From contig NC_014722.1 of NCBI RefSeq assembly GCF_000198775.1, positions 175,372-239,371 of the forward strand: a stretch of 64,000 nt of DNA, given 5' to 3'. Both the position numbers and the translations under genes were made by a program. A model generated the notes under the pieces. It had not been told where the DNA came from. It saw only the letters and a program-made list of their open reading frames with translations, and did no database searches. This stretch comes from Mycetohabitans rhizoxinica HKI 454 (GTDB lineage Bacteria > Pseudomonadota > Gammaproteobacteria > Burkholderiales > Burkholderiaceae). The stretch's first letter is position 1; every line of letters begins with the position of its first letter. Below are positions 1 to 64,000 of this stretch, in pieces.

Positions 1-25
1 GCGCCATGCGGGCGCTTGCGCTCCG

Positions 26-322
26 ATGCTGTCAACGCGATTTTACTTGGATGAGCGCGACGATGTGTGCCGCGACGCTCGCGCCGAAATTGATAACGCG
101 ATGAAGTCAGTCGGACTCGTCCTGGAGACCGCGCTCGAAGCGATGGAAAATCTACGTAATGTGCGCGATGCATTGACGCCGCACGACAATGCGCCGGGTG
201 CGACTTGCGTGGGCGGCTGCACGCGACCCGACGCCAGCGGTCAGCTTAAACATCGGCGATGCGCTGGGCTACTGCGATATGCGAAGCGGCTCGCTTTCTC
301 GTGGTGGCATATAGGCCGATAG
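26..322 (+). CDS. Hypothetical protein, 98 aa (doubtful)
   Basis: I do not recognise this product. The first half is acidic and likely helical, with regularly spaced Glu, Asp and Leu (about residues 8-50). The last third is basic and Cys/Trp-containing and looks like low-quality coding sequence that runs into the tandem array beginning at 308. The frame lies beyond gene D of the tail module, on the opposite strand. In P2 the small activator gene ogr sits near D, but no zinc-finger pattern typical of Ogr is visible. Perhaps only the N-terminal half is real; it may equally be a chance frame. Confidence 0.25.
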   Translation: MLSTRFYLDERDDVCRDARAEIDNAMKSVGLVLETALEAMENLRNVRDALTPHDNAPGATCVGGCTRPDASGQLKHRRCAGLLRYAKRLAFSWWHIGR

Positions 323-417
323 TCATAAGCCGATAGTGATATAAGCCGATAGTCGTATAGGTCTATAGTCATATAGGCTGATAGTCATATAGACCAATAG
401 TCATATAGACCGATAGG
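308..417. repeat. 16-bp tandem repeat array, 7 units
   Basis: Seven consecutive units of a 16-mer with consensus CATATAGRCCGATAGT cover this stretch. One unit is shortened to 14 bp (324-337) and several carry one or two substitutions. The array is AT-rich compared with its surroundings and lies between the end of the tail module and an unassigned frame. It has no spacers, so it is not CRISPR. Confidence 0.9.
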
Positions 418-630
418 CTAATACCCAAACGATTGATTGCGTCGCCTCGCGGTATCAAGGTGCCCGCACATCACCATCACACATCGCACATCCCATACCG
501 CGGCGTGGCGACGGCGACCGTATCGCATGGATCGTTAGGTGAGTTGGGGGTGGGCCGCTGCAGTCCATTGACGCGGCGCCCATCTTCGTTGCCACGGTTA
601 CGGCCGGTCTTTGCGCGCGTGCGCACGAGG
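418..630. other. Intergenic stretch beyond phage gene D
   Basis: No convincing gene or RNA is seen between the 16-bp array and the end of gene D. Short frames on both strands lack codon bias and recognisable motifs. Confidence 0.5.
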
Positions 631-1656
631 CTACGCGGTCGCTGGACCACTGCGCACCTCCAGCTCAAGTGCTGACGTGAATCCCGTCTCACCGATCGTA
701 TGCGTCACTTGCTTGATCAGCCACGGCGTCGCGTCGATCTCTGGCTTAAACCCAGCAAGCGTGATGGGCACTTCCACAAAAAGCTCAGCACGACCATGCG
801 CGAGCGTGTAGCTCAGCGTCGCCTGTGAGCGCTGCGCGCGCGCGTGCTCGGCTTGGGCTGCGGCACGGGCCTCGGCTTCACTTGGGTAGTCTTCAGGCAG
901 CACTTTGATGCTGCGACTATTGTCATCGCCGACGAGGACCGACCGGCGCTTGGCCTGACCGTTTGAATGCCAATATGCGCGCACCGCCGTGTACGATTCA
1001 CGTTGCACGATGCAATATCGGTGTTGATCGCCGCTTGCACGCGTGAGCACAATGTCGCGCAGTGGCTTGCCGCTTGCCGTCGTGCCGCTACCAATGGGCA
1101 TCAAAAGCAGATGCTGATCCTTGATGTTCATCACCGCGTCGTAGCGCTTGGCCAAGCGCGTGAGAAACGACATGTCTGACTCGTGTGTCTGATCGATGTG
1201 TGCGATTGTGATGGGCGCGAGCGCATCGGCGATGGTGGGCTTTAACGCATGGCGCGCTGCGATCGTGTGGACGATCGAGCCCAGCGTCTGGTGATGCCAG
1301 CTATGCTCGCGCCGCTCGCGCAGTGCGTTCGTCATCGAGGCCGAACGTGCACGGATCGTGAGCAGGTCCGGTGCGCCGCTATGCTCGATTTCGTCCACCG
1401 TGAACGAGTGCTTATCCACCAGCGGCTCACCCGTCCATCCGATCGCGACGTGAATCAGCGCGCCGCGCTTCGGGACCGCAAAGGTATTACAAGAGTCGTC
1501 CAGCACGAGTTCAACCGTATCGGCTTCATCGGCGCGCGACTCCGACAGTGTCAGGTTCACCAAATGGGGGGCGATGACGCGCGACAGGTCGCGTCCGTCC
1601 AGCGTGATGCGATAGTCCGGCTGCGGTTGCATACGCGTGCCTCGGGGTCCGCTCAT
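631..1656 (-). CDS. D: Phage late control / baseplate hub protein gpD
   Basis: Homologue of P2 gpD, the hub protein at the centre of the baseplate that connects the tube to the spike. It is related to T4 gp27 and VgrG. The 341-aa reading includes a short N-terminal extension; translation may begin at Met9 (MQPQPDYRITL), the usual family start. The N-terminal half has the gpD pattern of an early 'LTLSESRADEADTVEL' strand and a 'DMSFLTRLAKRYDA' segment near residue 190, characteristic of the gp27-like fold. It follows gpU with a 4-bp overlap and is the last gene of the tail operon, as in P2. Confidence 0.93.
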   Translation of the reverse strand: MSGPRGTRMQPQPDYRITLDGRDLSRVIAPHLVNLTLSESRADEADTVELVLDDSCNTFAVPKRGALIHVAIGWTGEPLVDKHSFTVDEIEHSGAPDLLTIRARSASMTNALRERREHSWHHQTLGSIVHTIAARHALKPTIADALAPITIAHIDQTHESDMSFLTRLAKRYDAVMNIKDQHLLLMPIGSGTTASGKPLRDIVLTRASGDQHRYCIVQRESYTAVRAYWHSNGQAKRRSVLVGDDNSRSIKVLPEDYPSEAEARAAAQAEHARAQRSQATLSYTLAHGRAELFVEVPITLAGFKPEIDATPWLIKQVTHTIGETGFTSALELEVRSGPATA

Positions 1657-2090
1657 TGCTCATTTGTCACGCGTTGGCTCGAGATCGCGTCATGCACGCT
1701 CGCCAGTTGCCGCTCGTCCACGCGCTTGATGGTCAGGCTAAATTCGATGCGTCGCGCGATACCAGCCCGGGTGTGATAGCTTGCCGTCTCTCTTAGGCTG
1801 TCGATGACGAATGCGCCATACACGTGGCCGATGCCATCGACTAGCACGTACGCGTGGCCGGCGTCGGCCATGCGCACCAGTTGCGCCAACGAGGCGGTGG
1901 TACCGATGCCGTTATCCGGCGCAAGCAGACCGTTCAACGTAATCGTATCTTCGCCGATACCGGTGTACTGACTGCCGTCGCGTGCGCCTACGCGCGAGGT
2001 CGTGCGATGTTTCCAACTACGCTGGCGCTGTAATTCACGATACGGTACGGTTTTCAGTCCAAACACGAACTGATCGAGCGACATCATCAT
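1653..2090 (-). CDS. U: Phage tail terminator-type protein gpU
   Basis: A 145-aa homologue of P2 gpU, which acts at the tail end during assembly. Visible family features are the N-terminal 'LDQFVFGLKTVPYRELQRQ' region, the central 'ITLNGLLAPDNGIGTTASLAQL' and the C-terminal 'RIEFSLTIKRVDE' strand. The start is one of three consecutive Met codons. It lies 18 bp downstream of the tape measure gene and overlaps gpD by 4 bp, so it is translationally coupled. The length is normal for the family. Confidence 0.92.
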   Translation of the reverse strand: MMMSLDQFVFGLKTVPYRELQRQRSWKHRTTSRVGARDGSQYTGIGEDTITLNGLLAPDNGIGTTASLAQLVRMADAGHAYVLVDGIGHVYGAFVIDSLRETASYHTRAGIARRIEFSLTIKRVDERQLASVHDAISSQRVTNEQ

Positions 2091-2108
2091 CGGTGGTGGC
2101 TCCTTACC

Positions 2109-5084
2109 CTAGTCGGACAGCCGCGAGCCAGCGCGTGACAACTTCGCTCGTTGCGCGCGCTCGAATTCCGCACGCACCATGCGCGCGATGTCGGCCGTAT
2201 CCGCGCCGGCCGGCGGATGAACATGAATGACGATCGATGACGCAATGGGATCAGCGCTGGCCGCGGCAGAGGCGCGTGTGACAGACGCACGGGCATCGAT
2301 CGGCACGCTGGCGCGCACGAACGGTACGGTCGACTGATTGACAACCGCTGCACCGAAAGCTGACGCGGCAAATGCGCTTGCCCCCACGGCCGGCGCGGCA
2401 AACGCGCTGGCGGCCACGCTCGCCAGCGCCAGCGCCGCACGGGCGACGCGCGATTGCTCGCCTTCGATGCCGCGCGCCGCGCCCTGACCGATGAAGCCGC
2501 CAAGCTCGCCGAAGATGCGGCTTGGACTATGCATGCCAAGCCGTTCTTTGAACCACATGACGGTACTGTTGGCCACCTCGGTGATCGCGTCTTTCACGGC
2601 CCCCAGTTGACTCTTGATACCGCTGGCCAACCCCAACATCACATTCACACCAAATTGAGAAAATTTCTTCGGTAAATCGATGCCGAACCATTGCAGCACG
2701 GCCGCGAACGCCCGATAAAACAAGCCAATGGGCGACCCGTCGATGAACCACGTGCCGATTTCCATAAGGCCGCCGTTGCATGCCCAACGCAGGAGAGCGC
2801 CAAGCTCGCGAAGCTTGTCCTGGAACCATTCGACCGTCCTGTTGGCGACCTCGGTGATCGTCTCCTTAACGGCGGCAAGTTGGCTTCGGATACCGGTCAC
2901 CCACTGCGACATCAGCTTTGCGCCGAACTCCCAGAATGTTGCTGGCAGGTCGGAATCGAACCATTGCAGTACCGCTGTGAATGCCTGTTTAAACAGGGAT
3001 AGCGGCGAGCACTGACCGATCCGTGCGGTGAGGTTAGATAGGGCACCGTCGAATGTTTGCTGAACCCGCTTCCACAAGCCGCTAAAAAAGCCTTGAATGG
3101 GTCCCCAATACCGATAAATTTGGAAGGCAGCGAACGCAATGGCAGTGATTGCCAAGCCGATTGGATTCGCCAGCAGCACGCGACCGACGAGCATGATGCC
3201 GTGTCCCAGGAGCCGCCACGCTTTGAGCAACGTGCCGAGTAGGCGTGACAGGGTGCCGCCTTGTAGACCGAGCGTCGCGAGGCTGTATTTGATGATGGCT
3301 AACGGCGCAAGTATGCCGGCGAGCGCGACGCTCAACGTGCTGATGGCGGCCAGTATCGCGGCGACGCCGGCAAGCGCTTGAACGACCACCTTGCTTTGCG
3401 CTGGGTGCTCGCGCATGAAGGTTAGCCACTTCTCAGTCAACGCAGTGGTGTACGCCAGTGCCTCGTTGTACATCGGTAAAATGTGCTGCCCGGTTTCATG
3501 CATCAGATCGCGCAACTGGGCGAGCGCGGCCACCTCGCGGCCTCTTGTAATCTGTAGTGCGTTGGTATGCAGCGCGTCGATCCCGTCTATGCCCACGCCT
3601 AACTGCGCATTGTGGTGGATTGCCGTACGCAGTCTGTACAGGTTCGAGAAGAATTCTGCGGCGGCACGATCGGGCAGAATCGTCGGAATGACGTTCTTGA
3701 TCTTGTCATGGTCTGTGATACCGTGGGCCCGCAGCTTCGGTAACAGCACTTGTTCAAGCCATTCAAACGGCGACGCTTTAAGAATCTCACTGCCGGCCAG
3801 CGCATCGGGCTGGAACGCTTTGATCGCGCCAAGCTTCGTGTACTCGATCTTCTTTGGGTTAAGTAGGCCCAGCGCAATCATCTGCTTGGCGGCCGCCAGC
3901 GTGGTCTTACCCTCGTAGAGATGGTTGTATGCGGCCGTCAGTCCGGCGCCGGCCGCGTGGCCATGCATGGCGTCAATCAGCGGCTCCATTTGAAAGAAGA
4001 ATGCGTCGTCGCGCAACTGCTTGGCCGCGGCACCGCCGGCTTGTATAAACGCGCGCCACTGGTCAACGCCAACCCGTGCTTGGGTTGCGGTGAGCATCTG
4101 CCGCATCGTGCTCGCCTCACGCTCAAAGGTCGCGATGTGCCGCATGCTGCCGCGCTGCTGAATGATCGGCAGCATGGTCATGAAAGTTTGTGTGTTCGCG
4201 CGCGCGTCGTCGGCGTCAAACATGACTTCGTTCAAAAACTTCACTTTTGCCAGGGCCGGCAGAGCCATTTGGGCATCGTGCTCGTTGCCAAGAATCGGCA
4301 GCGCTTTGCGCATCATCGTCAAGCGTTCGCTGATCGAAACGCCCACCGTCTTCATTTCACGGGCAAATGTCATCGCGTTTGCGCTGACAGGCTGGCCTGC
4401 GCCGAGGACATCAATGCGCATGGCCTCGCGCTCAGCGTGTATCGCTTCGCGGAGCCAATGACGGGCACGACCCAACTTGAGGCGCAGATAATCGATGGGG
4501 TCCTCGTCCGCGCGCCAACGGGCAGATCCATCAAGCATCCTGCCTGTGTCATGCCGATGCCGGCGGACTTCGGCGAGGCGCTTCTTGCGTGTATTGAGCG
4601 CATCAAGCTTGCTGAGCTGCTGGTTCATTGACGCGGTGGTTGACGCAATACTCGCGCGCAACGTGCGTTCGTGGTGCACGAGCTGGCGGGTGTTCACGCC
4701 TGCGTGCGCCAGCTGGCTGCGCAACGCCTGCACGCGCGCGACTTGTGCGTCATGCACGGTCGCCAGCTGCGCGGCGCTGCGCTTGGCTTGATGAAACTCG
4801 GCCAGCATCTGGCGCGACGGCGGTCCGCCCGCGCGCAGCGCAGCGGCGAGCGCCGTGACGCGCGCGCGGGTGACATCAAGCTGCGACGCGGTAGCGGCCA
4901 ACGCGCCACGCAACGCGCGAAACTGGGCAATGCACTGCTGCGTTTTGCCCATCTCGGCCAACGCGCGCCGCGTGTCGTTGAGCGAGCGCGCCACGCCGCG
5001 GCGACCGGTGAGCGCAGCTTTGAGCGGCCGGGTAAGCTTCTCAACCATGTCGGCCATCACACGCAGGTTTTGGGTAGGGTCCAT
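2109..5084 (-). CDS. T: Phage tail tape measure protein gpT
   Basis: A 991-aa tape measure protein whose length sets tail length. Residues 1-190 are long amphipathic helices typical of the N-terminal scaffold. Residues about 555-660 hold several hydrophobic stretches, expected for the membrane-active segment. The C-terminal third carries two copies of an about 65-residue block (ending in EVANRTVEWFQDKL and EVANSTVMWFKERL), the second followed by the conserved 'GMHSPSRIFGELGGFIGQG' motif. The C-terminus is rich in Ala and Ser. It is preceded directly by E/E', as in P2, where the E/E' frameshift products act as T chaperones. Confidence 0.95.
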   Translation of the reverse strand: MDPTQNLRVMADMVEKLTRPLKAALTGRRGVARSLNDTRRALAEMGKTQQCIAQFRALRGALAATASQLDVTRARVTALAAALRAGGPPSRQMLAEFHQAKRSAAQLATVHDAQVARVQALRSQLAHAGVNTRQLVHHERTLRASIASTTASMNQQLSKLDALNTRKKRLAEVRRHRHDTGRMLDGSARWRADEDPIDYLRLKLGRARHWLREAIHAEREAMRIDVLGAGQPVSANAMTFAREMKTVGVSISERLTMMRKALPILGNEHDAQMALPALAKVKFLNEVMFDADDARANTQTFMTMLPIIQQRGSMRHIATFEREASTMRQMLTATQARVGVDQWRAFIQAGGAAAKQLRDDAFFFQMEPLIDAMHGHAAGAGLTAAYNHLYEGKTTLAAAKQMIALGLLNPKKIEYTKLGAIKAFQPDALAGSEILKASPFEWLEQVLLPKLRAHGITDHDKIKNVIPTILPDRAAAEFFSNLYRLRTAIHHNAQLGVGIDGIDALHTNALQITRGREVAALAQLRDLMHETGQHILPMYNEALAYTTALTEKWLTFMREHPAQSKVVVQALAGVAAILAAISTLSVALAGILAPLAIIKYSLATLGLQGGTLSRLLGTLLKAWRLLGHGIMLVGRVLLANPIGLAITAIAFAAFQIYRYWGPIQGFFSGLWKRVQQTFDGALSNLTARIGQCSPLSLFKQAFTAVLQWFDSDLPATFWEFGAKLMSQWVTGIRSQLAAVKETITEVANRTVEWFQDKLRELGALLRWACNGGLMEIGTWFIDGSPIGLFYRAFAAVLQWFGIDLPKKFSQFGVNVMLGLASGIKSQLGAVKDAITEVANSTVMWFKERLGMHSPSRIFGELGGFIGQGAARGIEGEQSRVARAALALASVAASAFAAPAVGASAFAASAFGAAVVNQSTVPFVRASVPIDARASVTRASAAASADPIASSIVIHVHPPAGADTADIARMVRAEFERAQRAKLSRAGSRLSD

Positions 5085-5086
5085 CG

Positions 5087-5200
5087 CTATTCGCTCGTGC
5101 TGCGTTGGCGCGCTCGCTCACGCCAGTCCATCAATTCCGTGATGCTAAAGTCCTGCATCGTCGTCGGCGTCCAGCCAAACACCGTGGCAATGTCGGCCAT
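5087..5200 (-). CDS. E': GpE'-type tail assembly domain, 37 aa (frameshift extension of gpE)
   Basis: This short frame encodes the conserved GpE family block (MADIATVFGWTPT.., ..ELMDWRERARQR). In P2 it is made as a -1 frameshift extension of gpE. Here the same frame is open back to the slippery heptamer at 5254-5260, giving an E-E' fusion that passes through DAEGRQIETG before reaching Met at 5200. Whether the ATG at 5200 is also used alone is unclear. The stop lies 3 bp before the gpT start codon. Confidence 0.85.
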   Translation of the reverse strand: MADIATVFGWTPTTMQDFSITELMDWRERARQRSTSE

Positions 5201-5208
5201 CGGGTCTT

Positions 5209-5577
5209 CTACGCGCTCGGGGAGTCCAGTTTCGATTTGACGGCCTTCGGCATCAAAAAACTCGCAAAAATGCCTCCTAGCATGATGAGGTCCGCTGGAT
5301 CGAGGTTGGCCACATCGTGCTCGGTGAGCGTCGGTGAGCTAATACGGGGGAGCACCTTTTGCAGCGCGGCCACGTCCAGATTGATTAGGTCGGACAGGGA
5401 TGCGCCGCGCAATTCGCCGACGGTCGGTTTGCGCAACGTGATCGCGTCAAGGGTTTGTTTGCCGCGTACCAGTGGCGTATCTAACGTATGCGTGTTCGAT
5501 TGGGTGGAATCGTTGCGCAGTGTGTCCTGAATGGGGGCTGCGCTGCGTTCGTTATCCGATGTGGGGGCGTGTTTCAC
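5209..5577 (-). CDS. E: Phage tail assembly protein gpE
   Basis: A 122-aa homologue of P2 gpE (tail assembly chaperone). Family features are the 'DAITLRKPTVGELRG' N-terminal strand and the 'LDPADLIMLGGIFASFL' C-terminal segment. I chose the GTG at 5577 because a GGAG lies 7 nt upstream and the protein then starts VKHAPTS, close to the usual length. A frame open to 5640 adds residues with no family match. The gene contains a T TTT TTG slippery site near its 3' end that feeds ribosomes into E'. Confidence 0.9.
   Translation of the reverse strand: MKHAPTSDNERSAAPIQDTLRNDSTQSNTHTLDTPLVRGKQTLDAITLRKPTVGELRGASLSDLINLDVAALQKVLPRISSPTLTEHDVANLDPADLIMLGGIFASFLMPKAVKSKLDSPSA
5254..5260 (-). promoter_or_regulatory. 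Programmed -1 ribosomal frameshift site T TTT TTG
   Basis: On the minus strand gpE codons read AGT TTT TTG ATG. The heptamer TTTTTTG fits the X XXY YYZ slippage rule, and a -1 shift leads into the open E' frame without meeting a stop. P2 and its relatives use the same type of site to make gpE-E'. Confidence 0.85.
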
Positions 5578-5645
5578 GTGGGACTCCGTGTGCTGCGTCA
5601 AGAGGGAATATGGCCCGCTTTCGATCCACGCGCGGGCCACGCGTG

Positions 5646-6155
5646 TTACAGGCCCACTGCCATGCGCAGCGGCGCGAGCAGATTACTGCCGTTGATGTTT
5701 TCCATCATGTTGATGAGGTCGATTTCGATGATGTCTTCACCATTGATCGACAATTTGTAATAGCTCGCGACGGTGGTGACCTTGAACGCGGTGTCTTCCT
5801 TCGCCTTCGCCGTGCCGGGATCGATTTCCGAATGGCGGCCCCGGATCACGATCTCGATCGCATCGACGCTTGGCGCGTCTTCGGCTTGATAGCCGCCGGC
5901 AAAGCGTAGCAACACGCCGTCGTGTTGCATGATGCCGTATTGAGCGAGGACGTCACGCATCAAGCCGCCGCAGGTCCATTCGATCTGAATGGGTTCTTGC
6001 CCAAAGTCGATCTTGATCGGCCCGCTCATGCCGCCGCCCTGGTAGTCCTCCATTTTGCGGGTGAGCTTGGGTAGCGTGACTTCCGCGACTTGGCCGGCGA
6101 AATTCGTGCCGTTGTGAAATAAGTTAAATCCTTTCAGTTTGCGAGGCATGCTCAT
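5646..6155 (-). CDS. FII: Phage major tail tube protein gpFII
   Basis: A 169-aa homologue of P2 gpFII, the protein that polymerises into the inner tail tube. Family features include the start 'MPRKLKGFNLFHNGTNFAGQVAEVTLPKL', the central 'GPIKIDFGQEPIQIEWTCGGL' and the end 'DLINMMENINGSNLLAPLR'. An AGGAG precedes the start. The gene follows the sheath gene after about 15 bp, as in P2-like phages and R-type pyocins. The length is typical and no lesion is seen. Confidence 0.96.
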   Translation of the reverse strand: MSMPRKLKGFNLFHNGTNFAGQVAEVTLPKLTRKMEDYQGGGMSGPIKIDFGQEPIQIEWTCGGLMRDVLAQYGIMQHDGVLLRFAGGYQAEDAPSVDAIEIVIRGRHSEIDPGTAKAKEDTAFKVTTVASYYKLSINGEDIIEIDLINMMENINGSNLLAPLRMAVGL

Positions 6156-6170
6156 GATGGGGGACTCCTT

Positions 6171-7343
6171 TTAGGCGACCACGCGCGACGCGAAGTCGGC
6201 AAGATAACGATCGGTGATACGTTGGCGCAGTGTCAGGTTTTCGATGGGCGGAACCGGCGTGTAGTCGTAATCGATGGCCAGCTTGCCCGCCTTCATCGTT
6301 TCTGGCGTGTTCACGGTTTCGTCGTACCAAGCCGAGCCGCCAAGCAGATAGCCGTGCGCAATCAGTTCACGAAATTTCGCGTTGATGCCCTCAATCACGT
6401 CACGCACGAGCGAAGGATGCAGCGGCTTGTCGACGTACAGCAGATGCGCATCGGCCATCGTATCGGCCAGCACCTGCGACGTGCGCGTGTAGTGTTCGAA
6501 CGCGAACAGCGGATCATCGGAACAGGTGCGAGAACCCCAGAATCGGTAGCCGGTCTGGTTGATCAACGTGGTCACTTGTTGCTCGTTTAAGTAACCGGCG
6601 TCCGTGGCGGGGTCCTGCAGATCCCAGAACACATCGCGGCTAATGCCTGTCACGCCGTTGATGCCGACGTTGGACAGGGTTTTATGCCAGCCGACGGATT
6701 CGTCGATTTTGGCGCGTAGCCCAAGCGCCACGGCACTCGCCGCGAGCGTGTCCGGCGCATTCGTGGTCGAGTCCCACGCGAGAAAATCCGGCCAAAGCAC
6801 CATCATTTCACGCTGGCTGAACCGCCTGCGGTACGCGGTGGCGTCTTCTTTGGTTTGCGCGCCGTGGGTGCCGACGTACGCGAATCCGCGCAGCTTTTGC
6901 GCCAGGGTGCCCAGTGCGGTGGCGACTGCTTGGGTATCCAAGCCCGGTGCGCCGAGAATGCGCGGCTTGACGCCGAATTTCGCTTGCGCGGCAAGCAGCG
7001 CCTGCATGCCAGTGTACTGGCCGGCTGCGTTGACGCCGCCAATCACATGGGTTTGCGTTTCGTCTTCGTCTTTGCCTTCGGCAACGCGTACGACAACCGT
7101 GACCGGTTGGCTTTGCGCGGCGATCGCCTCGAGCGTGCGCGCGAGTGTGCCTTGCGTACCGGCTTGGCCGGCGGCTTGTTGTACGTTGGTCACGAGCACG
7201 GGGGTGTCGAGTGGAAACGCGTTCGGGTCGGCATCCGGTGCGGTGGCCACTAGGCCGACAACAGCGGTGGATACGGTGCGAATGGGGCGGGTGCCTGCGT
7301 TGATTTCAAGCACGCGTACGCCGTGGTGGTAGTCCTGCGGCAT
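6171..7343 (-). CDS. FI: Phage contractile tail sheath protein gpFI
   Basis: A 390-aa homologue of P2 gpFI, the subunit of the contractile sheath. The N-terminus 'DYHHGVRVLEINAGTRPIRTVSTAVVGLVATAPDAD' and the late 'RFWGSRTCSDDPLFAFEHYTRTSQVLADTM' block are characteristic. It ends in the C-terminal arm (NLTLRQRITDRYLADF) used for sheath handshaking. AGGAG lies about 8 nt upstream of the start. The gene is complete and full length, so the main contractile component survives. Confidence 0.96.
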   Translation of the reverse strand: MPQDYHHGVRVLEINAGTRPIRTVSTAVVGLVATAPDADPNAFPLDTPVLVTNVQQAAGQAGTQGTLARTLEAIAAQSQPVTVVVRVAEGKDEDETQTHVIGGVNAAGQYTGMQALLAAQAKFGVKPRILGAPGLDTQAVATALGTLAQKLRGFAYVGTHGAQTKEDATAYRRRFSQREMMVLWPDFLAWDSTTNAPDTLAASAVALGLRAKIDESVGWHKTLSNVGINGVTGISRDVFWDLQDPATDAGYLNEQQVTTLINQTGYRFWGSRTCSDDPLFAFEHYTRTSQVLADTMADAHLLYVDKPLHPSLVRDVIEGINAKFRELIAHGYLLGGSAWYDETVNTPETMKAGKLAIDYDYTPVPPIENLTLRQRITDRYLADFASRVVA

Positions 7344-7400
7344 GTCAAATACTCCTGGGGCAAGTTATGGGTTAAGGGAGCCTAGGGGGCAAGTTCTGGA

Positions 7401-8162
7401 TTAATATTCGCGGTCGGAGACATCGGGCGTGGAGGCGTTGTCCGTATCGAGCCCAGGCACCAGCTCGTCGTTGAGCGACGCGTCATCGGCGTGTTGCACG
7501 GCGGCATGTTGCGCGGCGTAGTGTGACGCGCGATGTGCTTTTTGTTCGTGCACCTGCGAGAGCACGCGCTCCGATAGCGCTTTGGTGACAATGGCCTGTT
7601 CATCCGGGGGCGACGGCCATTGGACGTGGGTCGGAAAGTCGGCGGCATTGACCACGCGGACGAGTTCCATCTGGTACTGGCTCCACGCCTTAAAAAGCGC
7701 CACCTGCTCGTCGGATAGCAAGCCCGCTGCATACGCATCGGCTTTGCCCGCGTTGGCCGCCTGCGCTTCGCTCATGCGCCGGTCAAATTCGCGCATTGCC
7801 GCGTCGCGCTCGCGCTGCGCGATGATGCGCGGATCGATCTGCCAGCCGTCGTCTGTCCACACGTATTCGTCACCGGGGCGCGGGATGGGCGTGAGTCCCG
7901 CGTCGTCGGCGGTGATGCCGGGAGCAAGGATTTCTGCCGCTGCGCCATTGACTTTGCGGAACAAACGCTGGCCGCGAAAGTCGGGCAGCAGCACCCATGC
8001 GCCGTTGCGGAAAAATGGCCATTGATTGCGCTGACGCTCGGGCAGGGGCACGTCGGTGCAGCAAGACGGGATGAGCCAACGCGTTGGATTGATCGGGTCC
8101 GGGTCAGCCAAGCGGCTGCTGACGTATTGGCCGGTTTGGTGGTCGTATTGGTGGATCAGCAT
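7401..8162 (-). CDS. Tail fibre assembly protein (gpG/Tfa-like)
   Basis: A 253-aa protein directly downstream of the fibre gene, in the position of P2 gpG. The centre (about residues 95-190) fits the caudoviral tail-fibre assembly family, with 'PGDEYVWTDDGWQIDP' followed by a helical segment around 'LLSDEQVALFKAWSQYQMELVRVVNAADFP'. The C-terminal 60 residues are Ala/His-rich and variable. Such chaperones trimerise or cap the fibre and co-evolve with its tip. The N-terminal 'MLIHQYDHQTGQYV' is also typical of this class in Burkholderia phages. Confidence 0.85.
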   Translation of the reverse strand: MLIHQYDHQTGQYVSSRLADPDPINPTRWLIPSCCTDVPLPERQRNQWPFFRNGAWVLLPDFRGQRLFRKVNGAAAEILAPGITADDAGLTPIPRPGDEYVWTDDGWQIDPRIIAQRERDAAMREFDRRMSEAQAANAGKADAYAAGLLSDEQVALFKAWSQYQMELVRVVNAADFPTHVQWPSPPDEQAIVTKALSERVLSQVHEQKAHRASHYAAQHAAVQHADDASLNDELVPGLDTDNASTPDVSDREY

Positions 8163-8183
8163 AGGGGGTGACCTTTATCGCAA

Positions 8184-10100
8184 TTAGTAGGCGCGGATCA
8201 TGGCAAGCAACGCAATGTTGCGCGGGCGCGCTTCTGTGCCACCGTCGTCATTTACTGTGATCGTGTGAGAGTGGTTCCCTGCGTTGCCAATGCCAACGTT
8301 GTGGATGTGGTTGCCGTCACCATGGATTGAGATGCCTGTAAGGGTGTGATGCGTGTTGTAGTAACCCTCGATTCCATAAGGGCCGACTACTGACCGGACA
8401 GGTGAGTGGCCGCCGCCGTATGGCACTTCTGTTGCGTGATTGTGGCCTGGGTCGTGGACAGCGTGGATGTGCCAGCCTCGCTCATCCATCCAGGCGCCGT
8501 GCACATGGTCACCTTCGACCGATGCCGTCGCGGCGTGCGCATGCGCGCGGTTCTGGCTGTCCTGCCACGTGCCGATGCCACGGCCCGAATCAACGCCGCG
8601 CCCGTCATCCCAAAAGCGCAGGTGCTCGCCGCGCACCTCGGGGATCCGAAACGTCGTCTTACCGTCGCCGGTCGAAAAGCATCCCGGGTTATCGGGCCAT
8701 TCGTCTTCGGACACGAGCGCGCCACAGCTCTGCGCGTAGGTCCACAATTGCGGATAGTCGTCCCGCTGGATCAACACGCCCGCCAGTTTCAGGCAGCCTG
8801 CCCGTACGCTCGTGCGCGCTTCGATGATGATTTGACCGATGGTCGCCTCGCTGATCGCGTTGGCGACAAACTGCGTCGTGGCGAGTTTGTGCGACACGTC
8901 GCCTGTCGGCGGCGTGGCCGCTGTGGCGGTACCGGCCACCTGTAGCGCGCTCGCCCCATCGTCGGTGGCGCCTTCGCCGATCAGCACGCGCCCGCCGTCT
9001 GTGGCCAGTCCCACCGTCGAGATGTCGAGGCCGGCGCGGGTGACGATCAGCCAGCGGTTCACGTCGGTCCATCCGTCGTTTACTGCCCGGCATTCGAAAG
9101 CGTTCGCGCTAGTTTTAATGTCCCACAGCTTGTGATGGGTCGGTGCCTCGGTGTATTTGAAGACGAGATCGCCCCCCACGTTCGCGCCAAGCACCACGCC
9201 GGTGGCCGCTGCGCGTAACGACGTAGCCCCTAAGGCGCCGCAGAATGCACCGATGCCACTTACCACGACGTCCGAGCCATCATCCAGCACTCGGCGCCAA
9301 GGGCTCCATGTCCGGTCGTAGCGCACACGCGTATAGCTGATGCCACTGTTGAAGACCGTGTAGGTCTGGTAGACCGTCCAGTAGAGCGCATAGACTTGTA
9401 GTTTGCCGGCGAACGCAACTGGATAGTTCAACTCGACGCTCGCACCCCTGGTGTAGGGCTGCAGGTAGATACCCGTTGACGTGACGGTGTTCAGATCGAC
9501 GTTCTGCTCCAGCGCGTCACGCAGCGGCAACGCATGGCGGAGCACCCATTCACGCGGGGCATACCGCGCGTTCGCCGTGCGCGGCGTCACGGCGCGCGTG
9601 TCGTCTTCGCCCGCATCGACTTCGGCTTGCGTCGCGATCTCGATCACGCCTTGGTGCTCGGTGCTGGCCGGTGGGTTCACAAACGACGCGGACTCGAACC
9701 CGAGCGTGCCGGCGTCGATCGTCGTGAACTGGATATCGGTCGAAAGCAGCAGCGTCGCAGCCGGCGACTTCTCCATGATCGGCCCGTCGCCCGCCGGCTG
9801 GCTGTAGTACGCGGCGAGCGTGCCGTCTTCCAGATACAACCCGAACCCGTACAGCGCGTACTGGTCGGGCGAGTTGTCTTGTATCGTGATGTGGATTGTG
9901 GCTGCGTCAACGTGCTGGCCGCCAAACGTGTCGATGCGTTTGAGTTCGTGCGGCAGTTGCTTAAGCGCGGCGCCGGAGGCGTCGAACGCGGCGGTGCACA
10001 GACCGATGTGCGTGACCGTGTGTGCGACGGTGCCCTGATGGTTGCCGCTCACGAGCGCGGCCCGGAAAGCCTCAGATACGGTAATCGGGGTGCCTGCCAT
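8184..10100 (-). CDS. Tail fibre protein (gpH-like) with HxH-rich tip
   Basis: A 638-aa tail fibre. Residues 1-110 are the N-terminal baseplate-attachment part seen in P2 gpH-type fibres. The middle is a repetitive beta-rich shaft, including 'TPRTANARYAPREW'. The C-terminus (about 425-638) resembles phage tail-collar domains. It carries clustered HxH motifs (HAHA, HVHG, HIHAVHDPGHNH, HIHN, HSHT), the arrangement that binds metal in the needle tip of T4 gp37. The product probably determines receptor binding. It lies between gpI and the assembly protein. The start has ATGGCAGGC with gpI ending 3 bp upstream. Confidence 0.9.
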   Translation of the reverse strand: MAGTPITVSEAFRAALVSGNHQGTVAHTVTHIGLCTAAFDASGAALKQLPHELKRIDTFGGQHVDAATIHITIQDNSPDQYALYGFGLYLEDGTLAAYYSQPAGDGPIMEKSPAATLLLSTDIQFTTIDAGTLGFESASFVNPPASTEHQGVIEIATQAEVDAGEDDTRAVTPRTANARYAPREWVLRHALPLRDALEQNVDLNTVTSTGIYLQPYTRGASVELNYPVAFAGKLQVYALYWTVYQTYTVFNSGISYTRVRYDRTWSPWRRVLDDGSDVVVSGIGAFCGALGATSLRAAATGVVLGANVGGDLVFKYTEAPTHHKLWDIKTSANAFECRAVNDGWTDVNRWLIVTRAGLDISTVGLATDGGRVLIGEGATDDGASALQVAGTATAATPPTGDVSHKLATTQFVANAISEATIGQIIIEARTSVRAGCLKLAGVLIQRDDYPQLWTYAQSCGALVSEDEWPDNPGCFSTGDGKTTFRIPEVRGEHLRFWDDGRGVDSGRGIGTWQDSQNRAHAHAATASVEGDHVHGAWMDERGWHIHAVHDPGHNHATEVPYGGGHSPVRSVVGPYGIEGYYNTHHTLTGISIHGDGNHIHNVGIGNAGNHSHTITVNDDGGTEARPRNIALLAMIRAY

Positions 10101-10102
10101 CG

Positions 10103-10645
10103 TTAGTTATCGCAAAGAGAAAGACGCCGGTACAGTCCAAGGTGGGTGGCTGCGCGCAGACCGACTGAGCCTGTGCGCACCATGTGCTGCGTAATGGTGT
10201 AGTGCGCGCTGCCGCGCTTGACACAATCCACTTCAGCGATGATGTCGGCTACGTACTGTGCCGTGCAGGGGAGGTCGCCACGCTCGCCCACGGTCATGAC
10301 AATCTCGAACGTGCCGGGCTTGCCCCGCGGTGTCTGCTCGAACCATTCACGCATCGCGACATGGGCGCCAAACGACGCGCATACTTGCCGCACGGCTTCG
10401 GCCGTGCCCTTGTGGCGAGCGATGTGAATCGCAGCGCGCACGCGCGCGCGTTTGACCGATTCGGGCCAGTAGTCCTTCCACGTGTCAACGCCCAAGTGCC
10501 AAGCCAGCCAGGGCAGCAGCGTGAGCGGCACCGTATCGGCGTTCATCAGCGTGCCCAGCGGTACCGCGATGTCTGACAGGCGCGCATTCATTGTCGCAAG
10601 ACGCCGCTCAAGTCGCGTCGCGTTCGGTGGCAGCAGCTCACTCAT
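10103..10645 (-). CDS. I: Phage tail protein I (baseplate gpI)
   Basis: A 180-aa homologue of P2 gpI, a baseplate wedge component. I take the ATG at 10645 because the product then begins MSELLPPNATRLERRL, the family's standard N-terminus, and overlaps the gpJ stop by 8 bp. An upstream in-frame Met adds 17 unrelated residues. The family features 'PWLAWHLGVDTWKDYWPESVKRARVRAAIHIARHKGTAEAVRQV' and the DUF-like C-terminal strand are present. Complete. Confidence 0.93.
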   Translation of the reverse strand: MSELLPPNATRLERRLATMNARLSDIAVPLGTLMNADTVPLTLLPWLAWHLGVDTWKDYWPESVKRARVRAAIHIARHKGTAEAVRQVCASFGAHVAMREWFEQTPRGKPGTFEIVMTVGERGDLPCTAQYVADIIAEVDCVKRGSAHYTITQHMVRTGSVGLRAATHLGLYRRLSLCDN

Positions 10646-11543
10646 TGGCCACCCCACCGTCGATGAGCTCGATACCGGTGCAATAGGCCGCTTCATCGCG
10701 GGCCACGGCTACGCCGTCAGCGGGGGTGTCGAGCAACACCTTTTGGACGCCGGCCACACGCATCGACGCATACAACCCGTCTTTCGTCACCTCTCGGCCG
10801 ATGCGATGCATTTCACGCGCGAATTGCGTGGTGCACCGATTCGCTTCAGCCAGCGCCACCGCGCGGTCCGGTCCGCTGAAAAACTTCAGCGTGGCACGAA
10901 TCGTGTAGGGGACAATCTTGGCGCTGCGCACGATTACTTCGTCCGTTTGCGGGCGCTTTTTCTCGAGCGCTTCGCGCACGACGGTAAGTAGCTCATCGCT
11001 GGCCGTACCGTCGCCTTCGCGGGATAGGATCGTGACAACCATCACGCACGGCGATGGGCTGTATGCATCGGCTGACAGCACGCGGCCATCGGCCGAGCGC
11101 GCGTGGAAAACATACGCATCAAGCGGGCCGGCGACCGAGAAGCCGCGCGGCGCGAGCTGGATACGCTCGCGGTAATCGTCGCAGTCCTCATACACTGGAT
11201 CGCGTCTAGTTTCCGGGTCACCAGCGCAAATGAGCAGCCGCTTGACATCGAACAGTGCGCCTAGGTGGTCCAACGTGGCACCGCTCGCATACGCGAGCAG
11301 CAGCGCGCGCGCCGCATCGTTCACGCGCTGGCGCAGCACCAGTTCGCGGTACGCGCTTTCCTGCAAAAGCTTGACCATCGGCTCGGACTCGAGTGCGAGC
11401 GTTGCAGCAATGTCGGCCTGCTCTTCAAGGGGGTACAGTGCGATCAGCTGCGCCTTGCGTTGCGCAAACAGCGTTTCGTAATCGAGTGGCTCGATCACAT
11501 CGGGCGCGGGCAGCTGCGACAGGTCGATCGGGGTGGTGCTCAT
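10638..11543 (-). CDS. J: Baseplate assembly protein gpJ
   Basis: A 301-aa homologue of P2 gpJ (302 aa), a baseplate wedge protein related to T4 gp6. The start at 11543 gives MSTTPIDLSQLPAPDVIEPLDYETLFAQRKAQL, the family N-terminus; the longer open frame upstream is an overlap with gpW. Family features include 'LASGATLDHLGALFDVKRL'-type text near residue 100 and 'REEIQLAPRGFSVAGPLDAYVFHARSAD'-type text near 150. The start overlaps the gpW stop by 4 bp (ATGA). Confidence 0.94.
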   Translation of the reverse strand: MSTTPIDLSQLPAPDVIEPLDYETLFAQRKAQLIALYPLEEQADIAATLALESEPMVKLLQESAYRELVLRQRVNDAARALLLAYASGATLDHLGALFDVKRLLICAGDPETRRDPVYEDCDDYRERIQLAPRGFSVAGPLDAYVFHARSADGRVLSADAYSPSPCVMVVTILSREGDGTASDELLTVVREALEKKRPQTDEVIVRSAKIVPYTIRATLKFFSGPDRAVALAEANRCTTQFAREMHRIGREVTKDGLYASMRVAGVQKVLLDTPADGVAVARDEAAYCTGIELIDGGVANE

Positions 11544-11911
11544 GCGCGGCTTCCCGAACCCGAAACGGACATCGGCACACGCACACTGAACGCTTCGTCG
11601 GTCTCGGCCGTGATGCCCTCGATGTCGACCGTTTGCATGCCGGCTCGCCTCTCGGCGGGCTCGCTGCTCAGCTGCACGCGCGTGAGGATCAGTCGAGGCT
11701 CCCAACGCATCAGCGCGGTGGCGATGGCCGCATACAGCCGCGTGCGCGTCGTGCCGTTGTTGGGCGCGTCAACGTGTTCTAGCATGTCGGAGCCGAACGT
11801 ACGGCGCTGAATGCACGTGCCCAGCGGCGTGGTGATGATGCGCGCAATCGATTGGTGCAGGTGGGCCAAGCCGGTGACGGTGCGGCCCGTGGTCGCGTGC
11901 ATGCCTTTCAT
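11540..11911 (-). CDS. W: Baseplate wedge protein gpW (GPW/gp25 family)
   Basis: A 123-aa member of the GPW/gp25 family, equivalent to T4 gp25 and T6SS TssE, which nucleates sheath polymerisation. The diagnostic 'SIARIITTPLGTCIQRRTFGSDM' matches the family's core 'I..IL.TP.GSR..RPEFGS' including the Arg-x-FGS motif. The start overlaps the gpV stop by 4 bp. Complete. Confidence 0.94.
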   Translation of the reverse strand: MKGMHATTGRTVTGLAHLHQSIARIITTPLGTCIQRRTFGSDMLEHVDAPNNGTTRTRLYAAIATALMRWEPRLILTRVQLSSEPAERRAGMQTVDIEGITAETDEAFSVRVPMSVSGSGSRA

Positions 11912-12618
11912 TGCGGTGCGCTCACCAGTTGCCCGTCGCCCTGATCGCGGTGCGTGTGGCGTGGCAGGCTCACACCTTGTGACGTAACGTCGCCGGTGAA
12001 GTGGGCCTGTCCATCAATGGTCATCGTTGCGCCGGCTCCGCTGTCTTGGCCGCTACGTCCAGTCATACCCGATTCGAACGCAAATGGGCCTTGGACGAGC
12101 AGGGCGCCTGTGCAGGTGGTTTGCTCGGCGTCGAGCGTGATGCGGTTGGCGACGATCGCGGCCTCGTCGGTGCACACGGTGACGGAAGCGGGCGACACGA
12201 TTTGCACGCAGGCGCTGTCAGGCAACGTGGCGCTCAGTGTGTGGCTCGCATGGTCGTACGTGAGCTGCGCGCCATCCGGATACACGCGCGTGTGTACGGC
12301 CGGATCGCGTGACGGCGTGTCGGCGCAGTCAGAAAACAGCCCGCGCAGCGCGACGCCTTGCGCCGGGTCGCCCATCGGGCACAGCAGTAGCACTTGCTCG
12401 CCCTTCGTGGGCGGCAGCCACTCGCGCGTGGTGCCAGCCGCGAGCGTCATCCACGGGATCCAGTTGGTCTGCAAGCCTGCGTCCTGCGCATCGGTCGCGT
12501 CACCGACCGCGACACGGCAGGTCGGCGGGCAACTCGCGCAATTGACGTCCAGCACCACGCCCTTGCGGATCAGGTTGACGATTAGGCGACACAGTTCGTT
12601 GGCATCCATATCGCCCAT
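11908..12618 (-). CDS. V: Baseplate spike protein gpV
   Basis: A 236-aa homologue of P2 gpV, the membrane-piercing spike. It has an N-terminal OB-fold (about 1-95, 'VAVGDATDAQDAGLQTNWIPWMTLAAGTTREWLPPTKGEQVLLLCPMGDP'), then a beta-helical shaft ending in 'SLPRHTHRDQGDG'. The HTH near the C-terminus corresponds to the HxH iron-binding tip motif known in P2 gpV. The start is Met at 12618 or the next Met at 12609; longer frames upstream have no family match. It opens the V-W-J-I block, as in P2. Confidence 0.94.
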   Translation of the reverse strand: MGDMDANELCRLIVNLIRKGVVLDVNCASCPPTCRVAVGDATDAQDAGLQTNWIPWMTLAAGTTREWLPPTKGEQVLLLCPMGDPAQGVALRGLFSDCADTPSRDPAVHTRVYPDGAQLTYDHASHTLSATLPDSACVQIVSPASVTVCTDEAAIVANRITLDAEQTTCTGALLVQGPFAFESGMTGRSGQDSGAGATMTIDGQAHFTGDVTSQGVSLPRHTHRDQGDGQLVSAPQ

Positions 12619-12789
12619 GTTGCCGGGCACGAGAGCGCGGTGCACGCATTGGCCTATGTCGTGGCGGCCCACACAGCCAACGCATCGTGCCGCGGCACGT
12701 CGCGGCACGTAAACCGATCAGACAATGCGGCCTTGCCGCGTTATCGCTTGATCTGCATAAGTTCTACCTCTATCCCAGTCTGTTCCAAT

Positions 12790-13443
12790 GTGCTGTCCGA
12801 GATCGTGAATCAACTGCATTCGAACGATGCACTGCACTTTGCGTGCGAATTGCACGATTAGTCGATCGATAGGGTTCTCACTGAGCCGCCGTACTCATCA
12901 GGTGGTCTGCATGCGGGCACGCGTGCACAGTCCCCGATGCAAAAATACATCGGCAGTGACACCAAGACGGTGTATGAGGATTTTGAGTGCGACAACATGA
13001 ACCCGCGCGCGTGGGCGTTTTGGTGTCGTGCATGGTTGACTGAAAGCCGGCGGGCACTGAAGCCCGGTGGGCTGCTCGTCTGCTTTATCGACTGGCGACA
13101 ATTGCCCCGGCTCACGGACGTGATGCGGGCCACCGGGTGGGTGCAACGCGGCATCGCCGTATGCGACAAGACGCCATCGCGCGCATGTCCCAGGCGCGGT
13201 GGCTTCAAGCAACAAACCGAACTTATCGTGTGGGCGAGCAAAGGGGTGATCCGTCAGCGCGATGTATATACGCCGGGTGTGCGTCCCTGTGCGCTCGGCC
13301 TGCCGAAGCGGCACCTGACCGAAAAGCCGCTTGAACTCGCGCGCCAAATTGTGCGGTTGGCCCCTGCGGATGGCGTCGTGTGTGACCTATTCGCCGGCAG
13401 TGGCACATTTCTGGTGGCGGCGAAGGAAGCGGGATTAAACTAA
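12790..13443 (+). pseudogene. Beta-class DNA methyltransferase, interrupted by TAG
   Basis: A site-specific DNA methyltransferase of the N4/N6 type with beta-class motif order: catalytic motif first (here EPPYSSGG at about residue 32), SAM-binding motif last (CDLFAGSGTFLVAA, C-terminal). A GTG at 12790 gives the usual phage MTase N-terminus (EIVNQLHSNDAL). The frame then meets TAG at 12859-12861 just before SIDRVLTEPPY. The normally invariant Asp of DPPY is Glu. A Met at 12937 could restart translation but would omit the catalytic motif. It is encoded opposite to the tail genes, between V and the F-box block. Probably inactive. Confidence 0.8.
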
Positions 13444-13594
13444 ATGGGCTGCGGAACCCATGCCCGGTACCGAGACGTGGCGATGCAACGGCTGACGGAG
13501 TCAAGCGCAGACGCGCTTCAGTGACGCCTTATTGAAGCGCGCGTTGTCTTAGCAGCTAGGGCGCTTCGTATGCGCGCGGCTGCCGCGGGCCAAA

Positions 13595-14812
13595 TTACTG
13601 TATCTGTATCGGATAATCGCGGAACAAATCATAATTCTGAGCGTTCAGCATCGCATTGCGCGTAGCCTCGTCAAACCGGTTACGCTCGAAAAAGGCCTTG
13701 ATTTCGGTTCTCGCATCCTCCCATTGCTGCTGATTTGATCTCAGCCCAATGATGTGTATACGGTGGATTACTTTCACGATGTCGGGTCCATTGCTGCCAT
13801 CGAGCAAGCGCATTGCGCGCTGCCAGACCTGTTTTGACAGTGCGTCGTTCAACTGCGGTGTTTCTTCAAGCAGCCCGAGTGTCGCTAATGCGCGCTGCGC
13901 AGGCGGCACGCGCTGCAGGGCGGGTTCGAGCAGCGAAAGCTCATACGCATGCTGATTGGGTGGTATCACCCGTACTAAAGCGCCCGGCAGGTAGCGTAAC
14001 GCGCTGCCTAGTTGATGATCCGGCAGGGACAGCGTCAAATGCCGCAAATGAGCGAAGTACACTGGCCTTTGTGCCTCTGGCAGCATCGATACTCGATTGG
14101 CTAGTGCGCCGATCGGCGCGCCCCGATGCGACGCTGGCAGGCGTTGCATCCATTGGAACAGTGTTTCGTACAATTCAAGGATCGTCGCGTTCGCAAGATC
14201 ATAACGATAAGAAAAATAGTCGAATGACGAGCCAGATAATGAGAATGCGGCTAGCACTTTGGCTAATACCGTTATCAGTTCCGCCTGTTCAGACGTGTTT
14301 AACGCAGGGAGCCGGCTTAGAAAAGCCCGATATCTGCTTTCAATCTGTGATGCATCAAGCCACACTGGTGGTATACGACCGTAGAATGGTAGCATCGATG
14401 CGATGGCGCCCCAGGTGCTACCTTGTTCGGGGGAGCGTCGTTCGGCGTCTGCATACACGAACTTATACAGAGTGTGTTGGTACTGGAGTGGAGTCCCAAG
14501 TATGCTCTGAATCATGTCTTTTTGTACCTGCAAGCCTTGCTTTGGCAAGCGGCCCGCGGCTTGAAAAATCGCTTTGAATACCTCGGGCTTCACTTCGTAC
14601 TGAATTTTTGCCCGTTGCCATAGCGTCTGAAGCAGCTCAGCGCGCACGGGTTCGGCGCGAATACGCTCAATTTCGGTCAACAACTGTTGTACCGCCGCTC
14701 GATTGTGTATCTCCGTCCCCGTGCGATCCAACGGGGCGATATGGGAAATGCGTTTGTGACAAAGCCAGCCTAGTCGCCTTTCTTGCAGTGCGTGATAGGT
14801 CTGGCTGTTCAC
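13595..14812 (-). pseudogene. F-box-like repeat protein, 5'-truncated by IS3 element
   Basis: The 405-aa frame is the paralogue of the genes at 16,104-17,280 and 29,720-31,099. It begins (GTG at 14812) directly beside the IS end, at a point equivalent to the end of the F-box in the other copies (NSQTYHALQERRLGWLC compared with DRWTYNTLQEKRLSWLC). The N-terminal region and most of the F-box are therefore missing. The rest is a helical repeat protein with recurrent 'RLPASHRGAPIGALAN', 'YLPGALVRVIPP' and 'RVPPAQRALATLGLL' units of about 35-40 residues. No enzyme motif is seen. In eukaryotes F-box proteins recruit substrates to SCF ubiquitin ligases; a role as a host-directed effector is inference. 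Confidence 0.75.
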
Positions 14813-14813
14813 C

Positions 14814-14913
14814 TGAGGCTACCCCCAAATCAGTGCCGTTCTAAAGTGGAAATTTCCGGCTCTTGAGGCTACCCCCAAATCAGTGCCGTTCTAAAGTGGA
14901 AATTTCCGGCTCT
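14814..14913. repeat. Perfect 50-bp tandem duplication of the IS3 end
   Basis: Positions 14814-14863 and 14864-14913 are identical 50-mers beginning TGAGGCTACCCCC. The second copy is the true terminus of the IS3 element; the first is an extra copy of that terminus placed directly outside it. Confidence 0.95.
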
Positions 14914-15758
14914 TCGGGGTGGGCCGAATCGGCCCGGGGCCTGCACTGGCAGGCGAACTCGGCAGGCGTCATCCACTGCAGTGCAGAGTGGGGACGCGCC
15001 TCATTATAGTACTGGCGCCAGGCCTCGATTTTGCGCTTGGCATCCTCGAGCGACAAGAACCAATGCTCGTTTAGGCATTCCTCACGCAAGCGCCCGTTAA
15101 ACGACTCGTTCTTGGCGTTATCGGTTGGCTTGCCAGGACGAGAGAAGTCAATCTCAACGCCCCTCTCATACGCCCACTTGTCGAGCACCTTGGAGATGAA
15201 TTCGCTGCCATTGTCTGCCTTGATGAAGCGCGGTAACGGCCGGCTCACAGCAATGCGATCTAGCGCCGCCACAACGTCCTCACCACGTAGCGTGGCGCCT
15301 ACCTCGATGGCCAAGCATTCGCGCGTATAATTGTCCACAATTGTCAGCGTGCGCAAACGCCGACCATCAAACAGTGCGTCAGCAACAAAGTCCATACTCC
15401 AAATCTCGTTGATCGCGGTCACGAGCTGCTTGGGCTGCCGCAGCCGCGCCGCCTTGTTTCGCCGCGGCCTCTTATGCCGCAATGACAGCCCCTGCTCACG
15501 ATAGAGCCGGTAAACTCTTTTATGATTGTCGCGCCAGCCTTCCCGACGCAGCATCACATGCACCCGGCGATAGCCGTAGTGCACGCGTGTTTGCGTGATC
15601 TGCTTGATGCGCAGGGCGATCGCGTTCGAATCTCGTGCGATTGACTGATAGCTGTACACCGAACGCGACAACTTCAGTACCCTGCAGGCCTGGCGCTGGC
15701 TCACGCCAAAGCGTTGCATCAAATCCGTCGTGAGTTCACGCAGCCGGGAAGGCTTCAA
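14880..15758 (-). CDS. IS3-family transposase OrfB (DDE catalytic part)
   Basis: A 292-aa OrfB with an HTH_21-like N-terminal region (about 45-100, YGYRRVHVMLRREGW) and an integrase-type DDE core: Asp in 'SMDFVADAL', Asp in 'IKADNGSEF' and Glu in 'NAKNESFNGRLREECLNEH'. The start shown is a TTG; in vivo the protein is normally made as an OrfAB fusion by -1 frameshifting at 15761-15767. It is intact, so the element may still be mobile. Confidence 0.93.
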   Translation of the reverse strand: MKPSRLRELTTDLMQRFGVSQRQACRVLKLSRSVYSYQSIARDSNAIALRIKQITQTRVHYGYRRVHVMLRREGWRDNHKRVYRLYREQGLSLRHKRPRRNKAARLRQPKQLVTAINEIWSMDFVADALFDGRRLRTLTIVDNYTRECLAIEVGATLRGEDVVAALDRIAVSRPLPRFIKADNGSEFISKVLDKWAYERGVEIDFSRPGKPTDNAKNESFNGRLREECLNEHWFLSLEDAKRKIEAWRQYYNEARPHSALQWMTPAEFACQCRPRADSAHPEEPEISTLERH

Positions 15759-16021
15759 AGCTTTTTTGATAGCACATCCTGCAACATGGATTTGTCCAGC
15801 GACAGCTCCGCCACCAGCCGCTTGAGCTTCGTGTTCTCCTCTTCGAGCTGCTTCAGGCGACGCAGCTCCGACGGGCCCAGGCCCCCATACTTCTGGCGCC
15901 AGTTATAGAACGTCGCATCGCTGATGCCCATCTTGCGGCACACCTCAGCTGCCGGCGTGCCCAGCTCTGCCTGTTTCAACGCAAATGTAATCTGTTCTTC
16001 AGTGTATCTGCTCTTCTTCAC
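15755..16021 (-). CDS. IS3-family transposase OrfA
   Basis: An 88-aa OrfA with the expected helix-turn-helix (residues 10-55, 'EEQITFALKQAELGTPAAEVCRKMGISDATFYNWRQKYGG') followed by a leucine-zipper-like helix (LRRLKQLEEENTKLKRLVAEL) used for multimerisation. Its last codons, TCA AAA AAG CTT TGA, include the A AAA AAG heptamer that shifts ribosomes into orfB. Confidence 0.93.
   Translation of the reverse strand: MKKSRYTEEQITFALKQAELGTPAAEVCRKMGISDATFYNWRQKYGGLGPSELRRLKQLEEENTKLKRLVAELSLDKSMLQDVLSKKL
15761..15767 (-). promoter_or_regulatory. IS3 programmed -1 frameshift site A AAA AAG
   Basis: The minus strand reads AAAAAAG four codons before the orfA stop. A -1 shift here enters the orfB frame, giving the OrfAB transposase typical of IS3-family elements. 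Confidence 0.85.
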
Positions 16022-16050
16022 GACATGACCTTCTGCTTGTTAAGGTTGCA

Positions 16051-17280
16051 TCATGCCGGATTTTTTCTACTTTTGAATGGCCCAGTTTTTTGGGGTAGCC
16101 TCAATAATGCCGCCTCCCCCCGGCCATTGAACAAACTCAACACTTGTAGCCACACTCGCTGTGACTGCGCCTTATCCAGGTCACGGGTGCTTGACAGCAG
16201 TCCGTGCGCCACCCTCGCACGCTGCGCCTCCGGCACACGCGCCAAATGGCGCTCGAATAAGGCCAACTCTTGTATACGTTGCTCGGGCGGCAACATGTTG
16301 AGGCCTGCAGGCAGATGGCGCAATGCGAGGCCCCACTGATCGTCCGGTAGCGATAAGGCCAGGTCGCGCATTTGCACGTAACGGATAAGCCGCTCCGCTT
16401 CGGGCAAGACCTTTGCGTCGACCGCCAGCGTGCCGACTGCCTCGCCTTGATAAGACGGAGGAAGGCGCAAGGCCTGGTCGCGCAAGAGCGCATGCAGCGC
16501 GGACAGACTCGGGTTTGTTCTATCAAAACGCCGCAGTAGACCGGACAAGCTTGGGATCAGCTCTGCTTGCTCGGCTACGCTCAACGACGGCAGCCGCGCC
16601 AGAAGTACCTGATAACGCTCGATAAACGCCGGCGAGCTGGATGGGAGAGACCACAGCGCAATCGCCAATTCCCTCCAGACGTTGTCTTGCCCGGGGCCGC
16701 GCTGTTCGGCCAACGCGTGAGCGAAGTCGAATGCTTCAGCACGCTGGAGTCCAAGCCATTCATCAAGCGTGCATAACATTGCCTTTTGTATTCGCACGCC
16801 GTCCTTCGGAATGCGCTGCGCGGCCATGTACACGCGCTTGAAGGCTTCGCTTTGCTCGTCCCACGGCAGCTCTTTCAACCGCTGGCGCAGCGCCTCAAGC
16901 GCTTCGACGTGCTGCGCCGGATCTTTCAGCGCACCGTCCATCTCTTCCAGAATGCGGTTGATCGACTCAAGGCTCTCGACCTGATTGGCTCGTTGCCAGT
17001 AACGGTAGACTAGGCGCCGACTTTGTGTCGCATGATACGTACGACGATCGACTGCTGAAAAATTGCCCACCTCTTGCACGGGCACGTAGTCACCGATTCG
17101 CTCAATCAGTTCGGGCGGCAGGTCTTGGTATGCTGTTGGCCGGCGGGCCGACGTGTTAATCAACGCACCGCTGGACAACGGCCGTAGTGGCGGTGCTGAC
17201 GCGGCAGGTTGTGGGCACGACTCCAACGCGCAGATGTAGGCCCGGTAATCGTTCAAAGCGGCATTCAGATCAAAGTCCAT
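16051..17280 (-). pseudogene. F-box-like repeat protein, 3'-truncated by IS3 element
   Basis: Paralogue of the intact gene at 29,720-31,099. The start at 17280 gives MDFDLNAALNDY, matching the MDFNLPP start of that copy. The F-box-like segment is at about residues 51-90 (YQDLPPELIERIGDYVPVQEVGNFSAVDRRTY), followed by helical repeats ('RLPPSYQGEAVGTLAV', 'HLPAGLNMLPPEQR', 'RVPEAQRARVAHGLL'). The gene-derived sequence stops at 16104 at the IS end. The last 18 codons to 16051 are read from the IS. About 50-60 C-terminal residues present in the intact paralogue are missing. The protein may still be made. Confidence 0.75.
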
Positions 17281-17500
17281 CGGCAAGCTGAGCAAAAGGT
17301 CAGACACACGCAACGTGAGGCGCTGCTATGCCGTAAGGTAGCTGAAAGCAGGCGGATAAGCGTAGCGATATGCCGCGATCGCTAAATTTCCGGCGGTTAC
17401 CACCTTGTCGATCAGAACGTCAGAAGCAGCTGTGATGCGGCACAGTTATCGGTGTACGGGGCAGGGGAGACCGATTGACACAGCTAGAAGGCATAGCACG

Positions 17501-17969
17501 CTATTCGCTCAGTGACTCACATACATAGGCCAGCAGCCGCTCACGAATTAGCCTTCGATCGGTGTCAGTCAAGCCGAGCAGCACGCGCACCGGATATCGG
17601 TAGTACGGTCCGCGCGGTGCAACCCGCTCGCGCTCACCGAACTGATGCACGCGGGCAATGCGCGAGGCACGGCCAACGAATCCGATGGTTGATTCGTATT
17701 CGCTCACCTCGATGCGCATCAGCCGCGCGGTGCGCAGCTTCGCGAATATCGTACACTTGATTCGTCCGCGCTTGTTACGCAGCCGCTTAGGGCTAGCGCG
17801 CGCCTTGCGCGGCGCATACGCGGTGCCATCGGGATTGCGCTGTGCAGCGATACGGGCCTTTTGAGCCTGCCGCAGCGCCCACGCCGTGCAGTGCAGCGCG
17901 GCGTGCGGCCGGTGATAGTCGCGCAAGCAGCGCGCCGGCCCAGTGTTCAAGTGCACTGAGCTCGTTCAC
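17501..17969 (-). pseudogene. S: Phage tail completion / virion morphogenesis protein gpS, frameshifted
   Basis: The N-terminus (GTG at 17969; VNELSALEHWAGALLARLSPAARRAAL) and the rest (RQAQKARIAAQRNPDGTAYAPRK ... GFVGRASRIARVHQFGERERVAPRGPYYRYPVRVLLGLT) are both clear gpS family sequence. They are in different frames, with the shift around 17880-17920. The total length of 469 nt is not divisible by three. P2 gpS is needed for tail completion. A sequencing error cannot be excluded, but the neighbouring gpR is also broken. Confidence 0.85.
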
Positions 17970-18408
17970 GGCTGTACGACCCACAGCATCACTGCCTCGG
18001 TCGGCGTGTCGTCGACGTGCTCGATTACGCGCTGGCCCATTGCATCGGTGCGCACTACCACGCTTTCCGTCAGCTTCAGTTTGATCGCGATGTCAGCCGC
18101 TTCGTGTTTGCGCAAATCGGCTTCGAACGCTATGCCATTTTCCCTAGCTTCGGCATTGGTGACTCAATCGGGCTGGATCGCACGAACCCATTCAATGATC
18201 GCCACCATGATCGCGTCCGCGTCGCCTGCATAGTCCAGGATCAGCACGTTAAGCATGTATCGATACTCAAACGATGGAGAGCGCGTGCCGGTAGCCACCA
18301 GCGTGCCCTGGTCGATGAATACGCTCAACGTATCGGGTGCCGACTGCAGGGCCGGCAGTATGGCAGCGTGGCCACGAGTGCCGCCCGTAAGCTCGCGGGC
18401 TTATTCAT
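17966..18408 (-). pseudogene. R: Phage tail completion protein gpR, frameshift plus nonsense
   Basis: Conceptual translation gives MNKPASLRAALVA, then after a frameshift near 18355-18365 LPALQSAPDTLSVFIDQGTLVATG and RYMLNVLILDYAGDADAIM. An in-frame TGA at 18164-18166 follows, and the rest continues to VMLWVVQP before a stop that overlaps the gpS start. This is recognisable P2 gpR (tail completion). Two independent lesions argue for true decay rather than a read error. The start overlaps the Rz1 stop. Confidence 0.82.
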
Positions 18409-18664
18409 CGCGGTGGGCGTTTTGACATTCGACGATCATGTCGATTTGTGCCGCGCACGCGGCCCAGGCAGCACGGGCAGCCGTGAGCGACTCGGCCAGT
18501 TCACCATTCGTGCGCGGCGCCATCGCCGGCATCGTGCACGGCCACACGCGCGCGCATTCGTGCCACATAATCGGCGGCGCCGGTAAGGGCGGCACTGGCG
18601 TGCACGCGCACCACATCGTCAGGCAGGGCAGTAGCGGCCCAATGGCGAACAGCTTGGTTCTCAT
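18401..18664 (-). CDS. Outer-membrane spanin Rz1-like (LysC)
   Basis: An 87-aa protein whose start lies inside the Rz-like gene in another frame, the classic nested Rz/Rz1 arrangement. It has a short hydrophobic leader with Cys19/Cys21 as candidate lipidation sites, followed by a proline-rich stretch (TPVPPLPAPP) typical of o-spanins. With the i-spanin it would fuse inner and outer membranes at the end of lysis. Confidence 0.75.
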   Translation of the reverse strand: MRTKLFAIGPLLPCLTMWCACTPVPPLPAPPIMWHECARVWPCTMPAMAPRTNGELAESLTAARAAWAACAAQIDMIVECQNAHRDE

Positions 18665-18941
18665 CGATCAGCCTCCGAAAGGCCTCTTGGTAAGCTGCGA
18701 GCGTTGAGTCGATTGCCGTGCGCATGCGCGCCAGCTGTGCATGCTGCGCGTCCTTCTCGCGCGCATCGCGCAGCAGTTGCTCGATGGTGGCGTCACGCTC
18801 GATGCTTGCCTGTACGGCACGCCGTTCAGCGGTGCGCGCCCCCTCCAATTGCGCAAGCAGTGTGCGGATGACGTGCCACTCGGTGACAATCGTCAGCAGT
18901 GCGGCGGTGGCCAACGTCCACCCAAAAAGCTTCCCTCTCAT
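18501..18941 (-). CDS. Inner-membrane spanin Rz-like (LysB)
   Basis: A 146-aa protein with one N-terminal membrane anchor (FGWTLATAALLTIVTEWHVI) followed by a long charged coiled coil (about 28-95), the layout of LysB/Rz i-spanins. It lies just downstream of the endolysin gene and contains the nested Rz1-like gene. No enzymatic motif is expected. Confidence 0.78.
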   Translation of the reverse strand: MRGKLFGWTLATAALLTIVTEWHVIRTLLAQLEGARTAERRAVQASIERDATIEQLLRDAREKDAQHAQLARMRTAIDSTLAAYQEAFRRLIDENQAVRHWAATALPDDVVRVHASAALTGAADYVARMRARVAVHDAGDGAAHEW

Positions 18942-18965
18942 GCGGTCTCCGTCATTCGGCCCCCG

Positions 18966-19772
18966 TCAGGCGGCGAGCGCGGTGGCCTGCGCGTACTTGC
19001 GATACGCCTGAGCAAGCTTTGCGTCGTACAGGTTCCGGGCGTAGCCGGGGCCGTTGTAGAGGCGGGCAAACTGCGTCCATTGACGCTCGCGCAACGCGGC
19101 CAGCAGCCGGCGGTCCGCTGCCACGAACCGCACGAACGCGTCCAGCTGCTCAGCTTCGTTCGCTTCCATGCAGCCGACGAAGTCGTCAACGCTCGCATAG
19201 CCGAGCCGCGCCCAATGCTGACCCAGAACCTGAAACGCGCCCCAACTGGCCGACTCGTGCGCAGCGAGCGAGTCGATCTGAGTGGCGATCGTCAGCCGCG
19301 TGTACTCCGCCGCACCGCCGTGGTAGCCGCCGCACGTCGGCGCGACGATGTTCGGGTATTGCGCCGCGAGCGGCGCCGGATCGATATGCCGCACTGTCAG
19401 CCGCTGCCAAAATACGTGTCGCTCGAACAGGATCGTGGGCCGACCGTTGCGCAAGAAACCGACGCCGCGCGATTCGACGTCTTTGACCGCGCGAATGCAC
19501 GCGATCGATACGCCGAGCGTGTCGGCCGCGCGCGTCAGATCTGCATCGGTGCAATGCTTGACATCATGCTCGCCGTTGTTCAACGCGATCAGCGTTTGAG
19601 GTCCGGCGATGCCGTCGACGACAAGCCCAGTGTGAATTTGCAGCGCGGTGACGGCGGCTTCGGTGGCCGCGTCGTACCGATGCGTGACTTGCGGCCGGTA
19701 TCCGGCGCGAATCAGTCGCCGCTGCAGGCGCCCGACTTCATAGCCATGATCACCCAAGCGCAACGGATTCAT
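18966..19772 (-). CDS. Phage endolysin, N-acetylmuramidase with peptidoglycan-binding domain
   Basis: A 268-aa endolysin. Residues 1-65 form a PG_binding_1-type domain (LRLGDHGYEVGRLQRRLIRAGY ... HTGLVVDGIAGPQTL). The rest matches the N-acetylmuramidase family found in Burkholderia phages (VKDVESRGVGFLRNGRPTILFERHVF ... ASWGAFQVLGQHWARLGY ... LARLYNGPGY). The Glu in 'DVESRG' is the probable catalytic residue. The start at 19772 overlaps the upstream holin stop (ATGA) and gives the natural N-terminus MNPLRLGDHG. Confidence 0.92.
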   Translation of the reverse strand: MNPLRLGDHGYEVGRLQRRLIRAGYRPQVTHRYDAATEAAVTALQIHTGLVVDGIAGPQTLIALNNGEHDVKHCTDADLTRAADTLGVSIACIRAVKDVESRGVGFLRNGRPTILFERHVFWQRLTVRHIDPAPLAAQYPNIVAPTCGGYHGGAAEYTRLTIATQIDSLAAHESASWGAFQVLGQHWARLGYASVDDFVGCMEANEAEQLDAFVRFVAADRRLLAALRERQWTQFARLYNGPGYARNLYDAKLAQAYRKYAQATALAA

Positions 19773-20047
19773 CGTGCGGGCGCGCTTGCATCCAGCAGCC
19801 GTGCGACGTTGCCATGCGCAGCCCACATCCAGGCCGCCAGGAAGACTGCGGTGACGGCCTCGGATAACCCAGCCGGTCGATCGTATAGCACTCGATCAAT
19901 AATCGCGCTGCCCAACGCGGCAGCCAGTGCCCACGCAAGCCATGCGATGCCCGCGCGATGACGCGCGCCACGGCGGCGATACGCGAGCACGCACAGCAGC
20001 GATGCGCAGTGTGCGGCAAGCGTCATGCAGAATAAGAACGATGGCAT
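19769..20047 (-). CDS. Holin-like membrane protein (holin family 3 type), 92 aa
   Basis: A small protein with three predicted membrane segments (FLFCMTLAAHCASLLCVLAY; AGIAWLAWALAAALGSAIIDRVL; LSEAVTAVFLAAWMWAAHG) and a short polar tail. Its position immediately before the endolysin, with a 4-bp overlap, supports a holin function. The start at 20047 gives MPSFLFCMTLAAHC; the longer frame adds a non-hydrophobic extension. Confidence 0.78.
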   Translation of the reverse strand: MPSFLFCMTLAAHCASLLCVLAYRRRGARHRAGIAWLAWALAAALGSAIIDRVLYDRPAGLSEAVTAVFLAAWMWAAHGNVARLLDASAPAR

Positions 20048-20048
20048 T

Positions 20049-20393
20049 TCAGCGTGCCTTTCGCAGAAAAGCAAGGAAGTCAGCCGAGCGGATGCGCTCG
20101 ATAAGCTGCAGCGTGATGACGATCACCAGCGCCGCGGCAAAGAATGCGGCGACTCCGGTGGAGCGAATCGCCGTCGCGTGCACGATCTCCGGCGCTGCCA
20201 GGTAACCCATCACAAGCGAGATCAGCAGGTACGCAACGCGCTTCAGTAAACCGATGTCTTGCGACGACACGACGACAAGCGCTGCGCCGGTAAACGCGCC
20301 AATCAGGGCATTGCCGTCGATGCCAGGCATCACGCTGGCTAGGCCAAGGGCGATCGAAAGCACCGCCGCGGTGGTCAGGTTCGGTTCAGTCAT
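20049..20393 (-). CDS. Putative phage holin/membrane protein, 114 aa
   Basis: The start at 20393 gives MTEPNLTTAAVLSIALGLASVMPGIDGNALIGAFTGAALVVVSSQDIGLLKRVAYLLISLVMGYLAAP. Three to four membrane segments are visible, and the C-terminus is basic (FLAFLRKAR). Burkholderia P2-like phages carry an equivalent membrane protein between gpX and the holin-endolysin pair. It may be a second holin or antiholin. Confidence 0.75.
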   Translation of the reverse strand: MTEPNLTTAAVLSIALGLASVMPGIDGNALIGAFTGAALVVVSSQDIGLLKRVAYLLISLVMGYLAAPEIVHATAIRSTGVAAFFAAALVIVITLQLIERIRSADFLAFLRKAR

Positions 20394-20410
20394 ATCGGGC
20401 GGCCCCCAGG

Positions 20411-20617
20411 TCAATCAAATAGTTGCACCAGCGGCCTGGTGCTGAAAATCGCGGCGGGCTCGGGCAGCTCAACAACGGTGCCCATCGGCAATACGACGCC
20501 GAGATCAGCTAAGCCAGGATTGGCTTGTAGCGCGGCTTCAACGGTGCCGTCGGTGCGGCCATAATGGCGCCAACACAACGCATCGAGCGTGTCGCCTTGT
20601 CGTGAAATGATTTTCAT
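20411..20617 (-). CDS. X: Tail protein X (gpX)
   Basis: The start at 20617 gives a 68-aa product (MKIISRQGDTLDALCWRHYGR), matching P2 gpX in length (67 aa) and its LysM-like 'GDTLDALCWRHYG' and 'VLEANPGLAD'-type motifs. It is the rightmost tail gene present. In P2 it follows head-completion gene L, which is absent here, so the module's right boundary lies just upstream. Confidence 0.92.
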   Translation of the reverse strand: MKIISRQGDTLDALCWRHYGRTDGTVEAALQANPGLADLGVVLPMGTVVELPEPAAIFSTRPLVQLFD

Positions 20618-21270
20618 CGGATTCGCTTGAATGTTGACCGTGCCATGCCGCTGATCTCGTTGACTGTTTAGCGCACAGTGCATCGTGCTTCGCTATGCGT
20701 TTTAACCCGGTCGCTGGCGCGTTGTGTATCGGGTTGGGAGAAAAGTTGCGATGTGGGCAAAGACTGACACAGCGCTGCACCCATGAGCGATGGCGGGTTT
20801 GGAATGAATTGTGGTTTGGGTGGGTGGCAAGCCGTACATATGTGTAAGGTTCCTATGCGCGCCTTCGTGCGCCTATCGTTTTTCTCCTCCACGCGGTTTA
20901 TTTTTTACGTGATCCAATATTGCTAGAGCCTCTATCTGGTCGTGGACTCTGGCCATGGACGTCTCTTTCACGGTGAGGCGAAACCACGTCGACTGGCTCG
21001 CGTCCTGTTTCGAGGTGTTCATCAGCCTCTCGCCCCGCGGCATAAAAAAATGGTTAAAAACGTGATGGAAATGGTCACGGTTTGCACTGTCCTGCTCAAT
21101 CGTTGACATCGGTGTACGCGCCAGACACGCAGCGCTGTGTTGCGTGCGCTCGTGTAAGTGGCTTCGTCGATTGGCCCAGGGGTAGCACCTGCGGCATGGC
21201 TTCGTGCGGGGCACGTAGCACGGGCCGGGCATGCCACGTGCCGATAGGGGTCCAGTTCGACCATCCTCTC
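20618..21270. other. Stretch without supported genes, right edge of tail module
   Basis: Head genes would be expected here in a P2 prophage, but none of the frames resembles a capsid, portal, terminase or head-completion protein. A minus-strand frame at 20873-21232 includes a plausible short product beginning MNTSKQDASQSTWFRLTVKETS (stop at 20873), without recognisable family. Confidence 0.5.
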
Positions 21271-21493
21271 GCTGGATGCGGGCGCCAGTAGTTCGTTGCC
21301 GTCTTTGCTGATCTGCGGGCGTCAGCAGCTCATTGCCGCTTTTGCCGGTCTACGGGCGCCCGCAGCTCGCTACTGCCTTTGCTGATCTGCGAGCGCCAGC
21401 AGCTCGTTGCCGTCTTTACCGGTCTACGGGCGCCCGCAGCTCGTTGCTGCCTTTGCCAATCTGCGTGCGTCAGCGGCTCATTGCCGCCTTTAT
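21271..21493. repeat. 37-bp tandem repeats, six units, inside an integrase remnant
   Basis: Six adjoining units, five of 37 bp and a last one of 38, start at 21271, 21308, 21345, 21382, 21419 and 21456. On the minus strand the units resemble AAAGGCGGCAAYGAGCTGC followed by a GCGCCCG-like part. In one frame this corresponds to the GKGGNE... segment of the neighbouring integrase. The unit is not divisible by three, so the array disrupts the reading frame. Confidence 0.85.
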
Positions 21494-21890
21494 CTATCAC
21501 CGCAAGCCACCAGCGCTTGTGCCCGTCGGTGTCGCGCTGACAGAAGAACTGTCCCATTGTCTGGGTGAACACTTCCGAGATGCGCAGTCCGCCTAAATAG
21601 AGCGGGGCAACAAGCCACCGTGCGCGCCAGTCGTGCGTGCCCTCGCGCTGTGTTTCATGCGGCAGGCGGTCGATAGAGACCTGGACCTGCTGCACAGGCC
21701 GCGCTCCAGAAAGCGCGTGATGCGTGGCGCGGCGCGTCGGGCACGCTGGCGAGATAGCGGCAGCGGGTTGCCGGCCAGATAGCTGGGCGTTGACCAGCCA
21801 GCTAAACAGCACAAAGGATGACCATCGCCTGGCGCTGGCTAGCGGCGGCCAGCGGCCCATGGAAGGGTCGTTAGCGCAGAGGGTTGTCAG
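21456..21890 (-). pseudogene. Tyrosine recombinase (phage-type integrase) remnant
   Basis: The minus strand encodes the N-terminal core-binding region in one frame (YLAGNPLPLSRQRARRAAPRITRFLE) and the start of the catalytic domain in another (RWLVAPLYLGGLRISEVFTQTMGQFFCQRDTDG...RWWLAVIDKGGNEP). 'GLRISE' contains the first catalytic Arg. The HxxR box and the nucleophilic Tyr are missing where the 37-bp array replaces the coding sequence. At least one frameshift separates the parts. It may be the old integrase of this island. Confidence 0.75.
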
Positions 21891-22001
21891 CGCAGATCGT
21901 GCTGTGGAAACTTACGCCCGGTCGTAGCCCAACGGATGCGCGGTTATGACTGTAAATTCAACTAACCGACGCTCAACACCATATTTGCTTCACGTACGGG
22001 T

Positions 22002-22355
22002 TCATTTCACGTACGGGCTGGCGTTTTCTGGGAAGATCAGGCGGTAGTTTCTTAAGTCTTCCTGAAATGCATTGCTCTGTTCGAGTTGCTGTCTCAGCGC
22101 TTGTCGGGGCTGCGCATAGTCAAATCGCGAGGTCCAGTCTTGAATACGGGCCATCGACTGGATAAAGGCTGCGGCGTCTTTCTGATTCGATAACCGTTTC
22201 AGCGGAAGCAAGTAGTCCTCGCGATACACGGTTGGGACAATGATCCGACACAGATTGGCCTCGGAGAGGACACTATTCATCGCGAGGCGCGCCTGTGCCT
22301 CATTCTCGCTTGAGAAAAGGATGTCCGCGGTGCTGTTGTCCGAATTGTGTACCAT
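22002..22355 (-). pseudogene. C-terminal remnant of a Fic-family AMP-transferase
   Basis: The 117-aa frame matches the C-terminal part of Fic/DOC proteins (CRIIVPTVYREDYLLPLKRLSNQKDAAAFIQSMARIQDWTSRFDY..QALRQQLEQSNAF). Where the catalytic HxFx(D/E)GNGR loop should be, the sequence reads SSENEAQARLAMN, so the active-site His, Asn and Arg are lost. The N-terminal two thirds are absent. It is followed upstream by AT-rich, non-coding DNA (22,356-22,560). Probably a non-functional relic. Confidence 0.7.
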
Positions 22356-22576
22356 GTTTTACCCGATATCGGCCTACTTGTCCGAAATATGCTGAAATTA
22401 TAAGCAATATTGTCCGAAATATAAACGATACAATTCGTGCTGATAGACGAACTGGTCCTCATATGTGAACGACGACCGCGGCTTGTCCAGTCAAAATATT
22501 CGCTCCAACTGACGCTTAGCCTCTTTGCAGTAGGCCTCAACGGAGTGTTCGCGCCGGCCATACGCGCGATGGGGGG

Positions 22577-23428
22577 TCAAGGCGCGTCATGAAGCGCATG
22601 AAGCGGAACCCGCCTGCGATCGCGCGATGGCCGAGACGGAAGCCGCCAGGCAAGCTGCCGCTTCCACCGAGGTCCAGCTCGAGACACTGCGCGCGCAGCT
22701 CGCCGAATGCTAAGATTCCCTGGCCGTCGATCGATGCGGCGCTTCGCGGGTTTGGCACTGAATGAAGACGCCATGCCTTCGAACACAGCGATGTTGCGGT
22801 TTCGCCATTTGCTGGAGTGGCACCAATTGGCGTAGGCGATGCGGACCGAGGTCAACGCGATGCTTGGCGAACGCGCACTGCTGCTGCGCGAAGGCATGAG
22901 TGTGGACGCGACGCTGATTCATGCCTTAATCTCGACGAAAAATACGCAGGGCAAACGCGATCCCGAGATGAGCCAGATCCAAAAAAATCAAATCAGTGGT
23001 ACTTTGGCATGAAGGCGCACATCAGTGTGGATGCTGAATCGGGCCTGGTGCATCGCGTCGTGACGACGACGGCTAAGGTCAACGACAAGCGCTGTTTCGA
23101 TGAGTTGCTGCACGGCGACGAAACGAGTGTGTGGGCCGATCGCGACTACAACTACCCAGATATCCGCAGGCGCTGCGCCGAGCAAAGCATATCGGCGTGC
23201 ATCGCGCGACGCAAGCGGCCGGGTGAGCCGCGCTGGCGAATTGAGCGCGAGATTAATCACGTGATTGCCAAGGTTCGCTCGCGGGTGGAACATGCGTTTC
23301 GCATCCTCAAACAGCCATTCAGCTATGTGAAGACAAGGTATTGAGGCTTGGCAAAGAACACGGCCCAAATCGTCACGCTGTTTGCGCTAGGCAAGCTGTA
23401 CCTGGCGCGGCGCCGGCCCGCGAGCTAA
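22577..23428 (+). pseudogene. IS5-family transposase remnant, multiply interrupted
   Basis: From about 22,735 the plus strand encodes LALNEDAMPSNTAMLRFRHLLEWHQLA, then TAG, then AMRTEVNAMLGERALLLREGMSVDATLI, all IS5-like. A frameshift near 22,985 leads to NQWYFGMKAHISVDAESGLVHRVVTTTAKVNDKRCFDELLHGDE. After FSYVKTRY a TGA at 23342 precedes GLAKNTAQIVTLFALGKLYLARRRPAS. This is a typical IS5-group DDE transposase with at least two stops and a frameshift. The 5' part (22,577-22,700) encodes an Ala/Glu-rich coiled coil that may come from another gene. Confidence 0.8.
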
Positions 23429-23744
23429 CGCCAAAACGGTGGGCAAACCGGCGTTCGACCGCTTTAATTGCACTCGATTGAATGCCTCGCTCCCCCTTGT
23501 GCGGTAGCTTGCAGTCCGGCAAATCGCACTTTCAACGCCGCATTCGATGCTTCGCTTTGGAAAACACTGTTGTGAAGCACCTCCTTAGCAGACCTTGTAT
23601 CATCTTAGTTTTGCGATTTGCAATTGGCGAGTTGCATCAGGCTTCGATTTAATGCCGGTCTTACTGGTGGGATCTCAGCCGTGACGCTTCTTCCGTTAGC
23701 TTAACGAGTTGAACGCTCGTCGGCGCACATTCCCATAGCTTACG
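23429..23744. other. Intergenic stretch between IS5 remnant and hicAB
   Basis: No gene supported. The sequence is less GC-rich than the flanks. Confidence 0.5.
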
Positions 23745-24332
23745 TTAGGCGTGCGATGCGCGCTCCAACACTTCATCAACCCACTGATTAATGCTTTTGC
23801 CCGCGGCCGCGGCAGCCACGCCAACCGCCGCATGCACTTCGGGACGAATTCGTAGCATCAACTTACCCGATGCCGGCTTTTGTGGGTCACGACCCGCCTT
23901 CGCACAATCCTCGAGATAATGATCAATGGCCTCATGAAAAGCAGCGGTTAACTCGTTAACTGCCTCGCCGTGGAAGCTGATGCGGTCTGCGACGCCCAGT
24001 ACACGTCCCACGAAGATTTCGTCGCGCGGATCAAACTCGACCCGCGCTAAATATCCTTTGTAAGCCATTGTGTTCATCATAGTTTGACTCCCAATTGCGT
24101 TAACCCACTGTCGCAGCTCTTCCACCTGATATTTTTTCGCTTCCTTGCCTGGATGCGGCCGATGCAGGTATTGACGGCTGCCGTTCAATTCAAATGCCAC
24201 CCGCGAGCCAGCACCTTCTCTGACTTCCCCACCCAGCGCAATGACCAGCGATTGGATGTCAACAAATACGATACTGCCAGGCGTTGGCTTTTGGAATATC
24301 GCTTCCAGCGTCTTAACGTGCTTGGCCTTCAT
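23745..24332 (-). CDS. hicAB: HicA toxin and HicB antitoxin in one continuous reading frame
   Basis: Residues 1-81 are a HicA-type mRNA interferase (MKAKHVKTLEAIFQKP...DIQSLVIALGGEVREGAGSRVAFELNGSRQYLHRPHPGKEAKKYQVEELRQWV). Residues about 85-195 are a complete HicB antitoxin with a degraded RNase-H-like N-terminal part (YKGYLARVEFDPRDEIFVGRVLGVADRISFHGEAVNEL) and a C-terminal DNA-binding ribbon-helix-helix segment (RIRPEVHAAVGVAAAAAGKSINQWVDEVL). Normally these are two genes; here no stop separates them. A GGGAG lies 7 nt before the ATG at 24080, so HicB can also start independently. The fusion may neutralise the toxin or be a recent stop-codon loss. Confidence 0.88.
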   Translation of the reverse strand: MKAKHVKTLEAIFQKPTPGSIVFVDIQSLVIALGGEVREGAGSRVAFELNGSRQYLHRPHPGKEAKKYQVEELRQWVNAIGSQTMMNTMAYKGYLARVEFDPRDEIFVGRVLGVADRISFHGEAVNELTAAFHEAIDHYLEDCAKAGRDPQKPASGKLMLRIRPEVHAAVGVAAAAAGKSINQWVDEVLERASHA

Positions 24333-24339
24333 CGAGATA

Positions 24340-24360
24340 TGATAGCAGAAATTGATAGCA
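24340..24360 (-). promoter_or_regulatory. Direct repeat TGCTATCA upstream of hicAB (possible operator)
   Basis: Two copies of TGATAGCA (TGCTATCA on the gene's strand) with a 13-bp period lie 8-28 bp upstream of the hicA start. HicB proteins bind repeats in their own promoter, so an autoregulatory site is plausible. Confidence 0.4.
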
Positions 24361-24893
24361 TGTGAAATGGCTTGATGGCATCGAAAGCACTGTGTGTAAA
24401 ACGGCCACTGAGCTGCGCGGCGTGTCAGGCGCTGTGCGTAGCGTTAGCCATGAAACTTATTAGGGGCGGTGTGGGTCTGTCATAGCACTTTGGCTGCCGC
24501 GGTCGTGGGGGAGCCACGGCAAGCTGGCGCGGGAGAAAAAGTAGCCTCCGACCGAACCGGCTGCGCTTCCGGCCCGTAGCCGACTCGGACGCTGCGGGAG
24601 TGCTGCTGAATGCCGGCGAACCGGCGCAGCCATTATGGCTGAATATTTTTTCGTTATGCCTGGATATTTTCTGGATTAGTAAGCTTGGCGATTAAAAGTC
24701 CGCAAGCAGCTTGCAGTTACGTTACCAAAATTTGGACAAGCGTATAATAATTAGCGAACATGTATCGTGGTGTAGCTAAAGTGCACCTTGCAAAGATTGG
24801 AACGGCGTTAATCGGACTTGAATAGAGTGGGTTTTGCAGTACGCGAGTTATGCAAAGCGTTGATCTATAAAGATGGACCGGCCGTTGGGGGAA
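24361..24893. other. Gene-free stretch left of the tRNA fragment
   Basis: No supported gene. Base composition shifts from high GC (24,480-24,620) to AT-rich (24,630-24,800). The AT-rich part next to the tRNA fragment would fit an integration region with recombinase and IHF sites, but no specific site can be named. Confidence 0.45.
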
Positions 24894-24938
24894 CTCCGAA
24901 GGCAGGGGTTGCTGGTTCGATCCCAGCCGGGCGCGCCA
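24894..24938 (+). other. 3' half of tRNA-Arg(CCG): probable att site of the island
   Basis: Starting in the anticodon loop (CTCCGAA, anticodon CCG at 24896-24898), the sequence is tRNA. It has the 3' anticodon-stem strand GGCAG, the variable region and a perfect T-arm (GCTGG TTCGATC CCAGC, 24911-24927). The 3' acceptor strand CGGGCGC, discriminator G and CCA follow. The 5' half is absent: the preceding bases cannot form the D-arm or acceptor stem. Integrases that recombine at the anticodon loop leave exactly such a 3' copy at the far end of an island. Confidence 0.85.
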
Positions 24939-26001
24939 AAATTCTTATAAAAATCAAATAGTTATCACAGCACTGTGCACAAGTTATGCATCGAAAAAGG
25001 TCTGAGATGGCCTAATTTCGGACTCGCAGTGTACCCAAATTTGTACCCACCTGCCCCCGATGCCCGGGCCTAATTTTGCCTTGCTAATTCGTAAGGCCTG
25101 CGCCGCCGCGTGCCCGCCCGGTTTCCCCCGTTGGCCTGCCGACGAATGCCCTGGAGAACTCCGAGGGGGTGGTCGGGGGAGTCTGCCGGGCGCGGGTCGC
25201 TTCATTTCTGCCTTGGCAGACAGTTGCTAATCTAAAGTTTTTGATTTTAAATCAATGTCTTGCATACGCATGGTGGCAGGTCAATCTTCTTTCGGGTACA
25301 CAATCGGGCCTAAAACGGGACGGGACACACTCAATATAAGCAAGCAAGTATAGACGAGGGTGCGCTGTGCCCGTGGTGGGGTTATACACAAGCCGTAAAG
25401 CTATGTGGAGCGTCGCTGCTGTTTTTAGCGGGCCTAGCTTCTGGCAACGTGCCACGAATGCGTGTGCACGCGTGGGCTATCTGTTTGCCGTTTGCTGTGG
25501 TTTGCTTGCTGTTCGCCCGTTTGTAACGCGTTGCGAGCTATGGGTTAATTTCAGTCACCTTATCGACACAACACATCATTTCATCCTTCGATCGCTGCCG
25601 GGAGGCTTGCTGACCTTGTCGCAAGTCGCGTATCTGTGCCGCACTCCTGGAGCGAGCGAAGCAACGCGACGAGTGCCAGTGACAATAGCGTACCCTAGGG
25701 ACTGAAGGAGCGGAGTGCTCCTACAAGATAAGGGTGATAGTGGGCTCTCTACAATGACAGTGCCCCGACTTGTAAGCAGTGGGTGGTGCCTCCGCTTCTA
25801 GCCTGTTACTGTCTTTCACCGCCCAAGCCATAAGACTTGCTGATTGTTTATACATAATGTCGGAACGACATCTCCGAGCGAACTTCGAAGAATGCTACCC
25901 TTAGCGAAGGCTGAATGTAAGCCGGTATCTGTCCCATTCGAGCAGGATGCGAAGAATGCTATAGAAAGGGCTTTGCTCAATATGTGCAAAGGGGTTAATA
26001 C
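24939..26001. other. Gene-free stretch right of the tRNA fragment
   Basis: No convincing gene is seen. A short direct repeat (GTACCCA at about 25,030 and 25,044) lies about 100 bp from the tRNA fragment and could be recombinase arm sites. A plus-strand frame at 25,367-25,705 lacks coding character. Confidence 0.45.
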
Positions 26002-26751
26002 TTGAACAAGTACAATAAATTACTTGCCGCTATAGTTCTGGCTTTTACTCAATACGGCTGTGGAGGAGGCGATGGTGATGTATCCAGTTCTGTAACGGAT
26101 GCTCAAGGGCTTTACAGCGGCATAACAAGCAAGAATCAGACAATAAGTGCTCTGATCCTCGATGACGGCTCATTTTACGCATTATATGTGAATCCAAGCA
26201 GTTTGGGAGTAGTCGTGGGCAACGTAAAGGCCTCGGACGGTAAACTATCTTCTTCGGATATTATCGACTACGATTTGACCAACGCAGAAACGCATAAAAC
26301 GACTATTTCCGCAACGTACGCGCCAAAGGGTTGGCTAAACGGTACATTATCTTATCCAGGCGCGAATGGGAACAGCGTTACTTTTACAACCGACTATGAC
26401 ACAGGCTACGAAAAGACGCCGACACTTGCTGCGATAGCGGGCACTTACGGGGACACGAGCAAGGGATTAAATACAGGCAGTTTTACTGGCGTTTCTATTA
26501 CAACTGACGGGTATATAGCGTTCGATAGCGGGACGTGCAAGGCGAAAGGAACAATCGCACCCCGTACTTCCGGAAACGTGTATTCGCTGACACTGAATTT
26601 TGATGAGTCTCCGTCTTGCACGTACTCTGGCCAAATGTTATCAGGCATTGCGGGACTGGATGGCGACGTGGTAATCATGGTCGCTCGTGCGTCGGATACG
26701 TCACATCCGTTGCTATTTCTCGGGACTCAAATAGCAGACCTCGAAGGCTGA
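26002..26751 (+). CDS. Putative lipoprotein, 249 aa, low GC
   Basis: Starts with TTG after AGGGG. The N-terminus (NKYNKLLAAIVLAFTQYGCGGG) is a signal peptide with Cys20 as likely lipidation site, although the lipobox (QYGC) is unusual. The mature part is beta-rich with no enzyme motif. It has a clear paralogue at 39,837-40,562: shared blocks are GLYSGI..., ALILDDGSFYALY and GTIAPRTSGNVYSLTLNFDESPSCTY (there SGTLAPRVSSNVYDATLNFDGGAGCAY). Its AT-rich codon use contrasts with the neighbours and the paralogue, which suggests transfer from another source. Function unknown. Confidence 0.8.
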   Translation: MNKYNKLLAAIVLAFTQYGCGGGDGDVSSSVTDAQGLYSGITSKNQTISALILDDGSFYALYVNPSSLGVVVGNVKASDGKLSSSDIIDYDLTNAETHKTTISATYAPKGWLNGTLSYPGANGNSVTFTTDYDTGYEKTPTLAAIAGTYGDTSKGLNTGSFTGVSITTDGYIAFDSGTCKAKGTIAPRTSGNVYSLTLNFDESPSCTYSGQMLSGIAGLDGDVVIMVARASDTSHPLLFLGTQIADLEG

Positions 26752-26774
26752 CCGACTAATTCGAACTTGACCGA

Positions 26775-26799
26775 CGGGCGGTCTTACAATTGCCGCCCG
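26775..26799. terminator. Hairpin between convergent genes
   Basis: CGGGCGG (26775-26781) pairs with CCGCCCG (26793-26799) across an 11-nt loop, between the lipoprotein and the convergent DUF29 gene. No clear U-tract follows on either side, so terminator activity is only suggested. Confidence 0.4.
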
Positions 26800-26827
26800 C
26801 ACTATGCTCTTGTCAGCAGTGTGTTGA

Positions 26828-27268
26828 TTATTGTGATTGGTCTGGGAAAAACGTCGGGCCAAGCACTTGCTCCATCGACCACGGACAGGCGTCGGGAAAC
26901 ACATCCAAGCCGGTCTCCTCAATGGCCTTAGAAACCGCATCGGCCCAAATTTCACGTTGCCAGCTGGCGTCCTGCAACACGGGCTTCAGGCTTGGCGTAC
27001 GGCCCAATCGTTCAATGATTGCACGGCGCTGCTCCTTGATCGTACGCTGCCAGCTCGAACCCCGGCGGCCCGACTGATACTGCCATTTGAGCAGGTGGGC
27101 CAAAAGCACGGCCATCCGGTTCGCCAGTTCGCGTTGTTCGCTCTTACCCACGTCCTCAATTTCCTCCGCGATGTGTTCTATATCGAGGGCGGATAGCTTG
27201 CCCGCACGCAGTAGTGCAGCTTGCTCGTTGGCCCACGCTATTACATCTTCATCGTAGCTTGTTCCCAT
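26828..27268 (-). CDS. DUF29 family protein
   Basis: A 146-aa DUF29 protein. The conserved pattern is present: 'YDEDVIAWANEQAALLRAGKLSALDIEHIAEEIEDVGKSEQRELANRMAVLLAHLLKWQYQ' followed by 'SSWQRTIKEQRRAIIERLGRTPSLKP' and 'FPDACPWSMEQVL'. The function of the family is unknown; members are common in cyanobacteria and proteobacteria, often in mobile regions. A good GAGGGAG site precedes the ATG. It stands alone. Confidence 0.92.
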   Translation of the reverse strand: MGTSYDEDVIAWANEQAALLRAGKLSALDIEHIAEEIEDVGKSEQRELANRMAVLLAHLLKWQYQSGRRGSSWQRTIKEQRRAIIERLGRTPSLKPVLQDASWQREIWADAVSKAIEETGLDVFPDACPWSMEQVLGPTFFPDQSQ

Positions 27269-27476
27269 CAGTCATCTCCCTCGGTTAGAGGTTGCTTCTA
27301 TCAGACTTACCAGTTATCTATTATAGAGCCATCAATTAGCCGTCATCTGACGCCATGGGTTAAATGGTAGCTGGTGATACGAATGCTATGTCTAAGATTG
27401 CTCAATCAGCGCCCGTTCATCATATGTGGCCCCCACGTAGTCCGTCCTGAACAATCAACTTTGCTCTGCGGTAAGT

Positions 27477-28040
27477 TCATGCCGCCGACACCATGTAAGC
27501 CTCGCGATTGAGCAAAGCAACCCGGATCAGGGCGTAAAAAAGCCGCAGCTTGCGCAGGATCATCCGCAGGTTGTGGCCGGCGCCGCACAGCACCGCGTGG
27601 ATGGCATCGCCTAGTGCCCCTTTAAGCCAGTTGCGATTGAGCTTGTCGTCTGACTTCATGTGTCCGATGGCCGGCTCGATTGCGCTGCGACCTCGGATCA
27701 TTGTGCACAAGCCTCGCGTGACACCGCGTCGCAAGCCTGGGTAATAGATTTTCACGCCATCAATGGCCACACCTTGTAGCCACGGTCCACGACGGCGATC
27801 TGCGGTTGCGCCTCGCTCAGGATCGCCGCTTGTTCCAACGCTTGGGCCAGCGTGTGCCCGTCGTACGGATTGCCCGGCATCGAACGAGCGCCGACTACCA
27901 GACCTTCCTTGTGCGTGGTCGTAATCGACACCTTCACGCCGAATTCGTACGGCTTGTGCACTTTACCCTTATTCGATCGTCTCCAGGTCCTGCTCATGCA
28001 GGAACCGCAGTACAGTCATACCGGTTCCGCCCACGCGGCG
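27477..28040 (-). pseudogene. IS5-type transposase remnant (3' part, frameshifted)
   Basis: Two overlapping minus-strand frames form one transposase C-terminus: KVHKPYEFGVKVSITTTHKEGLVVGARSMPGNPYDGHTLAQALEQAAILSEAQPQIAVVDRGYKV. After a frameshift near 27,760 it continues as AIDGVKIYYPGLRRGVTRGL...RSAIEPAIGHMKSDDKLNRNWLKGALGDAIHAVLCGAGHNLRMILRKLR. The catalytic Asp in 'VVDRGYK' and the 'EPAIGHMK' Glu are present. The N-terminal part is missing. It differs in sequence from the IS5 remnant at 22.6 kb. Confidence 0.82.
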
Positions 28041-28178
28041 CGCACATCCAGCCTCCATCTGGCTTGTTTGGCAACTGCGTGCTCTGCGCGACGTACGTGT
28101 TTGCCCTATTCCGGCAAAAAAATGACATAACTTTATAATTGTATTTTCATAGAGTACTGGCGCGCTAGCATATTAAAT

Positions 28179-28202
28179 GTGCACCCATTTGAATGGGTGC
28201 AC
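28179..28202. repeat. Perfect inverted repeat, 11-bp arms
   Basis: GTGCACCCATT, a TG spacer and AATGGGTGCAC form a near-continuous palindrome in an AT-rich intergenic stretch. It lies about 80 bp beyond the stop of the DUF378 gene. There is no U-tract, so it may be an mRNA-end hairpin or a protein-binding site. Confidence 0.6.
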
Positions 28203-28280
28203 TGCACTCCAATACAGACGGCTGAGCGGTGCATTTGCCACTTTTGTGTAGCTCAAAATCAAAAGCAGCGAGCATGCGCG

Positions 28281-28544
28281 TCATTTTGGATCGCGTATAT
28301 CCGCGCTATCGGACACTGTCACCTTGGGCATGATGAAAGCCCTAATCAGACAATAAATCCCCGCCAACCCCACTAGTACGTAAATAATACGGGTCATCAT
28401 CGATCCGGCGCCCAGTATCGCCGCGACAAGGTCAAACTGAAACAGCCCGACCAGCCCCCAGTTTAGAGCGCCAATGATGACAAGCACGCCGGCAATCCAG
28501 TCGAATAGGTTGGAACGTGCGCCACAGGTGGTCACAATAGTCAT
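28281..28544 (-). CDS. DUF378 small membrane protein
   Basis: The start at 28544 follows GAGGAG and gives an 87-aa protein. It has two membrane segments (LFDWIAGVLVIIGALNWGLVGLF and MTRIIYVLVGLAGIYCLIRAF) and the DUF378 hallmark GALNWGLVG. The C-terminal tail is polar. The family is of unknown function. A longer in-frame extension to 28697 has no family match. Confidence 0.9.
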   Translation of the reverse strand: MTIVTTCGARSNLFDWIAGVLVIIGALNWGLVGLFQFDLVAAILGAGSMMTRIIYVLVGLAGIYCLIRAFIMPKVTVSDSADIRDPK

Positions 28545-29719
28545 AGTGATCTCCTCAAAAAAGGCAATGAAAGGGGATGTACCTTCTATCGCGCAACGAG
28601 CGTGCCTGCACGAACTCCTATGCTGTCGCGTCGGTTTCTTGGCGGCCTTGCGGTCCTGTTGGGGTATCAGTCGATATGGTGCCATAGCGATGTCCACGCT
28701 GGGTGAGTGCAGTGGTCACTTTTAAGCATCGAGCAAATCAATGTCTATGACCGACCGTACCAGATCAGCGACAAACGCTTTCAGCAGTCTAACAAAACGA
28801 CGTTGATGCGTCGCGAACTTATCTGCTGTATAGCAAGCGGGGTTTGCCTCAAAGTCGATCCGTAGTGTATTGACACTTGAAAAGGTCACAACGATCATTC
28901 AATCGTTGACCGGTCCGTTTGACAAATTGTGATTTGTCGCCGTGTATGGGCCAAAAGACAGTCTGCTGTCAAATGGCATCACATTGACCGTCGATTTGAA
29001 CGGGGATTGATCGGGCATCAGTTCAAGTTTGCGCCGTAACACTTCACTGGGGTAGCGCTGCCTCAGCACAACGCGCTATACACGTGCTTGACGCGTTGTG
29101 CGAGCAGGTAGCGGCTGAATCCGTCCATCACAATAGGATGACTGCGCTGAAATTCTGCACCGCATTGACCACGCTGGTGAGCCGACAGTCTGTCGAAGAC
29201 TCGTATCGCTTTCGACAAAATGCAGTCGCGGATTGTTCGCTTCGTCGATCACCTGTCGCAACGCCGCTTCAGATCGCTACGCACTGAACTCAGAAAGACC
29301 TGCTGCTGCGGTCGAGTCACTGCTTGAGGTCAGATGCACTATAAAACACCATGTTGGGAACAACGCAGAAATCGGGCACCGTTGCCCGAAAAGCAATGAA
29401 AACAGGTGGTCCCAATAAGCACTGGTCGGAATTTTGATGCTAATCGCCCCGTTCAGGTTTTTAGTTTTTCATAATTTGCGCCATACCGCGTGCTGCGCGT
29501 GCAGCGTCGTTTGGCCGAACAACCACGGCCCCAACGAAAAGACACCCTGCCTCACGACGCTGACCCGTGCCATGGCGCAAAAATCAGAAACCTTGATGTC
29601 CTTGAGCGACGAAGTGGCCACCTGTTAAACGATCCGAAAGCAGCAAACGAAGTCCACTAAAACAGTGTAGCTACGTCCCCACGTCAGACCGAAATAAGGT
29701 CAAGCAGCTGGATACGGGC
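28545..29719. other. 1.2-kb stretch without a supported gene
   Basis: Frames in this stretch are short and lack bias or motifs. The sequence reads as eroded non-coding DNA. No RNA gene is recognised. Confidence 0.5.
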
Positions 29720-31099
29720 TCATTCGCTCAGTCGGTTGCGCTCGATAAAGACTAAAATTTCGGCTTTTGCCTCTTCCCATTGCTGTTCAGACAGGTGGGG
29801 GGCTACCCGGGCGCCGGCTTCATCTAGTACGTGCAGCACTTCTACTTCATAGGCACCGTCGAGCAGACGCAGCGCGCGTTGCCATATCTGCGTTGACAGC
29901 GCAGTATTGAACGGCACCATACTGAGCAATCCGAGTGCCACCTGTGTGCGCTGCGCGGGCGGCATACGCTGAAGGAGAGGTTCGAGCTGCGATAGTTCAT
30001 ACGCGTGGTAAGCCGGCGGCAGCAGTGCCAACGCGTGCGGCAAATAGCGTAGCACGCGACCCAACTGGTGGTCTGGCAGTGACAGCGTCCAGCGCCACAG
30101 GTTGGCATAGTAACCAGGCCTTTGCTCGCCTGGCACCAGCCATATCGCGTTGGCCAACGCGATAATCGGCTCGTTGCGGTGCGACGCTGGTAGACGCTCT
30201 ACCCATTGAAGCAATATCTCCCAATACTCAGCGCGTGTCCCGTTCACGTCATTGCTGTAGCGGCGCATGCTAGGCAGCAGCCTTGCCAATTCCACAATTA
30301 CGTCAGCTTGATCGACGGCGTCCAATACGGGAAGCCGGCCCAAAAAATCCCGGTACTCGCGCAAAAATCGCGGCGGGTCGCCCCGCAAACTTTTGAGCAG
30401 TGATGCAACGGCAGGCCACAGGCTGCCTTGCTCGACACCCCAGCGCTGCGCGGCAGCATACGCAAAATCGTACAAAGCGCATTGCTGCTCGGGCGAGAAA
30501 TCGCACAAAGATTCGAACATGTATTTTTGTATCTGTGCACCTCGCTCCGGCACACGGCCTGCAGCCTCATAAACTTGTTGAAACGCCGTTGGCTGTTGTT
30601 CTTTCGGTAAATCCAGTATCCATGGCCACAGCATGCTGAGCGGTTCGGCGCGCAGCACTGGCTCGGCGCGAATACGCTCGATTTCACCGAGCAATTGGTG
30701 CATCGACGTCAGATCCCGCGCAAGATGAACTCGTTTGCAGCAGAGCCAACTGAGCCGCTTTTCTTGCAGCGTGTTATAGGTCCACCTATCCGTGCTCGAA
30801 AATTGGCCCATGTCGCAAAGCGGCACGTGTTCGGCCACCTGCTGAAGGATTTCAGGCGGCAGGTCATAGTACGTCGTCGGGCAGCTCGTCTGGTTCGACG
30901 CCAAGCTGTTTGCTGAGCAATCCGTTGCGTCAGTCAGTGAATCTGTCGTCGAGCGTTGCCGCACACGCGGGCTGCTCAGGACCGTCAAGCGCGAAGCATC
31001 GGGCGGGGCGCCGGCTGCAAAGCGGCCTGCTTGCTGGCCGTGCATCGCATACAAGGCTACCTGAGGACTGTCGGAAGCGGGGGGCAAATTAAAGTCCAT
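29720..31099 (-). CDS. F-box-like domain repeat protein (intact copy, candidate effector)
   Basis: A 459-aa protein beginning MDFNLPPASDSP, an N-terminus shared with the truncated paralogue at 17,280. Residues 1-76 are polar and low-complexity, as in secreted effectors. Residues 78-118 are F-box-like (YDLPPEILQQVAEHVPLCDMGQFSSTDRWTYNTLQEKRL). Residues 120-459 are helical repeats with recurrent 'RLP.L....QA.....LA.LL', 'RLPASHRNEPIIALAN' and 'RMPPAQRTQVALGLL' units. No signal peptide or membrane segment is seen. A longer open frame to 31159 is less likely. A host-directed role (SCF recruitment) is inferred from the F-box fold only. Confidence 0.82.
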   Translation of the reverse strand: MDFNLPPASDSPQVALYAMHGQQAGRFAAGAPPDASRLTVLSSPRVRQRSTTDSLTDATDCSANSLASNQTSCPTTYYDLPPEILQQVAEHVPLCDMGQFSSTDRWTYNTLQEKRLSWLCCKRVHLARDLTSMHQLLGEIERIRAEPVLRAEPLSMLWPWILDLPKEQQPTAFQQVYEAAGRVPERGAQIQKYMFESLCDFSPEQQCALYDFAYAAAQRWGVEQGSLWPAVASLLKSLRGDPPRFLREYRDFLGRLPVLDAVDQADVIVELARLLPSMRRYSNDVNGTRAEYWEILLQWVERLPASHRNEPIIALANAIWLVPGEQRPGYYANLWRWTLSLPDHQLGRVLRYLPHALALLPPAYHAYELSQLEPLLQRMPPAQRTQVALGLLSMVPFNTALSTQIWQRALRLLDGAYEVEVLHVLDEAGARVAPHLSEQQWEEAKAEILVFIERNRLSE

Positions 31100-31798
31100 T
31101 GACAAGCCTATTCGATTGTAGATTTTGACCAGCGCGGACGCGATGATCAGCTCCAGCACTCACGGGCATAGTCCTCGTTATCCTGCGCTCCAGTGTCCGA
31201 GTGTCCCTCCCGGTATTCATAACCTCGGTGGCGCAAGGCTTGAAGTCATCGCACATGCGATCTGCAAACTAAACGAAAACGTACGGTGTAGCATGGCGGT
31301 GAATCGTGACCGTAAAATTTTCGGCGGATAACGCATTGTTGGTGCACCGCGCACGCTCGAGCAGTACACCAAAGCAGTACTATCGTCAATATGCGGGTTC
31401 GATGTCGCCGACATAGCACGGCTAAGGCAGGCGGGTGTAATTGGATACAACGCAGACCACGTGCGACGGCATTGGCCGAGAATAGATCCTGTAAGAAAAC
31501 ATCCACAACTCGAACTTCGACGTGGAAGCTTCCGACTGCATCGCCGATCTGATGGACGGATGATTCGCGCTCTAAGTCACCGAAGACCCGGCCAACGACA
31601 GCTTCATGTTCGAGCCCTGGCTGTGCGCGCAGTGCTACATCGCATTCACGTGACCTGGTGGTGCAGCCCGGCCTTGGAGCAATGCCGCCGCGTGCAATGT
31701 GTCATGGTGTTTTCTTGACGAAGATTAAAGTGTGCCACCCGCGTTTGCCGCACACTGCCATTTTGGGCGCGCTGCCGCCATCGTCAAGAGGTTCAACC
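31100..31798. other. Stretch between F-box gene and nitronate monooxygenase
   Basis: No supported gene. Part of it would hold the promoters of the two divergent flanking genes. Confidence 0.45.
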
Positions 31799-33079
31799 GT
31801 GCTTGTGCAAAATGTCGTATGCAAACGCCTCAGGATCAAGGGCCGGACACTGTTGCCGATCGTACAGGGCGGCATGGGCGTGGGCGTGTCTGCGCATCGT
31901 CTGGCGGGAACCGTCGCGTCGCTCGGTGCGGTAGGCACGATTTCGAGTGTAGATTTGCGCCGCCATCATCCGGATCTGATGGAGCAAAGCCGGCGCTCGC
32001 GCGACCGGCAACTGATCGATTCGCTGAATCTGGAGGCACTGCGTCGGGAAGTGGTGGCCGCATTGCAGCTAGCCTCGGGCAATGGCCTGGTTGCGGTCAA
32101 CGTGATGCGCGCGGTGTCCTCATATGCATCGTACGTCACGCAGGCATGTGAAAGCGGCGCGGGCGCGGTCGTGGTTGGCGCGGGCCTACCGTTGGACCTG
32201 CCGGAGTTGACCGCTGACTTTCCGAACGTGGCGTTGATCCCAATCCTGTCGGATGCGCGCGGTATCGGCCTGGTGCTGAAGAAGTGGATGCGCAGGAACC
32301 GCCTGCCGGACGCCATTGTGATCGAGAACCCTCGTTATGCGGCCGGGCATCTCGGCGCGCCAACGCTCGACGGGCTGGACCATCCGAACTATGCGTCCCA
32401 GCAGGTGCTAGAAGGCGCACGCGAGTTATTTAAGACGCTTGGGCTGGAAGCGGAGAACATCCCGTTGATTGTCGCGGGGGGAATTCACCGCCACGAGCAG
32501 GTCCGGCATCTGCTCGACCTCGGCGCCAGCGCCGTGCAACTGGGAACCGCATTCGCGGTGACGGAAGAAGGCGACGCGCATCCGAATTTCAAAAAGGTGC
32601 TGGCCGAGGCAAAGCCAGAGGACATCGTGACGTTCATGAGCGTGGCCGGCTTACCTGCGCGCGCCGTGCGCACGCCGTGGCTGGCCAGCTATCTTGAGAA
32701 GGAACAGAAGCTGCAGCGGGCCGCCAAGCCGCGGCGATGCACGGTCGGATTCGACTGTCTGCAGCAGTGCGGGCTGCGCGATGGCATTGGCAAGCATGGG
32801 CAGTTTTGCATTGATATGAGGCTGGCCCATGCGCTCTCGGGTAACATCGAGCGCGGGTTGTTCTTTCGCGGCTCGGAAACCTTGCCGTTTGGCCACGCAA
32901 TCCGTCCGGTACGCGAGCTGCTTGACTATCTGCTGGGCGGCGCGACGCAGGCGCGCGCCGGCGACCGAGGATGCCATCTTTTCGGCGCCGGCACGACGGT
33001 TCACCCGAACGGATGCCCAACGGGCACACCATTGAGGCCTTCATTGAGCAGCGTACGCAAGGACCAGTCGGCGCAGTAG
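31799..33079 (+). CDS. Nitronate monooxygenase (2-nitropropane dioxygenase family)
   Basis: An FMN-dependent TIM-barrel oxygenase of about 426 aa. I chose GTG 31799 because AAGAGG lies about 7 nt upstream and the product then leads straight into 'LRIKGRTLLPIVQGGMGVGVSAHRLAGTVASLGAVGTISS', the family N-terminus. FMN and phosphate-binding segments are seen around 'PLIVAGGIHRHEQVRHLLDLGASAVQLGTAFAVTEE'. A C-terminal Cys-containing block (FDCLQQCGLRDG) is typical of this subgroup. It would detoxify alkyl nitronates such as propionate-3-nitronate. The last about 35 residues look unlike the family and may reflect a shifted or replaced 3' end. Confidence 0.88.
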   Translation: MLVQNVVCKRLRIKGRTLLPIVQGGMGVGVSAHRLAGTVASLGAVGTISSVDLRRHHPDLMEQSRRSRDRQLIDSLNLEALRREVVAALQLASGNGLVAVNVMRAVSSYASYVTQACESGAGAVVVGAGLPLDLPELTADFPNVALIPILSDARGIGLVLKKWMRRNRLPDAIVIENPRYAAGHLGAPTLDGLDHPNYASQQVLEGARELFKTLGLEAENIPLIVAGGIHRHEQVRHLLDLGASAVQLGTAFAVTEEGDAHPNFKKVLAEAKPEDIVTFMSVAGLPARAVRTPWLASYLEKEQKLQRAAKPRRCTVGFDCLQQCGLRDGIGKHGQFCIDMRLAHALSGNIERGLFFRGSETLPFGHAIRPVRELLDYLLGGATQARAGDRGCHLFGAGTTVHPNGCPTGTPLRPSLSSVRKDQSAQ

Positions 33080-33250
33080 CTGGAGAGCATGTCCAGGTCG
33101 GGGATATGCAAGTCCGCGTTGCGGTGCACGTGCCCGATGGCCTGCGAATAGACAGGGGTACGCCTGCCGTTCGCTGGAACAACGTCCCGCACCAGCGTGG
33201 GTTGACGACGGAAACGCTTATTCGCGAGCACCCGATCCGAGCCTACGACC

Positions 33251-33608
33251 ATGCGCTTGCAAATCGCCTCAGATCTTCACCTCGAATGGCTGCAGCAGGC
33301 ATTGCTCGAACCGTTCGACGGCAAGACGGTCGTCGTCACGCATCATGGTCCGCACCGGCAGTCAATCCATCCGCGCTACGATGGCAACCTGGCGAATGCG
33401 GCTTTTATTCCAGACCTCACGCCGCTGCTCGATCGGGTGGACCTGTGAATACACGGACACGTGCACGATTCGTTTGACTATAGCGTTGGCCGGTGCCGCG
33501 TGCTCACGCCCTCCCGTGGCTATGCGCTGAACCGTCGACAAGCTCGGGTGCCGGCCGAACGGCAATGGGAAAATTCGCCGTTCGACGCGCGTTGCGTCGT
33601 CGCCGTCT
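33251..33608 (+). pseudogene. Metallophosphoesterase, internal deletion and premature TGA
   Basis: The N-terminus MRLQIASDLHLE contains the DLH metal-binding motif, but it jumps straight to LLEPFDGKTVVVTHHGPHRQSIHPRYDGNLANAAF. The central metal motifs (GD.., GNHE) are absent, consistent with an in-frame deletion. RVDL is followed by TGA (33446-33448), where Trp is expected, and then IHGHVHDSFDYSVGRCRVLTPSRGYALN, the C-terminal GHxH motif. Non-functional as a phosphoesterase. Confidence 0.82.
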
Positions 33609-33652
33609 AAACTGACGGCCGGTGCGCCGCGCCGGCCGCGCGCGGCTATGGG

Positions 33653-34183
33653 CTACAGCATCCGACGCAGCGTTCGGTCTCGCAACAACACGTGACGACC
33701 GATCGCGGCCAACGCATGCAGTCCAATCACCCAGTAGAACAGATTGCCGATGAACACATGCATTGCCTTAAGCAGTGGTCGCGCGATGGGATCCGCGCCG
33801 ATCAGCCGGATATCCAGCCCGATGACCGGCAGCGAGACCGGGTTGCCGCCGGCGTTGACCATCAGGATGCCGAGCAGTGGCTGCGTGAAGATGAACAGGT
33901 ACAGCGCCAAGTGTACGACGCGCGCAAGGAACATCAGTATGCGCGTCGACTCGACCTCCGCGGGCACCCCATGCCACAGGCGCCAGAGCAACCGCAGCGA
34001 TGCGAGGGCCAGCACCAGCGAGCCGGAATAGAAATGAATCGTATTCCAAAACGCGCGGCTGTCGCTGCCCTTCGGGCCGCGTACCTCGATCGCGACATAG
34101 GCGAGGGCAACAAGCAAGAAAATCGCCCAATGCAAGAGAATAGCGGGTTTGGAATAACGATCCGTCGCGGGGGTGGCGGGCAT
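33653..34183 (-). CDS. Cytochrome b561
   Basis: A 176-aa bacterial b561 (CybB-type). It has four membrane segments: AILLHWAIFLLVALAYVAIEV; HFYSGSLVLALASLRLLWRL; VHLALYLFIFTQPLLGILMVNA; FIGNLFYWVIGLHALAAIGRHVLL. The haem-ligating histidines are in 'LLHW', 'TIHFYSG', 'HVFIGNL' and 'GLHALAAIGRH'. In E. coli this family oxidises quinol with superoxide. It is a single gene, divergent from the hpa operon. Confidence 0.92.
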   Translation of the reverse strand: MPATPATDRYSKPAILLHWAIFLLVALAYVAIEVRGPKGSDSRAFWNTIHFYSGSLVLALASLRLLWRLWHGVPAEVESTRILMFLARVVHLALYLFIFTQPLLGILMVNAGGNPVSLPVIGLDIRLIGADPIARPLLKAMHVFIGNLFYWVIGLHALAAIGRHVLLRDRTLRRML

Positions 34184-34492
34184 CTCGATGTCCTCATGTC
34201 GTTGTGATAGTGGGCCGGGCGTCCGGCGGGCGGGACGTCATTGCACGTCGTTTTGCTCGAGTTGCAATGGCGCATCGTCATTATCCTGTGCCCGCGCGAA
34301 TGTGTAATCGCCGAGCCTCGGTGCGCCCCGCCAAGCCGCGCTTAAAGCGCTCGTTCTGCTTGTACCCGCTTGCGGAAGAAGGGTTGTTGCTTTCATCGCA
34401 GCGCTCCGGTTCATTGACTGCGTTAGGATCGGCTCGTGACTTATGATGCAGTGGTAGCCGCCGAGCGTAGCAGGCTCGGATTGACTTTCCAA
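34184..34492. other. Intergenic region between cytochrome b561 and the hpa operon
   Basis: No supported gene is present. In many hpa clusters a MarR-type hpaR regulator lies beside hpaG, but none is encoded here. This region contains the divergent promoters of the b561 gene and probably part of the hpa control region. Confidence 0.5.
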
Positions 34493-34527
34493 GTTCTATT
34501 CTATTTAATATATTAATCATATAGAAC
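34493..34527 (+). promoter_or_regulatory. Nested AT-rich palindrome upstream of hpaG1 (candidate operator)
   Basis: Outer arms GTTCTAT and ATAGAAC flank an inner perfect 12-bp palindrome TTAATATATTAA (34505-34516), almost concentric, 21 bp before the hpaG1 start codon. HpaR and other MarR-family repressors bind AT-rich palindromes of this kind; the regulator itself is not in the window. Confidence 0.6.
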
Positions 34528-34547
34528 GATGTGACAAGGATTGCCAC

Positions 34548-35261
34548 GTGGAGCTGAATGTCGCAGTCGGCGCTAGGATACCCGGATCGGTCAAGGTCGG
34601 GACGGTCTATGGCGTGTTATTGAATTTCCGCGGCGTGCTGCAGGCGCTGGGCGACGCGGTGAACCAGCCGCCGTACCAGCGGCCGCCACAAGCCCCGGTC
34701 CTCTATATCAAGCCGGCCAATACGCTGGCCGGCGATGGTGACAGGGTGCAAGTGCCGCATGACGATGCCGGCGCTTGTGCGGCCGCGGTCGACTCGCTGG
34801 AAATTGGTGCGTCGCTGGGCATCGTGTTCGCGCGCCGCACCACGCGCGTGAAAGAACGCGATGCGCTCGATGCGGTGCTCGGCTTCACCGTCGTCAACGA
34901 TGTCAGCGTGCCACACTCAAGCCTGTACCGGCCGGCCGTGCGGTTCAACGCTCGCGACGGGTTCTGCCCGCTGGGTCCGGTCATCGTGCCCACCGGGCAT
35001 GTTGGCACGCCCAACGCCTTGGACATCACGGTGCGGATCAATGGGCAAGTTCGCCAGCAGGCCAATACACGCGATGCGATCCGCGGCGTGGCGCGCCTGA
35101 TTGAAGAGGTCAGTGCGTTCATGTCGTTTGAGCGCGGCGACGTGCTGCTGCTCGGCGTGCCGCCGCATGCGCCGCGTGCTCAGCCGGGCGATGCTGTGGA
35201 GATCGAGATCGAGCGCATCGGCGTGCTGCATAACGGGTTCGTGAGGGAAGCTACAACATGA
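34548..35261 (+). CDS. hpaG1: HpaG1, homoprotocatechuate pathway decarboxylase/isomerase subunit
   Basis: A 237-aa fumarylacetoacetate-hydrolase (FAH) fold protein starting with GTG after AAGGA. Family features are 'GKVFGVLLNFRG'-like 'GTVYGVLLNFRGV', 'PVLYIKPANTLAG', 'GASLGIVFARRTTRV' and 'GFTVVNDVSVPHSSLYRP'. In E. coli these halves are one protein (HpaG); here, as in many Burkholderia, two genes encode them. The pair decarboxylates 5-oxo-pent-3-ene-1,2,5-tricarboxylate and isomerises the product (HHDD to OHED). First gene of the operon; overlaps hpaG2 by 4 bp. Confidence 0.93.
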   Translation: MELNVAVGARIPGSVKVGTVYGVLLNFRGVLQALGDAVNQPPYQRPPQAPVLYIKPANTLAGDGDRVQVPHDDAGACAAAVDSLEIGASLGIVFARRTTRVKERDALDAVLGFTVVNDVSVPHSSLYRPAVRFNARDGFCPLGPVIVPTGHVGTPNALDITVRINGQVRQQANTRDAIRGVARLIEEVSAFMSFERGDVLLLGVPPHAPRAQPGDAVEIEIERIGVLHNGFVREATT

Positions 35262-36025
35262 AGACTGCCCGCGTTGCCGTTGACGGCAATATTCATTTTG
35301 CCACGCCGGGCGCTGGTGACACCGTGATCCTGGCCACCGGACGCACCGTCGCGGCCGACGACGTGGTATGGCTGCCGCCGATCGAGCCGCGCACGACGTT
35401 CGCGCTCGGGCTTAACTACGCGGACCATGCACGGGAACTTGCGTTCAAGGCGCCGGACGAGCCGCTGGTGTTCCTGAAAAGCGCCAATACATTCGTCGGC
35501 CATCGTGCCTACACGGTGCGTCCCGCCGATGTGCAATACATGCACTATGAGTGCGAGCTTGCCGTGGTGATCGGGCGACGCGCGCGCCACGTGCCGAAGG
35601 AGCAGGCGTACGACTATGTGCGCGGCTATATGGTCGCCAACGACTATGCGGTCCGCGACTACCTCGAAAACTACTATCGTCCAAATCTGCGTGTGAAGAA
35701 CCGTGACACGTGCACGCCGCTTGGACCGTGGCTGGTAGACCGTGACGACGTGCCCGACCCGATGAACCTGACCCTGCGTACATTTGTGAACGGTCAGCAG
35801 ACGCAGCAAGGCAACACGCGGGACATGATCTTCGATATCCCGACGTTGATTGCGTACTTGAGCGGCTTCATGACGCTGGATGCCGGCGATATGATCCTGA
35901 CCGGTACGCCGCAAGGGTTGGCCGACACGCAGCCGGGCGATGAGGTGGTGACGCAGATCGATGGTATCGGCCGGTTGGCCAACACGATTGTCGCCGAGCG
36001 GCACTATTACGGATGCGACCAATAG
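35258..36025 (+). CDS. hpaG2: HpaG2, homoprotocatechuate pathway decarboxylase/isomerase subunit
   Basis: A 255-aa FAH-family protein. The metal site is visible: Glu of 'YECELAVVIGR' (about residue 106) and the paired Asp/Glu positions upstream of 'YVRGYMVANDYAVRDY'. 'FLKSANTFVGH' and 'LTGTPQGLADTQPGDEV' are typical. The start codon overlaps the hpaG1 stop (ATGA), so the two subunits are translationally coupled. Complete; same reaction as hpaG1. Confidence 0.93.
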   Translation: MKTARVAVDGNIHFATPGAGDTVILATGRTVAADDVVWLPPIEPRTTFALGLNYADHARELAFKAPDEPLVFLKSANTFVGHRAYTVRPADVQYMHYECELAVVIGRRARHVPKEQAYDYVRGYMVANDYAVRDYLENYYRPNLRVKNRDTCTPLGPWLVDRDDVPDPMNLTLRTFVNGQQTQQGNTRDMIFDIPTLIAYLSGFMTLDAGDMILTGTPQGLADTQPGDEVVTQIDGIGRLANTIVAERHYYGCDQ

Positions 36026-36106
36026 CGGCCGAATGCCGCGGCATAAAGTGCGGCGGAAACGATGCGGCGCCGCATGGTCGCAGCCGCCGCGCTGCAGGGA
36101 GGACAG

Positions 36107-37570
36107 ATGACGATCAAGCATTGGATTGGCGGCAAACAGGTGGAGAGCGCGCAAACGTTCGTCACAAGTAACCCGGCCACCGGCGAGCCGATTGATGTGG
36201 TCTGCGGAGGTGGCGAGCGCGAGGTCGCGCTGGCGGTGGCCGCGGCCAAGGCCGCGTTTCCGAAGTGGGCCAATACGCCCGCCAAGGAGCGGGCGCGACT
36301 GATGCGCAGGCTGGGCGAGTTAATCGAGCAGAACGTGCCGCAGTTGGCGCAACTGGAAACCTGCGACACGGGCTTGCCCATCGCGCAGACCCGCAAACAG
36401 CTGATTCCACGCGCGTCGGAAAATTTCAATTTTTTTGCCGAGGTCTGCGTGCAGATGAACGGGCGCACGTACCCGGTCGATGATCAGATGCTGAACTACA
36501 CGCTGTACCAACCGGTCGGCGTTTGTGCGTTGATCTCGCCGTGGAACGTGCCGTTCATGACCGCAACGTGGAAAAGCGCACCGTGTTTGGCGCTAGGCAA
36601 TACCGCGGTGCTGAAAATGTCGGAACTCTCGCCGCTAACCGCGGACCAGCTCGGTTTGCTGGCTCGCGAGGCTGGCATCCCGGCTGGCGTGTTCAATGTG
36701 GTGCAGGGCTACGGCGCGAGCGCGGGCGATGCGCTGGTGCGTCACCCCGACGTGCGCGCGGTGTCGTTCACTGGCGGTACCGCAACTGGCAAGCAAATCA
36801 TCGAGCGCGCCGGACTGAAGAAGTTTTCGATGGAGTTGGGCGGCAAGTCGCCGGTGCTGATATTCGACGATGCCGATCTGGATCGTGCACTGGACGCGGC
36901 GCTGTTTACGATTTTTTCGATCAATGGCGAGCGCTGTACGGCCGGCTCTCGGATCTTCGTGCAGCGCACGGTGTACAATGATTTCGTGCATAAGTTTGCG
37001 CAGCGTGCAAATAATTTGATCGTGGGTGATCCGATGGATGAACAAACCCATCTCGGTGCGATGATTAGTCAGGCGCACTGGGAAAAAGTCACCGGCTATA
37101 TCCGGCTGGGTGAGCAGGAAGGCGCCACGGTGCTCGCCGGCGGCGCGGACAAGCCGCAGGGGTTGCCCGCGCACCTGCGCAACGGCAACTTTGTCCGTCC
37201 GACGGTGCTGGCTCATGTCGAGAACCGGATGCGGATCGCGCAGGAGGAGATTTTTGGACCGGTCGCGTGTTTGATCCCGTTTGACAATGAGGACGACGGG
37301 CTGGCGATGGCCAACGACGTGAAGTATGGCCTGGCGTCATATATCTGGACGCAGGACGTGGGCAAGGTCCATCGGCTTGCGCGCGGCATTGAAGCCGGCA
37401 TGGTGTTCGTCAACAGCCAGAATGTGCGTGATCTGCGCCAACCGTTCGGCGGCACGAAGGAATCTGGAACAGGCCGCGAAGGCGGCGATTACAGCTTCGA
37501 AGTATTCGCCGAGGTCAAGAACGTCTGCATCTCGATGGGTTCGCATCACATTCCGAAATGGGGCGTGTGA
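36107..37570 (+). CDS. hpaE: HpaE, 5-carboxymethyl-2-hydroxymuconate semialdehyde dehydrogenase
   Basis: A 487-aa NAD-dependent aldehyde dehydrogenase, the length of E. coli HpaE. GGAGG lies 6 nt upstream of the chosen ATG. Catalytic features are 'FSMELGGKSPVL' (general-base Glu), 'NGERCTAGSRIF' (nucleophilic Cys) and 'EEIFGPVACLIPF'. It oxidises the ring-cleavage product of homoprotocatechuate to 5-carboxymethyl-2-hydroxymuconate. Fourth-position neighbours hpaD and hpaF confirm the pathway. Only 1 bp separates it from hpaD. Confidence 0.96.
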   Translation: MTIKHWIGGKQVESAQTFVTSNPATGEPIDVVCGGGEREVALAVAAAKAAFPKWANTPAKERARLMRRLGELIEQNVPQLAQLETCDTGLPIAQTRKQLIPRASENFNFFAEVCVQMNGRTYPVDDQMLNYTLYQPVGVCALISPWNVPFMTATWKSAPCLALGNTAVLKMSELSPLTADQLGLLAREAGIPAGVFNVVQGYGASAGDALVRHPDVRAVSFTGGTATGKQIIERAGLKKFSMELGGKSPVLIFDDADLDRALDAALFTIFSINGERCTAGSRIFVQRTVYNDFVHKFAQRANNLIVGDPMDEQTHLGAMISQAHWEKVTGYIRLGEQEGATVLAGGADKPQGLPAHLRNGNFVRPTVLAHVENRMRIAQEEIFGPVACLIPFDNEDDGLAMANDVKYGLASYIWTQDVGKVHRLARGIEAGMVFVNSQNVRDLRQPFGGTKESGTGREGGDYSFEVFAEVKNVCISMGSHHIPKWGV

Positions 37571-37571
37571 C

Positions 37572-38423
37572 ATGGGCAAGCTCTCGCTCGCAGCCAAGAT
37601 CACCCACGTGCCATCGATGTACCTGTCCGAGTTGCCCGGCAAGCATCACGGTTGCCGGCAGGCGGCCATCGACGGCCATCGCATCATCGGCGAGCGCTGC
37701 CGTGCGCTGAACGTCGATACCCTTATCGTTTCCGATGTGCACTGGCTGGTCAATGCCGGCTACCACGTCAACTGCAACGCCCGTTTTCAGGGAACGTATA
37801 CGAGCAACGAATTGCCGCACTTTATCAAGGACATGACGTATGCGTATCCGGGCAATCCCACGTTGGGACGGTTGATCGCCCAGACCGCGACCGAGTACGG
37901 CGTGCACACACGCGCGCACGAGGTTGATAGCTTGGGGCTCGAATACGGCACGCTGGTGCCGATGCGGTACATGAACAGCGACCAGCACTTCAAGGTCGTG
38001 TCGATCGCCGGTGGATGCGCATGGCATACCTTAGATGAGAGCCGGCGCTTCGGCCAAGCGTTGAAGGAGGCGATCGCGCGCAGCGACGCCAATGTCGCGT
38101 TTCTGGCGAGCGGCTCGCTGTCGCACCGCTTCAACGACAACGGTTCGCCGGAGGAGTCGATTCACGATATCAGCCGGGAGTTTTTCCGTCAGGTAGACCT
38201 GCGCGTGGTCCAGTTGTGGAAACAGGGCGATTTCGCCACCTTCTGCAAGATGCTCCCCGAGTACAACACCCATTGCCGTGGCGAGGGCGGCATGCATGAC
38301 ACCGCGATGCTGTTGGGGCTACTCGGCTGGGACCGCTACGACCAGCCGGTCGAGATTGTGACCGATTACTTCGCCAGTTCCGGCACCGGCCAGATCAATG
38401 CGATCTTTCCGCTGCCGTGGTGA
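37572..38423 (+). CDS. hpaD: HpaD, 3,4-dihydroxyphenylacetate 2,3-dioxygenase
   Basis: A 283-aa class III (LigB-type) extradiol dioxygenase beginning MGKLSLAAKITHVPSMYLSELPGKHHGC. His in 'KITHVPSM' and 'VSDVHWLVNAGYH', and Glu/His farther on, supply the Fe(II) ligands of this class. 'SIAGGCAWHTLDESRRFGQAL' and 'FLASGSLSHRFNDNG' are HpaD signatures. It opens the catechol ring next to the acetate side chain. Complete, in the operon. Confidence 0.96.
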   Translation: MGKLSLAAKITHVPSMYLSELPGKHHGCRQAAIDGHRIIGERCRALNVDTLIVSDVHWLVNAGYHVNCNARFQGTYTSNELPHFIKDMTYAYPGNPTLGRLIAQTATEYGVHTRAHEVDSLGLEYGTLVPMRYMNSDQHFKVVSIAGGCAWHTLDESRRFGQALKEAIARSDANVAFLASGSLSHRFNDNGSPEESIHDISREFFRQVDLRVVQLWKQGDFATFCKMLPEYNTHCRGEGGMHDTAMLLGLLGWDRYDQPVEIVTDYFASSGTGQINAIFPLPW

Positions 38424-38451
38424 CCCGGACTGTTGACCCAGGAGTGGATCG

Positions 38452-38841
38452 ATGCCTCATGTCATTGTCGAATATACGGCCAATCTGCGCGCCGATGCCC
38501 GCATTGGCGAGCTTCTCGCCACGATCAACAACACGCTGATTGCGCAAAGCGGGGTGTTCCCAATCGGCGGGATCCGTTCGCGGGCGATCGCGCTGGACGA
38601 CTATCGGATTGCCGACGGCAGCGGCGACGATGCGTTCGTCCATGTGACACTGAAGATCGGCGCGGGTCGCGACGAGGCGACGAAGAAAAAAGCATGCGAT
38701 GCGCTGTTCGCGGCGATCGACGCCCATTTTGCTGCGCTGTTCGCCACGCGCTATCTGGCGTTGTCGCTGGAGGTGGTCGAATTCAGCGAAGCCGGCACCT
38801 ATAAGCATAACAACGTCCATGCGCGGTACCGCCGTGCGTGA
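38452..38841 (+). CDS. hpaF: HpaF, 5-carboxymethyl-2-hydroxymuconate isomerase
   Basis: A 129-aa member of the tautomerase superfamily. After Met removal the N-terminal residue is Pro (MPHVIVEYTANL), the general base of the family. 'GIRSRAIALDDYRIADG' and 'AFVHVTLKIGAGRD' are typical of CHMI. The gene is 28 bp downstream of hpaD and 31 bp upstream of the hpaH start. Confidence 0.95.
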   Translation: MPHVIVEYTANLRADARIGELLATINNTLIAQSGVFPIGGIRSRAIALDDYRIADGSGDDAFVHVTLKIGAGRDEATKKKACDALFAAIDAHFAALFATRYLALSLEVVEFSEAGTYKHNNVHARYRRA

Positions 38842-38872
38842 GCTTGACCTCCTTCTGAATCCTGGACGCCGC

Positions 38873-39673
38873 ATGGAAGAGACCCTCATTGAGCACATTG
38901 CGACGCAGTTGGACGAGGCCGAGCGTTCGCGCACGCCAATCCGGCAAATTTCGCTCGAATATCCGCAGATCACCGTCGAGGACGCCTATGCGATTCAGCG
39001 CACATGGGTCGCCAAGAAGCTGGCGCGCGGACGCATGGTCAAGGGGCACAAGATCGGCCTGACATCCAAGGCCATGCAGTACTCGTCGCAGATCGACGAA
39101 CCGGACTATGGAACGCTGCTCGACGACATGTTCTTCGGCGAAGGCTCGAGCGTGCCGATCGATCGGTTCATCGTGCCACGCGTGGAAGTTGAACTTGCGT
39201 TCGTGCTGGGTAAGCGACTCAGCGGTCCGGCATGCACACTGTTCGACGTCTACGACGCGGTCGACTACGTGATTCCGGCGCTGGAGATCATCGACGCGCG
39301 CAGTCACGCGATCGACCCGGACACGAAGCGCCCGCGCAAGGTGTACGACACGATCGCGGACAATGCCGCGAATGCCGGCGTGGTGCTCGGCGGCCGGCCG
39401 GTCAAGCCATGCGACGTCGACCTGCGCTGGGTTGCTGCGATCATGTCGCGCAACGGTACGATCGAGGAAACCGGCGTGGCCGCAGGTGTGCTGAACCATC
39501 CCGCTAACGGCGTCGCGTGGTTGGCGAACAAGCTGCATCCGTTCGACGTCGCGCTGGAGCCAGGCCACGTGGTACTCGCCGGCTCGTTCACGCGGCCGTG
39601 CCTGGCTTGCAAGGGCGATACATTCAACGTCGACTATGGACCGCTTGGCGCGATCTCGTGCTACTTCGGTTGA
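38873..39673 (+). CDS. hpaH: HpaH, 2-oxo-hept-4-ene-1,7-dioate hydratase
   Basis: A 266-aa hydratase of the FAH-related MhpD/HpaH family, the same length as E. coli HpaH (267). The chosen ATG gives [31 protein letters not shown]. '[11 protein letters not shown]', '[14 protein letters not shown]' (metal-ligating Glu residues), '[11 protein letters not shown]' and 'LAGSFTRP' are family motifs. It adds water to OHED to give 4-hydroxy-2-oxo-heptanedioate. The aldolase gene hpaI, expected next, is absent; a lipoprotein gene follows instead. Confidence 0.95.
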
Positions 39674-39836
39674 CCGAATTGGCCGGCAATGTCTTCGCGC
39701 CGCGTACCGTAGCGCGAGCATGACTACGCTGGACAGCCGCACGTAAAGCCAATTCAGCCATTTTCTAGAGTCGACTTCTTTCAATTCTTGCAATTATCGG
39801 TCGCAAACACGTGGACGCTCGACAAGTGAGGAAAAA

Positions 39837-40562
39837 ATGAGAGCAAGTATGGCGGTGGTAGGGGCATTGAGTGTGGCGGTGGCGGCGTGCGACGGTAGCC
39901 AGGTGTCGCCCACGGTTATCGCGGGTCCGTATTCGGGAACCTGGAACGAACAGTCCGCCCGGATCCTGGTGCTGGACGACGGTCGTTTCTATGTGCGATA
40001 CATGAAGGCTGACATACCGAGTGCGCTGGCCGGCGTGGTCGCGGGCACGATCGCATCGATCGACGGGAAAGTCGCCCAGGGCAGCGGCATCGACTACAAC
40101 TACGGCGAGCCGGGCGTGACGGCGCTGACCTGGAGCGGCATGTACGCGGCTGGCCAAACGATCGCGGCTAAGGCGTCCTATGCGGACGGCAGAACGGCGC
40201 AACTGAATGCGCGCTACGATTCGCACTGGGCCCGGGCGACGTTGGTGGCCGCGACCGGCAGCTTTTGCGGCGTGGGGATGACTCACCGGGGAACACAAGT
40301 CGATTTCGATGCCGTGCGCTTCACCGTGGACGCCAAGGGGGAAATCGCCGGCCTGGCACAGCAGTGTCAGTTTTCTGGTACGCTCGCGCCGCGCGTGTCC
40401 AGTAACGTCTATGACGCGACGCTGAATTTTGATGGCGGTGCCGGTTGCGCCTACCCGAATACTCCGGCAAGCGGGTTCGCCATGATGCGCGATACGCAAC
40501 TGGAAATATTTGTCCAGACTCCCGATAAATCCAGCATTCTGCTCGTCATGGAAAAGCAATAG
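39837..40562 (+). CDS. Putative lipoprotein, 241 aa (paralogue of 26-kb lipoprotein)
   Basis: The N-terminus MRASMAVVGALSVAVAACDG is a short lipoprotein signal peptide with lipobox VAAC (Cys18). The mature region repeats blocks of the gene at 26,002: GPYSGTW, ARILVLDDGRFYVRYM, and a C-terminal CQFSGTLAPRVSSNVYDATLNFDGGAGCAY. Unlike that copy it has the GC-rich codon use of the surrounding genome. It is likely beta-structured and anchored to a membrane; no enzymatic motif is recognised. Confidence 0.82.
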   Translation: MRASMAVVGALSVAVAACDGSQVSPTVIAGPYSGTWNEQSARILVLDDGRFYVRYMKADIPSALAGVVAGTIASIDGKVAQGSGIDYNYGEPGVTALTWSGMYAAGQTIAAKASYADGRTAQLNARYDSHWARATLVAATGSFCGVGMTHRGTQVDFDAVRFTVDAKGEIAGLAQQCQFSGTLAPRVSSNVYDATLNFDGGAGCAYPNTPASGFAMMRDTQLEIFVQTPDKSSILLVMEKQ

Positions 40563-40976
40563 TGGGGTCACGTGCCCGCCTGTACCCGATCCAGACGTGG
40601 CGGCCCGACGTACACCGACAGCGGCGCCGATTGTTGCGACGATGATTCACACTGCGTGTCATCTGGGACGCTGGAAAAACGCGGCGGTTTATGCTATTCT
40701 CCCTCGCTTTAAAGTGAGAAGGGTGTCCCGGTTGACCTGTTCCGGTGTTCCACCGCTTCTCATCGCGCCCGCCTGCGCGTTTGCTTCCCCCCGTATTCCC
40801 TGAGGGCCCGCCATCGTGCGGCCAGCGCAGTTGTAGTCCGGTTTTCCGGGCGCGTCAATACGGCTGTGGTGTCCATTGGGCCTCTCCGTGTCGACGCGTC
40901 GTTGCGTAAGCGGGGGGTGGGAAGTGGCGATGCAAGGCGACAGGGCGATGAACGTATTGAACTAGCCAGGGACAAC
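40563..40976. other. Leader region of rpsU
   Basis: No supported gene. A small palindrome (CTTTAAAG, about 40,710) lies in a pyrimidine-rich stretch. The region presumably holds the rpsU promoter. Confidence 0.45.
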
Positions 40977-41189
40977 ATGACCACGATTGTTATCAAGGAA
41001 AACGAGCCGTTCGAAGTGGCGATCCGCCGCTTTCGCCGGACCATCGAGCGCAATGGCCTGATCGCTGAGTTGCGCGAGCGCCAGTCGTACGAAAAGCCGA
41101 CGGCTGTGCGCAAGCGCAAGAAGGCCGCCGCGGTCAAGCGCCTGCAGCGTCGCCTGCGTAGCCAGCAACTGCCGAAGAAGCTCCACTAA
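40977..41189 (+). CDS. rpsU: 30S ribosomal protein S21
   Basis: A 70-aa S21 ([62 protein letters not shown]). The sequence and length are typical for the betaproteobacterial protein. S21 sits beside the anti-Shine-Dalgarno end of 16S rRNA and aids initiation. It ends just before a strong terminator hairpin at 41,231. Confidence 0.97.
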
Positions 41190-41230
41190 ACGGCTTGCCG
41201 GTCCGCCCCCAGGCGCATCGCATCGATTCA

Positions 41231-41262
41231 AACGGCCCATGTCCACCGGACATGGGCCGTTT
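41231..41262 (+). terminator. Rho-independent-like terminator after rpsU
   Basis: AACGGCCCATGTCC (41231-41244) pairs with GGACATGGGCCGTT across an ACC loop, a 14-bp stem followed by TTTGTC. It lies 41 bp after the rpsU stop. Confidence 0.85.
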
Positions 41263-41547
41263 GTCGTCTGGGCGTCGATGATGTGGGGTCCGAGGTGTGG
41301 CGGTCTGGCGTTGCCGATGGCGAAATATGTCGGAGCCGAGGTGAGGGCGCGCCTCGTACCGCCGGCCGGAGATTCGGTCGATGGCGCGTTGCACCTGGCG
41401 TCGATGGCCGTTGCACAATCGTCGAGCGTGCCGCGTTGAAGTGACGTTAAAGTGGTATGCTTTAGCGCGTTTCGCGCGCGGCTCGCCCGCGCGCCATGCG
41501 TGCATGGCCGTATCGCGCCGGCGTGCTTTGCTCTCAGTGACCTATCT

Positions 41548-42453
41548 ATGTACCAAGTCATTGCCACTGATCTGGACGGCACGCTACTCGATAGCGATCA
41601 CCAGGTCGATCCGTTTACTGTCGCCACGCTGCAAGAGTTGCAAGCGCATGGCCTGCATTTCGTGATCGCAACCGGGCGGCATTTCCGCGACGTGGCAGGG
41701 ATCCGCGACCGGCTCGGCATCCGGCCGTATCTGGTCACTTCCAACGGCGCGCGTGTGCACGATGCGCGGGACAACCGCCTCCACGCGCACGACCTACCCC
41801 CGGATATCGTCAAGCAACTGGTGGCGCCCCATATCGCCGGCACGCACGGCCGTGTCATCGTCAACTTGTTTGTCGACGATGCATGGCTGATCGATCGCGA
41901 AGCGCCTCAGCTGTTGGCGTTCCATCAGGATTCCGGATTTCGCTACGAGGTGGCCAACCTCGCGACACATGATGGTCAAGGAGTGGCGAAGGTACTGTAC
42001 ATCGGGGATGCCGCTGACCTGGGCGTGGTCGAGCGTAACCTGGCTTGGCATTTCGGTGATGCGTTGTACGTGACGTATTCGCTGCCCGATTGCCTCGAGG
42101 TGATGGCCGCCAGCGTGTCGAAGGGACGTGCGCTGGCATTCGTGCTCGAGCAGCTTGGCCTACCCGCCGAACGGTGCATTGCGTTCGGCGACAACATGAA
42201 TGACATCGACATGCTGGAGTCGGTCGGACACCCGTTCATGATGGGCAACGCCAATCCCGGATTGATCGCGCGGCTACCCCATGTCCCGCGCATCGGCAAC
42301 AATTTCGAGGCCGGTGTCGCCCACCATTTGCGCGCATTGTTCGCGCCGCAGCGCGAGTATCAGGGCCTGCGCACCGGCAAAACATGGAGCGACTGCGGCA
42401 AGCCGCCCAAATGGATCGCGGGCAAGAACCGTGAGCGTTTCTTAATCCCGTGA
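41548..42453 (+). CDS. Cof-type HAD phosphatase with an H-NS-like C-terminal tail
   Basis: Residues 1-268 are a HAD-IIB (Cof) sugar-phosphatase-type hydrolase. Motif I is D8LDGT (nucleophile D8, acid D10), motif II 'FVIATGR', motif III Lys in 'VAKVLYIG' or 'SKGRAL', and motif IV 'AFGDNMNDIDML'. Residues 269-301 (REYQGLRTGKTWSDCGKPPKWIAGKNRERFLIP) match the C-terminal DNA-binding segment of Burkholderia H-NS proteins (YxxPxTGxTWSGxGxxPxWIAGKNRxxFLI). The minor-groove loop, usually RGR/RGK, reads DCGK. ATG 41548 is chosen as the natural HAD start (MYQVIATDLDGT). Confidence 0.88.
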   Translation: MYQVIATDLDGTLLDSDHQVDPFTVATLQELQAHGLHFVIATGRHFRDVAGIRDRLGIRPYLVTSNGARVHDARDNRLHAHDLPPDIVKQLVAPHIAGTHGRVIVNLFVDDAWLIDREAPQLLAFHQDSGFRYEVANLATHDGQGVAKVLYIGDAADLGVVERNLAWHFGDALYVTYSLPDCLEVMAASVSKGRALAFVLEQLGLPAERCIAFGDNMNDIDMLESVGHPFMMGNANPGLIARLPHVPRIGNNFEAGVAHHLRALFAPQREYQGLRTGKTWSDCGKPPKWIAGKNRERFLIP

Positions 42454-42472
42454 CGCCACGCGGGCGCCTCTG

Positions 42473-43537
42473 TCAGCCGGTCGCGACCTTGCGCAGCATC
42501 GGCTGGCGCGCGCCGCGTGCCAGCGACGCATACGCGTCGACGTAATGCTGTGCCATGATCCGCGCCGTGAAGCGCTGCTCGAAGCGCGCGCGGATTTGTT
42601 TGCGAGACAGCGCCTCTACCTGCGACAACGCGGTTACCGCGCCGTCGACATCTTCGCAAATGAAGCCGGTTACGCCGTGCTCGACCACCTCGGGCACTGA
42701 GCCGCGGTTGAAAGCGATCACCGGCGTGCCACATGCCATCGATTCGATCATGACCAGCCCGAACGGCTCGCACCAGTCGATTGGGAACAACAACGCCTTC
42801 GCACCGGACAAGAAAGCCGGCTTTTGTGCTTCGTTGATTTCGCCAATGAACTCGACATCGCCGAGTGAGAGCAGGGGCTCGATTTCGCTCTTGAAGTATT
42901 CGCGATCGACCTTGTCGACCTTGGCGGCGATTTTCAGCGGCAGACCGGCCTGTGCGGCGATGCGGATCGCGTGATCGACGCGCTTTTCCGGGCAGATGCG
43001 GCCCAGGAACGCCAAGTACGTCGGCTTGATGTCGGTTTGCGGCACGAGCAGGCTTTCCGGTAGCCCGTGATGGATGGTATCGACCCACCCAGCACGCGGT
43101 AGCGGCCCGCGCTGCGAATCCGAGATCGAAATGACGTGTGCCTGCGGGAAGCTGTCGAAGATCGGTTGCAGCTCCGGCAGGTCTAGGCGTCCGTGAAGCG
43201 TGGTGACGAACGGGGTGTCGATCTGCGAGAACAGGGGAAACGGCAAATAATCGAGGTGAAAATGCAAGATGTCGAACTCGTGGGCCACGCGGCGCACCTG
43301 TTCAAGCATCAATATATGCGGCGCCATCCAGTCGCGAATGGACGGGTCCAAGCGCAATGCGCGGGGCCATGCCGCTTCAAGGCGTGCCGAAGTACGCGAA
43401 TCGCCGCTCGCGAACAGTGTCACATCGTGCCCCAGCTCCACCAGCCCTTCCGTCAGGTATGACACCACGCGCTCGGTGCCTCCATAGAGTTTGGGCGGCA
43501 CGGCTTCGTGCAGCGGTGCGATTTGTGCGATACGCAT
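42473..43537 (-). CDS. GT4-family glycosyltransferase
   Basis: A 354-aa GT-B fold glycosyltransferase. The N-terminus MRIAQIAPLHEAVPPKLYGGTERVVSYLTEGLVELGHDVTLFASGDS holds the glycine-rich acceptor-side loop. The donor site is the EX7E motif in 'EPFGLVMIESMACGTPVIAFNRGSVPEVVEHGVTGF'. No signal or membrane segment is seen, so it is cytosolic. The acceptor is unknown; such genes in Burkholderia act in exopolysaccharide or compatible-solute pathways. It stands alone and is convergent with the HAD gene. Confidence 0.92.
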   Translation of the reverse strand: MRIAQIAPLHEAVPPKLYGGTERVVSYLTEGLVELGHDVTLFASGDSRTSARLEAAWPRALRLDPSIRDWMAPHILMLEQVRRVAHEFDILHFHLDYLPFPLFSQIDTPFVTTLHGRLDLPELQPIFDSFPQAHVISISDSQRGPLPRAGWVDTIHHGLPESLLVPQTDIKPTYLAFLGRICPEKRVDHAIRIAAQAGLPLKIAAKVDKVDREYFKSEIEPLLSLGDVEFIGEINEAQKPAFLSGAKALLFPIDWCEPFGLVMIESMACGTPVIAFNRGSVPEVVEHGVTGFICEDVDGAVTALSQVEALSRKQIRARFEQRFTARIMAQHYVDAYASLARGARQPMLRKVATG

Positions 43538-44194
43538 TGCGTGCTCTCCTTACGAAAAATCGCCCTGCGCCTCGTTAAAGGCGCTGCGTGTGGGCAACGC
43601 GGAAAAAATCGGCGAATCGGGCCGCCGGCGTGCCGCAGTCGCGGTCAGCCCGACGGATCGCGACATCGCGATCGGAAGTTTCATTATCGAGGCGAGAGCG
43701 AGGAATTCGAGCAATTTTTCAAACCCTTAATATTGTTACAGCACGAAACATCGGCATAACATTGCATTCCGATTTGCACCGCGCTCGTGTAGGAAATTTG
43801 TACGTTGTCACCATGACGGACCGATGCCCCGCTACTTCGACCTAGGCAGGCCGTTTTTCTATGGGCGGCATGTGGCGGTGCACCCGCACGGTCACCGGTC
43901 TTACTGCTTGCCGTTACCGGCTATCGGCACGTTTCGTCATATGGGCGGTTGGACGGCCAGCAGTTCGGCTTGTTGCGGGGGCGGCGGCATCATCTGCCGT
44001 GACGCGCGTGCGGGGCAAATTTCGGGCTTTGACTTTTTACGCTGTCTCACCCAATGCGTTGCCTCGTATCCGCTTCCTGTTCGTCAGGCCAGCGCTTTGC
44101 CGGGCGCACGAAAAAAACCAGAACGGCAAAGCCGCTCCGGTGATTTCCTCAATAGAGAGGCAAGGATGGCGACGATTTGCCGCGGGCCGGTGTG
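43538..44194. other. 660-bp stretch without a supported gene
   Basis: The part next to the glycosyltransferase is its upstream region. Frames on the plus strand (43,824-44,256) have no family resemblance. AT-rich islands near 43,720-43,810 may hold promoters. Confidence 0.45.
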
Positions 44195-44965
44195 TCAGCC
44201 GACAAAGGCTTTCTCGACCACATAGTGGCCCGGAGCCGAATTGCTGCCTTCGGTGAAGCCCATGCCATCGAGCAGTTGCCGTGTGTCGCGCAGCATGTGC
44301 GGGCTGCCACACAGCATGATGCGGTCGTTGTTGACCGAGAACGCCGGTACGCCGAGCCGCTCGAACAATTCGCCCGTTTCAATCAGCGCCGTGATGCGGC
44401 CGCGATTCTGGAACGGCTCGCGCGTCACGGTCGGGAAATACATCAGTTTGTCGCGGATCAGCTCACCAATGTGCTCATGCTGCGGCAAGTGCTCGGTGAT
44501 GTACTCCTTATACGCAAGTTCGTCGACGAAACGGCAGGTATGCGTGAGCACGATCTTCTCGTAGCGATCGTAGACGTCCGGATCCTTGATAACCGACATG
44601 AACGGAGCCAGGCCGGTGCCGGTGGATAGCAGCCACAGCGTCTTGCCAGGCAACAAGTTGTCGACTACCAGCGTGCCGGTCGGCTTCTTGCCGATGTAGA
44701 TTGAGTCGCCCACCTTCAGGTGCTGCAGCCGCGACGTGAGCGGGCCGTCCTGCACCTTGATACTCAAGAACTCGAGGTTTTCCTCGTAGTTCGCGCTCGC
44801 CAGGCTGTACGCGCGCAGCAGCGGTTTGCCATCCACCTCCAGACCGACCATCGTGAACTGACCATTATCGAACCGAAAGCCCGGGTCGCGCGTGCAAGTG
44901 AAGCTGAACAGCGTGTCAGTCCAGTGATGCACGCTGAGAACGGTTTGTTGAGTCAGGTTGCTCAT
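44195..44965 (-). CDS. fpr: Ferredoxin--NADP reductase
   Basis: A 256-aa bacterial-type FNR. The FAD-binding motif RAYSLAS is at 51-57; FAD phosphate and NADP sites follow in 'VKVQDGPLTSRLQHLKVGDSIYIGKKPTGTLV' and 'LWLLSTGTGLAPFMSVIKD'. The C-terminus is GHYVVEKAFVG, as in subclass I proteobacterial Fpr. It exchanges electrons between NADPH and ferredoxin or flavodoxin, often in oxidative-stress defence. Single gene. Confidence 0.96.
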   Translation of the reverse strand: MSNLTQQTVLSVHHWTDTLFSFTCTRDPGFRFDNGQFTMVGLEVDGKPLLRAYSLASANYEENLEFLSIKVQDGPLTSRLQHLKVGDSIYIGKKPTGTLVVDNLLPGKTLWLLSTGTGLAPFMSVIKDPDVYDRYEKIVLTHTCRFVDELAYKEYITEHLPQHEHIGELIRDKLMYFPTVTREPFQNRGRITALIETGELFERLGVPAFSVNNDRIMLCGSPHMLRDTRQLLDGMGFTEGSNSAPGHYVVEKAFVG

Positions 44966-45156
44966 GGTGTCTCGATCGGATCGATGGCCGTCGGGCCCGG
45001 CACGCGCGACGGTCCGGCCAAAATATTGAATAAGAGGCTATTTTACCGCGTTACGGCAAATTTATTCGATATTCGGACAAGGGCGCGCCGATAGCGGCGG
45101 TGACGCACGCCGCGCGATGGGTCCCTGTCTCCATAGCAACCACGCGGCTGCGCCGC

Positions 45157-45684
45157 TTAACGCCGATACGGCTTAGATTCCGCGTACAGCCGATCGAACT
45201 CGGCAGCATAGGCGCTGGTTAGGGCGGGCGCGCCACGGAACACGTTAAAGTTCTCGGCGTTCTTGCGATCACCTGCTCGCGTGAAGTTCATCGAACCGAA
45301 CGCAACCAAGTCATCCACGACGATGAACTTGTGGTGCATGATTGGATACTGGGAGTCGATTCGCACGTCGATACCTGCATTAGACAGGTACGTTGCCCCG
45401 CTGTATTTTCCGGTTTCGTTAGATTTGTCCAGCACCACTCGCACTTGCACGCCACGCACCCGCGCATTGCGCAGCGCCTTGGCAATCTCGGGCGACGTGA
45501 ACGCGTAGCCGGCCAGCCATACGCGGCGCTTTGCGCCGCCGATCAGCGCTGCGACCGCTTCGCCGGCCCCGCCGTTGGGCGAGAAATACGTGTCAACAGT
45601 CGCCTTGTCGAGACGCACCGGCGCTGCATCAACAAACGATGTGGCGCACACGAGCACCACGAAGGCATAAAACAACTTTTTCAT
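45157..45684 (-). CDS. Secreted PLD-family nuclease (Nuc-type)
   Basis: The start at 45684 gives a 175-aa protein with a clear signal peptide (KKLFYAFVVLVCATSFVDA). One HKD motif is present (H117-x-K119-x4-D124, HHKFIVVDD, followed by GSMNFT). It is like the single-HKD endonuclease Nuc of Salmonella and pKM101, which dimerises to form the active site. It probably acts as a periplasmic or secreted nuclease. Single gene. Confidence 0.9.
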   Translation of the reverse strand: MKKLFYAFVVLVCATSFVDAAPVRLDKATVDTYFSPNGGAGEAVAALIGGAKRRVWLAGYAFTSPEIAKALRNARVRGVQVRVVLDKSNETGKYSGATYLSNAGIDVRIDSQYPIMHHKFIVVDDLVAFGSMNFTRAGDRKNAENFNVFRGAPALTSAYAAEFDRLYAESKPYRR

Positions 45685-45921
45685 GGGCGGCAATTTTAGC
45701 CGGATATCGGTCGGCATATATCGTTTTTGCGAAATAGCCTAAGTCGGCGCGATGCAGAAGTGGAGTCCCGGACGTCGATGGCGCAGTGGAACTGGCACGG
45801 CTCCGCGCGCCGGCATGAGCCAAAAACAGATCTTGCAATGGCTCGCGCGATATCTGATGCTCAGGTATCGCGACAAGATAAAATTGTCGTGCTGTTGGAC
45901 GGTCAACCACAGGAGCCGAGC

Positions 45922-46923
45922 ATGAAACGACCTTTCTTTCGCGGTTGCCGCCGCGCGTTCACGTCATCCGTCTTCAAGGGCGCACTCGCGTTGCCGTTGG
46001 GCGCGCTGATGTCTCAAGCCCGTGCGCAGTCCAGGCCGAACGCGCATGAATACCTTAGTCAGCAGCCTGTGCTCCAGGACGCACCTCGATTGACGGATGC
46101 GGTGATGACCGAACATAACCTCATCCTAAAAACCCCTGCACCGCGAACCCGATCGAGTCTCGCTCGGCAGCTCGCAGAAGGGGGCGTAACGGCAGGCAGT
46201 ACGATTCTCGTGCACTCGTCCCTCAGCTCGCTTGGGTGGGTCGCAGGCGCAGCCGTGGCCGTCATTCAAGCGCTGATGGACTGCATCGGGCCTAACGGGA
46301 CGCTGGTCATGCCAACACACACTGCCCATCTGACCGATCCTGCAGAATGGGAAGCGCCGCCCGTGCCCTCCAATTGGGTGGAGACCCTGCGCGAGGAAAT
46401 GCCGGCGTACGATCCGGCGACAACGCCAACTCGCAATATGGGTGCCGTGGCTGAGCTGTTTCGTACTTGGCCCGGCGCCCGCCGCAGCTTGCACCCCACC
46501 TGCTCGTTTGCTGCAATCGGGCCGCGAGCCGATCAGATCACAGCCGACCATGCACTCGAGAGCCCGCTGGGTGAAAGGTCACCCTTGGCCAAGCTTTATG
46601 ACGCAGACGCCTGTGTTCTCCTTCTGGGCGTAGACTTCGACGTTTGTACGCTGCTCCACCTAGCGGAGCAACGGGCGTGGCCGAACAGACCGAAAACGCG
46701 GGAAGGCTCGCCGATCCTCGAGAACGGTGTCAGGCGGTGGGCAGTCTACGAGGCTCCTGCCCTTCTCGACTCCGAACATTTCCTGCCAGTGGGCCGGGCA
46801 ATGAAAGACCGCGGGGCAGTCAAGACATTCAGCGTGGGTAATGCGCGCAGCATGCTCTTTTCTGGTCGTGAGGCGGTTGACTTTGCGATCCACACTTGGA
46901 AGGGCCAACTCCCTCCTGGCTAA
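45922..46923 (+). CDS. AAC(3)-type N-acetyltransferase with a Tat-like N-terminal leader
   Basis: Residues about 62-333 (from MTEHNLILKTPAPRTRSSLARQL) are a complete aminoglycoside 3-N-acetyltransferase family domain. It has 'TILVHSSLSSLGWVAGAAVAVIQALMDCIGPNGTLVMPTHT' (CoA site), 'NMGAVAELFRTWPGARRSLHPTCSFAAIGPRA' and 'LLLGVDFDVCTLLHLAEQRA'. Upstream, in frame and with its own AGGAG, lie 61 residues with a twin-arginine-like leader (CRRAFTSSVFKGALALPLGALMSQARAQ). Internal ATG 46105 would give the plain cytoplasmic enzyme. AAC(3) enzymes need cytosolic acetyl-CoA, so an exported form is puzzling. Confidence 0.85.
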   Translation: MKRPFFRGCRRAFTSSVFKGALALPLGALMSQARAQSRPNAHEYLSQQPVLQDAPRLTDAVMTEHNLILKTPAPRTRSSLARQLAEGGVTAGSTILVHSSLSSLGWVAGAAVAVIQALMDCIGPNGTLVMPTHTAHLTDPAEWEAPPVPSNWVETLREEMPAYDPATTPTRNMGAVAELFRTWPGARRSLHPTCSFAAIGPRADQITADHALESPLGERSPLAKLYDADACVLLLGVDFDVCTLLHLAEQRAWPNRPKTREGSPILENGVRRWAVYEAPALLDSEHFLPVGRAMKDRGAVKTFSVGNARSMLFSGREAVDFAIHTWKGQLPPG

Positions 46924-46993
46924 TCGGCCACGGTGGACTCGGGCGCCGCCACCATGGACCGGCTGCTGCGTGACGTGCGCGAACAATAATCCG

Positions 46994-47842
46994 CTACCCG
47001 GCTGCCTCTAGGTAGTCCAGCCGCAGCCGCGCCATGTACGGCAAGTGGTCCGATAACCACGCGGTGCGGGGCGCGGGCTCGAGCCATTGCACTGGCGTGA
47101 CGCCCCGCACGAACATCTTGTCCAGCGCCAGCGCGGGCGAGAATGCAGGAAACGTCTTGCCGGCCTCGCCCAGCGTCGAGGCCACCTCACGCAAACCGAT
47201 CTCGGCAAATAACGGCTCTGAGTCGTTCTTCCAGTCGTTGAAATCGCCGGCGAGCACCAATGGGCCGGTTGCGGCTTCGCGGGCAATCCAATGCGCGATC
47301 CAGTGCATCTGGCGCAATCGCGACTGGCGGGTGAGCGCCAGATGGACGCATAGCAGCGTGACCGGCGTGTTGTAAAGCGTGGCGCGCGCCACCAGCAAAC
47401 CCCGCTTTTCGAAGCGGTGCGCGGAAATGTCCCAGCGCCCGCCCAGGTCGAGCGGATGCGGCGACAGGATTGCATTGCCGTGTCGCCACGATGGCTTGAA
47501 CACGTTTGGCCCGAGCGTCAGCTGCAAGCGCAATGCTTGCGCTATTTCGGTAGCCTGGCATTGCCATACGTCAGTGAGCGCGCCCTGCAGTGGCTCGCCG
47601 AAGCCATTACTGGCCAGCACGGGCGCAGGCATCCGGCGCGCCATGGCCTCCTGCAGGAAGTACACGTCGGCCGGCGTTGCCTGCATCCAGCGTTGCATCG
47701 ATTGCCATGCTTGCAGGCCGAGCGGCGAGCGGCCCTTGTGCAAATTCCAACTGACGGCAATGAATTCCTTGTCGCCGGTGCACGGCACGCTAGGCAAGGT
47801 ATCGTCGGGTCGCATCGCTCGACCATCTTCACGCGAGTTCAT
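46994..47842 (-). CDS. Endonuclease/exonuclease/phosphatase-family protein
   Basis: A 282-aa EEP-fold hydrolase with the expected motifs: 'VSWNLHKGRSP' (Asn), 'DVYFLQEAM' (Glu), 'LVLAGDFNDW' (Asp, Asn) and 'AWLSDHLPYMARL' (Asp-His). Such proteins cleave nucleic acids or phospholipid head groups; substrate unknown. The start at 47842 is chosen by length; MRPDDT at 47815 is possible. It overlaps neither neighbour and lies 8 bp downstream of the periplasmic protein gene. Confidence 0.9.
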   Translation of the reverse strand: MNSREDGRAMRPDDTLPSVPCTGDKEFIAVSWNLHKGRSPLGLQAWQSMQRWMQATPADVYFLQEAMARRMPAPVLASNGFGEPLQGALTDVWQCQATEIAQALRLQLTLGPNVFKPSWRHGNAILSPHPLDLGGRWDISAHRFEKRGLLVARATLYNTPVTLLCVHLALTRQSRLRQMHWIAHWIAREAATGPLVLAGDFNDWKNDSEPLFAEIGLREVASTLGEAGKTFPAFSPALALDKMFVRGVTPVQWLEPAPRTAWLSDHLPYMARLRLDYLEAAG

Positions 47843-47849
47843 CACCCGC

Positions 47850-48353
47850 TCACTGGTCCACGATGCTCGCCTGTACGCGATAGATGAGTTGCGGGCCATG
47901 GTCCACCAGCTTCCACGATACCGTTTGCCCGGGCGGCACGACCAGGCCGGGATGGACAGCGGTGACTCGGCGCGGCTGCGGTGGCAGCGCACAACCGTCG
48001 GCGCTCTGCGCGGCACGCGGATCCTCGAAGATCTCCTGCACGTCCAGCGACAGGACTGCCTTGTCGCCGTCGACGTGGGTCGGCGACACGGTCAGCGTGC
48101 GCGATAACTTGATGTTGGTCACCAGTTGGTTCTGGCAGCCGCTCTCATGCACGACGCTGCGCTTGTGCGTCTGCGACTTCGCTTGGCCGACCGTGGTCGT
48201 TGCGCCAAAATGGTCGACGCTGCGCCCATCCTGCACGACTTCAACATCCCAGCGCACCTTCGGCGGGCCATCCTGCGCGTATGCCATGGCGGCGGCCGAG
48301 GCCAGCAGCACGCCTGTGGCAAGGGGACGAAGAGCATTCAACAGACTTGTCAT
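47850..48353 (-). CDS. Periplasmic protein of unknown function, 167 aa
   Basis: The start at 48353 gives a signal peptide (MTSLLNALRPLATGVLLASAAAMAYA). The mature part is beta-rich (VRWDVEVVQDGRSVDHFGATTTVGQ; LSRTLTVSPTHVDGDKAVLSLDVQEIF; VVPPGQTVSWKL) with two Cys (in SGCQN and DGCALP) that may form a disulphide. I recognise no family. It is probably co-transcribed with the EEP hydrolase downstream. Confidence 0.8.
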   Translation of the reverse strand: MTSLLNALRPLATGVLLASAAAMAYAQDGPPKVRWDVEVVQDGRSVDHFGATTTVGQAKSQTHKRSVVHESGCQNQLVTNIKLSRTLTVSPTHVDGDKAVLSLDVQEIFEDPRAAQSADGCALPPQPRRVTAVHPGLVVPPGQTVSWKLVDHGPQLIYRVQASIVDQ

Positions 48354-48571
48354 AAGGGATTCCGACCTGGATCGCCACGATGGGTTCATGCTCCGCACGG
48401 CGCCCAAGTTCTGCATGCGCGAAACAGTCATGATAGCGGGGTTTGGCCACGCGCGCGGGCACGACGCGGCGTTGGCAGCAGCGCCGCGCGACTGCTAGCT
48501 TGCACAACTTATTGACGCCGATACACTGAATTGGCGCCGCGCGGGGCGGCATGGCAGCAGAGGAGGTGAAT

Positions 48572-49550
48572 ATGACTACCGCTATGGTCAGGCAGGAAAT
48601 CGCGGTGGCGGCATTCAAGCCGATCGTATGACTTAACCCAGGTCGAGACGGCCTTGCATGACTTGTCCGATGGCGCCAGCGAGGCGCTGCGAAGCACCTA
48701 CGAGAAAATGCTGAAAGTTGGCGCATTGCGCTTTTGCGTCAAGCCCAACCGGTTGCCGTCAATCGATGCGCTCCTTGACGAGTCCCCGAACTTTAACGAG
48801 CCGCTGGAGGACGTGCGCAAGCAGATTGCGCTGGTGGCCGAGACCGACGACAGGCTCGAACTGATGCCCATGCTCCTGCTGGGCGAACCCGGCATCGGCA
48901 AGACGCACTTTGCCCGGCAACTCGCGCGCCTGGTCGGCACTGGCTATCACTATGTCGCGATGAGCTCGCTCACGGCGGGCTGGATCCTGTCCGGGGCGTC
49001 ATCGCAGTGGAAAAACGCCAAGCCAGGCAAGGTCTTCGATGCGCTGGTCAACGGCGCTTATGCGAACCCGCTGGTGCTGGTCGACGAAATCGACAAGGCC
49101 GGCGGCGATGCACAGTACGATCCACTCGGCGCGCTGTATGCGCTGCTCGAGCACGACACCGCGCAGTCGTTCATCGACGAGTTTGCCGAAGTGCCCATCG
49201 ATGCATCCAGTGTTCTTTGGGTGGCCACGGCCAACGACGTGCATCGCATTCCGGAGCCGATCCTAAACCGGATGAACGTCTATGAGATCCCGGCGCCGGA
49301 TCGCGATGGCGCGCGCCGTATTGCCCAGTCGATCTACTCGGAGATCCGCGAATCGCACGCATGGGGCGCGCGTTTTCCGCCAGCGCTCGAAGAGGCGCCG
49401 CTGGACGTGCTGTCCACCTTGTCGCCGCGCGCGATGCGGCGCGCCATCGTACACGGCTTCGGCAATGCGCGGCTGGCGGGGCGCAATGCGGTGAGCGCAC
49501 ACGACGTGGTACTCGATCGCCACGCACACAGACGCTCGATCGGTTTCTGA
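48572..49550 (+). CDS. AAA+ ATPase (Lon-like), probable frameshift near the start
   Basis: From TTG 48654 the open frame encodes 298 aa of an AAA+ ATPase. Walker A is GEPGIGKTHF, Walker B VLVDEIDKAGG, sensor 1 VLWVATANDVHRIPEPILNRMNV, with the arginine-finger region following. Upstream, ATG 48572 has a perfect AGGAGG site and reads MTTAMVRQEIAVAAFKPIV before TGA at 48629. The -1 frame continues YDLTQVETALHDLSDG into the ATPase. The original N-terminus therefore seems split by a 1-nt indel near 48,620, unless translation starts at the weak TTG. It resembles Lon ATPase modules but has no protease domain. Confidence 0.82.
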
Positions 49551-49579
49551 CGCTGCCCGGGCCGCGCGCCGCGCGGCGG

Positions 49580-49774
49580 CTAGAGCAGCCGCACGAGCAG
49601 CGAGCCCAGCAGCGTCAACAGCAGCGTTGACATGAATGGCAACGGCAGGCGGCGGTCGCGCCAGCTGAGCGTGAAGTCCCCGGGCAAGCGACCGATGCCC
49701 AGGCGGGCGAGCCAGGGCCAACTCGCGCTGAGGATCGCGGTTGCAATGAAGGTGGTGAGCAGCCAGCGGAACAT
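49580..49774 (-). CDS. DUF2905 small membrane protein
   Basis: A 64-aa protein with the DUF2905 pattern: MFRWLLTTFIATAILSASWPWLARLGIGRLPGDFTL, then a second membrane segment FMSTLLLTLLGSLLVRLL. The 'GxGRLPGD' motif between the two helices is diagnostic. Function unknown. It lies just downstream of the MidA-like gene, probably in one transcript. Confidence 0.9.
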   Translation of the reverse strand: MFRWLLTTFIATAILSASWPWLARLGIGRLPGDFTLSWRDRRLPLPFMSTLLLTLLGSLLVRLL

Positions 49775-49794
49775 GGATAGGCCAGCCTCAGGGG

Positions 49795-50985
49795 TCACAG
49801 CATGTGCGAACGGTCGCCGCGCTCAAACGCGTCCAGTGCGCCATCAAAGCCACGGCAAAACGCAATTACTTTGAACAGCTCGCCCATCTCCGCCTCGGAC
49901 AGCAGCTTCTGTACCGCATTGGCCGCAGGCAGGAAGCGGGCTGGGTCAGCCGGATCCAGTTGCGCAAGCGAGTCCGTAATGCCCGCGTTCATCAGAAAGC
50001 GCGCTTGCGACGTGTATCCGAGCAAATGCGCGCCCGCGTCGCGGGCTGCCTGCCCGATGGCGCTGAACTGCACATGCGCGGTGATGTCCTGCAAGCCGGG
50101 GTAGAGGAACGGATCGCCGTGTGCGCGGTGCCGGTAGTGGCACATCAGCGTGCCCTCCGTGCGCTGCGGATGGTAATACTCAGCGGCCGGGAAACCATAG
50201 TCGACGAACAGCGCGGCGCCGCGGCCGAGCGCCGAGCACACGGTGTGCACAAACGCGGCTGCCGCTTCGTGTGTCTCGGTCACGTAGTCGTGCCGGCCAG
50301 GGACGCACGCCAGTGTGGCCGGCACAGCGGTGGCGGCCAGTGGCCGGTCGGCGAACACAAAGCGACTCGCATCCGCCAAAGTGACGCCGCGTTCATGCCA
50401 GCAGCCATCCTGCCGCGCGAACAGTCGCACCGGCATGGCGTCCAGCACCTCGTTGCCGACGATCACGCCATCCACGCGCTCGGGCAGCGCATCGATCCAT
50501 TCGACGCAGGAGGCGAACTGCGGTGCCGTCTGCGCAATGCACTCGCGCTGACGCGCGCGCAGCTCGCCGGACAATTCCACGATCGTGTAGCGCGTGCACC
50601 CGACACCGAGCGCATGCAACGTGCGCAGCAGGCCGGCGGCGAACTTACCGGTTCCCGCCCCGAATTCGACGACATGACGCGTGCCGGTGGCGCCGAGCAC
50701 GTCGGCCACCGGCTTGGCGAACGTCTGCGCAAACAGCGGCGAGAGTTCCGGTGCCGTGATGAAGTCGCTACCGTCGTCGGGGCCGCGGCCGAACTTGACC
50801 GAGCCGCCGCTGTAGTAACCCAGGCCCGGTGTATAGAGCGCGAGTTCCATGTACCGATCGAATGGCAGCCAGCCTCCGGCCGCGCAGATTTGCTTGGCGA
50901 TGTGCTGCACTAACGCGCGCAAATGGGCGAGCGCGGTATCGCCAGGAACAGGTAAACTATTAGGTTGCGTCGTATTCGGCTTCAT
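49795..50985 (-). CDS. SAM-dependent methyltransferase, MidA/NDUFAF7 family
   Basis: A 396-aa protein of the COG1565 family. It has 'LPFDRYMELALYTPGLGYYSGG' and 'DFITAPELSPLFAQTFAKPVADVL', the SAM motif 'VVEFGAGTGKFAAGLL', 'IVGNEVLDAMPV' and 'GAALFVDYGFPAAEYYHPQRTEGTLMCHYRHRAHGDPFLYPGLQDITAHVQF'. The eukaryotic homologue dimethylates an arginine of a complex I subunit; the bacterial substrate is unknown. It is transcribed divergently from the folM-like gene at a 13-bp distance. Confidence 0.93.
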   Translation of the reverse strand: MKPNTTQPNSLPVPGDTALAHLRALVQHIAKQICAAGGWLPFDRYMELALYTPGLGYYSGGSVKFGRGPDDGSDFITAPELSPLFAQTFAKPVADVLGATGTRHVVEFGAGTGKFAAGLLRTLHALGVGCTRYTIVELSGELRARQRECIAQTAPQFASCVEWIDALPERVDGVIVGNEVLDAMPVRLFARQDGCWHERGVTLADASRFVFADRPLAATAVPATLACVPGRHDYVTETHEAAAAFVHTVCSALGRGAALFVDYGFPAAEYYHPQRTEGTLMCHYRHRAHGDPFLYPGLQDITAHVQFSAIGQAARDAGAHLLGYTSQARFLMNAGITDSLAQLDPADPARFLPAANAVQKLLSEAEMGELFKVIAFCRGFDGALDAFERGDRSHML

Positions 50986-50998
50986 TCCGGCATTGTAA

Positions 50999-51832
50999 AT
51001 GAGCGACCCGTCGTGCGCCGGTCAGCATCCGGCTTCCCCCTCTTGTGCGCCGCCCGCGCGCCGTGCCGCACTGGTAACCGGCGCGGCACGGCGCATCGGC
51101 CGTGCGCTGGCGCTCGGCATGGCCGCGCGAGGCTGGGACATTGCACTCCACTACCATACGTCCGAGGCCGACGCGCAGTCGCTGGTCGCCGACATCCAGG
51201 CGCTGGGCCGGCGTGCTGTCGCGTTGCGCGCCGATCTGGCCGACGAGGCGCAGGTGCGGCGCCTGGTGCCTGATAGCATCGCCGCGCTCGGGCGCATCGA
51301 ATGCGTGGTGAACAACGCGTCGCTGTTTGACGAGGATACGGCAGCCACGTTCGGATACGGCAAATTGCTGAACATGACGGCGATCAATGTCGGCGCGCCG
51401 CTAACGCTTGCGCGGGCACTGCACGAATCGATGCCGGAGGCGGCGCGCGACGACGAGACGTTGCGCGGCTCGGTCATCAACGTGCTCGACCAGAAGCTGT
51501 ACAACATGAATCCGGACTATCTGTCGTATACGTTGACGAAAGCCGCGCTGCAGGCGGCCACCGTGGCGCTGGCCCAGGCGCTCGCGCCGAAGCTGCGGGT
51601 CGTGGCCGTCGCGCCCGGACTTACGCTGCGCTCCGGTAGTCAGACCGATGAAAGCTTTGTCGACGCGCATCGGCGCACGCCGCTTGGACGCGCATCGACG
51701 CCGGCCGACGTGGTCGAGGCGGTGTGCTACCTGGCCGACGCGCGCGGTGTGACGGGTGCGACGCTGCTGGTCGATGGCGGCCAGCACCTCGTGCCGTCGC
51801 CGCGCGACGTGATGTTTATGACGGGTGCGTGA
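50999..51832 (+). CDS. SDR oxidoreductase, FolM-like (dihydromonapterin reductase)
   Basis: A 277-aa short-chain dehydrogenase. The cofactor loop 'ALVTGAARRIGRALALGMAARGWDIALHYHTSE' has the TGxxxRIG pattern with Arg-Arg characteristic of pteridine reductases and FolM. 'VVNNASLFDEDT' and Y-x3-K in 'YLSYTLTKAALQ' complete the active site. The C-terminal 'GATLLVDGGQHL' is typical. About 20 N-terminal residues are extra. It is placed directly before folB, which supports a pterin or folate role. Confidence 0.9.
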   Translation: MSDPSCAGQHPASPSCAPPARRAALVTGAARRIGRALALGMAARGWDIALHYHTSEADAQSLVADIQALGRRAVALRADLADEAQVRRLVPDSIAALGRIECVVNNASLFDEDTAATFGYGKLLNMTAINVGAPLTLARALHESMPEAARDDETLRGSVINVLDQKLYNMNPDYLSYTLTKAALQAATVALAQALAPKLRVVAVAPGLTLRSGSQTDESFVDAHRRTPLGRASTPADVVEAVCYLADARGVTGATLLVDGGQHLVPSPRDVMFMTGA

Positions 51833-51908
51833 GCGCGATGCGTGCGTGCCTACTGCCGGGCCGAGCCGTGTCGCGCGGCCACTGCCCCCACTTTTGACTG
51901 GATCGCCC

Positions 51909-52304
51909 ATGCTCTCCGCCCTTTCGCACCCGAGCCTCGCAGACTGTCGACGCCTGTTCCTGCGCAACTACGAGCTTTACATCAACATTGGCGTGCATGA
52001 TTTCGAGAAACGCGCCGAGCAGCGCGTCATCGTCAACATCGACCTGTTCGTGCCGCTGGCCGAATCGACGCCGCGCGCCGACAAGCTGGCCGAAGTCGTG
52101 GACTACGATTTCATGCGCTCGACCATTGCCCAACGGGTCTCGCGCGGGCACGTCCATTTACAAGAAACGTTTTGCGATGACGTTGCCGCCGCGATGCTGG
52201 CGCATCCGAAAGTGCGAGCGGTGCGCGTATCGACCGAGAAGCCGGACGTCTACTCCGATTGCGAGTCGGTGGGCGTCGAAGTCATCCGTATCAAGGAAGC
52301 CTGA
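51909..52304 (+). CDS. folB: Dihydroneopterin aldolase (FolB/FolX type)
   Basis: A 131-aa tunnel-fold protein: '[35 protein letters not shown]' (the G-V-H/Y substrate loop), '[11 protein letters not shown]' and '[24 protein letters not shown]'. It makes 6-hydroxymethyl-dihydropterin or the related epimer. The ATG at 51909 is the family start. It lies 76 bp downstream of the SDR and 1 bp before ttcA. Confidence 0.92.
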
Positions 52305-52305
52305 C

Positions 52306-53229
52306 ATGCATGCACCCGAGACCGGCGTGCGGGTCTTGACCCGTCGCGAGCAGAAACAGGCCTACGAAAACAACAAGCTGTTCAAGCGGCTGGCCCGGCA
52401 GACCGGCCAGGCCATTGCTGACTACAACATGATCGAGGCCGGCGACAAGGTGATGGTCTGCGTGTCCGGCGGCAAGGACAGCTATGCGTTGCTGGACATC
52501 CTGCTGCGGCTGCGCGAGCGAGCGCCGATCGATTTCGACATTGTCGCGGTCAATTTAGATCAGAAGCAGCCCGGGTTTCCCGCGCATGTGCTGCCCGAGT
52601 ATCTCGCGGCACGCGGCGTGCCGTTTCATGTCGAGAATCAGGACACGTACAGCATCGTCAAGCGCCTCGTGCCCGAGGGTAAGACGACGTGCTCGCTGTG
52701 CTCGCGGCTGCGGCGCGGCATCCTATACCGCGTCGCGGGTGAGTTGGGTGCGACCAAGATCGCGCTTGGCCACCACCGCGACGATATTCTGCAGACCGTG
52801 CTGCTAAACATGTTTTACGGCGGCAAGCTCAAGGGCATGCCACCGAAGCTGCAGTCCGACGATGGCAAGCACATCGTGATCCGGCCGCTTGCCTATGTGA
52901 AGGAGCATGATTTGGAGAAATATGCGCAATTGCGTGAATTTCCCATCATCCCATGCAATCTGTGCGGCAGCCAGCCGAACCTGAAGCGCGCCGAGATGAA
53001 GATGTTGCTACAGGAATGGGACAAGCGCTTCCCCGGACGGGTGGACAACATGTTCAGTGCACTGGCCGACGTCGTGCCGTCGCACCTGATGGATCATCGG
53101 CTGTTTCCGTTCGCCGAGCTACGCGCGACGGGCGTGGCCGATCCGCACGGCGACATCGCGTTCGACGACGAACCCTGTGCCATGCCCGACAGCGGCACCG
53201 TGCCGATCGTGCCATTGGACGCGCTGTGA
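52306..53229 (+). CDS. ttcA: tRNA 2-thiocytidine(32) synthetase TtcA
   Basis: A 307-aa PP-loop ATPase. SGGKDS is at 54-59 (ATP pyrophosphate loop). The two CxxC pairs C129-x2-C132 and C217-x2-C220 bind the Fe-S cluster that carries the sulphur. '[30 protein letters not shown]' is the family signature. It thiolates C32 in some tRNAs. Complete, normal length. Confidence 0.97.
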
Positions 53230-53326
53230 AGCCGCAACGCTGGCACGCTATGTGTGGGTTGCACGACGGAATGCAGTAAGCCCGATGCTAAAATCGGCCC
53301 TTCAAGACTCGTTGGACGTTGACGCC

Positions 53327-54688
53327 GTGAATATCGTCATTCTTGCAGCCGGCATGGGCAAGCGCATGCATTCCGCGCGGCCGAAGGTGCTGCATTCACT
53401 GGCTGGCCGGCCATTGCTGTCCCATGTCATCGACACGGCGCGCGCGCTGGCGCCGAGCCGGCTCGTCGTGGTGGTCGGGCATGGCGCCCAGGCCGTGCGC
53501 GAGGCTGTCGCCGCGCCCGATATCCAGTTTGCCCTGCAGGCCGAGCAACGGGGTACCGGTCACGCGGTTCAACAGGCGCTGCCGTTCATCGATCCGGCAC
53601 TGCCCACGCTGGTGCTGTACGGCGACGTGCCGCTCACGCGCGCCTCGACGCTGCGGCGCCTGGCCGACGCGGCAGCCAACGGCCGCTATGGGGTGCTGAC
53701 CGTCACGCTGGACGACCCGCACGGTTATGGTCGCATCGTGCGTGATGGCGCCGGACGCATCACACGGATCATCGAGCAAAAGGATGCCGCCCCGTGGCAA
53801 CGGGAAATCCGCGAGGTCAACACGGGCATCGTCATCTCGCCGAGCGGGCGGCTTGATGCGTGGCTGAGCGCGTTGACCAACGACAACGCGCAGCGCGAGT
53901 TCTACTTGACCGACGTCGTCGAGCGCGCGATCGAAGACGGTGTCGAGGTCGTCGGTGTGCAGCCGGACGACGTGTGGGAGACGCTCGGCGTGAACAGCAA
54001 GCGACAATTAGCTGACTTGGAGCGCGTCTACCAGCGCAACGAGGCACTGCGACTGCTGGACGCTGGCGTCACGGTGACCGATCCGTCGCGCATTGACGTG
54101 CGCGGCACGCTGGCGTGCGGCACCGAGGTGTCGATCGACGTCAACTGCGTGTTCGAAGGACAAGTCGTGCTTGGTGATCACGTCAGCATCGGGCCGAACT
54201 GCGTGATCCGCGAGGCGACGATCGCCGCTGGCACGCGCGTGGACGCGTTCACGCATGTCGACGGCGCGCACGTGGGCGAGAACGTCGTGCTCGGCCCGTA
54301 TGCGCGACTGCGTCCCGGGGCTGTGTTGTCCAGCGACGCGCATGTGGGCAACTTCGTCGAGGTCAAGAACGCGGTGCTCGGGCAGGGCGCGAAGGCCAAC
54401 CATTTGAGCTATATCGGCGACGCCGACGTCGGGGCGCGTGTGAACATCGGTGCCGGGACAATCACCTGCAACTATGACGGCGCGCACAAGCATCGCACCC
54501 TGATCGGCGATGACGTATTCGTTGGCTCCGATACGCAGCTTGTCGCACCGGTCGTCGTGGGTTCGGGCTCGACCATCGCAGCTGGCACCACCGTCTGGCG
54601 CGACGTGCCCGCCGGGGCACTGGTGTTGAACGAGAAAACGCAGGTCGCGAAGCCAGGGTACGCGCGACCGACCAAGAAAAAGGCCTGA
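53327..54688 (+). CDS. glmU: GlmU, UDP-GlcNAc pyrophosphorylase / GlcN-1-P acetyltransferase
   Basis: A 453-aa bifunctional enzyme. Residues 1-230 are the uridylyltransferase ('[34 protein letters not shown]', '[13 protein letters not shown]', 'VLYGDVPL'). Residues 250-453 are the left-handed beta-helix acetyltransferase ('[12 protein letters not shown]', '[11 protein letters not shown]', '[17 protein letters not shown]'). The GTG at 53327 gives the usual N-terminus; the in-frame ATG at 53285 is possible. It acts just after GlmS and GlmM in UDP-GlcNAc synthesis and lies directly before glmS. Confidence 0.97.
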
Positions 54689-54748
54689 ATGCACGGCGCC
54701 TGATGAGACGGCCCGACGCTCACCCTCCATTTTCCACGGACAAACATC

Positions 54749-56566
54749 ATGTGCGGCATTGTCGGCGCGGTAGCGCAACGTAACATCGTCCCGATCCTCG
54801 TCGAGGGGTTGCGACGTCTCGAATACCGCGGCTACGACTCGTGTGGTGTGGCCGCCATCGTCGATGGCACCGCCCGGCGCGCCCGCAGCGTATCGCGCGT
54901 GACGGACCTCGACCAGCAAATCCGCGACACGCAATTGGCCGGCGAAACCGGCATCGCGCATACGCGCTGGGCGACGCATGGGGCGCCGGTCACGCACAAT
55001 GCGCATCCGATCTTCTCGCACGACACGATTGCGCTGGTTCACAACGGCATCATCGAAAACTATGAAACCCTGCGTGAAGGCTTGCGCGCGAACGGTTACG
55101 AGTTCGTGACGCAGACCGACACCGAGGTCATCGCCCACCTCATCTACAGCCTGTATCGCGGTGACTTGTTCGCTGCCGTGCGCGAAGCGGTGAAGCAGTT
55201 GCATGGTGCCTACGCGATCGCCGTGTTCTCGAAAGACCAGCCGCATCGGGTATGCGGCGCGCGCGCCGGCTCGCCGCTGGTGGTCGGGCTGGGCCAACAG
55301 GAGAACTTCCTGGCCTCGGATGCGCTCGCGCTGGCGGGCAGCACCGACCGCTTCATTTTTCTCGAGGAAGGCGACGTGGTCGAATTGACGCTGGACGGCG
55401 TGCGGATCGCGGACCGCGACGGCGGCCTCGTGCAGCGGGAGATACGCACCGTCAACGCGTATGGCGGCGCGGTGGAGCTTGGGCCGTACCGGCACTTCAT
55501 GCAAAAGGAGATTTTTGAGCAGCCGCGGGCGATCTCCGACACGATGGCGCAGACCGACGCATTCGATCCCGAGCTGTTCGGCGCTGGCGCCGGTGACGTG
55601 TTCCACGGGATCGACAGCCTGCTGATCCTTGCGTGCGGTACCAGTTACTACTCCGGCTTGACGGCAAAGTACTGGCTTGAATCGATCGCGAAAATCCCCA
55701 CGCAAGTCGAGATCGCAAGCGAGTATCGCTATCGTGACTCCGTGCCGAACCCCCGGTCACTGGTCGTAGTGATTTCCCAGTCCGGCGAGACGGCGGACAC
55801 GCTCGCCGCGCTCAAGCATGCGCAGGCGCTCGGACACGCACATACGCTGGCGATTTGCAACGTGGCGAGCAGCGCGATGGTACGGCTCACTGCGCTGCGC
55901 TTGCTGACGCACGCGGGCACCGAAATCGGCGTGGCGTCGACCAAGGCGTTCACCACGCAGCTCGTTGCCCTGTTCGTGCTCGCGGTGACGCTGGGGCGGC
56001 TGCGTGGGCATGTCGACGCGAGTCTTCAGGCGCATTACCTAAAGCAGCTGCGGCACCTGCCGGCGGCGCTCAATAGCGTGCTCGCACTCGAGCCGCAGAT
56101 CATCGCGTGGGCAGAGGAATTTTCGCGCAAGGAAAACGCGCTGTTCCTCGGCAGGGGCATGCATTATCCGATTGCGCTCGAAGGCGCGTTGAAGCTGAAG
56201 GAAATCTCGTATATCCACGCCGAGGCGTATCCGGCCGGCGAACTCAAGCATGGACCACTCGCACTGGTGACCGAAGCAATGCCAGTGGTCACCGTCGCGC
56301 CGAACGATGCGCTGCTGGAAAAACTGAAGTCCAATATCCAGGAAGTGCGCGCACGGGGTGGCCAGTTGTATGTGTTTGCTGACGCGGATACGCGAATCGT
56401 CAACGATGAAGGCTTGCATGTGATCCGGATGCCCGAACATTATGGGTTGCTATCGCCGATCCTGCATGTGGTGCCATTGCAATTGCTCGCGTATCACACT
56501 GCCTGCGCGCGCGGCACCGACGTGGACAAGCCGCGAAATCTGGCTAAGTCGGTGACGGTGGAGTAA
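54749..56566 (+). CDS. glmS: GlmS, glutamine--fructose-6-phosphate aminotransferase
   Basis: A 605-aa enzyme. Cys2 is the N-terminal nucleophile of the glutaminase domain ([19 protein letters not shown]). Two SIS domains bind fructose-6-phosphate ('[11 protein letters not shown]', '[19 protein letters not shown]', '[11 protein letters not shown]', '[29 protein letters not shown]'). The C-terminus [13 protein letters not shown] is the conserved tail. It provides glucosamine-6-phosphate for cell wall and LPS. It is 60 bp behind glmU; no glmS ribozyme is seen or expected in this group. Confidence 0.98.
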
Positions 56567-57222
56567 GGGAGGATGGAGGACACCAGTGCCGGCGCGGCGT
56601 GTGCCGCACGCGCCGGATCGATCGCCGCTGCGCTGCATGGCGCAGGTTGACCCATGGCTAAAAAACGGGGAATATCGCGCAACGGCCGGCCTGTCTCGCT
56701 TCTACCCGGCGACGCGTGCTGATGTGTATCGGGCTGACCGATGGCTCCTACCGGAGCCTAGCGGCATGGGCGAGCAACACCGGTGATTACCTCAAGGTCC
56801 TCCTCGAACCATTCGCCGACTCTCCGTCTTGCATTGAGCCCGGACACCCGAACATTGCCGGACTTCAAGCTGCACAAAAGTATTCATCCGCTCAAGCCAC
56901 CCAGCAGGTCGTCATAGCAAGTAGCCGCGGCGCGGTGGATTGACGCAAGCCACTGCGGTATGGGCCACTGCGGTATGGGCCACTGCGGTATGGGTTGCTG
57001 CGGCGTGGATTGTTGCAACGCAGGTTGCTCGTAGCGTGGGCTTGCCGCAGTTCATTAGGTTGAAAGGTGCGCTGCTGTAGCGCGAATCAGACGGCTGTGC
57101 TCGGTTTCGCACACTGTCGGCGGTTTCGGTGGTGCAGGATATGGACCGAGAACGGCGCGCGGGCCACATCGTGCGCCATCTGGTGCGCACAGGAGACCAA
57201 AGAAAACCAAATAGGCAAGACG
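56567..57222. other. Intergenic stretch with short repeats, upstream of GNAT gene
   Basis: No supported gene is seen. It contains the 15-bp array at 56,949-57,008 and degenerate copies up to about 57,040. Confidence 0.5.
56949..57008. repeat. 15-bp tandem repeats
   Basis: Three perfect copies of GCCACTGCGGTATGG (56949, 56964, 56979) are followed by a degenerate copy GTTGCTGCGGCGTGG (56994-57008) and weaker ones beyond. It lies 215 bp before the GNAT start codon. Confidence 0.88.
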
Positions 57223-57771
57223 ATGAATGCGCTAATCGAAGACTCGAGCCGGGGCCCGGCGATACTGCCGGTCGCGCTGCGTGCAGCGACTCGTGAGGAG
57301 TACGGATATTTCTTTCACCTGTACCGGAATGCCCTGAGCGGCTACTTCAGGCAGACGCTGGGTTGGGAGGATGATTTTCGCCGGGCGGCGTTTCGAGTGA
57401 GCTACCCGATTGCACGATGCCAAGCCATCGTGGTTGACGGCGTGTCGCGGGCGGCAGGGGTGTTGTCCACACAGGTGTGCGAAGACGGCGGGGTGGAGGT
57501 CGCGCTGCTGTTAGTAGATCCGGCATGCCAGCGCCGGGGGATTGGCGCGACTCTACTGCACCGTGTATGTGACGCCGCCCATCGTGAAGGCCGCGCGGTC
57601 AAGCTGCAGACTTTCAAGCTCAACGAGCGCGCCGCGCGATTCTATCTGCGTCAAGGGTTCCAAATTGTCACCGAAGATGAGTATTATTTACACTTCCGGC
57701 GTGTACCATGCGGCGCCGACCCAACGGTCGCGGCCCCGCTGTCGGCGTGCGTTGACGCGCCGTCGCGTTGA
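57223..57771 (+). CDS. GNAT-family N-acetyltransferase
   Basis: A 182-aa GNAT protein. The acetyl-CoA loop is 'VALLLVDPACQRRGIGATLLHRVCDAAHREG' (QRRGIG), followed by 'VKLQTFKLNERAARFYLRQGFQIVTEDEYYLHF', the typical C-terminal part. The substrate is unknown. ATG 57223 is chosen since the longer frame upstream lacks family sequence. It is convergent with the alcohol dehydrogenase gene. Confidence 0.88.
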   Translation: MNALIEDSSRGPAILPVALRAATREEYGYFFHLYRNALSGYFRQTLGWEDDFRRAAFRVSYPIARCQAIVVDGVSRAAGVLSTQVCEDGGVEVALLLVDPACQRRGIGATLLHRVCDAAHREGRAVKLQTFKLNERAARFYLRQGFQIVTEDEYYLHFRRVPCGADPTVAAPLSACVDAPSR

Positions 57772-57828
57772 AACGCGGCTCGACGCCGGCCGTGACCACG
57801 CGGCAGTCGGCCGGCCCATTGAGCACGG

Positions 57829-58860
57829 TCAATCGAGCGTCAGCACGATACGCCCGTCGACCTTACCTTCGCGCAGCTTGCCAAACACCAAATTGATGTT
57901 CTCCAGTCGTTCGTGGTGGATGTGCGCGTGCACCAGCCCCTGCGCCGCGAAATCGAGCGCTTCCTGCAGGTCGCGCCGCGTACCGACGATCGAGCCGCGT
58001 ACGGTGATGGCATTGAGCACCGTCGAAAAAATCGGCAGTGGAAAGTCGCCCGGCGGCAGACCATTAAGCGATACGGTGCCACCGCGTCGCACCATGCCGA
58101 GCGCCTGAGCGAACGCACTGCGTGACACCGCGGTAACCAGCACGCCGTGTACGCCGCCGATTTCTTTCTGAATGAACGCTGCTGGATCGGTGGCTGACGC
58201 GTCCACGACGAGTTTGGCGCCAAGCCGTTTTGCCAACTCCAGTTTGTCCGGCACAACATCAACCGCGACAACATGCAAACCCATCGCGTTCGCATATTGC
58301 ACAGCGACATGCCCTAATCCGCCGATGCCTGATATCGCCAGCCATTGGCCTGGACGCGTGTCGGTGACCCGTATGCCTTTGTAGACGGTGACGCCGGCAC
58401 ACAGAATAGGCGCGATCTCATCGAAGGCGACCTGGTCCGGGAGCCGACCGACATAATTCGGGTCAGCCAATACATATTCGGCATAGCCGCCATTGACCGA
58501 ATAACCGGTGTTTTGCTGCACGTGACACAGCGTTTCCCAGCCGCCCAGGCAATACTCGCAGTGTCCGCATGCGGTGTAGAGCCACGGTACGCCGACCCGG
58601 TCGCCTTCTTTGGCGATCTTGACCCCTTTTCCGACTGCGGCGACGTAGCCGACGCCCTCGTGGCCTGGGATAAATGGCAGCGTGGGCTTGACCGGCCAGT
58701 CGCCGTCGGCCGCATGCAGGTCAGTGTGGCAGACTCCGGACGCTTTGACATTGACCAGTATCTGAGCGGGACCCGGCGTCGGCACCGCGACTTCTTCAAT
58801 CCGCAGCGGCTCACCAAACGCATGCACGACCGCGGCCTTCATCGATTGCTTCATGGCCAC
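57829..58860 (-). CDS. adhP: Zinc-dependent alcohol dehydrogenase (AdhP-like)
   Basis: A 343-aa medium-chain dehydrogenase. The catalytic zinc site is '[14 protein letters not shown]' and 'PGHEGVG'. The structural zinc has four Cys in '[15 protein letters not shown]'. The NAD-binding loop is '[17 protein letters not shown]'. Length and sequence match AdhP-type propanol-preferring enzymes. Single gene. Confidence 0.95.
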
Positions 58861-58928
58861 TCCTTGAAAGACGTTCCGTTAGTATTGGTCGCCCAGGCCA
58901 ACGTCGCGGCGCCCGCGGCACGTCACTG

Positions 58929-59183
58929 CTATGATAGCTCATCGATCTCCTTGCATTCGCGCCGCACCTCGTTGCCTCGCCGCGCTCGTAACCGCTGCCG
59001 GGACAATACCGTGATGACTTGCTGCGTCGTCGCACCGGCCGGGATTTCATTGCGGATCGTATTGGGCACCATCGGTAGCCCAGCGCGCTGCCGGCGCAGG
59101 GCCTTGGCAATGGCCCGTCGGCACTGTTGGCCATGGCAATCCCATTCGTCGCGAAATTTTCCGCAGTAACGGCATTCATCCAT
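58929..59183 (-). CDS. Small Cys-containing protein, 84 aa
   Basis: I do not recognise it. The N-terminus has a CxxC (CRYC, 4-7) and a CxxxxC (CHGQQC, 16-21) that could bind one zinc. The rest is basic (AKALRRQRAGL; SRQRLRARRG). The start is ATG with the frame ending shortly upstream of the adhP start. It may be a small nucleic-acid-binding protein, or a chance frame. Confidence 0.5.
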   Translation of the reverse strand: MDECRYCGKFRDEWDCHGQQCRRAIAKALRRQRAGLPMVPNTIRNEIPAGATTQQVITVLSRQRLRARRGNEVRRECKEIDELS

Positions 59184-59427
59184 ATCAATAGTCTACCGCC
59201 AAACCGGCCGATGGAGATCGCGGCCCTCGTGCCGCCTCGTTTCGCTTCGGCACATGCCGCACAAATTGCAATAAGCTGCCTGTCATTACCGGGATGCCTG
59301 TAATTGACCCAGGCGCCTACGCTGCCGTTGCGCCACGGCACGCAGTCCTCAGCACATTGGCAGCCAAGCCGCCCGGCGGTACAGAACTTGCAATGGCGCC
59401 GTAACGCGCCAAACCGAACTGGCTTCC
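59184..59427. other. Intergenic region before the ABC exporter fusion
   Basis: No supported gene. The minus strand has a Cys-rich frame (HCKFCTAGRLGCQCAEDC) with no start or family match. Confidence 0.4.
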
Positions 59428-62173
59428 ATGACTTCGTCCACATTTGCAAGCGCGGCCCGCAGCAGCGGGTTGCGCGCCCGGATCGCCACCGACCTATGGC
59501 ATGCCATTTGGCGTCACAGGGGGCGGGTGCTGGGCGCCGTATCATTGCTGCTGCTAGCCAAGGCGGCTGCGGTGGCGGTCCCGCTGCTGCTCAAGGATAT
59601 CGTCGATGCGCTGGGCAATGTCACGAGCCGGCCGGCCGCGATACCTATCTTGTTGCTGTTCGGCTATGCCGTGGTACGCTTCGCGTCGAATGCGTTGAGC
59701 GAGGTGCGCGACATGACGTTTGTGCAAGTCACGCAGCGCACTGTGGCCGACTATACCGCGCGCACGTTTGGTCACCTGCATCACCTGGGCGCGCGCTTTC
59801 ACTCGCAGCGTGAGACCGGCTCGGTGGTACGCGACCTGGAGAAGGGTACTGCCGGCATCGGTTACCTGCTGGGGGTTGCGGTCTTTACGATCGTGCCGAC
59901 GTTCATCGAAATCGCGTCGGTGCTCGCCATCGTGATCAGCAAGTATGGCGGCGGCTTCACGCTGATCATTTTCGCGACATTCGCCGTCTACGCGAGTTAT
60001 ACGGTGGTGTTCACGCAGCGCCGCATGCGGGTGCAGCGCCGCATGAACGCGTTGGAAGCCCAGGCCAATAGCCGTATCGTCGACAGCCTGCTGAACTACG
60101 ACACGGTCAAGTACTTTGCGCGCGAGGATTTCGAGCGCAAGCGGCTCGACCAGGTGATGCAGCAATGGCAAGAGGCGGGTATCGAGAACCAATATGCGCT
60201 GTCCACGCTGCATATCGGGCAGAGCGCGTGTATCGGCGCGGGCATCGCGGCGGTGATGTTGCTGGCTGGCCAGCACGTGGTAAGCGGCGCGATGACGGTC
60301 GGCGATCTGGTGCTAATCAACGCTTACATCATCCAAGTCAGCCTGCCGCTGAACACGCTGGGCTTTGTGTTCCGCGAGGCCAATGACGCGTTGACCAACG
60401 TGGAGCGGTTGTTTGCGCTACTGGATGCGCGCGACAAGGCAGGCGAGGACGGTGATGCGGCGGCGGCGCAGCCGCTCGTAGTGCGCGGTGGCGAAATCCG
60501 CTTCGAGCATGTCGACTTCAGCTACGAGCCCAGTCGCAGGATCTTGTGGGATGTCTCGTTCCGGATTGAGCCGGGCCAGACGGTGGCCGTCGTGGGAGGC
60601 AGTGGCTCGGGCAAGTCGACGTTGGCCCGGTTGTTATTTCGCCTGTATCAGCCCGATGCGGGATCGATCACGATCGACGGGCAGGACCTGCGGCTAGTCA
60701 CGCAGCGCAGTCTGCGGGCGGCCTTGGGCATCGTGCCGCAGGACACGATTCTATTCAACGATACGATCGCATACAACATCGGCTACGGTCGCGAAGACGC
60801 GACAAAGGCCGACATTATTGCCGCCGCGCGAGGCGCGCAATTGGACGAATTCATCGAGCGCCTGCCAGACGCCTACGACACGCGGGTCGGCGAGCGAGGC
60901 GTGCGCTTGTCCGGCGGCGAGCGCCAACGCGTGGCCATTGCACGCGCGCTGCTCAAACAACCGCCGATCGTGGTGTTCGACGAAGCGACGTCGGCGCTCG
61001 ATACCCGTTCGGAGCGGGCGATTCAGCAGGAACTGATGCGCGTGGCCGAGCACCGCACGAGCCTGATCATCGCGCACCGGCTCTCGACCGTGGTCGATGC
61101 CGATCGCATTCTGGTCATGGAACACGGGCGACTGGTCGAGCAGGGGACCCACACCAGCCTGCTGGAGAAGGGCGGGGTCTATGCACAGATGTGGGCGCTG
61201 CAGGCGCAGCAGCGCGAGTTGGAGCGCACCGAACAGCGGTTTGCGCTTTTGCCGATCAACGTCGGCGCGTTGGTCGACAACGTGCTGGACGCGTTGCAGG
61301 AGGTCGCGGTACGCCATCAGGCGAGCCTGTTCAAGCGCATCACCGACGACAACCTGATCGTCACTGGCGACGCGGCGACGCTGCGGCGCTTTATCTGGCA
61401 GTTGTGCCGCACCGGCATTGAAGCGGGCGGGGCAGGCAGCCGCATCGAGGTGAGCGTGGCCCGCCACGACAACGATGCACGCGTGTCGATCTGCACGCCG
61501 GATCTCGAGACACCGGAGTTGTTCATGGTTGGATCTGGAGTCACTCCAGGCCGTGCTCGAGGAGCAGCGTGGGTATATCTTGCGCAGCCGCGACGATGCC
61601 GGATCCACGATCCACATCACGTTGCCGCTGCGGGCCATCGCGGAGTTGCCCACCGCTGACGGCCTCGCGCCGCAACCATTGCAAGCGCTCGACACCGCGC
61701 GACTGGACGGCGTACGCGTGGCCTGTGTGGATGATCACGAGGAGGCGCGCGACGCGCTGTCCGCGCTGCTCACCCGTGCCGGGGCCCAGGTCGTGGCGTT
61801 CGGATCCGGCCAGGCGCTGCTGGACTACCTCGGACACACGCGGCGCGACAGCTGGCCGGCCGTGATGGTCTGCGACATCGACCTGGGCGAGGAAAACGGA
61901 TATTCGATGATGGCCCGCGTCAGGCGGCTCGAGGCGGCGCGCCCGGACGGCGCCGTGCATCGGATTGAGGCGATCGCGCTGTCCGGCTACTCAAGCGAGT
62001 ATGAACGGGCGCGTGCCGTCGAGGCCGGTTTTCGCGGCTATCTGACCAAGCCGGTCAAGGCGGTCGATTTGATTGCCGCACTTAGGGCATTAACCACTCA
62101 TTTAGGAGAGACTGATGAGCTTGACCACTCCCAGCACGCCAGAGAACCTATCCGCCCCGCGCCGCACCGGTAG
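59428..62173 (+). CDS. ATM1-type ABC exporter fused to a degenerate HATPase and a receiver domain (one frameshift)
   Basis: Residues 1-330 are a six-helix exporter domain like the ATM1/heavy-metal family (HSQRETGSVVRDLEKGTAGIGYLL; RIVDSLLNYDTVKYF). About 355-590 are the ATPase: Walker A GGSGSGKST, signature LSGGERQ, Walker B IVVFDEATSALD, and the H-loop. From about 608 follows a kinase-like ATPase domain whose N-box reads QLCRTGIEA and G1 box CTPDLE, so ATP binding is doubtful; there is no H-box. At 61,531 an extra G shifts the frame. Removing it gives VDLESLQAVLEEQRGYILRS, a linker and a receiver: VDDHEE, phospho-Asp in VCDIDLG (about 816), Ser in ALSGYSS and Lys in YLTKPVKA. The restored length is 914 aa. 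As written, the first frame ends at 61,659. Confidence 0.85.
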
Positions 62174-62642
62174 TCTGTATGCCGACCGTAGTGCGGCCAG
62201 CGCCGCGATCGAGATGCTGCTGCCAACGCTGTCGGCGGCGCTGCACAACACAGTCGTCGGCCAAAGCGGGTGTTTGCATATCGTCGTGATGGATCCGGCG
62301 CTCGGTCCTGGCGACGCGAGCTTCGAGGACGCGATCCTGTACGAGCATTCGATGCCTGATCCGGCGCAGTGGGACGCCGACTACCGCGCATATGCGCGAG
62401 CCAAGGCGCGGCTGTCGTGGGAGCACGGCATGGACAGCCAGCTTGTCCAGTCCAGCCAGCCGCACCGCTTACGCCGCGGTGACACGAACCTGTGGGGCAG
62501 TGTGGCTCAACACGGCATCGTGGTGGGCGTCTCGGGGGCCCAACCGTGGTTTGACGAGGCGTTGGCTGGATGTGTCGCGCATTGCCTGCGCGCTATTGCG
62601 CGGCACCGCGCTGAAGCGGCGGCGGGCACGTTGGCGCTGTGA
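62115..62642 (+). CDS. Conserved-looking protein of unknown function after the ABC-receiver gene
   Basis: A 175-aa protein with AGGAGA before its ATG; the start overlaps the receiver frame by 59 bp, which implies co-translation. Sequence blocks are 'AAIEMLLPTLSAALHNTVVGQSGCLHIVVMDPALGPGDASFEDAILYEHSMPDPAQWDADYRAYARAKARLSWEHGMD' and 'NLWGSVAQHGIVVGVSGAQPWFDEALAGCVAHCLRAIARHR'. The 'GIVVGVSGAQPWFDEALAGCVAHC' stretch faintly recalls GlcG/HbpS haem-binding proteins, but I cannot assign a family. It may be the sensor or regulator of the exporter. Confidence 0.78.
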   Translation: MSLTTPSTPENLSAPRRTGSLYADRSAASAAIEMLLPTLSAALHNTVVGQSGCLHIVVMDPALGPGDASFEDAILYEHSMPDPAQWDADYRAYARAKARLSWEHGMDSQLVQSSQPHRLRRGDTNLWGSVAQHGIVVGVSGAQPWFDEALAGCVAHCLRAIARHRAEAAAGTLAL

Positions 62643-62868
62643 CCCCCACCGCGGGCTCGCGCCACGCACCCCGTCGCACTGAACCCGGGCGTTTTTGCCA
62701 GGCCCGTTATAAAAATGGGTATCGGATCGGGGCAGCAGCCTGGCCGCAATGGCGGCTGCAAGAACTTGCTCGTCTGCGAGCACATCGGGTCGGAGCGGGC
62801 ACGCCATTCGCTCAACAGGAGCCAGAACGTTTGTCTCGACAAACGTCTGACTTACTGAAGGAGCGAAC

Positions 62869-63618
62869 GTGGCACAGACTGCAGACCTATCGAACCCGAT
62901 TCTAACTGGCAAGACAGCGTTAATCACCGGAGGCGCCCGTGGCCTCGGTGCGGCGATATGCGACGAGTTGGCACGCGCCGGCATGAACATCGTCGTGGCC
63001 GATCTTCATGAGGAGCAGGCGCGTGAAACCGCGGCTGAGTTGGGCCGGCACGGCGTCAAAGTCGTATGGCAACGGATTGACGTCAGCGACGAGGCCTCGG
63101 TGCAACAGGCCATGCACACGATACACGAGTCGGTGGGCGAGCTCGATGTGGTCGTGAACAACGCGGCGATTGATGTGACGGCCGCGATCGAGGAAGTGGA
63201 GGTCGCCGCGTGGCAGCGCGTGCTGATGACGAACCTGTTCGGCCCCTATCTAATATGCCGGGCGGTCGTGCCGATGATGAAGGCCCGAGGCGACGGCCAT
63301 ATCGTCAACATCGCATCGACCGCTTCAAAACGCGCATGGCCGAACGCCTCCGCGTACCACGCGACGAAGTGGGGGCTGCTGGGCTTCTCGCATGCGCTGC
63401 ATGCGGAGCTGCGTCCAGCCGGGGTCCGTGTGTCGTCCATTGTGGCTGGCGGCATGCGCACACCGTTCTTGCTGGACCGATTCCCCGATATCGACGTCGA
63501 CACGCTGCAGCCACCCCAAAACGTGGCCGCGGCGGTACGGTTCGTGTTGACGCAGCCGCCCGGCACGGTGATCCCTGAAGTCATGGTGCTGCCAATGAAG
63601 GAAACGTCATGGCCGTAA
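62869..63618 (+). CDS. Short-chain dehydrogenase/reductase
   Basis: A 249-aa classical SDR with a GTG start after GGAGC. The cofactor site is TGGARGLG with Asp in 'VVADLHEEQ' indicating NAD preference. 'VVNNAAID' and the Y-x3-K of 'ASAYHATKWGLLG' complete the active site. The C-terminus is short and basic. It overlaps the start of a GmhB-like gene by 10 bp, so the pair may act on a heptose or similar sugar; this is inference. Confidence 0.93.
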   Translation: MAQTADLSNPILTGKTALITGGARGLGAAICDELARAGMNIVVADLHEEQARETAAELGRHGVKVVWQRIDVSDEASVQQAMHTIHESVGELDVVVNNAAIDVTAAIEEVEVAAWQRVLMTNLFGPYLICRAVVPMMKARGDGHIVNIASTASKRAWPNASAYHATKWGLLGFSHALHAELRPAGVRVSSIVAGGMRTPFLLDRFPDIDVDTLQPPQNVAAAVRFVLTQPPGTVIPEVMVLPMKETSWP

Positions 63619-64000
63619 CAGGAGCCGGCCGCGGCGCGGTGCTGTTGGACAAGGACGGCACATTGCTAAAAAACGTGCCCTACAATGTCGACCCGGCGCG
63701 CATGGTGCTGGCGCCGGGCGCCGCACAAGCACTACGCCGGCTTGGTGCACTGGGCATGCCACTCGCGGTGGTGTCGAACCAGCCCGGTGTGGCGCTTGGC
63801 TGTTTTCCCGAGGTGGCGCTGTGCGCCGTACGTGAGCGGCTTTGTGCGCTGTTTCGCGAGCACGGTGCAGTGCTCGCCGGGTTCTTCTATTGCCCGCACC
63901 ATCCGAAGGGGGCGGTGGCGCACTACGCGATCGAATGCGATTGCCGTAAGCCGCGATCGGCGTTGCTGACGCAGGCCCTCGCGTTTCTGGACGCCACGCC
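63609..64000 (+). CDS. HAD-IIIA phosphatase, GmhB-like (partial, cut by window end)
   Basis: At least 130 residues: MAVTGAGRGAVLLDKDGTLLKNVPYNVDPARMVLAPGAAQALRRLGALGMPLAVVSNQPGVALG ... FFYCPHHPKGAVAHYAIECDCRKPRSALL. The DxDGT motif, SNQ motif and the Cys/His zinc loop (CPHHP...CDCRKP) identify the D,D-heptose 1,7-bisphosphate phosphatase (GmhB) subgroup. The start overlaps the SDR stop. The 3' end is beyond the window. Confidence 0.9.
   Translation, partial: MAVTGAGRGAVLLDKDGTLLKNVPYNVDPARMVLAPGAAQALRRLGALGMPLAVVSNQPGVALGCFPEVALCAVRERLCALFREHGAVLAGFFYCPHHPKGAVAHYAIECDCRKPRSALLTQALAFLDAT

What the first reader, a model, noticed from the sequence alone, without database searches (positions are those of the whole stretch)
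59428..62173. ABC exporter fused to a pseudo-kinase ATPase domain and a receiver domain
A single polypeptide would join an ATM1-like exporter, a histidine-kinase-type ATPase domain with lost N, G1 and G2 boxes, and a complete receiver with its acidic pair, phospho-Asp, Ser and Lys. This suggests transport gated or sensed by phosphorylation, or the exporter acting as a signalling input. I know of no described system of this architecture. The one-base insertion at 61,531 could be a recent inactivation, a sequencing error or a programmed +1 event.
Basis: partly seen in the sequence, partly recalled or inferred. Interest (0 to 1): 0.8.

Follow-up and report, generated by a model that had tools for sequence, protein, structure and literature searches.

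The report
ABC exporter with degenerate kinase-receiver tail
Many soil and plant-associated bacteria make a membrane pump that carries, on its inner end, a worn-down copy of a signalling kinase plus a working-looking signal-receiving switch, which suggests a pump that cells can turn up or down by phosphorylation; the copy in this genome is broken by a frame interruption.

Summary
Window 59428-62173 encodes an Atm1-related ABC exporter, a degenerate histidine-kinase ATPase domain and a complete receiver, interrupted near 61,531. Uninterrupted relatives exist: P0001-P0003 in Mycetohabitans, at least 95 of 398 Burkholderiaceae genomes, other Burkholderiales families, and named Bordetella, Achromobacter, Ralstonia, Roseateles and Solimonas.

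Of 100 non-redundant long members, none has a complete G1 or G2 box and no column between exporter end and N box has a widely shared histidine, but 98 keep the receiver's phospho-Asp and 87 the full receiver site. The tail sits on an Atm1 paralogue with a changed glutathione pocket (R210 to Q in 97, N269 to H in 96 of 100; 12 of 13 unfused Atm1-type genes keep R and N). The 62115-62642 neighbour has a DUF336/HbpS/EfgA fold; 64 of 70 genomes with it have an exporter hit within 11 kb.

Best reading: transport regulated through phosphorylation of the tail's receiver in trans. The effect on transport, the substrate, the donor and the partner's role are inferred. Ten literature searches showed no description.

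The parts
59428..61188 (+). Atm1-related ABC exporter half-transporter (aa 1-587)
   Evidence: Pfam ABC_membrane and ABC_tran; nearest solved structures are plant ATM3, bacterial Atm1 and ABCB7/6 (searched with the intact relative P0001); catalytic motifs intact in the window copy
61189..61530 (+). helix plus first half of the degenerate histidine-kinase-type ATPase domain, in the exporter frame
   Evidence: residues 600-705 of the window frame 100% identical to P0001 and P0002 over 93% of the stretch; dN/dS 0.094 against L035; relatives hit HATPase_c here
61525..61540 (+). place of the frame interruption; relatives are continuous here
   Evidence: ORF boundaries, sequence, intact relatives
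61532..61660 (+). second half of the ATPase-like domain, in the receiver frame, with the ATP lid (G2 region) missing
   Evidence: alignment of 100 members
61718..62083 (+). receiver domain with acidic pair, phospho-Asp, Ser and Lys
   Evidence: Response_reg E 1.3e-17; full receiver site in 87 of 100 members
62115..62642 (+). 175-aa partner of DUF336/HbpS/GlcG/EfgA fold, overlapping the end of the receiver frame
   Evidence: AlphaFold2 pLDDT 80; the twelve best PDB chains come from five entries of this kind; PF03928 E 9.6e-4 in a relative, below cut-off; exporter hit near it in 64 of 70 genomes
62869..63618 (+). short-chain dehydrogenase, first gene of a glycan-type cluster that runs out of the window
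   Evidence: adh_short E 8e-57
63609..64000 (+). HAD-type phosphatase (start; continues outside the window)
   Evidence: Hydrolase_like E 9e-17 on the full gene in L080

Best explanation
The locus belongs to a family of regulated exporters. An Atm1-related ABC half-transporter (a paralogue with an altered substrate pocket) gained, probably once, the back end of a hybrid histidine kinase: the ATPase domain and the receiver, without the phospho-acceptor histidine domain. The ATPase part then lost its ATP lid and became a structural adaptor (pseudokinase), while the receiver stayed chemically competent. In the dimeric exporter two such receivers would hang beneath the nucleotide-binding domains; phosphorylation in trans, by a hybrid kinase of the cell or by a small donor such as acetyl phosphate, would change how the tails pair and so raise or lower the ATPase and transport cycle. 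The DUF336 partner, where present, would bind a small reactive molecule (tetrapyrrole, aldehyde or the like) and act on the tail or hand over substrate. Shown here: architecture, conservation, motif loss and retention, pocket change, linkage of the partner. Inferred: phosphorylation, its effect on transport, dimer arrangement, partner's ligand, place in the cell and contact, substrate. In this genome the tail is cut off by the frame break, so at most an exporter with a truncated tail would be made.
For: Tail half found whole in a frame of at least 850 aa in at least 95 of 398 Burkholderiaceae genomes; the exporter itself was confirmed in the loci fetched (22 full-length relatives, 8, among them 4 from other Burkholderiales families); named Bordetella, Achromobacter, Pollutimonas, Pigmentiphaga, Ralstonia, Roseateles and Solimonas proteins carry exporter and receiver domains. 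Of 100 members non-redundant at 85%: phospho-Asp 98, acidic pair 96 and 92, T/S 94, Lys 95, all together 87; complete DxGxG 0, G2 0, N-box Asn 32; three ordinary hybrid kinases used as control show both G boxes. Low dN/dS on all three parts in two species pairs. Exporter tree: 102 tail-bearing or tail-derived sequences form one group, weakly supported (0.66), with an unfused Q/H-pocket exporter as sister (0.97). Partner with an exporter hit on the same contig within 11 kb in 64 of 70 genomes carrying it, 43 within 300 bp. Complete PAS-HisKA-HATPase-receiver kinases and sigma-54 response regulators lie in the same cluster in G017 and G116, and hybrid kinases exist in the window genome.
Against: One genus (g10) has members without the receiver (L053-L055) and one without the whole tail (L075) that keep exporter and partner, so the tail is not indispensable. 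The partner outlives the exporter: it is intact beside broken exporters in three Mycetohabitans genomes and beside small exporter or receiver remnants in L073, L074 and L076. 47 of 95 fused genomes have no partner hit at E<=1e-8. 13 of the 100 members have an incomplete receiver site, and the 860-aa floor of that set dropped nine shorter proteins, two of them (P0237, P0239) without a listed receiver. No cognate kinase was found next to the gene across genera (only a few loci were looked at). The AlphaFold2 model is modest (pLDDT 75, pTM 0.54), so nothing can be said about how the domains sit against each other. No experiment on any member was found.
Confidence: 0.5

Rival explanations
1. The tail is a docking platform only: the ATPase-like and receiver domains bind the DUF336 partner or other proteins, and phosphorylation plays no role.
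For: Domain is degenerate for ATP; partner is linked; 13 of 100 members have an incomplete receiver site.
Against: 87 of 100 members keep the whole receiver site, more than a mere dock needs; about half of the fused genomes lack the partner.
Confidence: 0.22
2. The receiver is a phosphate sink: the exporter protein drains phosphoryl groups from a hybrid kinase pathway, and the exporter is the sensory input that sets how well it does so.
For: The C-terminal piece resembles those of hybrid kinases; a hybrid kinase and sigma-54 regulator lie in the same cluster in G017 and G116.
Against: No acceptor domain found and no output domain; in the window genome neither the receiver scan nor the search with the G017 kinase shows another such gene within 20 kb after the exporter.
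Confidence: 0.13
3. The ATPase-like domain still binds a nucleotide in members with N-box Asn and G1 Asp and works as a nucleotide sensor for the exporter; the Mycetohabitans/Burkholderia copies are late relics.
For: 22 of 100 members keep both the N-box Asn and the G1 Asp; PF02518 is listed for many.
Against: None of the 100 has a complete G1 or a G2 box, and the lid segment is missing or replaced.
Confidence: 0.1
4. Here the locus is simply a pseudogene in a shrinking symbiont genome, without a role in this strain.
For: Frame break here; internal deletion in Mycetohabitans sp. B8; remnant in G006; remnants also beside the partner in three g11 genomes.
Against: Catalytic motifs intact upstream and low dN/dS; near-identical intact copy P0002; a base-calling error is possible.
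Confidence: 0.5
5. The break is a programmed frameshift.
For: Both frames are open and conserved.
Against: Relatives are in one frame through the same place.
Confidence: 0.02

Closest known systems
Atm1/ABCB7/ABCB6 exporters (bacterial Atm1 of Novosphingobium, plant ATM3, PexA of Rhodobacter)
   Same: Sequence of P0001 over residues 4-596 (E 9e-154 and 7e-149 for the two best) and predicted fold (top Foldseek matches, TM about 0.45 by query and 0.69 by target with rmsd 13-17 A, so domains agree but the overall pose does not); Y195, R206, Q272 and R323 kept in 100 of 100.
   Different: R210 is Q in 97 and N269 is H in 96 of 100, while 12 of 13 unfused Atm1-type genes looked at keep R and N, the exception being L086; carries a ~320-residue tail that the listed solved members lack.
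Hybrid histidine kinases (TorS-, NahK-type)
   Same: ATPase fold followed by a receiver; the best NCBIfam hits of the C-terminal piece are such kinases, far below their cut-offs (44 bits against 676).
   Different: No phospho-acceptor domain found, no complete ATP boxes; an exporter stands where sensor and acceptor would be.
SLC5/STAC sensor kinases (CbrA, CrbS) and the ammonium sensor Ks-Amt5
   Same: Membrane transporter fused to two-component parts (CbrA: PMC7096432 abstract; CrbS: abstract start in a listing; Ks-Amt5: PMC5764959 abstract).
   Different: CbrA and Ks-Amt5 have active kinases that signal outwards and are not ATP-driven exporters; here an ABC exporter carries a degenerate kinase and a receiver, so signal flow would be inward.
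HbpS-SenS-SenR of Streptomyces and EfgA of Methylobacterium
   Same: DUF336-type protein; HbpS senses heme and starts a signalling cascade through a two-component system, EfgA senses formaldehyde (PMC8153426 passages).
   Different: The partner here has no signal peptide that I could see by eye and is linked to an exporter tail rather than to an active kinase; its ligand is unknown.

Membership tests
Atm1/ABCB7 exporters | ABCB half-transporter with Walker A, signature, Walker B, H-loop | tested here: met
   Walker A identical in 98, signature LSGGE[RK]QR in 98, AHRLST in 92 of 100, the rest near variants; all four present in the window
Atm1/ABCB7 exporters | Glutathione-pocket residues R206 and R323 (plus Y195, Q272) | tested here: met
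   100 of 100; numbering mapped by hand through the alignment. Y195 and Q272 as pocket residues are recalled; the three Arg and the Asn correspond to those named for PexA in PMC6424863 (passages) with an offset of 6 that I infer
Atm1/ABCB7 exporters | Glutathione-pocket residues R210 and N269 | tested here: not met
   Q in 97, H in 96 of 100, Q and H in the window. Hence filed as an Atm1-related paralogue, not as a canonical Atm1
Atm1/ABCB7 exporters | Export of GSSG or glutathione adducts | not testable with these tools
   Needs transport assays
Hybrid histidine kinase | Phospho-acceptor (DHp/HisKA) domain with histidine | tested here: not met
   No HisKA hit in the full proteins or tails scanned and none in the precomputed lists of the fused proteins shown; no histidine column shared by 20 or more of 100 members between exporter end and N box
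Hybrid histidine kinase | N, G1 and G2 ATP boxes | tested here: not met
   Complete DxGxG 0 of 100, G2 0 of 100, N-box Asn 32 of 100; three controls show both G boxes
Hybrid histidine kinase | Receiver with full active site | tested here: met
   Window copy complete; 87 of 100 members complete
Transporter-sensor kinase fusions (SLC5/STAC, Amt-HK) | Active kinase that signals to a response regulator | tested here: not met
   Boxes and acceptor absent; activity itself not assayed
DUF336/HbpS-like (62115-62642 product) | DUF336 fold | tested here: met
   Foldseek E 9e-4 to 2e-2, probability 0.99-1.00, to twelve chains of 9jth, 6bws, 2a2l, 4nkp and 5cx7; 2a2l is titled DUF336, EfgA and PduO are called DUF336 in PMC8153426, NahX and 4nkp are assigned by recall; model pLDDT 80. 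Only the first match is below E 0.001
DUF336/HbpS-like (62115-62642 product) | Pfam PF03928 above its cut-off | tested here: not met
   Best 19.6 bits against a cut-off of 25, in L048; none in the window copy
DUF336/HbpS-like (62115-62642 product) | Binding of heme, cobalamin or formaldehyde | not testable with these tools
   Needs binding assays

The most novel reading that the evidence does not exclude
A three-part stress-export system: a cytoplasmic DUF336 sensor and a phosphorylatable receiver on a pseudokinase adaptor jointly gate an Atm1-type exporter whose glutathione pocket has been retuned (Arg/Asn to Gln/His) for another cargo, such as a tetrapyrrole, metal-thiol or aldehyde-thiol adduct. 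It would be an ABC exporter under direct two-component control, i.e. post-translational control of transport by a phospho-receiver rather than control of its gene.
Probability: 0.2. Interest if true: 0.82.

Novelty: new variant of a known kind. Interest (0 to 1): 0.62.

Why it matters
Two-component receivers are usually read as switches for transcription, enzymes or chemotaxis. A family of ATP-driven exporters with its own built-in receiver would be a clear case where phosphorylation could set the speed of a transporter directly, and it is conserved, so it can be tested in harmless relatives. It is also an evolutionary series: unfused exporter with the changed pocket, gain of a kinase tail, loss of the ATP boxes, and in one genus members that have lost the receiver or the whole tail.

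Tried and rejected
Chance fusion of open frames: rejected by conservation and dN/dS. Programmed frameshift: disfavoured. Domain search of the window copy alone for HATPase_c: no hit; only relatives and the model show the fold. Neighbour clustering by all-against-all BLAST was swamped by shadow ORFs in G+C-rich DNA and was not used. Foldseek with the full model showed only ABC transporters among the 50 rows listed, so the ATPase-like domain was not matched to a solved structure.

Counting: the order search (48 of 399 genomes at E<=1e-20) mostly returned matches from about position 118 on, which I take for ordinary hybrid kinases; besides the split window copy, 6 genomes have matches from position 1 to 295 or beyond, 4 of them outside the family.

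Literature: ten searches, of which some aimed at prior descriptions; two searches returned nothing; none of the listings showed an exporter with this tail. PMC6315756 (passages) only lists an ATM1-type exporter.
Full report
What is there. The window is G000:C2:175372-239371 of a 3,750,138-base genome in three contigs; contig C2 is 2,755,309 bases. Those sizes agree with Mycetohabitans rhizoxinica HKI 454 as I recall them, and the nearest named proteins and record are Mycetohabitans; the tools did not name the genome. ORF 59428-61659 encodes an ABC exporter, ORF 61475-62173 in another frame a receiver. No frame change is needed in relatives: P0001 (Mycetohabitans sp. B46, 914 aa), P0002 (914 aa, source not shown; 3 differences in the first 700 residues and 4 in the last 213 against the two window pieces) and P0003 (895 aa, 'Burkholderia sp. 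b13') are continuous, as is G007.

Conservation of the fusion. A search with the linker and receiver half of the G017 protein gave 137 proteins at E<=1e-5, 120 listed; nearly all of the listed ones carry ABC_membrane, ABC_tran and Response_reg together at about 860-1000 aa, mainly from Burkholderia species. In 398 Burkholderiaceae genomes, 129 match at E<=1e-25, of which at least 95 have the whole half in a frame of at least 850 aa; the exporter domain was confirmed only in the loci fetched. In 399 Burkholderiales genomes, matches from position 1 to 295 or beyond occur in 6 genomes besides the split window copy, 4 of them outside the family. A second protein search from the Bordetella-type member L060 gave 213 proteins at E<=1e-10, 120 listed, with names that include Bordetella, Achromobacter, Pollutimonas, Pigmentiphaga, Parapusillimonas, Ralstonia, Roseateles, Rhodocyclales and Solimonas.

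The tail. The set of 100 members non-redundant at 85% comes from 252 sequences: 222 of the 240 proteins returned plus 30 from fetched loci. Left out were P0111 of a listed agent, eight partial or non-fused hits, and nine proteins under 860 aa, two of which (P0237, P0239) have no receiver listed; the set therefore leans towards full-length members. In it the ATPase-like part lacks a complete DxGxG and a G2 box in all 100; the N-box Asn is kept in 32, the G1 Asp in 67, both in 22. Three ordinary hybrid kinases, tested with the same patterns, show both G boxes. No histidine column shared by 20 or more members lies between the exporter end and the N box, and no HisKA domain is found in the members scanned. 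The receiver is mostly intact: acidic residues 96 and 92, phospho-Asp 98, T/S 94, Lys 95, all together 87 of 100. Pfam HATPase_c matches the first half of this region in 6 of 7 tails submitted, all below the cut-off. The AlphaFold2 model of P0001 (pLDDT 75, pTM 0.54) has the strand and helix order of a histidine-kinase ATPase fold without lid at 608-734 and of a receiver at 763-900. dN/dS between the window and L035 is 0.075 for the exporter, 0.094 for the first part of the ATPase-like domain, 0.32 for the 170 codons that hold the receiver, 0.146 for the partner; between L033 and L040 it is 0.20, 0.30 and 0.26 for the three parts.

The exporter. By sequence and predicted fold it is closest to the Atm1 family (with P0001). 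Of the glutathione-pocket positions, R206 and R323 are kept in 100 of 100, but R210 is Q in 97 (E in 3) and N269 is H in 96 (N in 4) (the positions correspond to those named for PexA in passages of PMC6424863). The unfused Atm1 paralogue of the window genome (48% identical) and 11 of 12 unfused exporters fetched from other genomes keep R and N; the twelfth, L086, has Q and H. In a tree of exporter domains the 102 tail-bearing or tail-derived sequences (the 100 members, the window exporter and L075) group together with weak support (0.66; 0.83 in an earlier tree with fewer outgroups), and L086 is their sister (0.97). L075, a 634-aa tail-less exporter beside a partner gene, is nested next to L053 (support 1.0). 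So the pocket change probably came before the tail, the tail was probably gained once, and in genus g10 the receiver (L053-L055) and in one genome the whole tail (L075) were lost. The sample of unfused relatives is small.

The partner. The 62115-62642 product has no Pfam hit above any cut-off. Its model (pLDDT 80) has as its twelve best PDB chains NahX, EfgA, OrfY, a Desulfovibrio heme-binding protein and PduO-C:heme, with E from 9e-4 to 2e-2; a relative in L048 hits PF03928 HbpS-like at 19.6 bits, under the cut-off of 25. Among 398 family genomes it is found in 70; in 64 of these an exporter or tail hit (intact, decayed or receiver-less) lies on the same contig within 11 kb, 43 within 300 bp. 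Of the other six, G219 has the tail-less exporter L075 directly beside it; L073, L074 and L076 (G117, G190, G397) have small remnants of receiver or exporter directly beside the partner (46-71% identical to P0001 over 24 to 66 residues); L077 (G373) shows none beside it; G409 was not fetched. The partner is absent at E<=1e-8 in 47 of the 95 fused genomes. In the first batch of loci it adjoins the exporter in 12 of 24, in the second in 1 of 8. So exporter and partner are an old pair, but each can persist without the other. Known DUF336 proteins sense heme (HbpS, which acts with a two-component system) or formaldehyde (EfgA) (passages of PMC8153426). I saw no signal peptide by eye.

Surroundings. 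Downstream in the window genome run a short-chain dehydrogenase, a HAD phosphatase, a family 9 glycosyltransferase, a carbamoyltransferase, further glycosyltransferases and a sugar epimerase. In G017 and G116 the same stretch also holds a complete PAS-HisKA-HATPase-receiver kinase and a sigma-54 response regulator, possible phosphate donors. In the window genome neither the receiver scan nor a search with the G017 kinase shows such a gene in the 20 kb after the exporter; hybrid kinases lie elsewhere. In G774, of another family, exporter and partner occur and I recognised no glycan gene among the neighbouring ORFs by eye.

Decay in Mycetohabitans. Of eight genomes of the genus examined, four of 1.1-1.2 Mb show neither gene.

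Mechanism. The best reading is an exporter whose activity is set by a receiver on a pseudokinase adaptor, phosphorylated in trans. Every step after 'the receiver is competent by sequence' is inferred. Precedents for transporters joined to two-component parts exist, CbrA (abstract) and Ks-Amt5 (abstract), but they carry active kinases and signal outwards. I found no description of this architecture; most subscription literature is not in the library.

Noticed in passing
window 62869-64000 and L080 1841-13202: A glycan-type cluster with SDR, HAD phosphatase, family 9 glycosyltransferase, carbamoyltransferase, several glycosyltransferases and a sugar epimerase follows the exporter and partner in the window genome, with similar genes (by eye) in G017, G116 and G112; product unknown.
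   Followed up: partly
L036 5947-6883, L037 5744-7211: In two other Mycetohabitans genomes the exporter is a remnant or internally deleted while the DUF336 partner gene stays intact, as in the window.
   Followed up: partly
L073 6241-6438, L074 4171-4366, L076 3928-4068, L077: Three genomes of group g11 (Burkholderia-like) keep an intact DUF336 gene with only a small exporter or receiver remnant beside it, and a fourth (L077) shows no remnant; a short-chain dehydrogenase was recognised by eye beside the partner in L073, L076 and L077.
   Followed up: partly
L086 (G535:C29): An unfused exporter with the changed Q/H pocket stands next to the fused clade in the tree, in a genome that also has a canonical Atm1 (L096).
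   Followed up: partly
L045 (G186:C1:821000-831000): One member has a long low-complexity Asn/Gly-rich insertion inside the receiver domain.
   Followed up: no
window 57829-58860, minus strand: Zinc-type alcohol dehydrogenase (name recalled from its sequence) just upstream of the exporter on the other strand.
   Followed up: no
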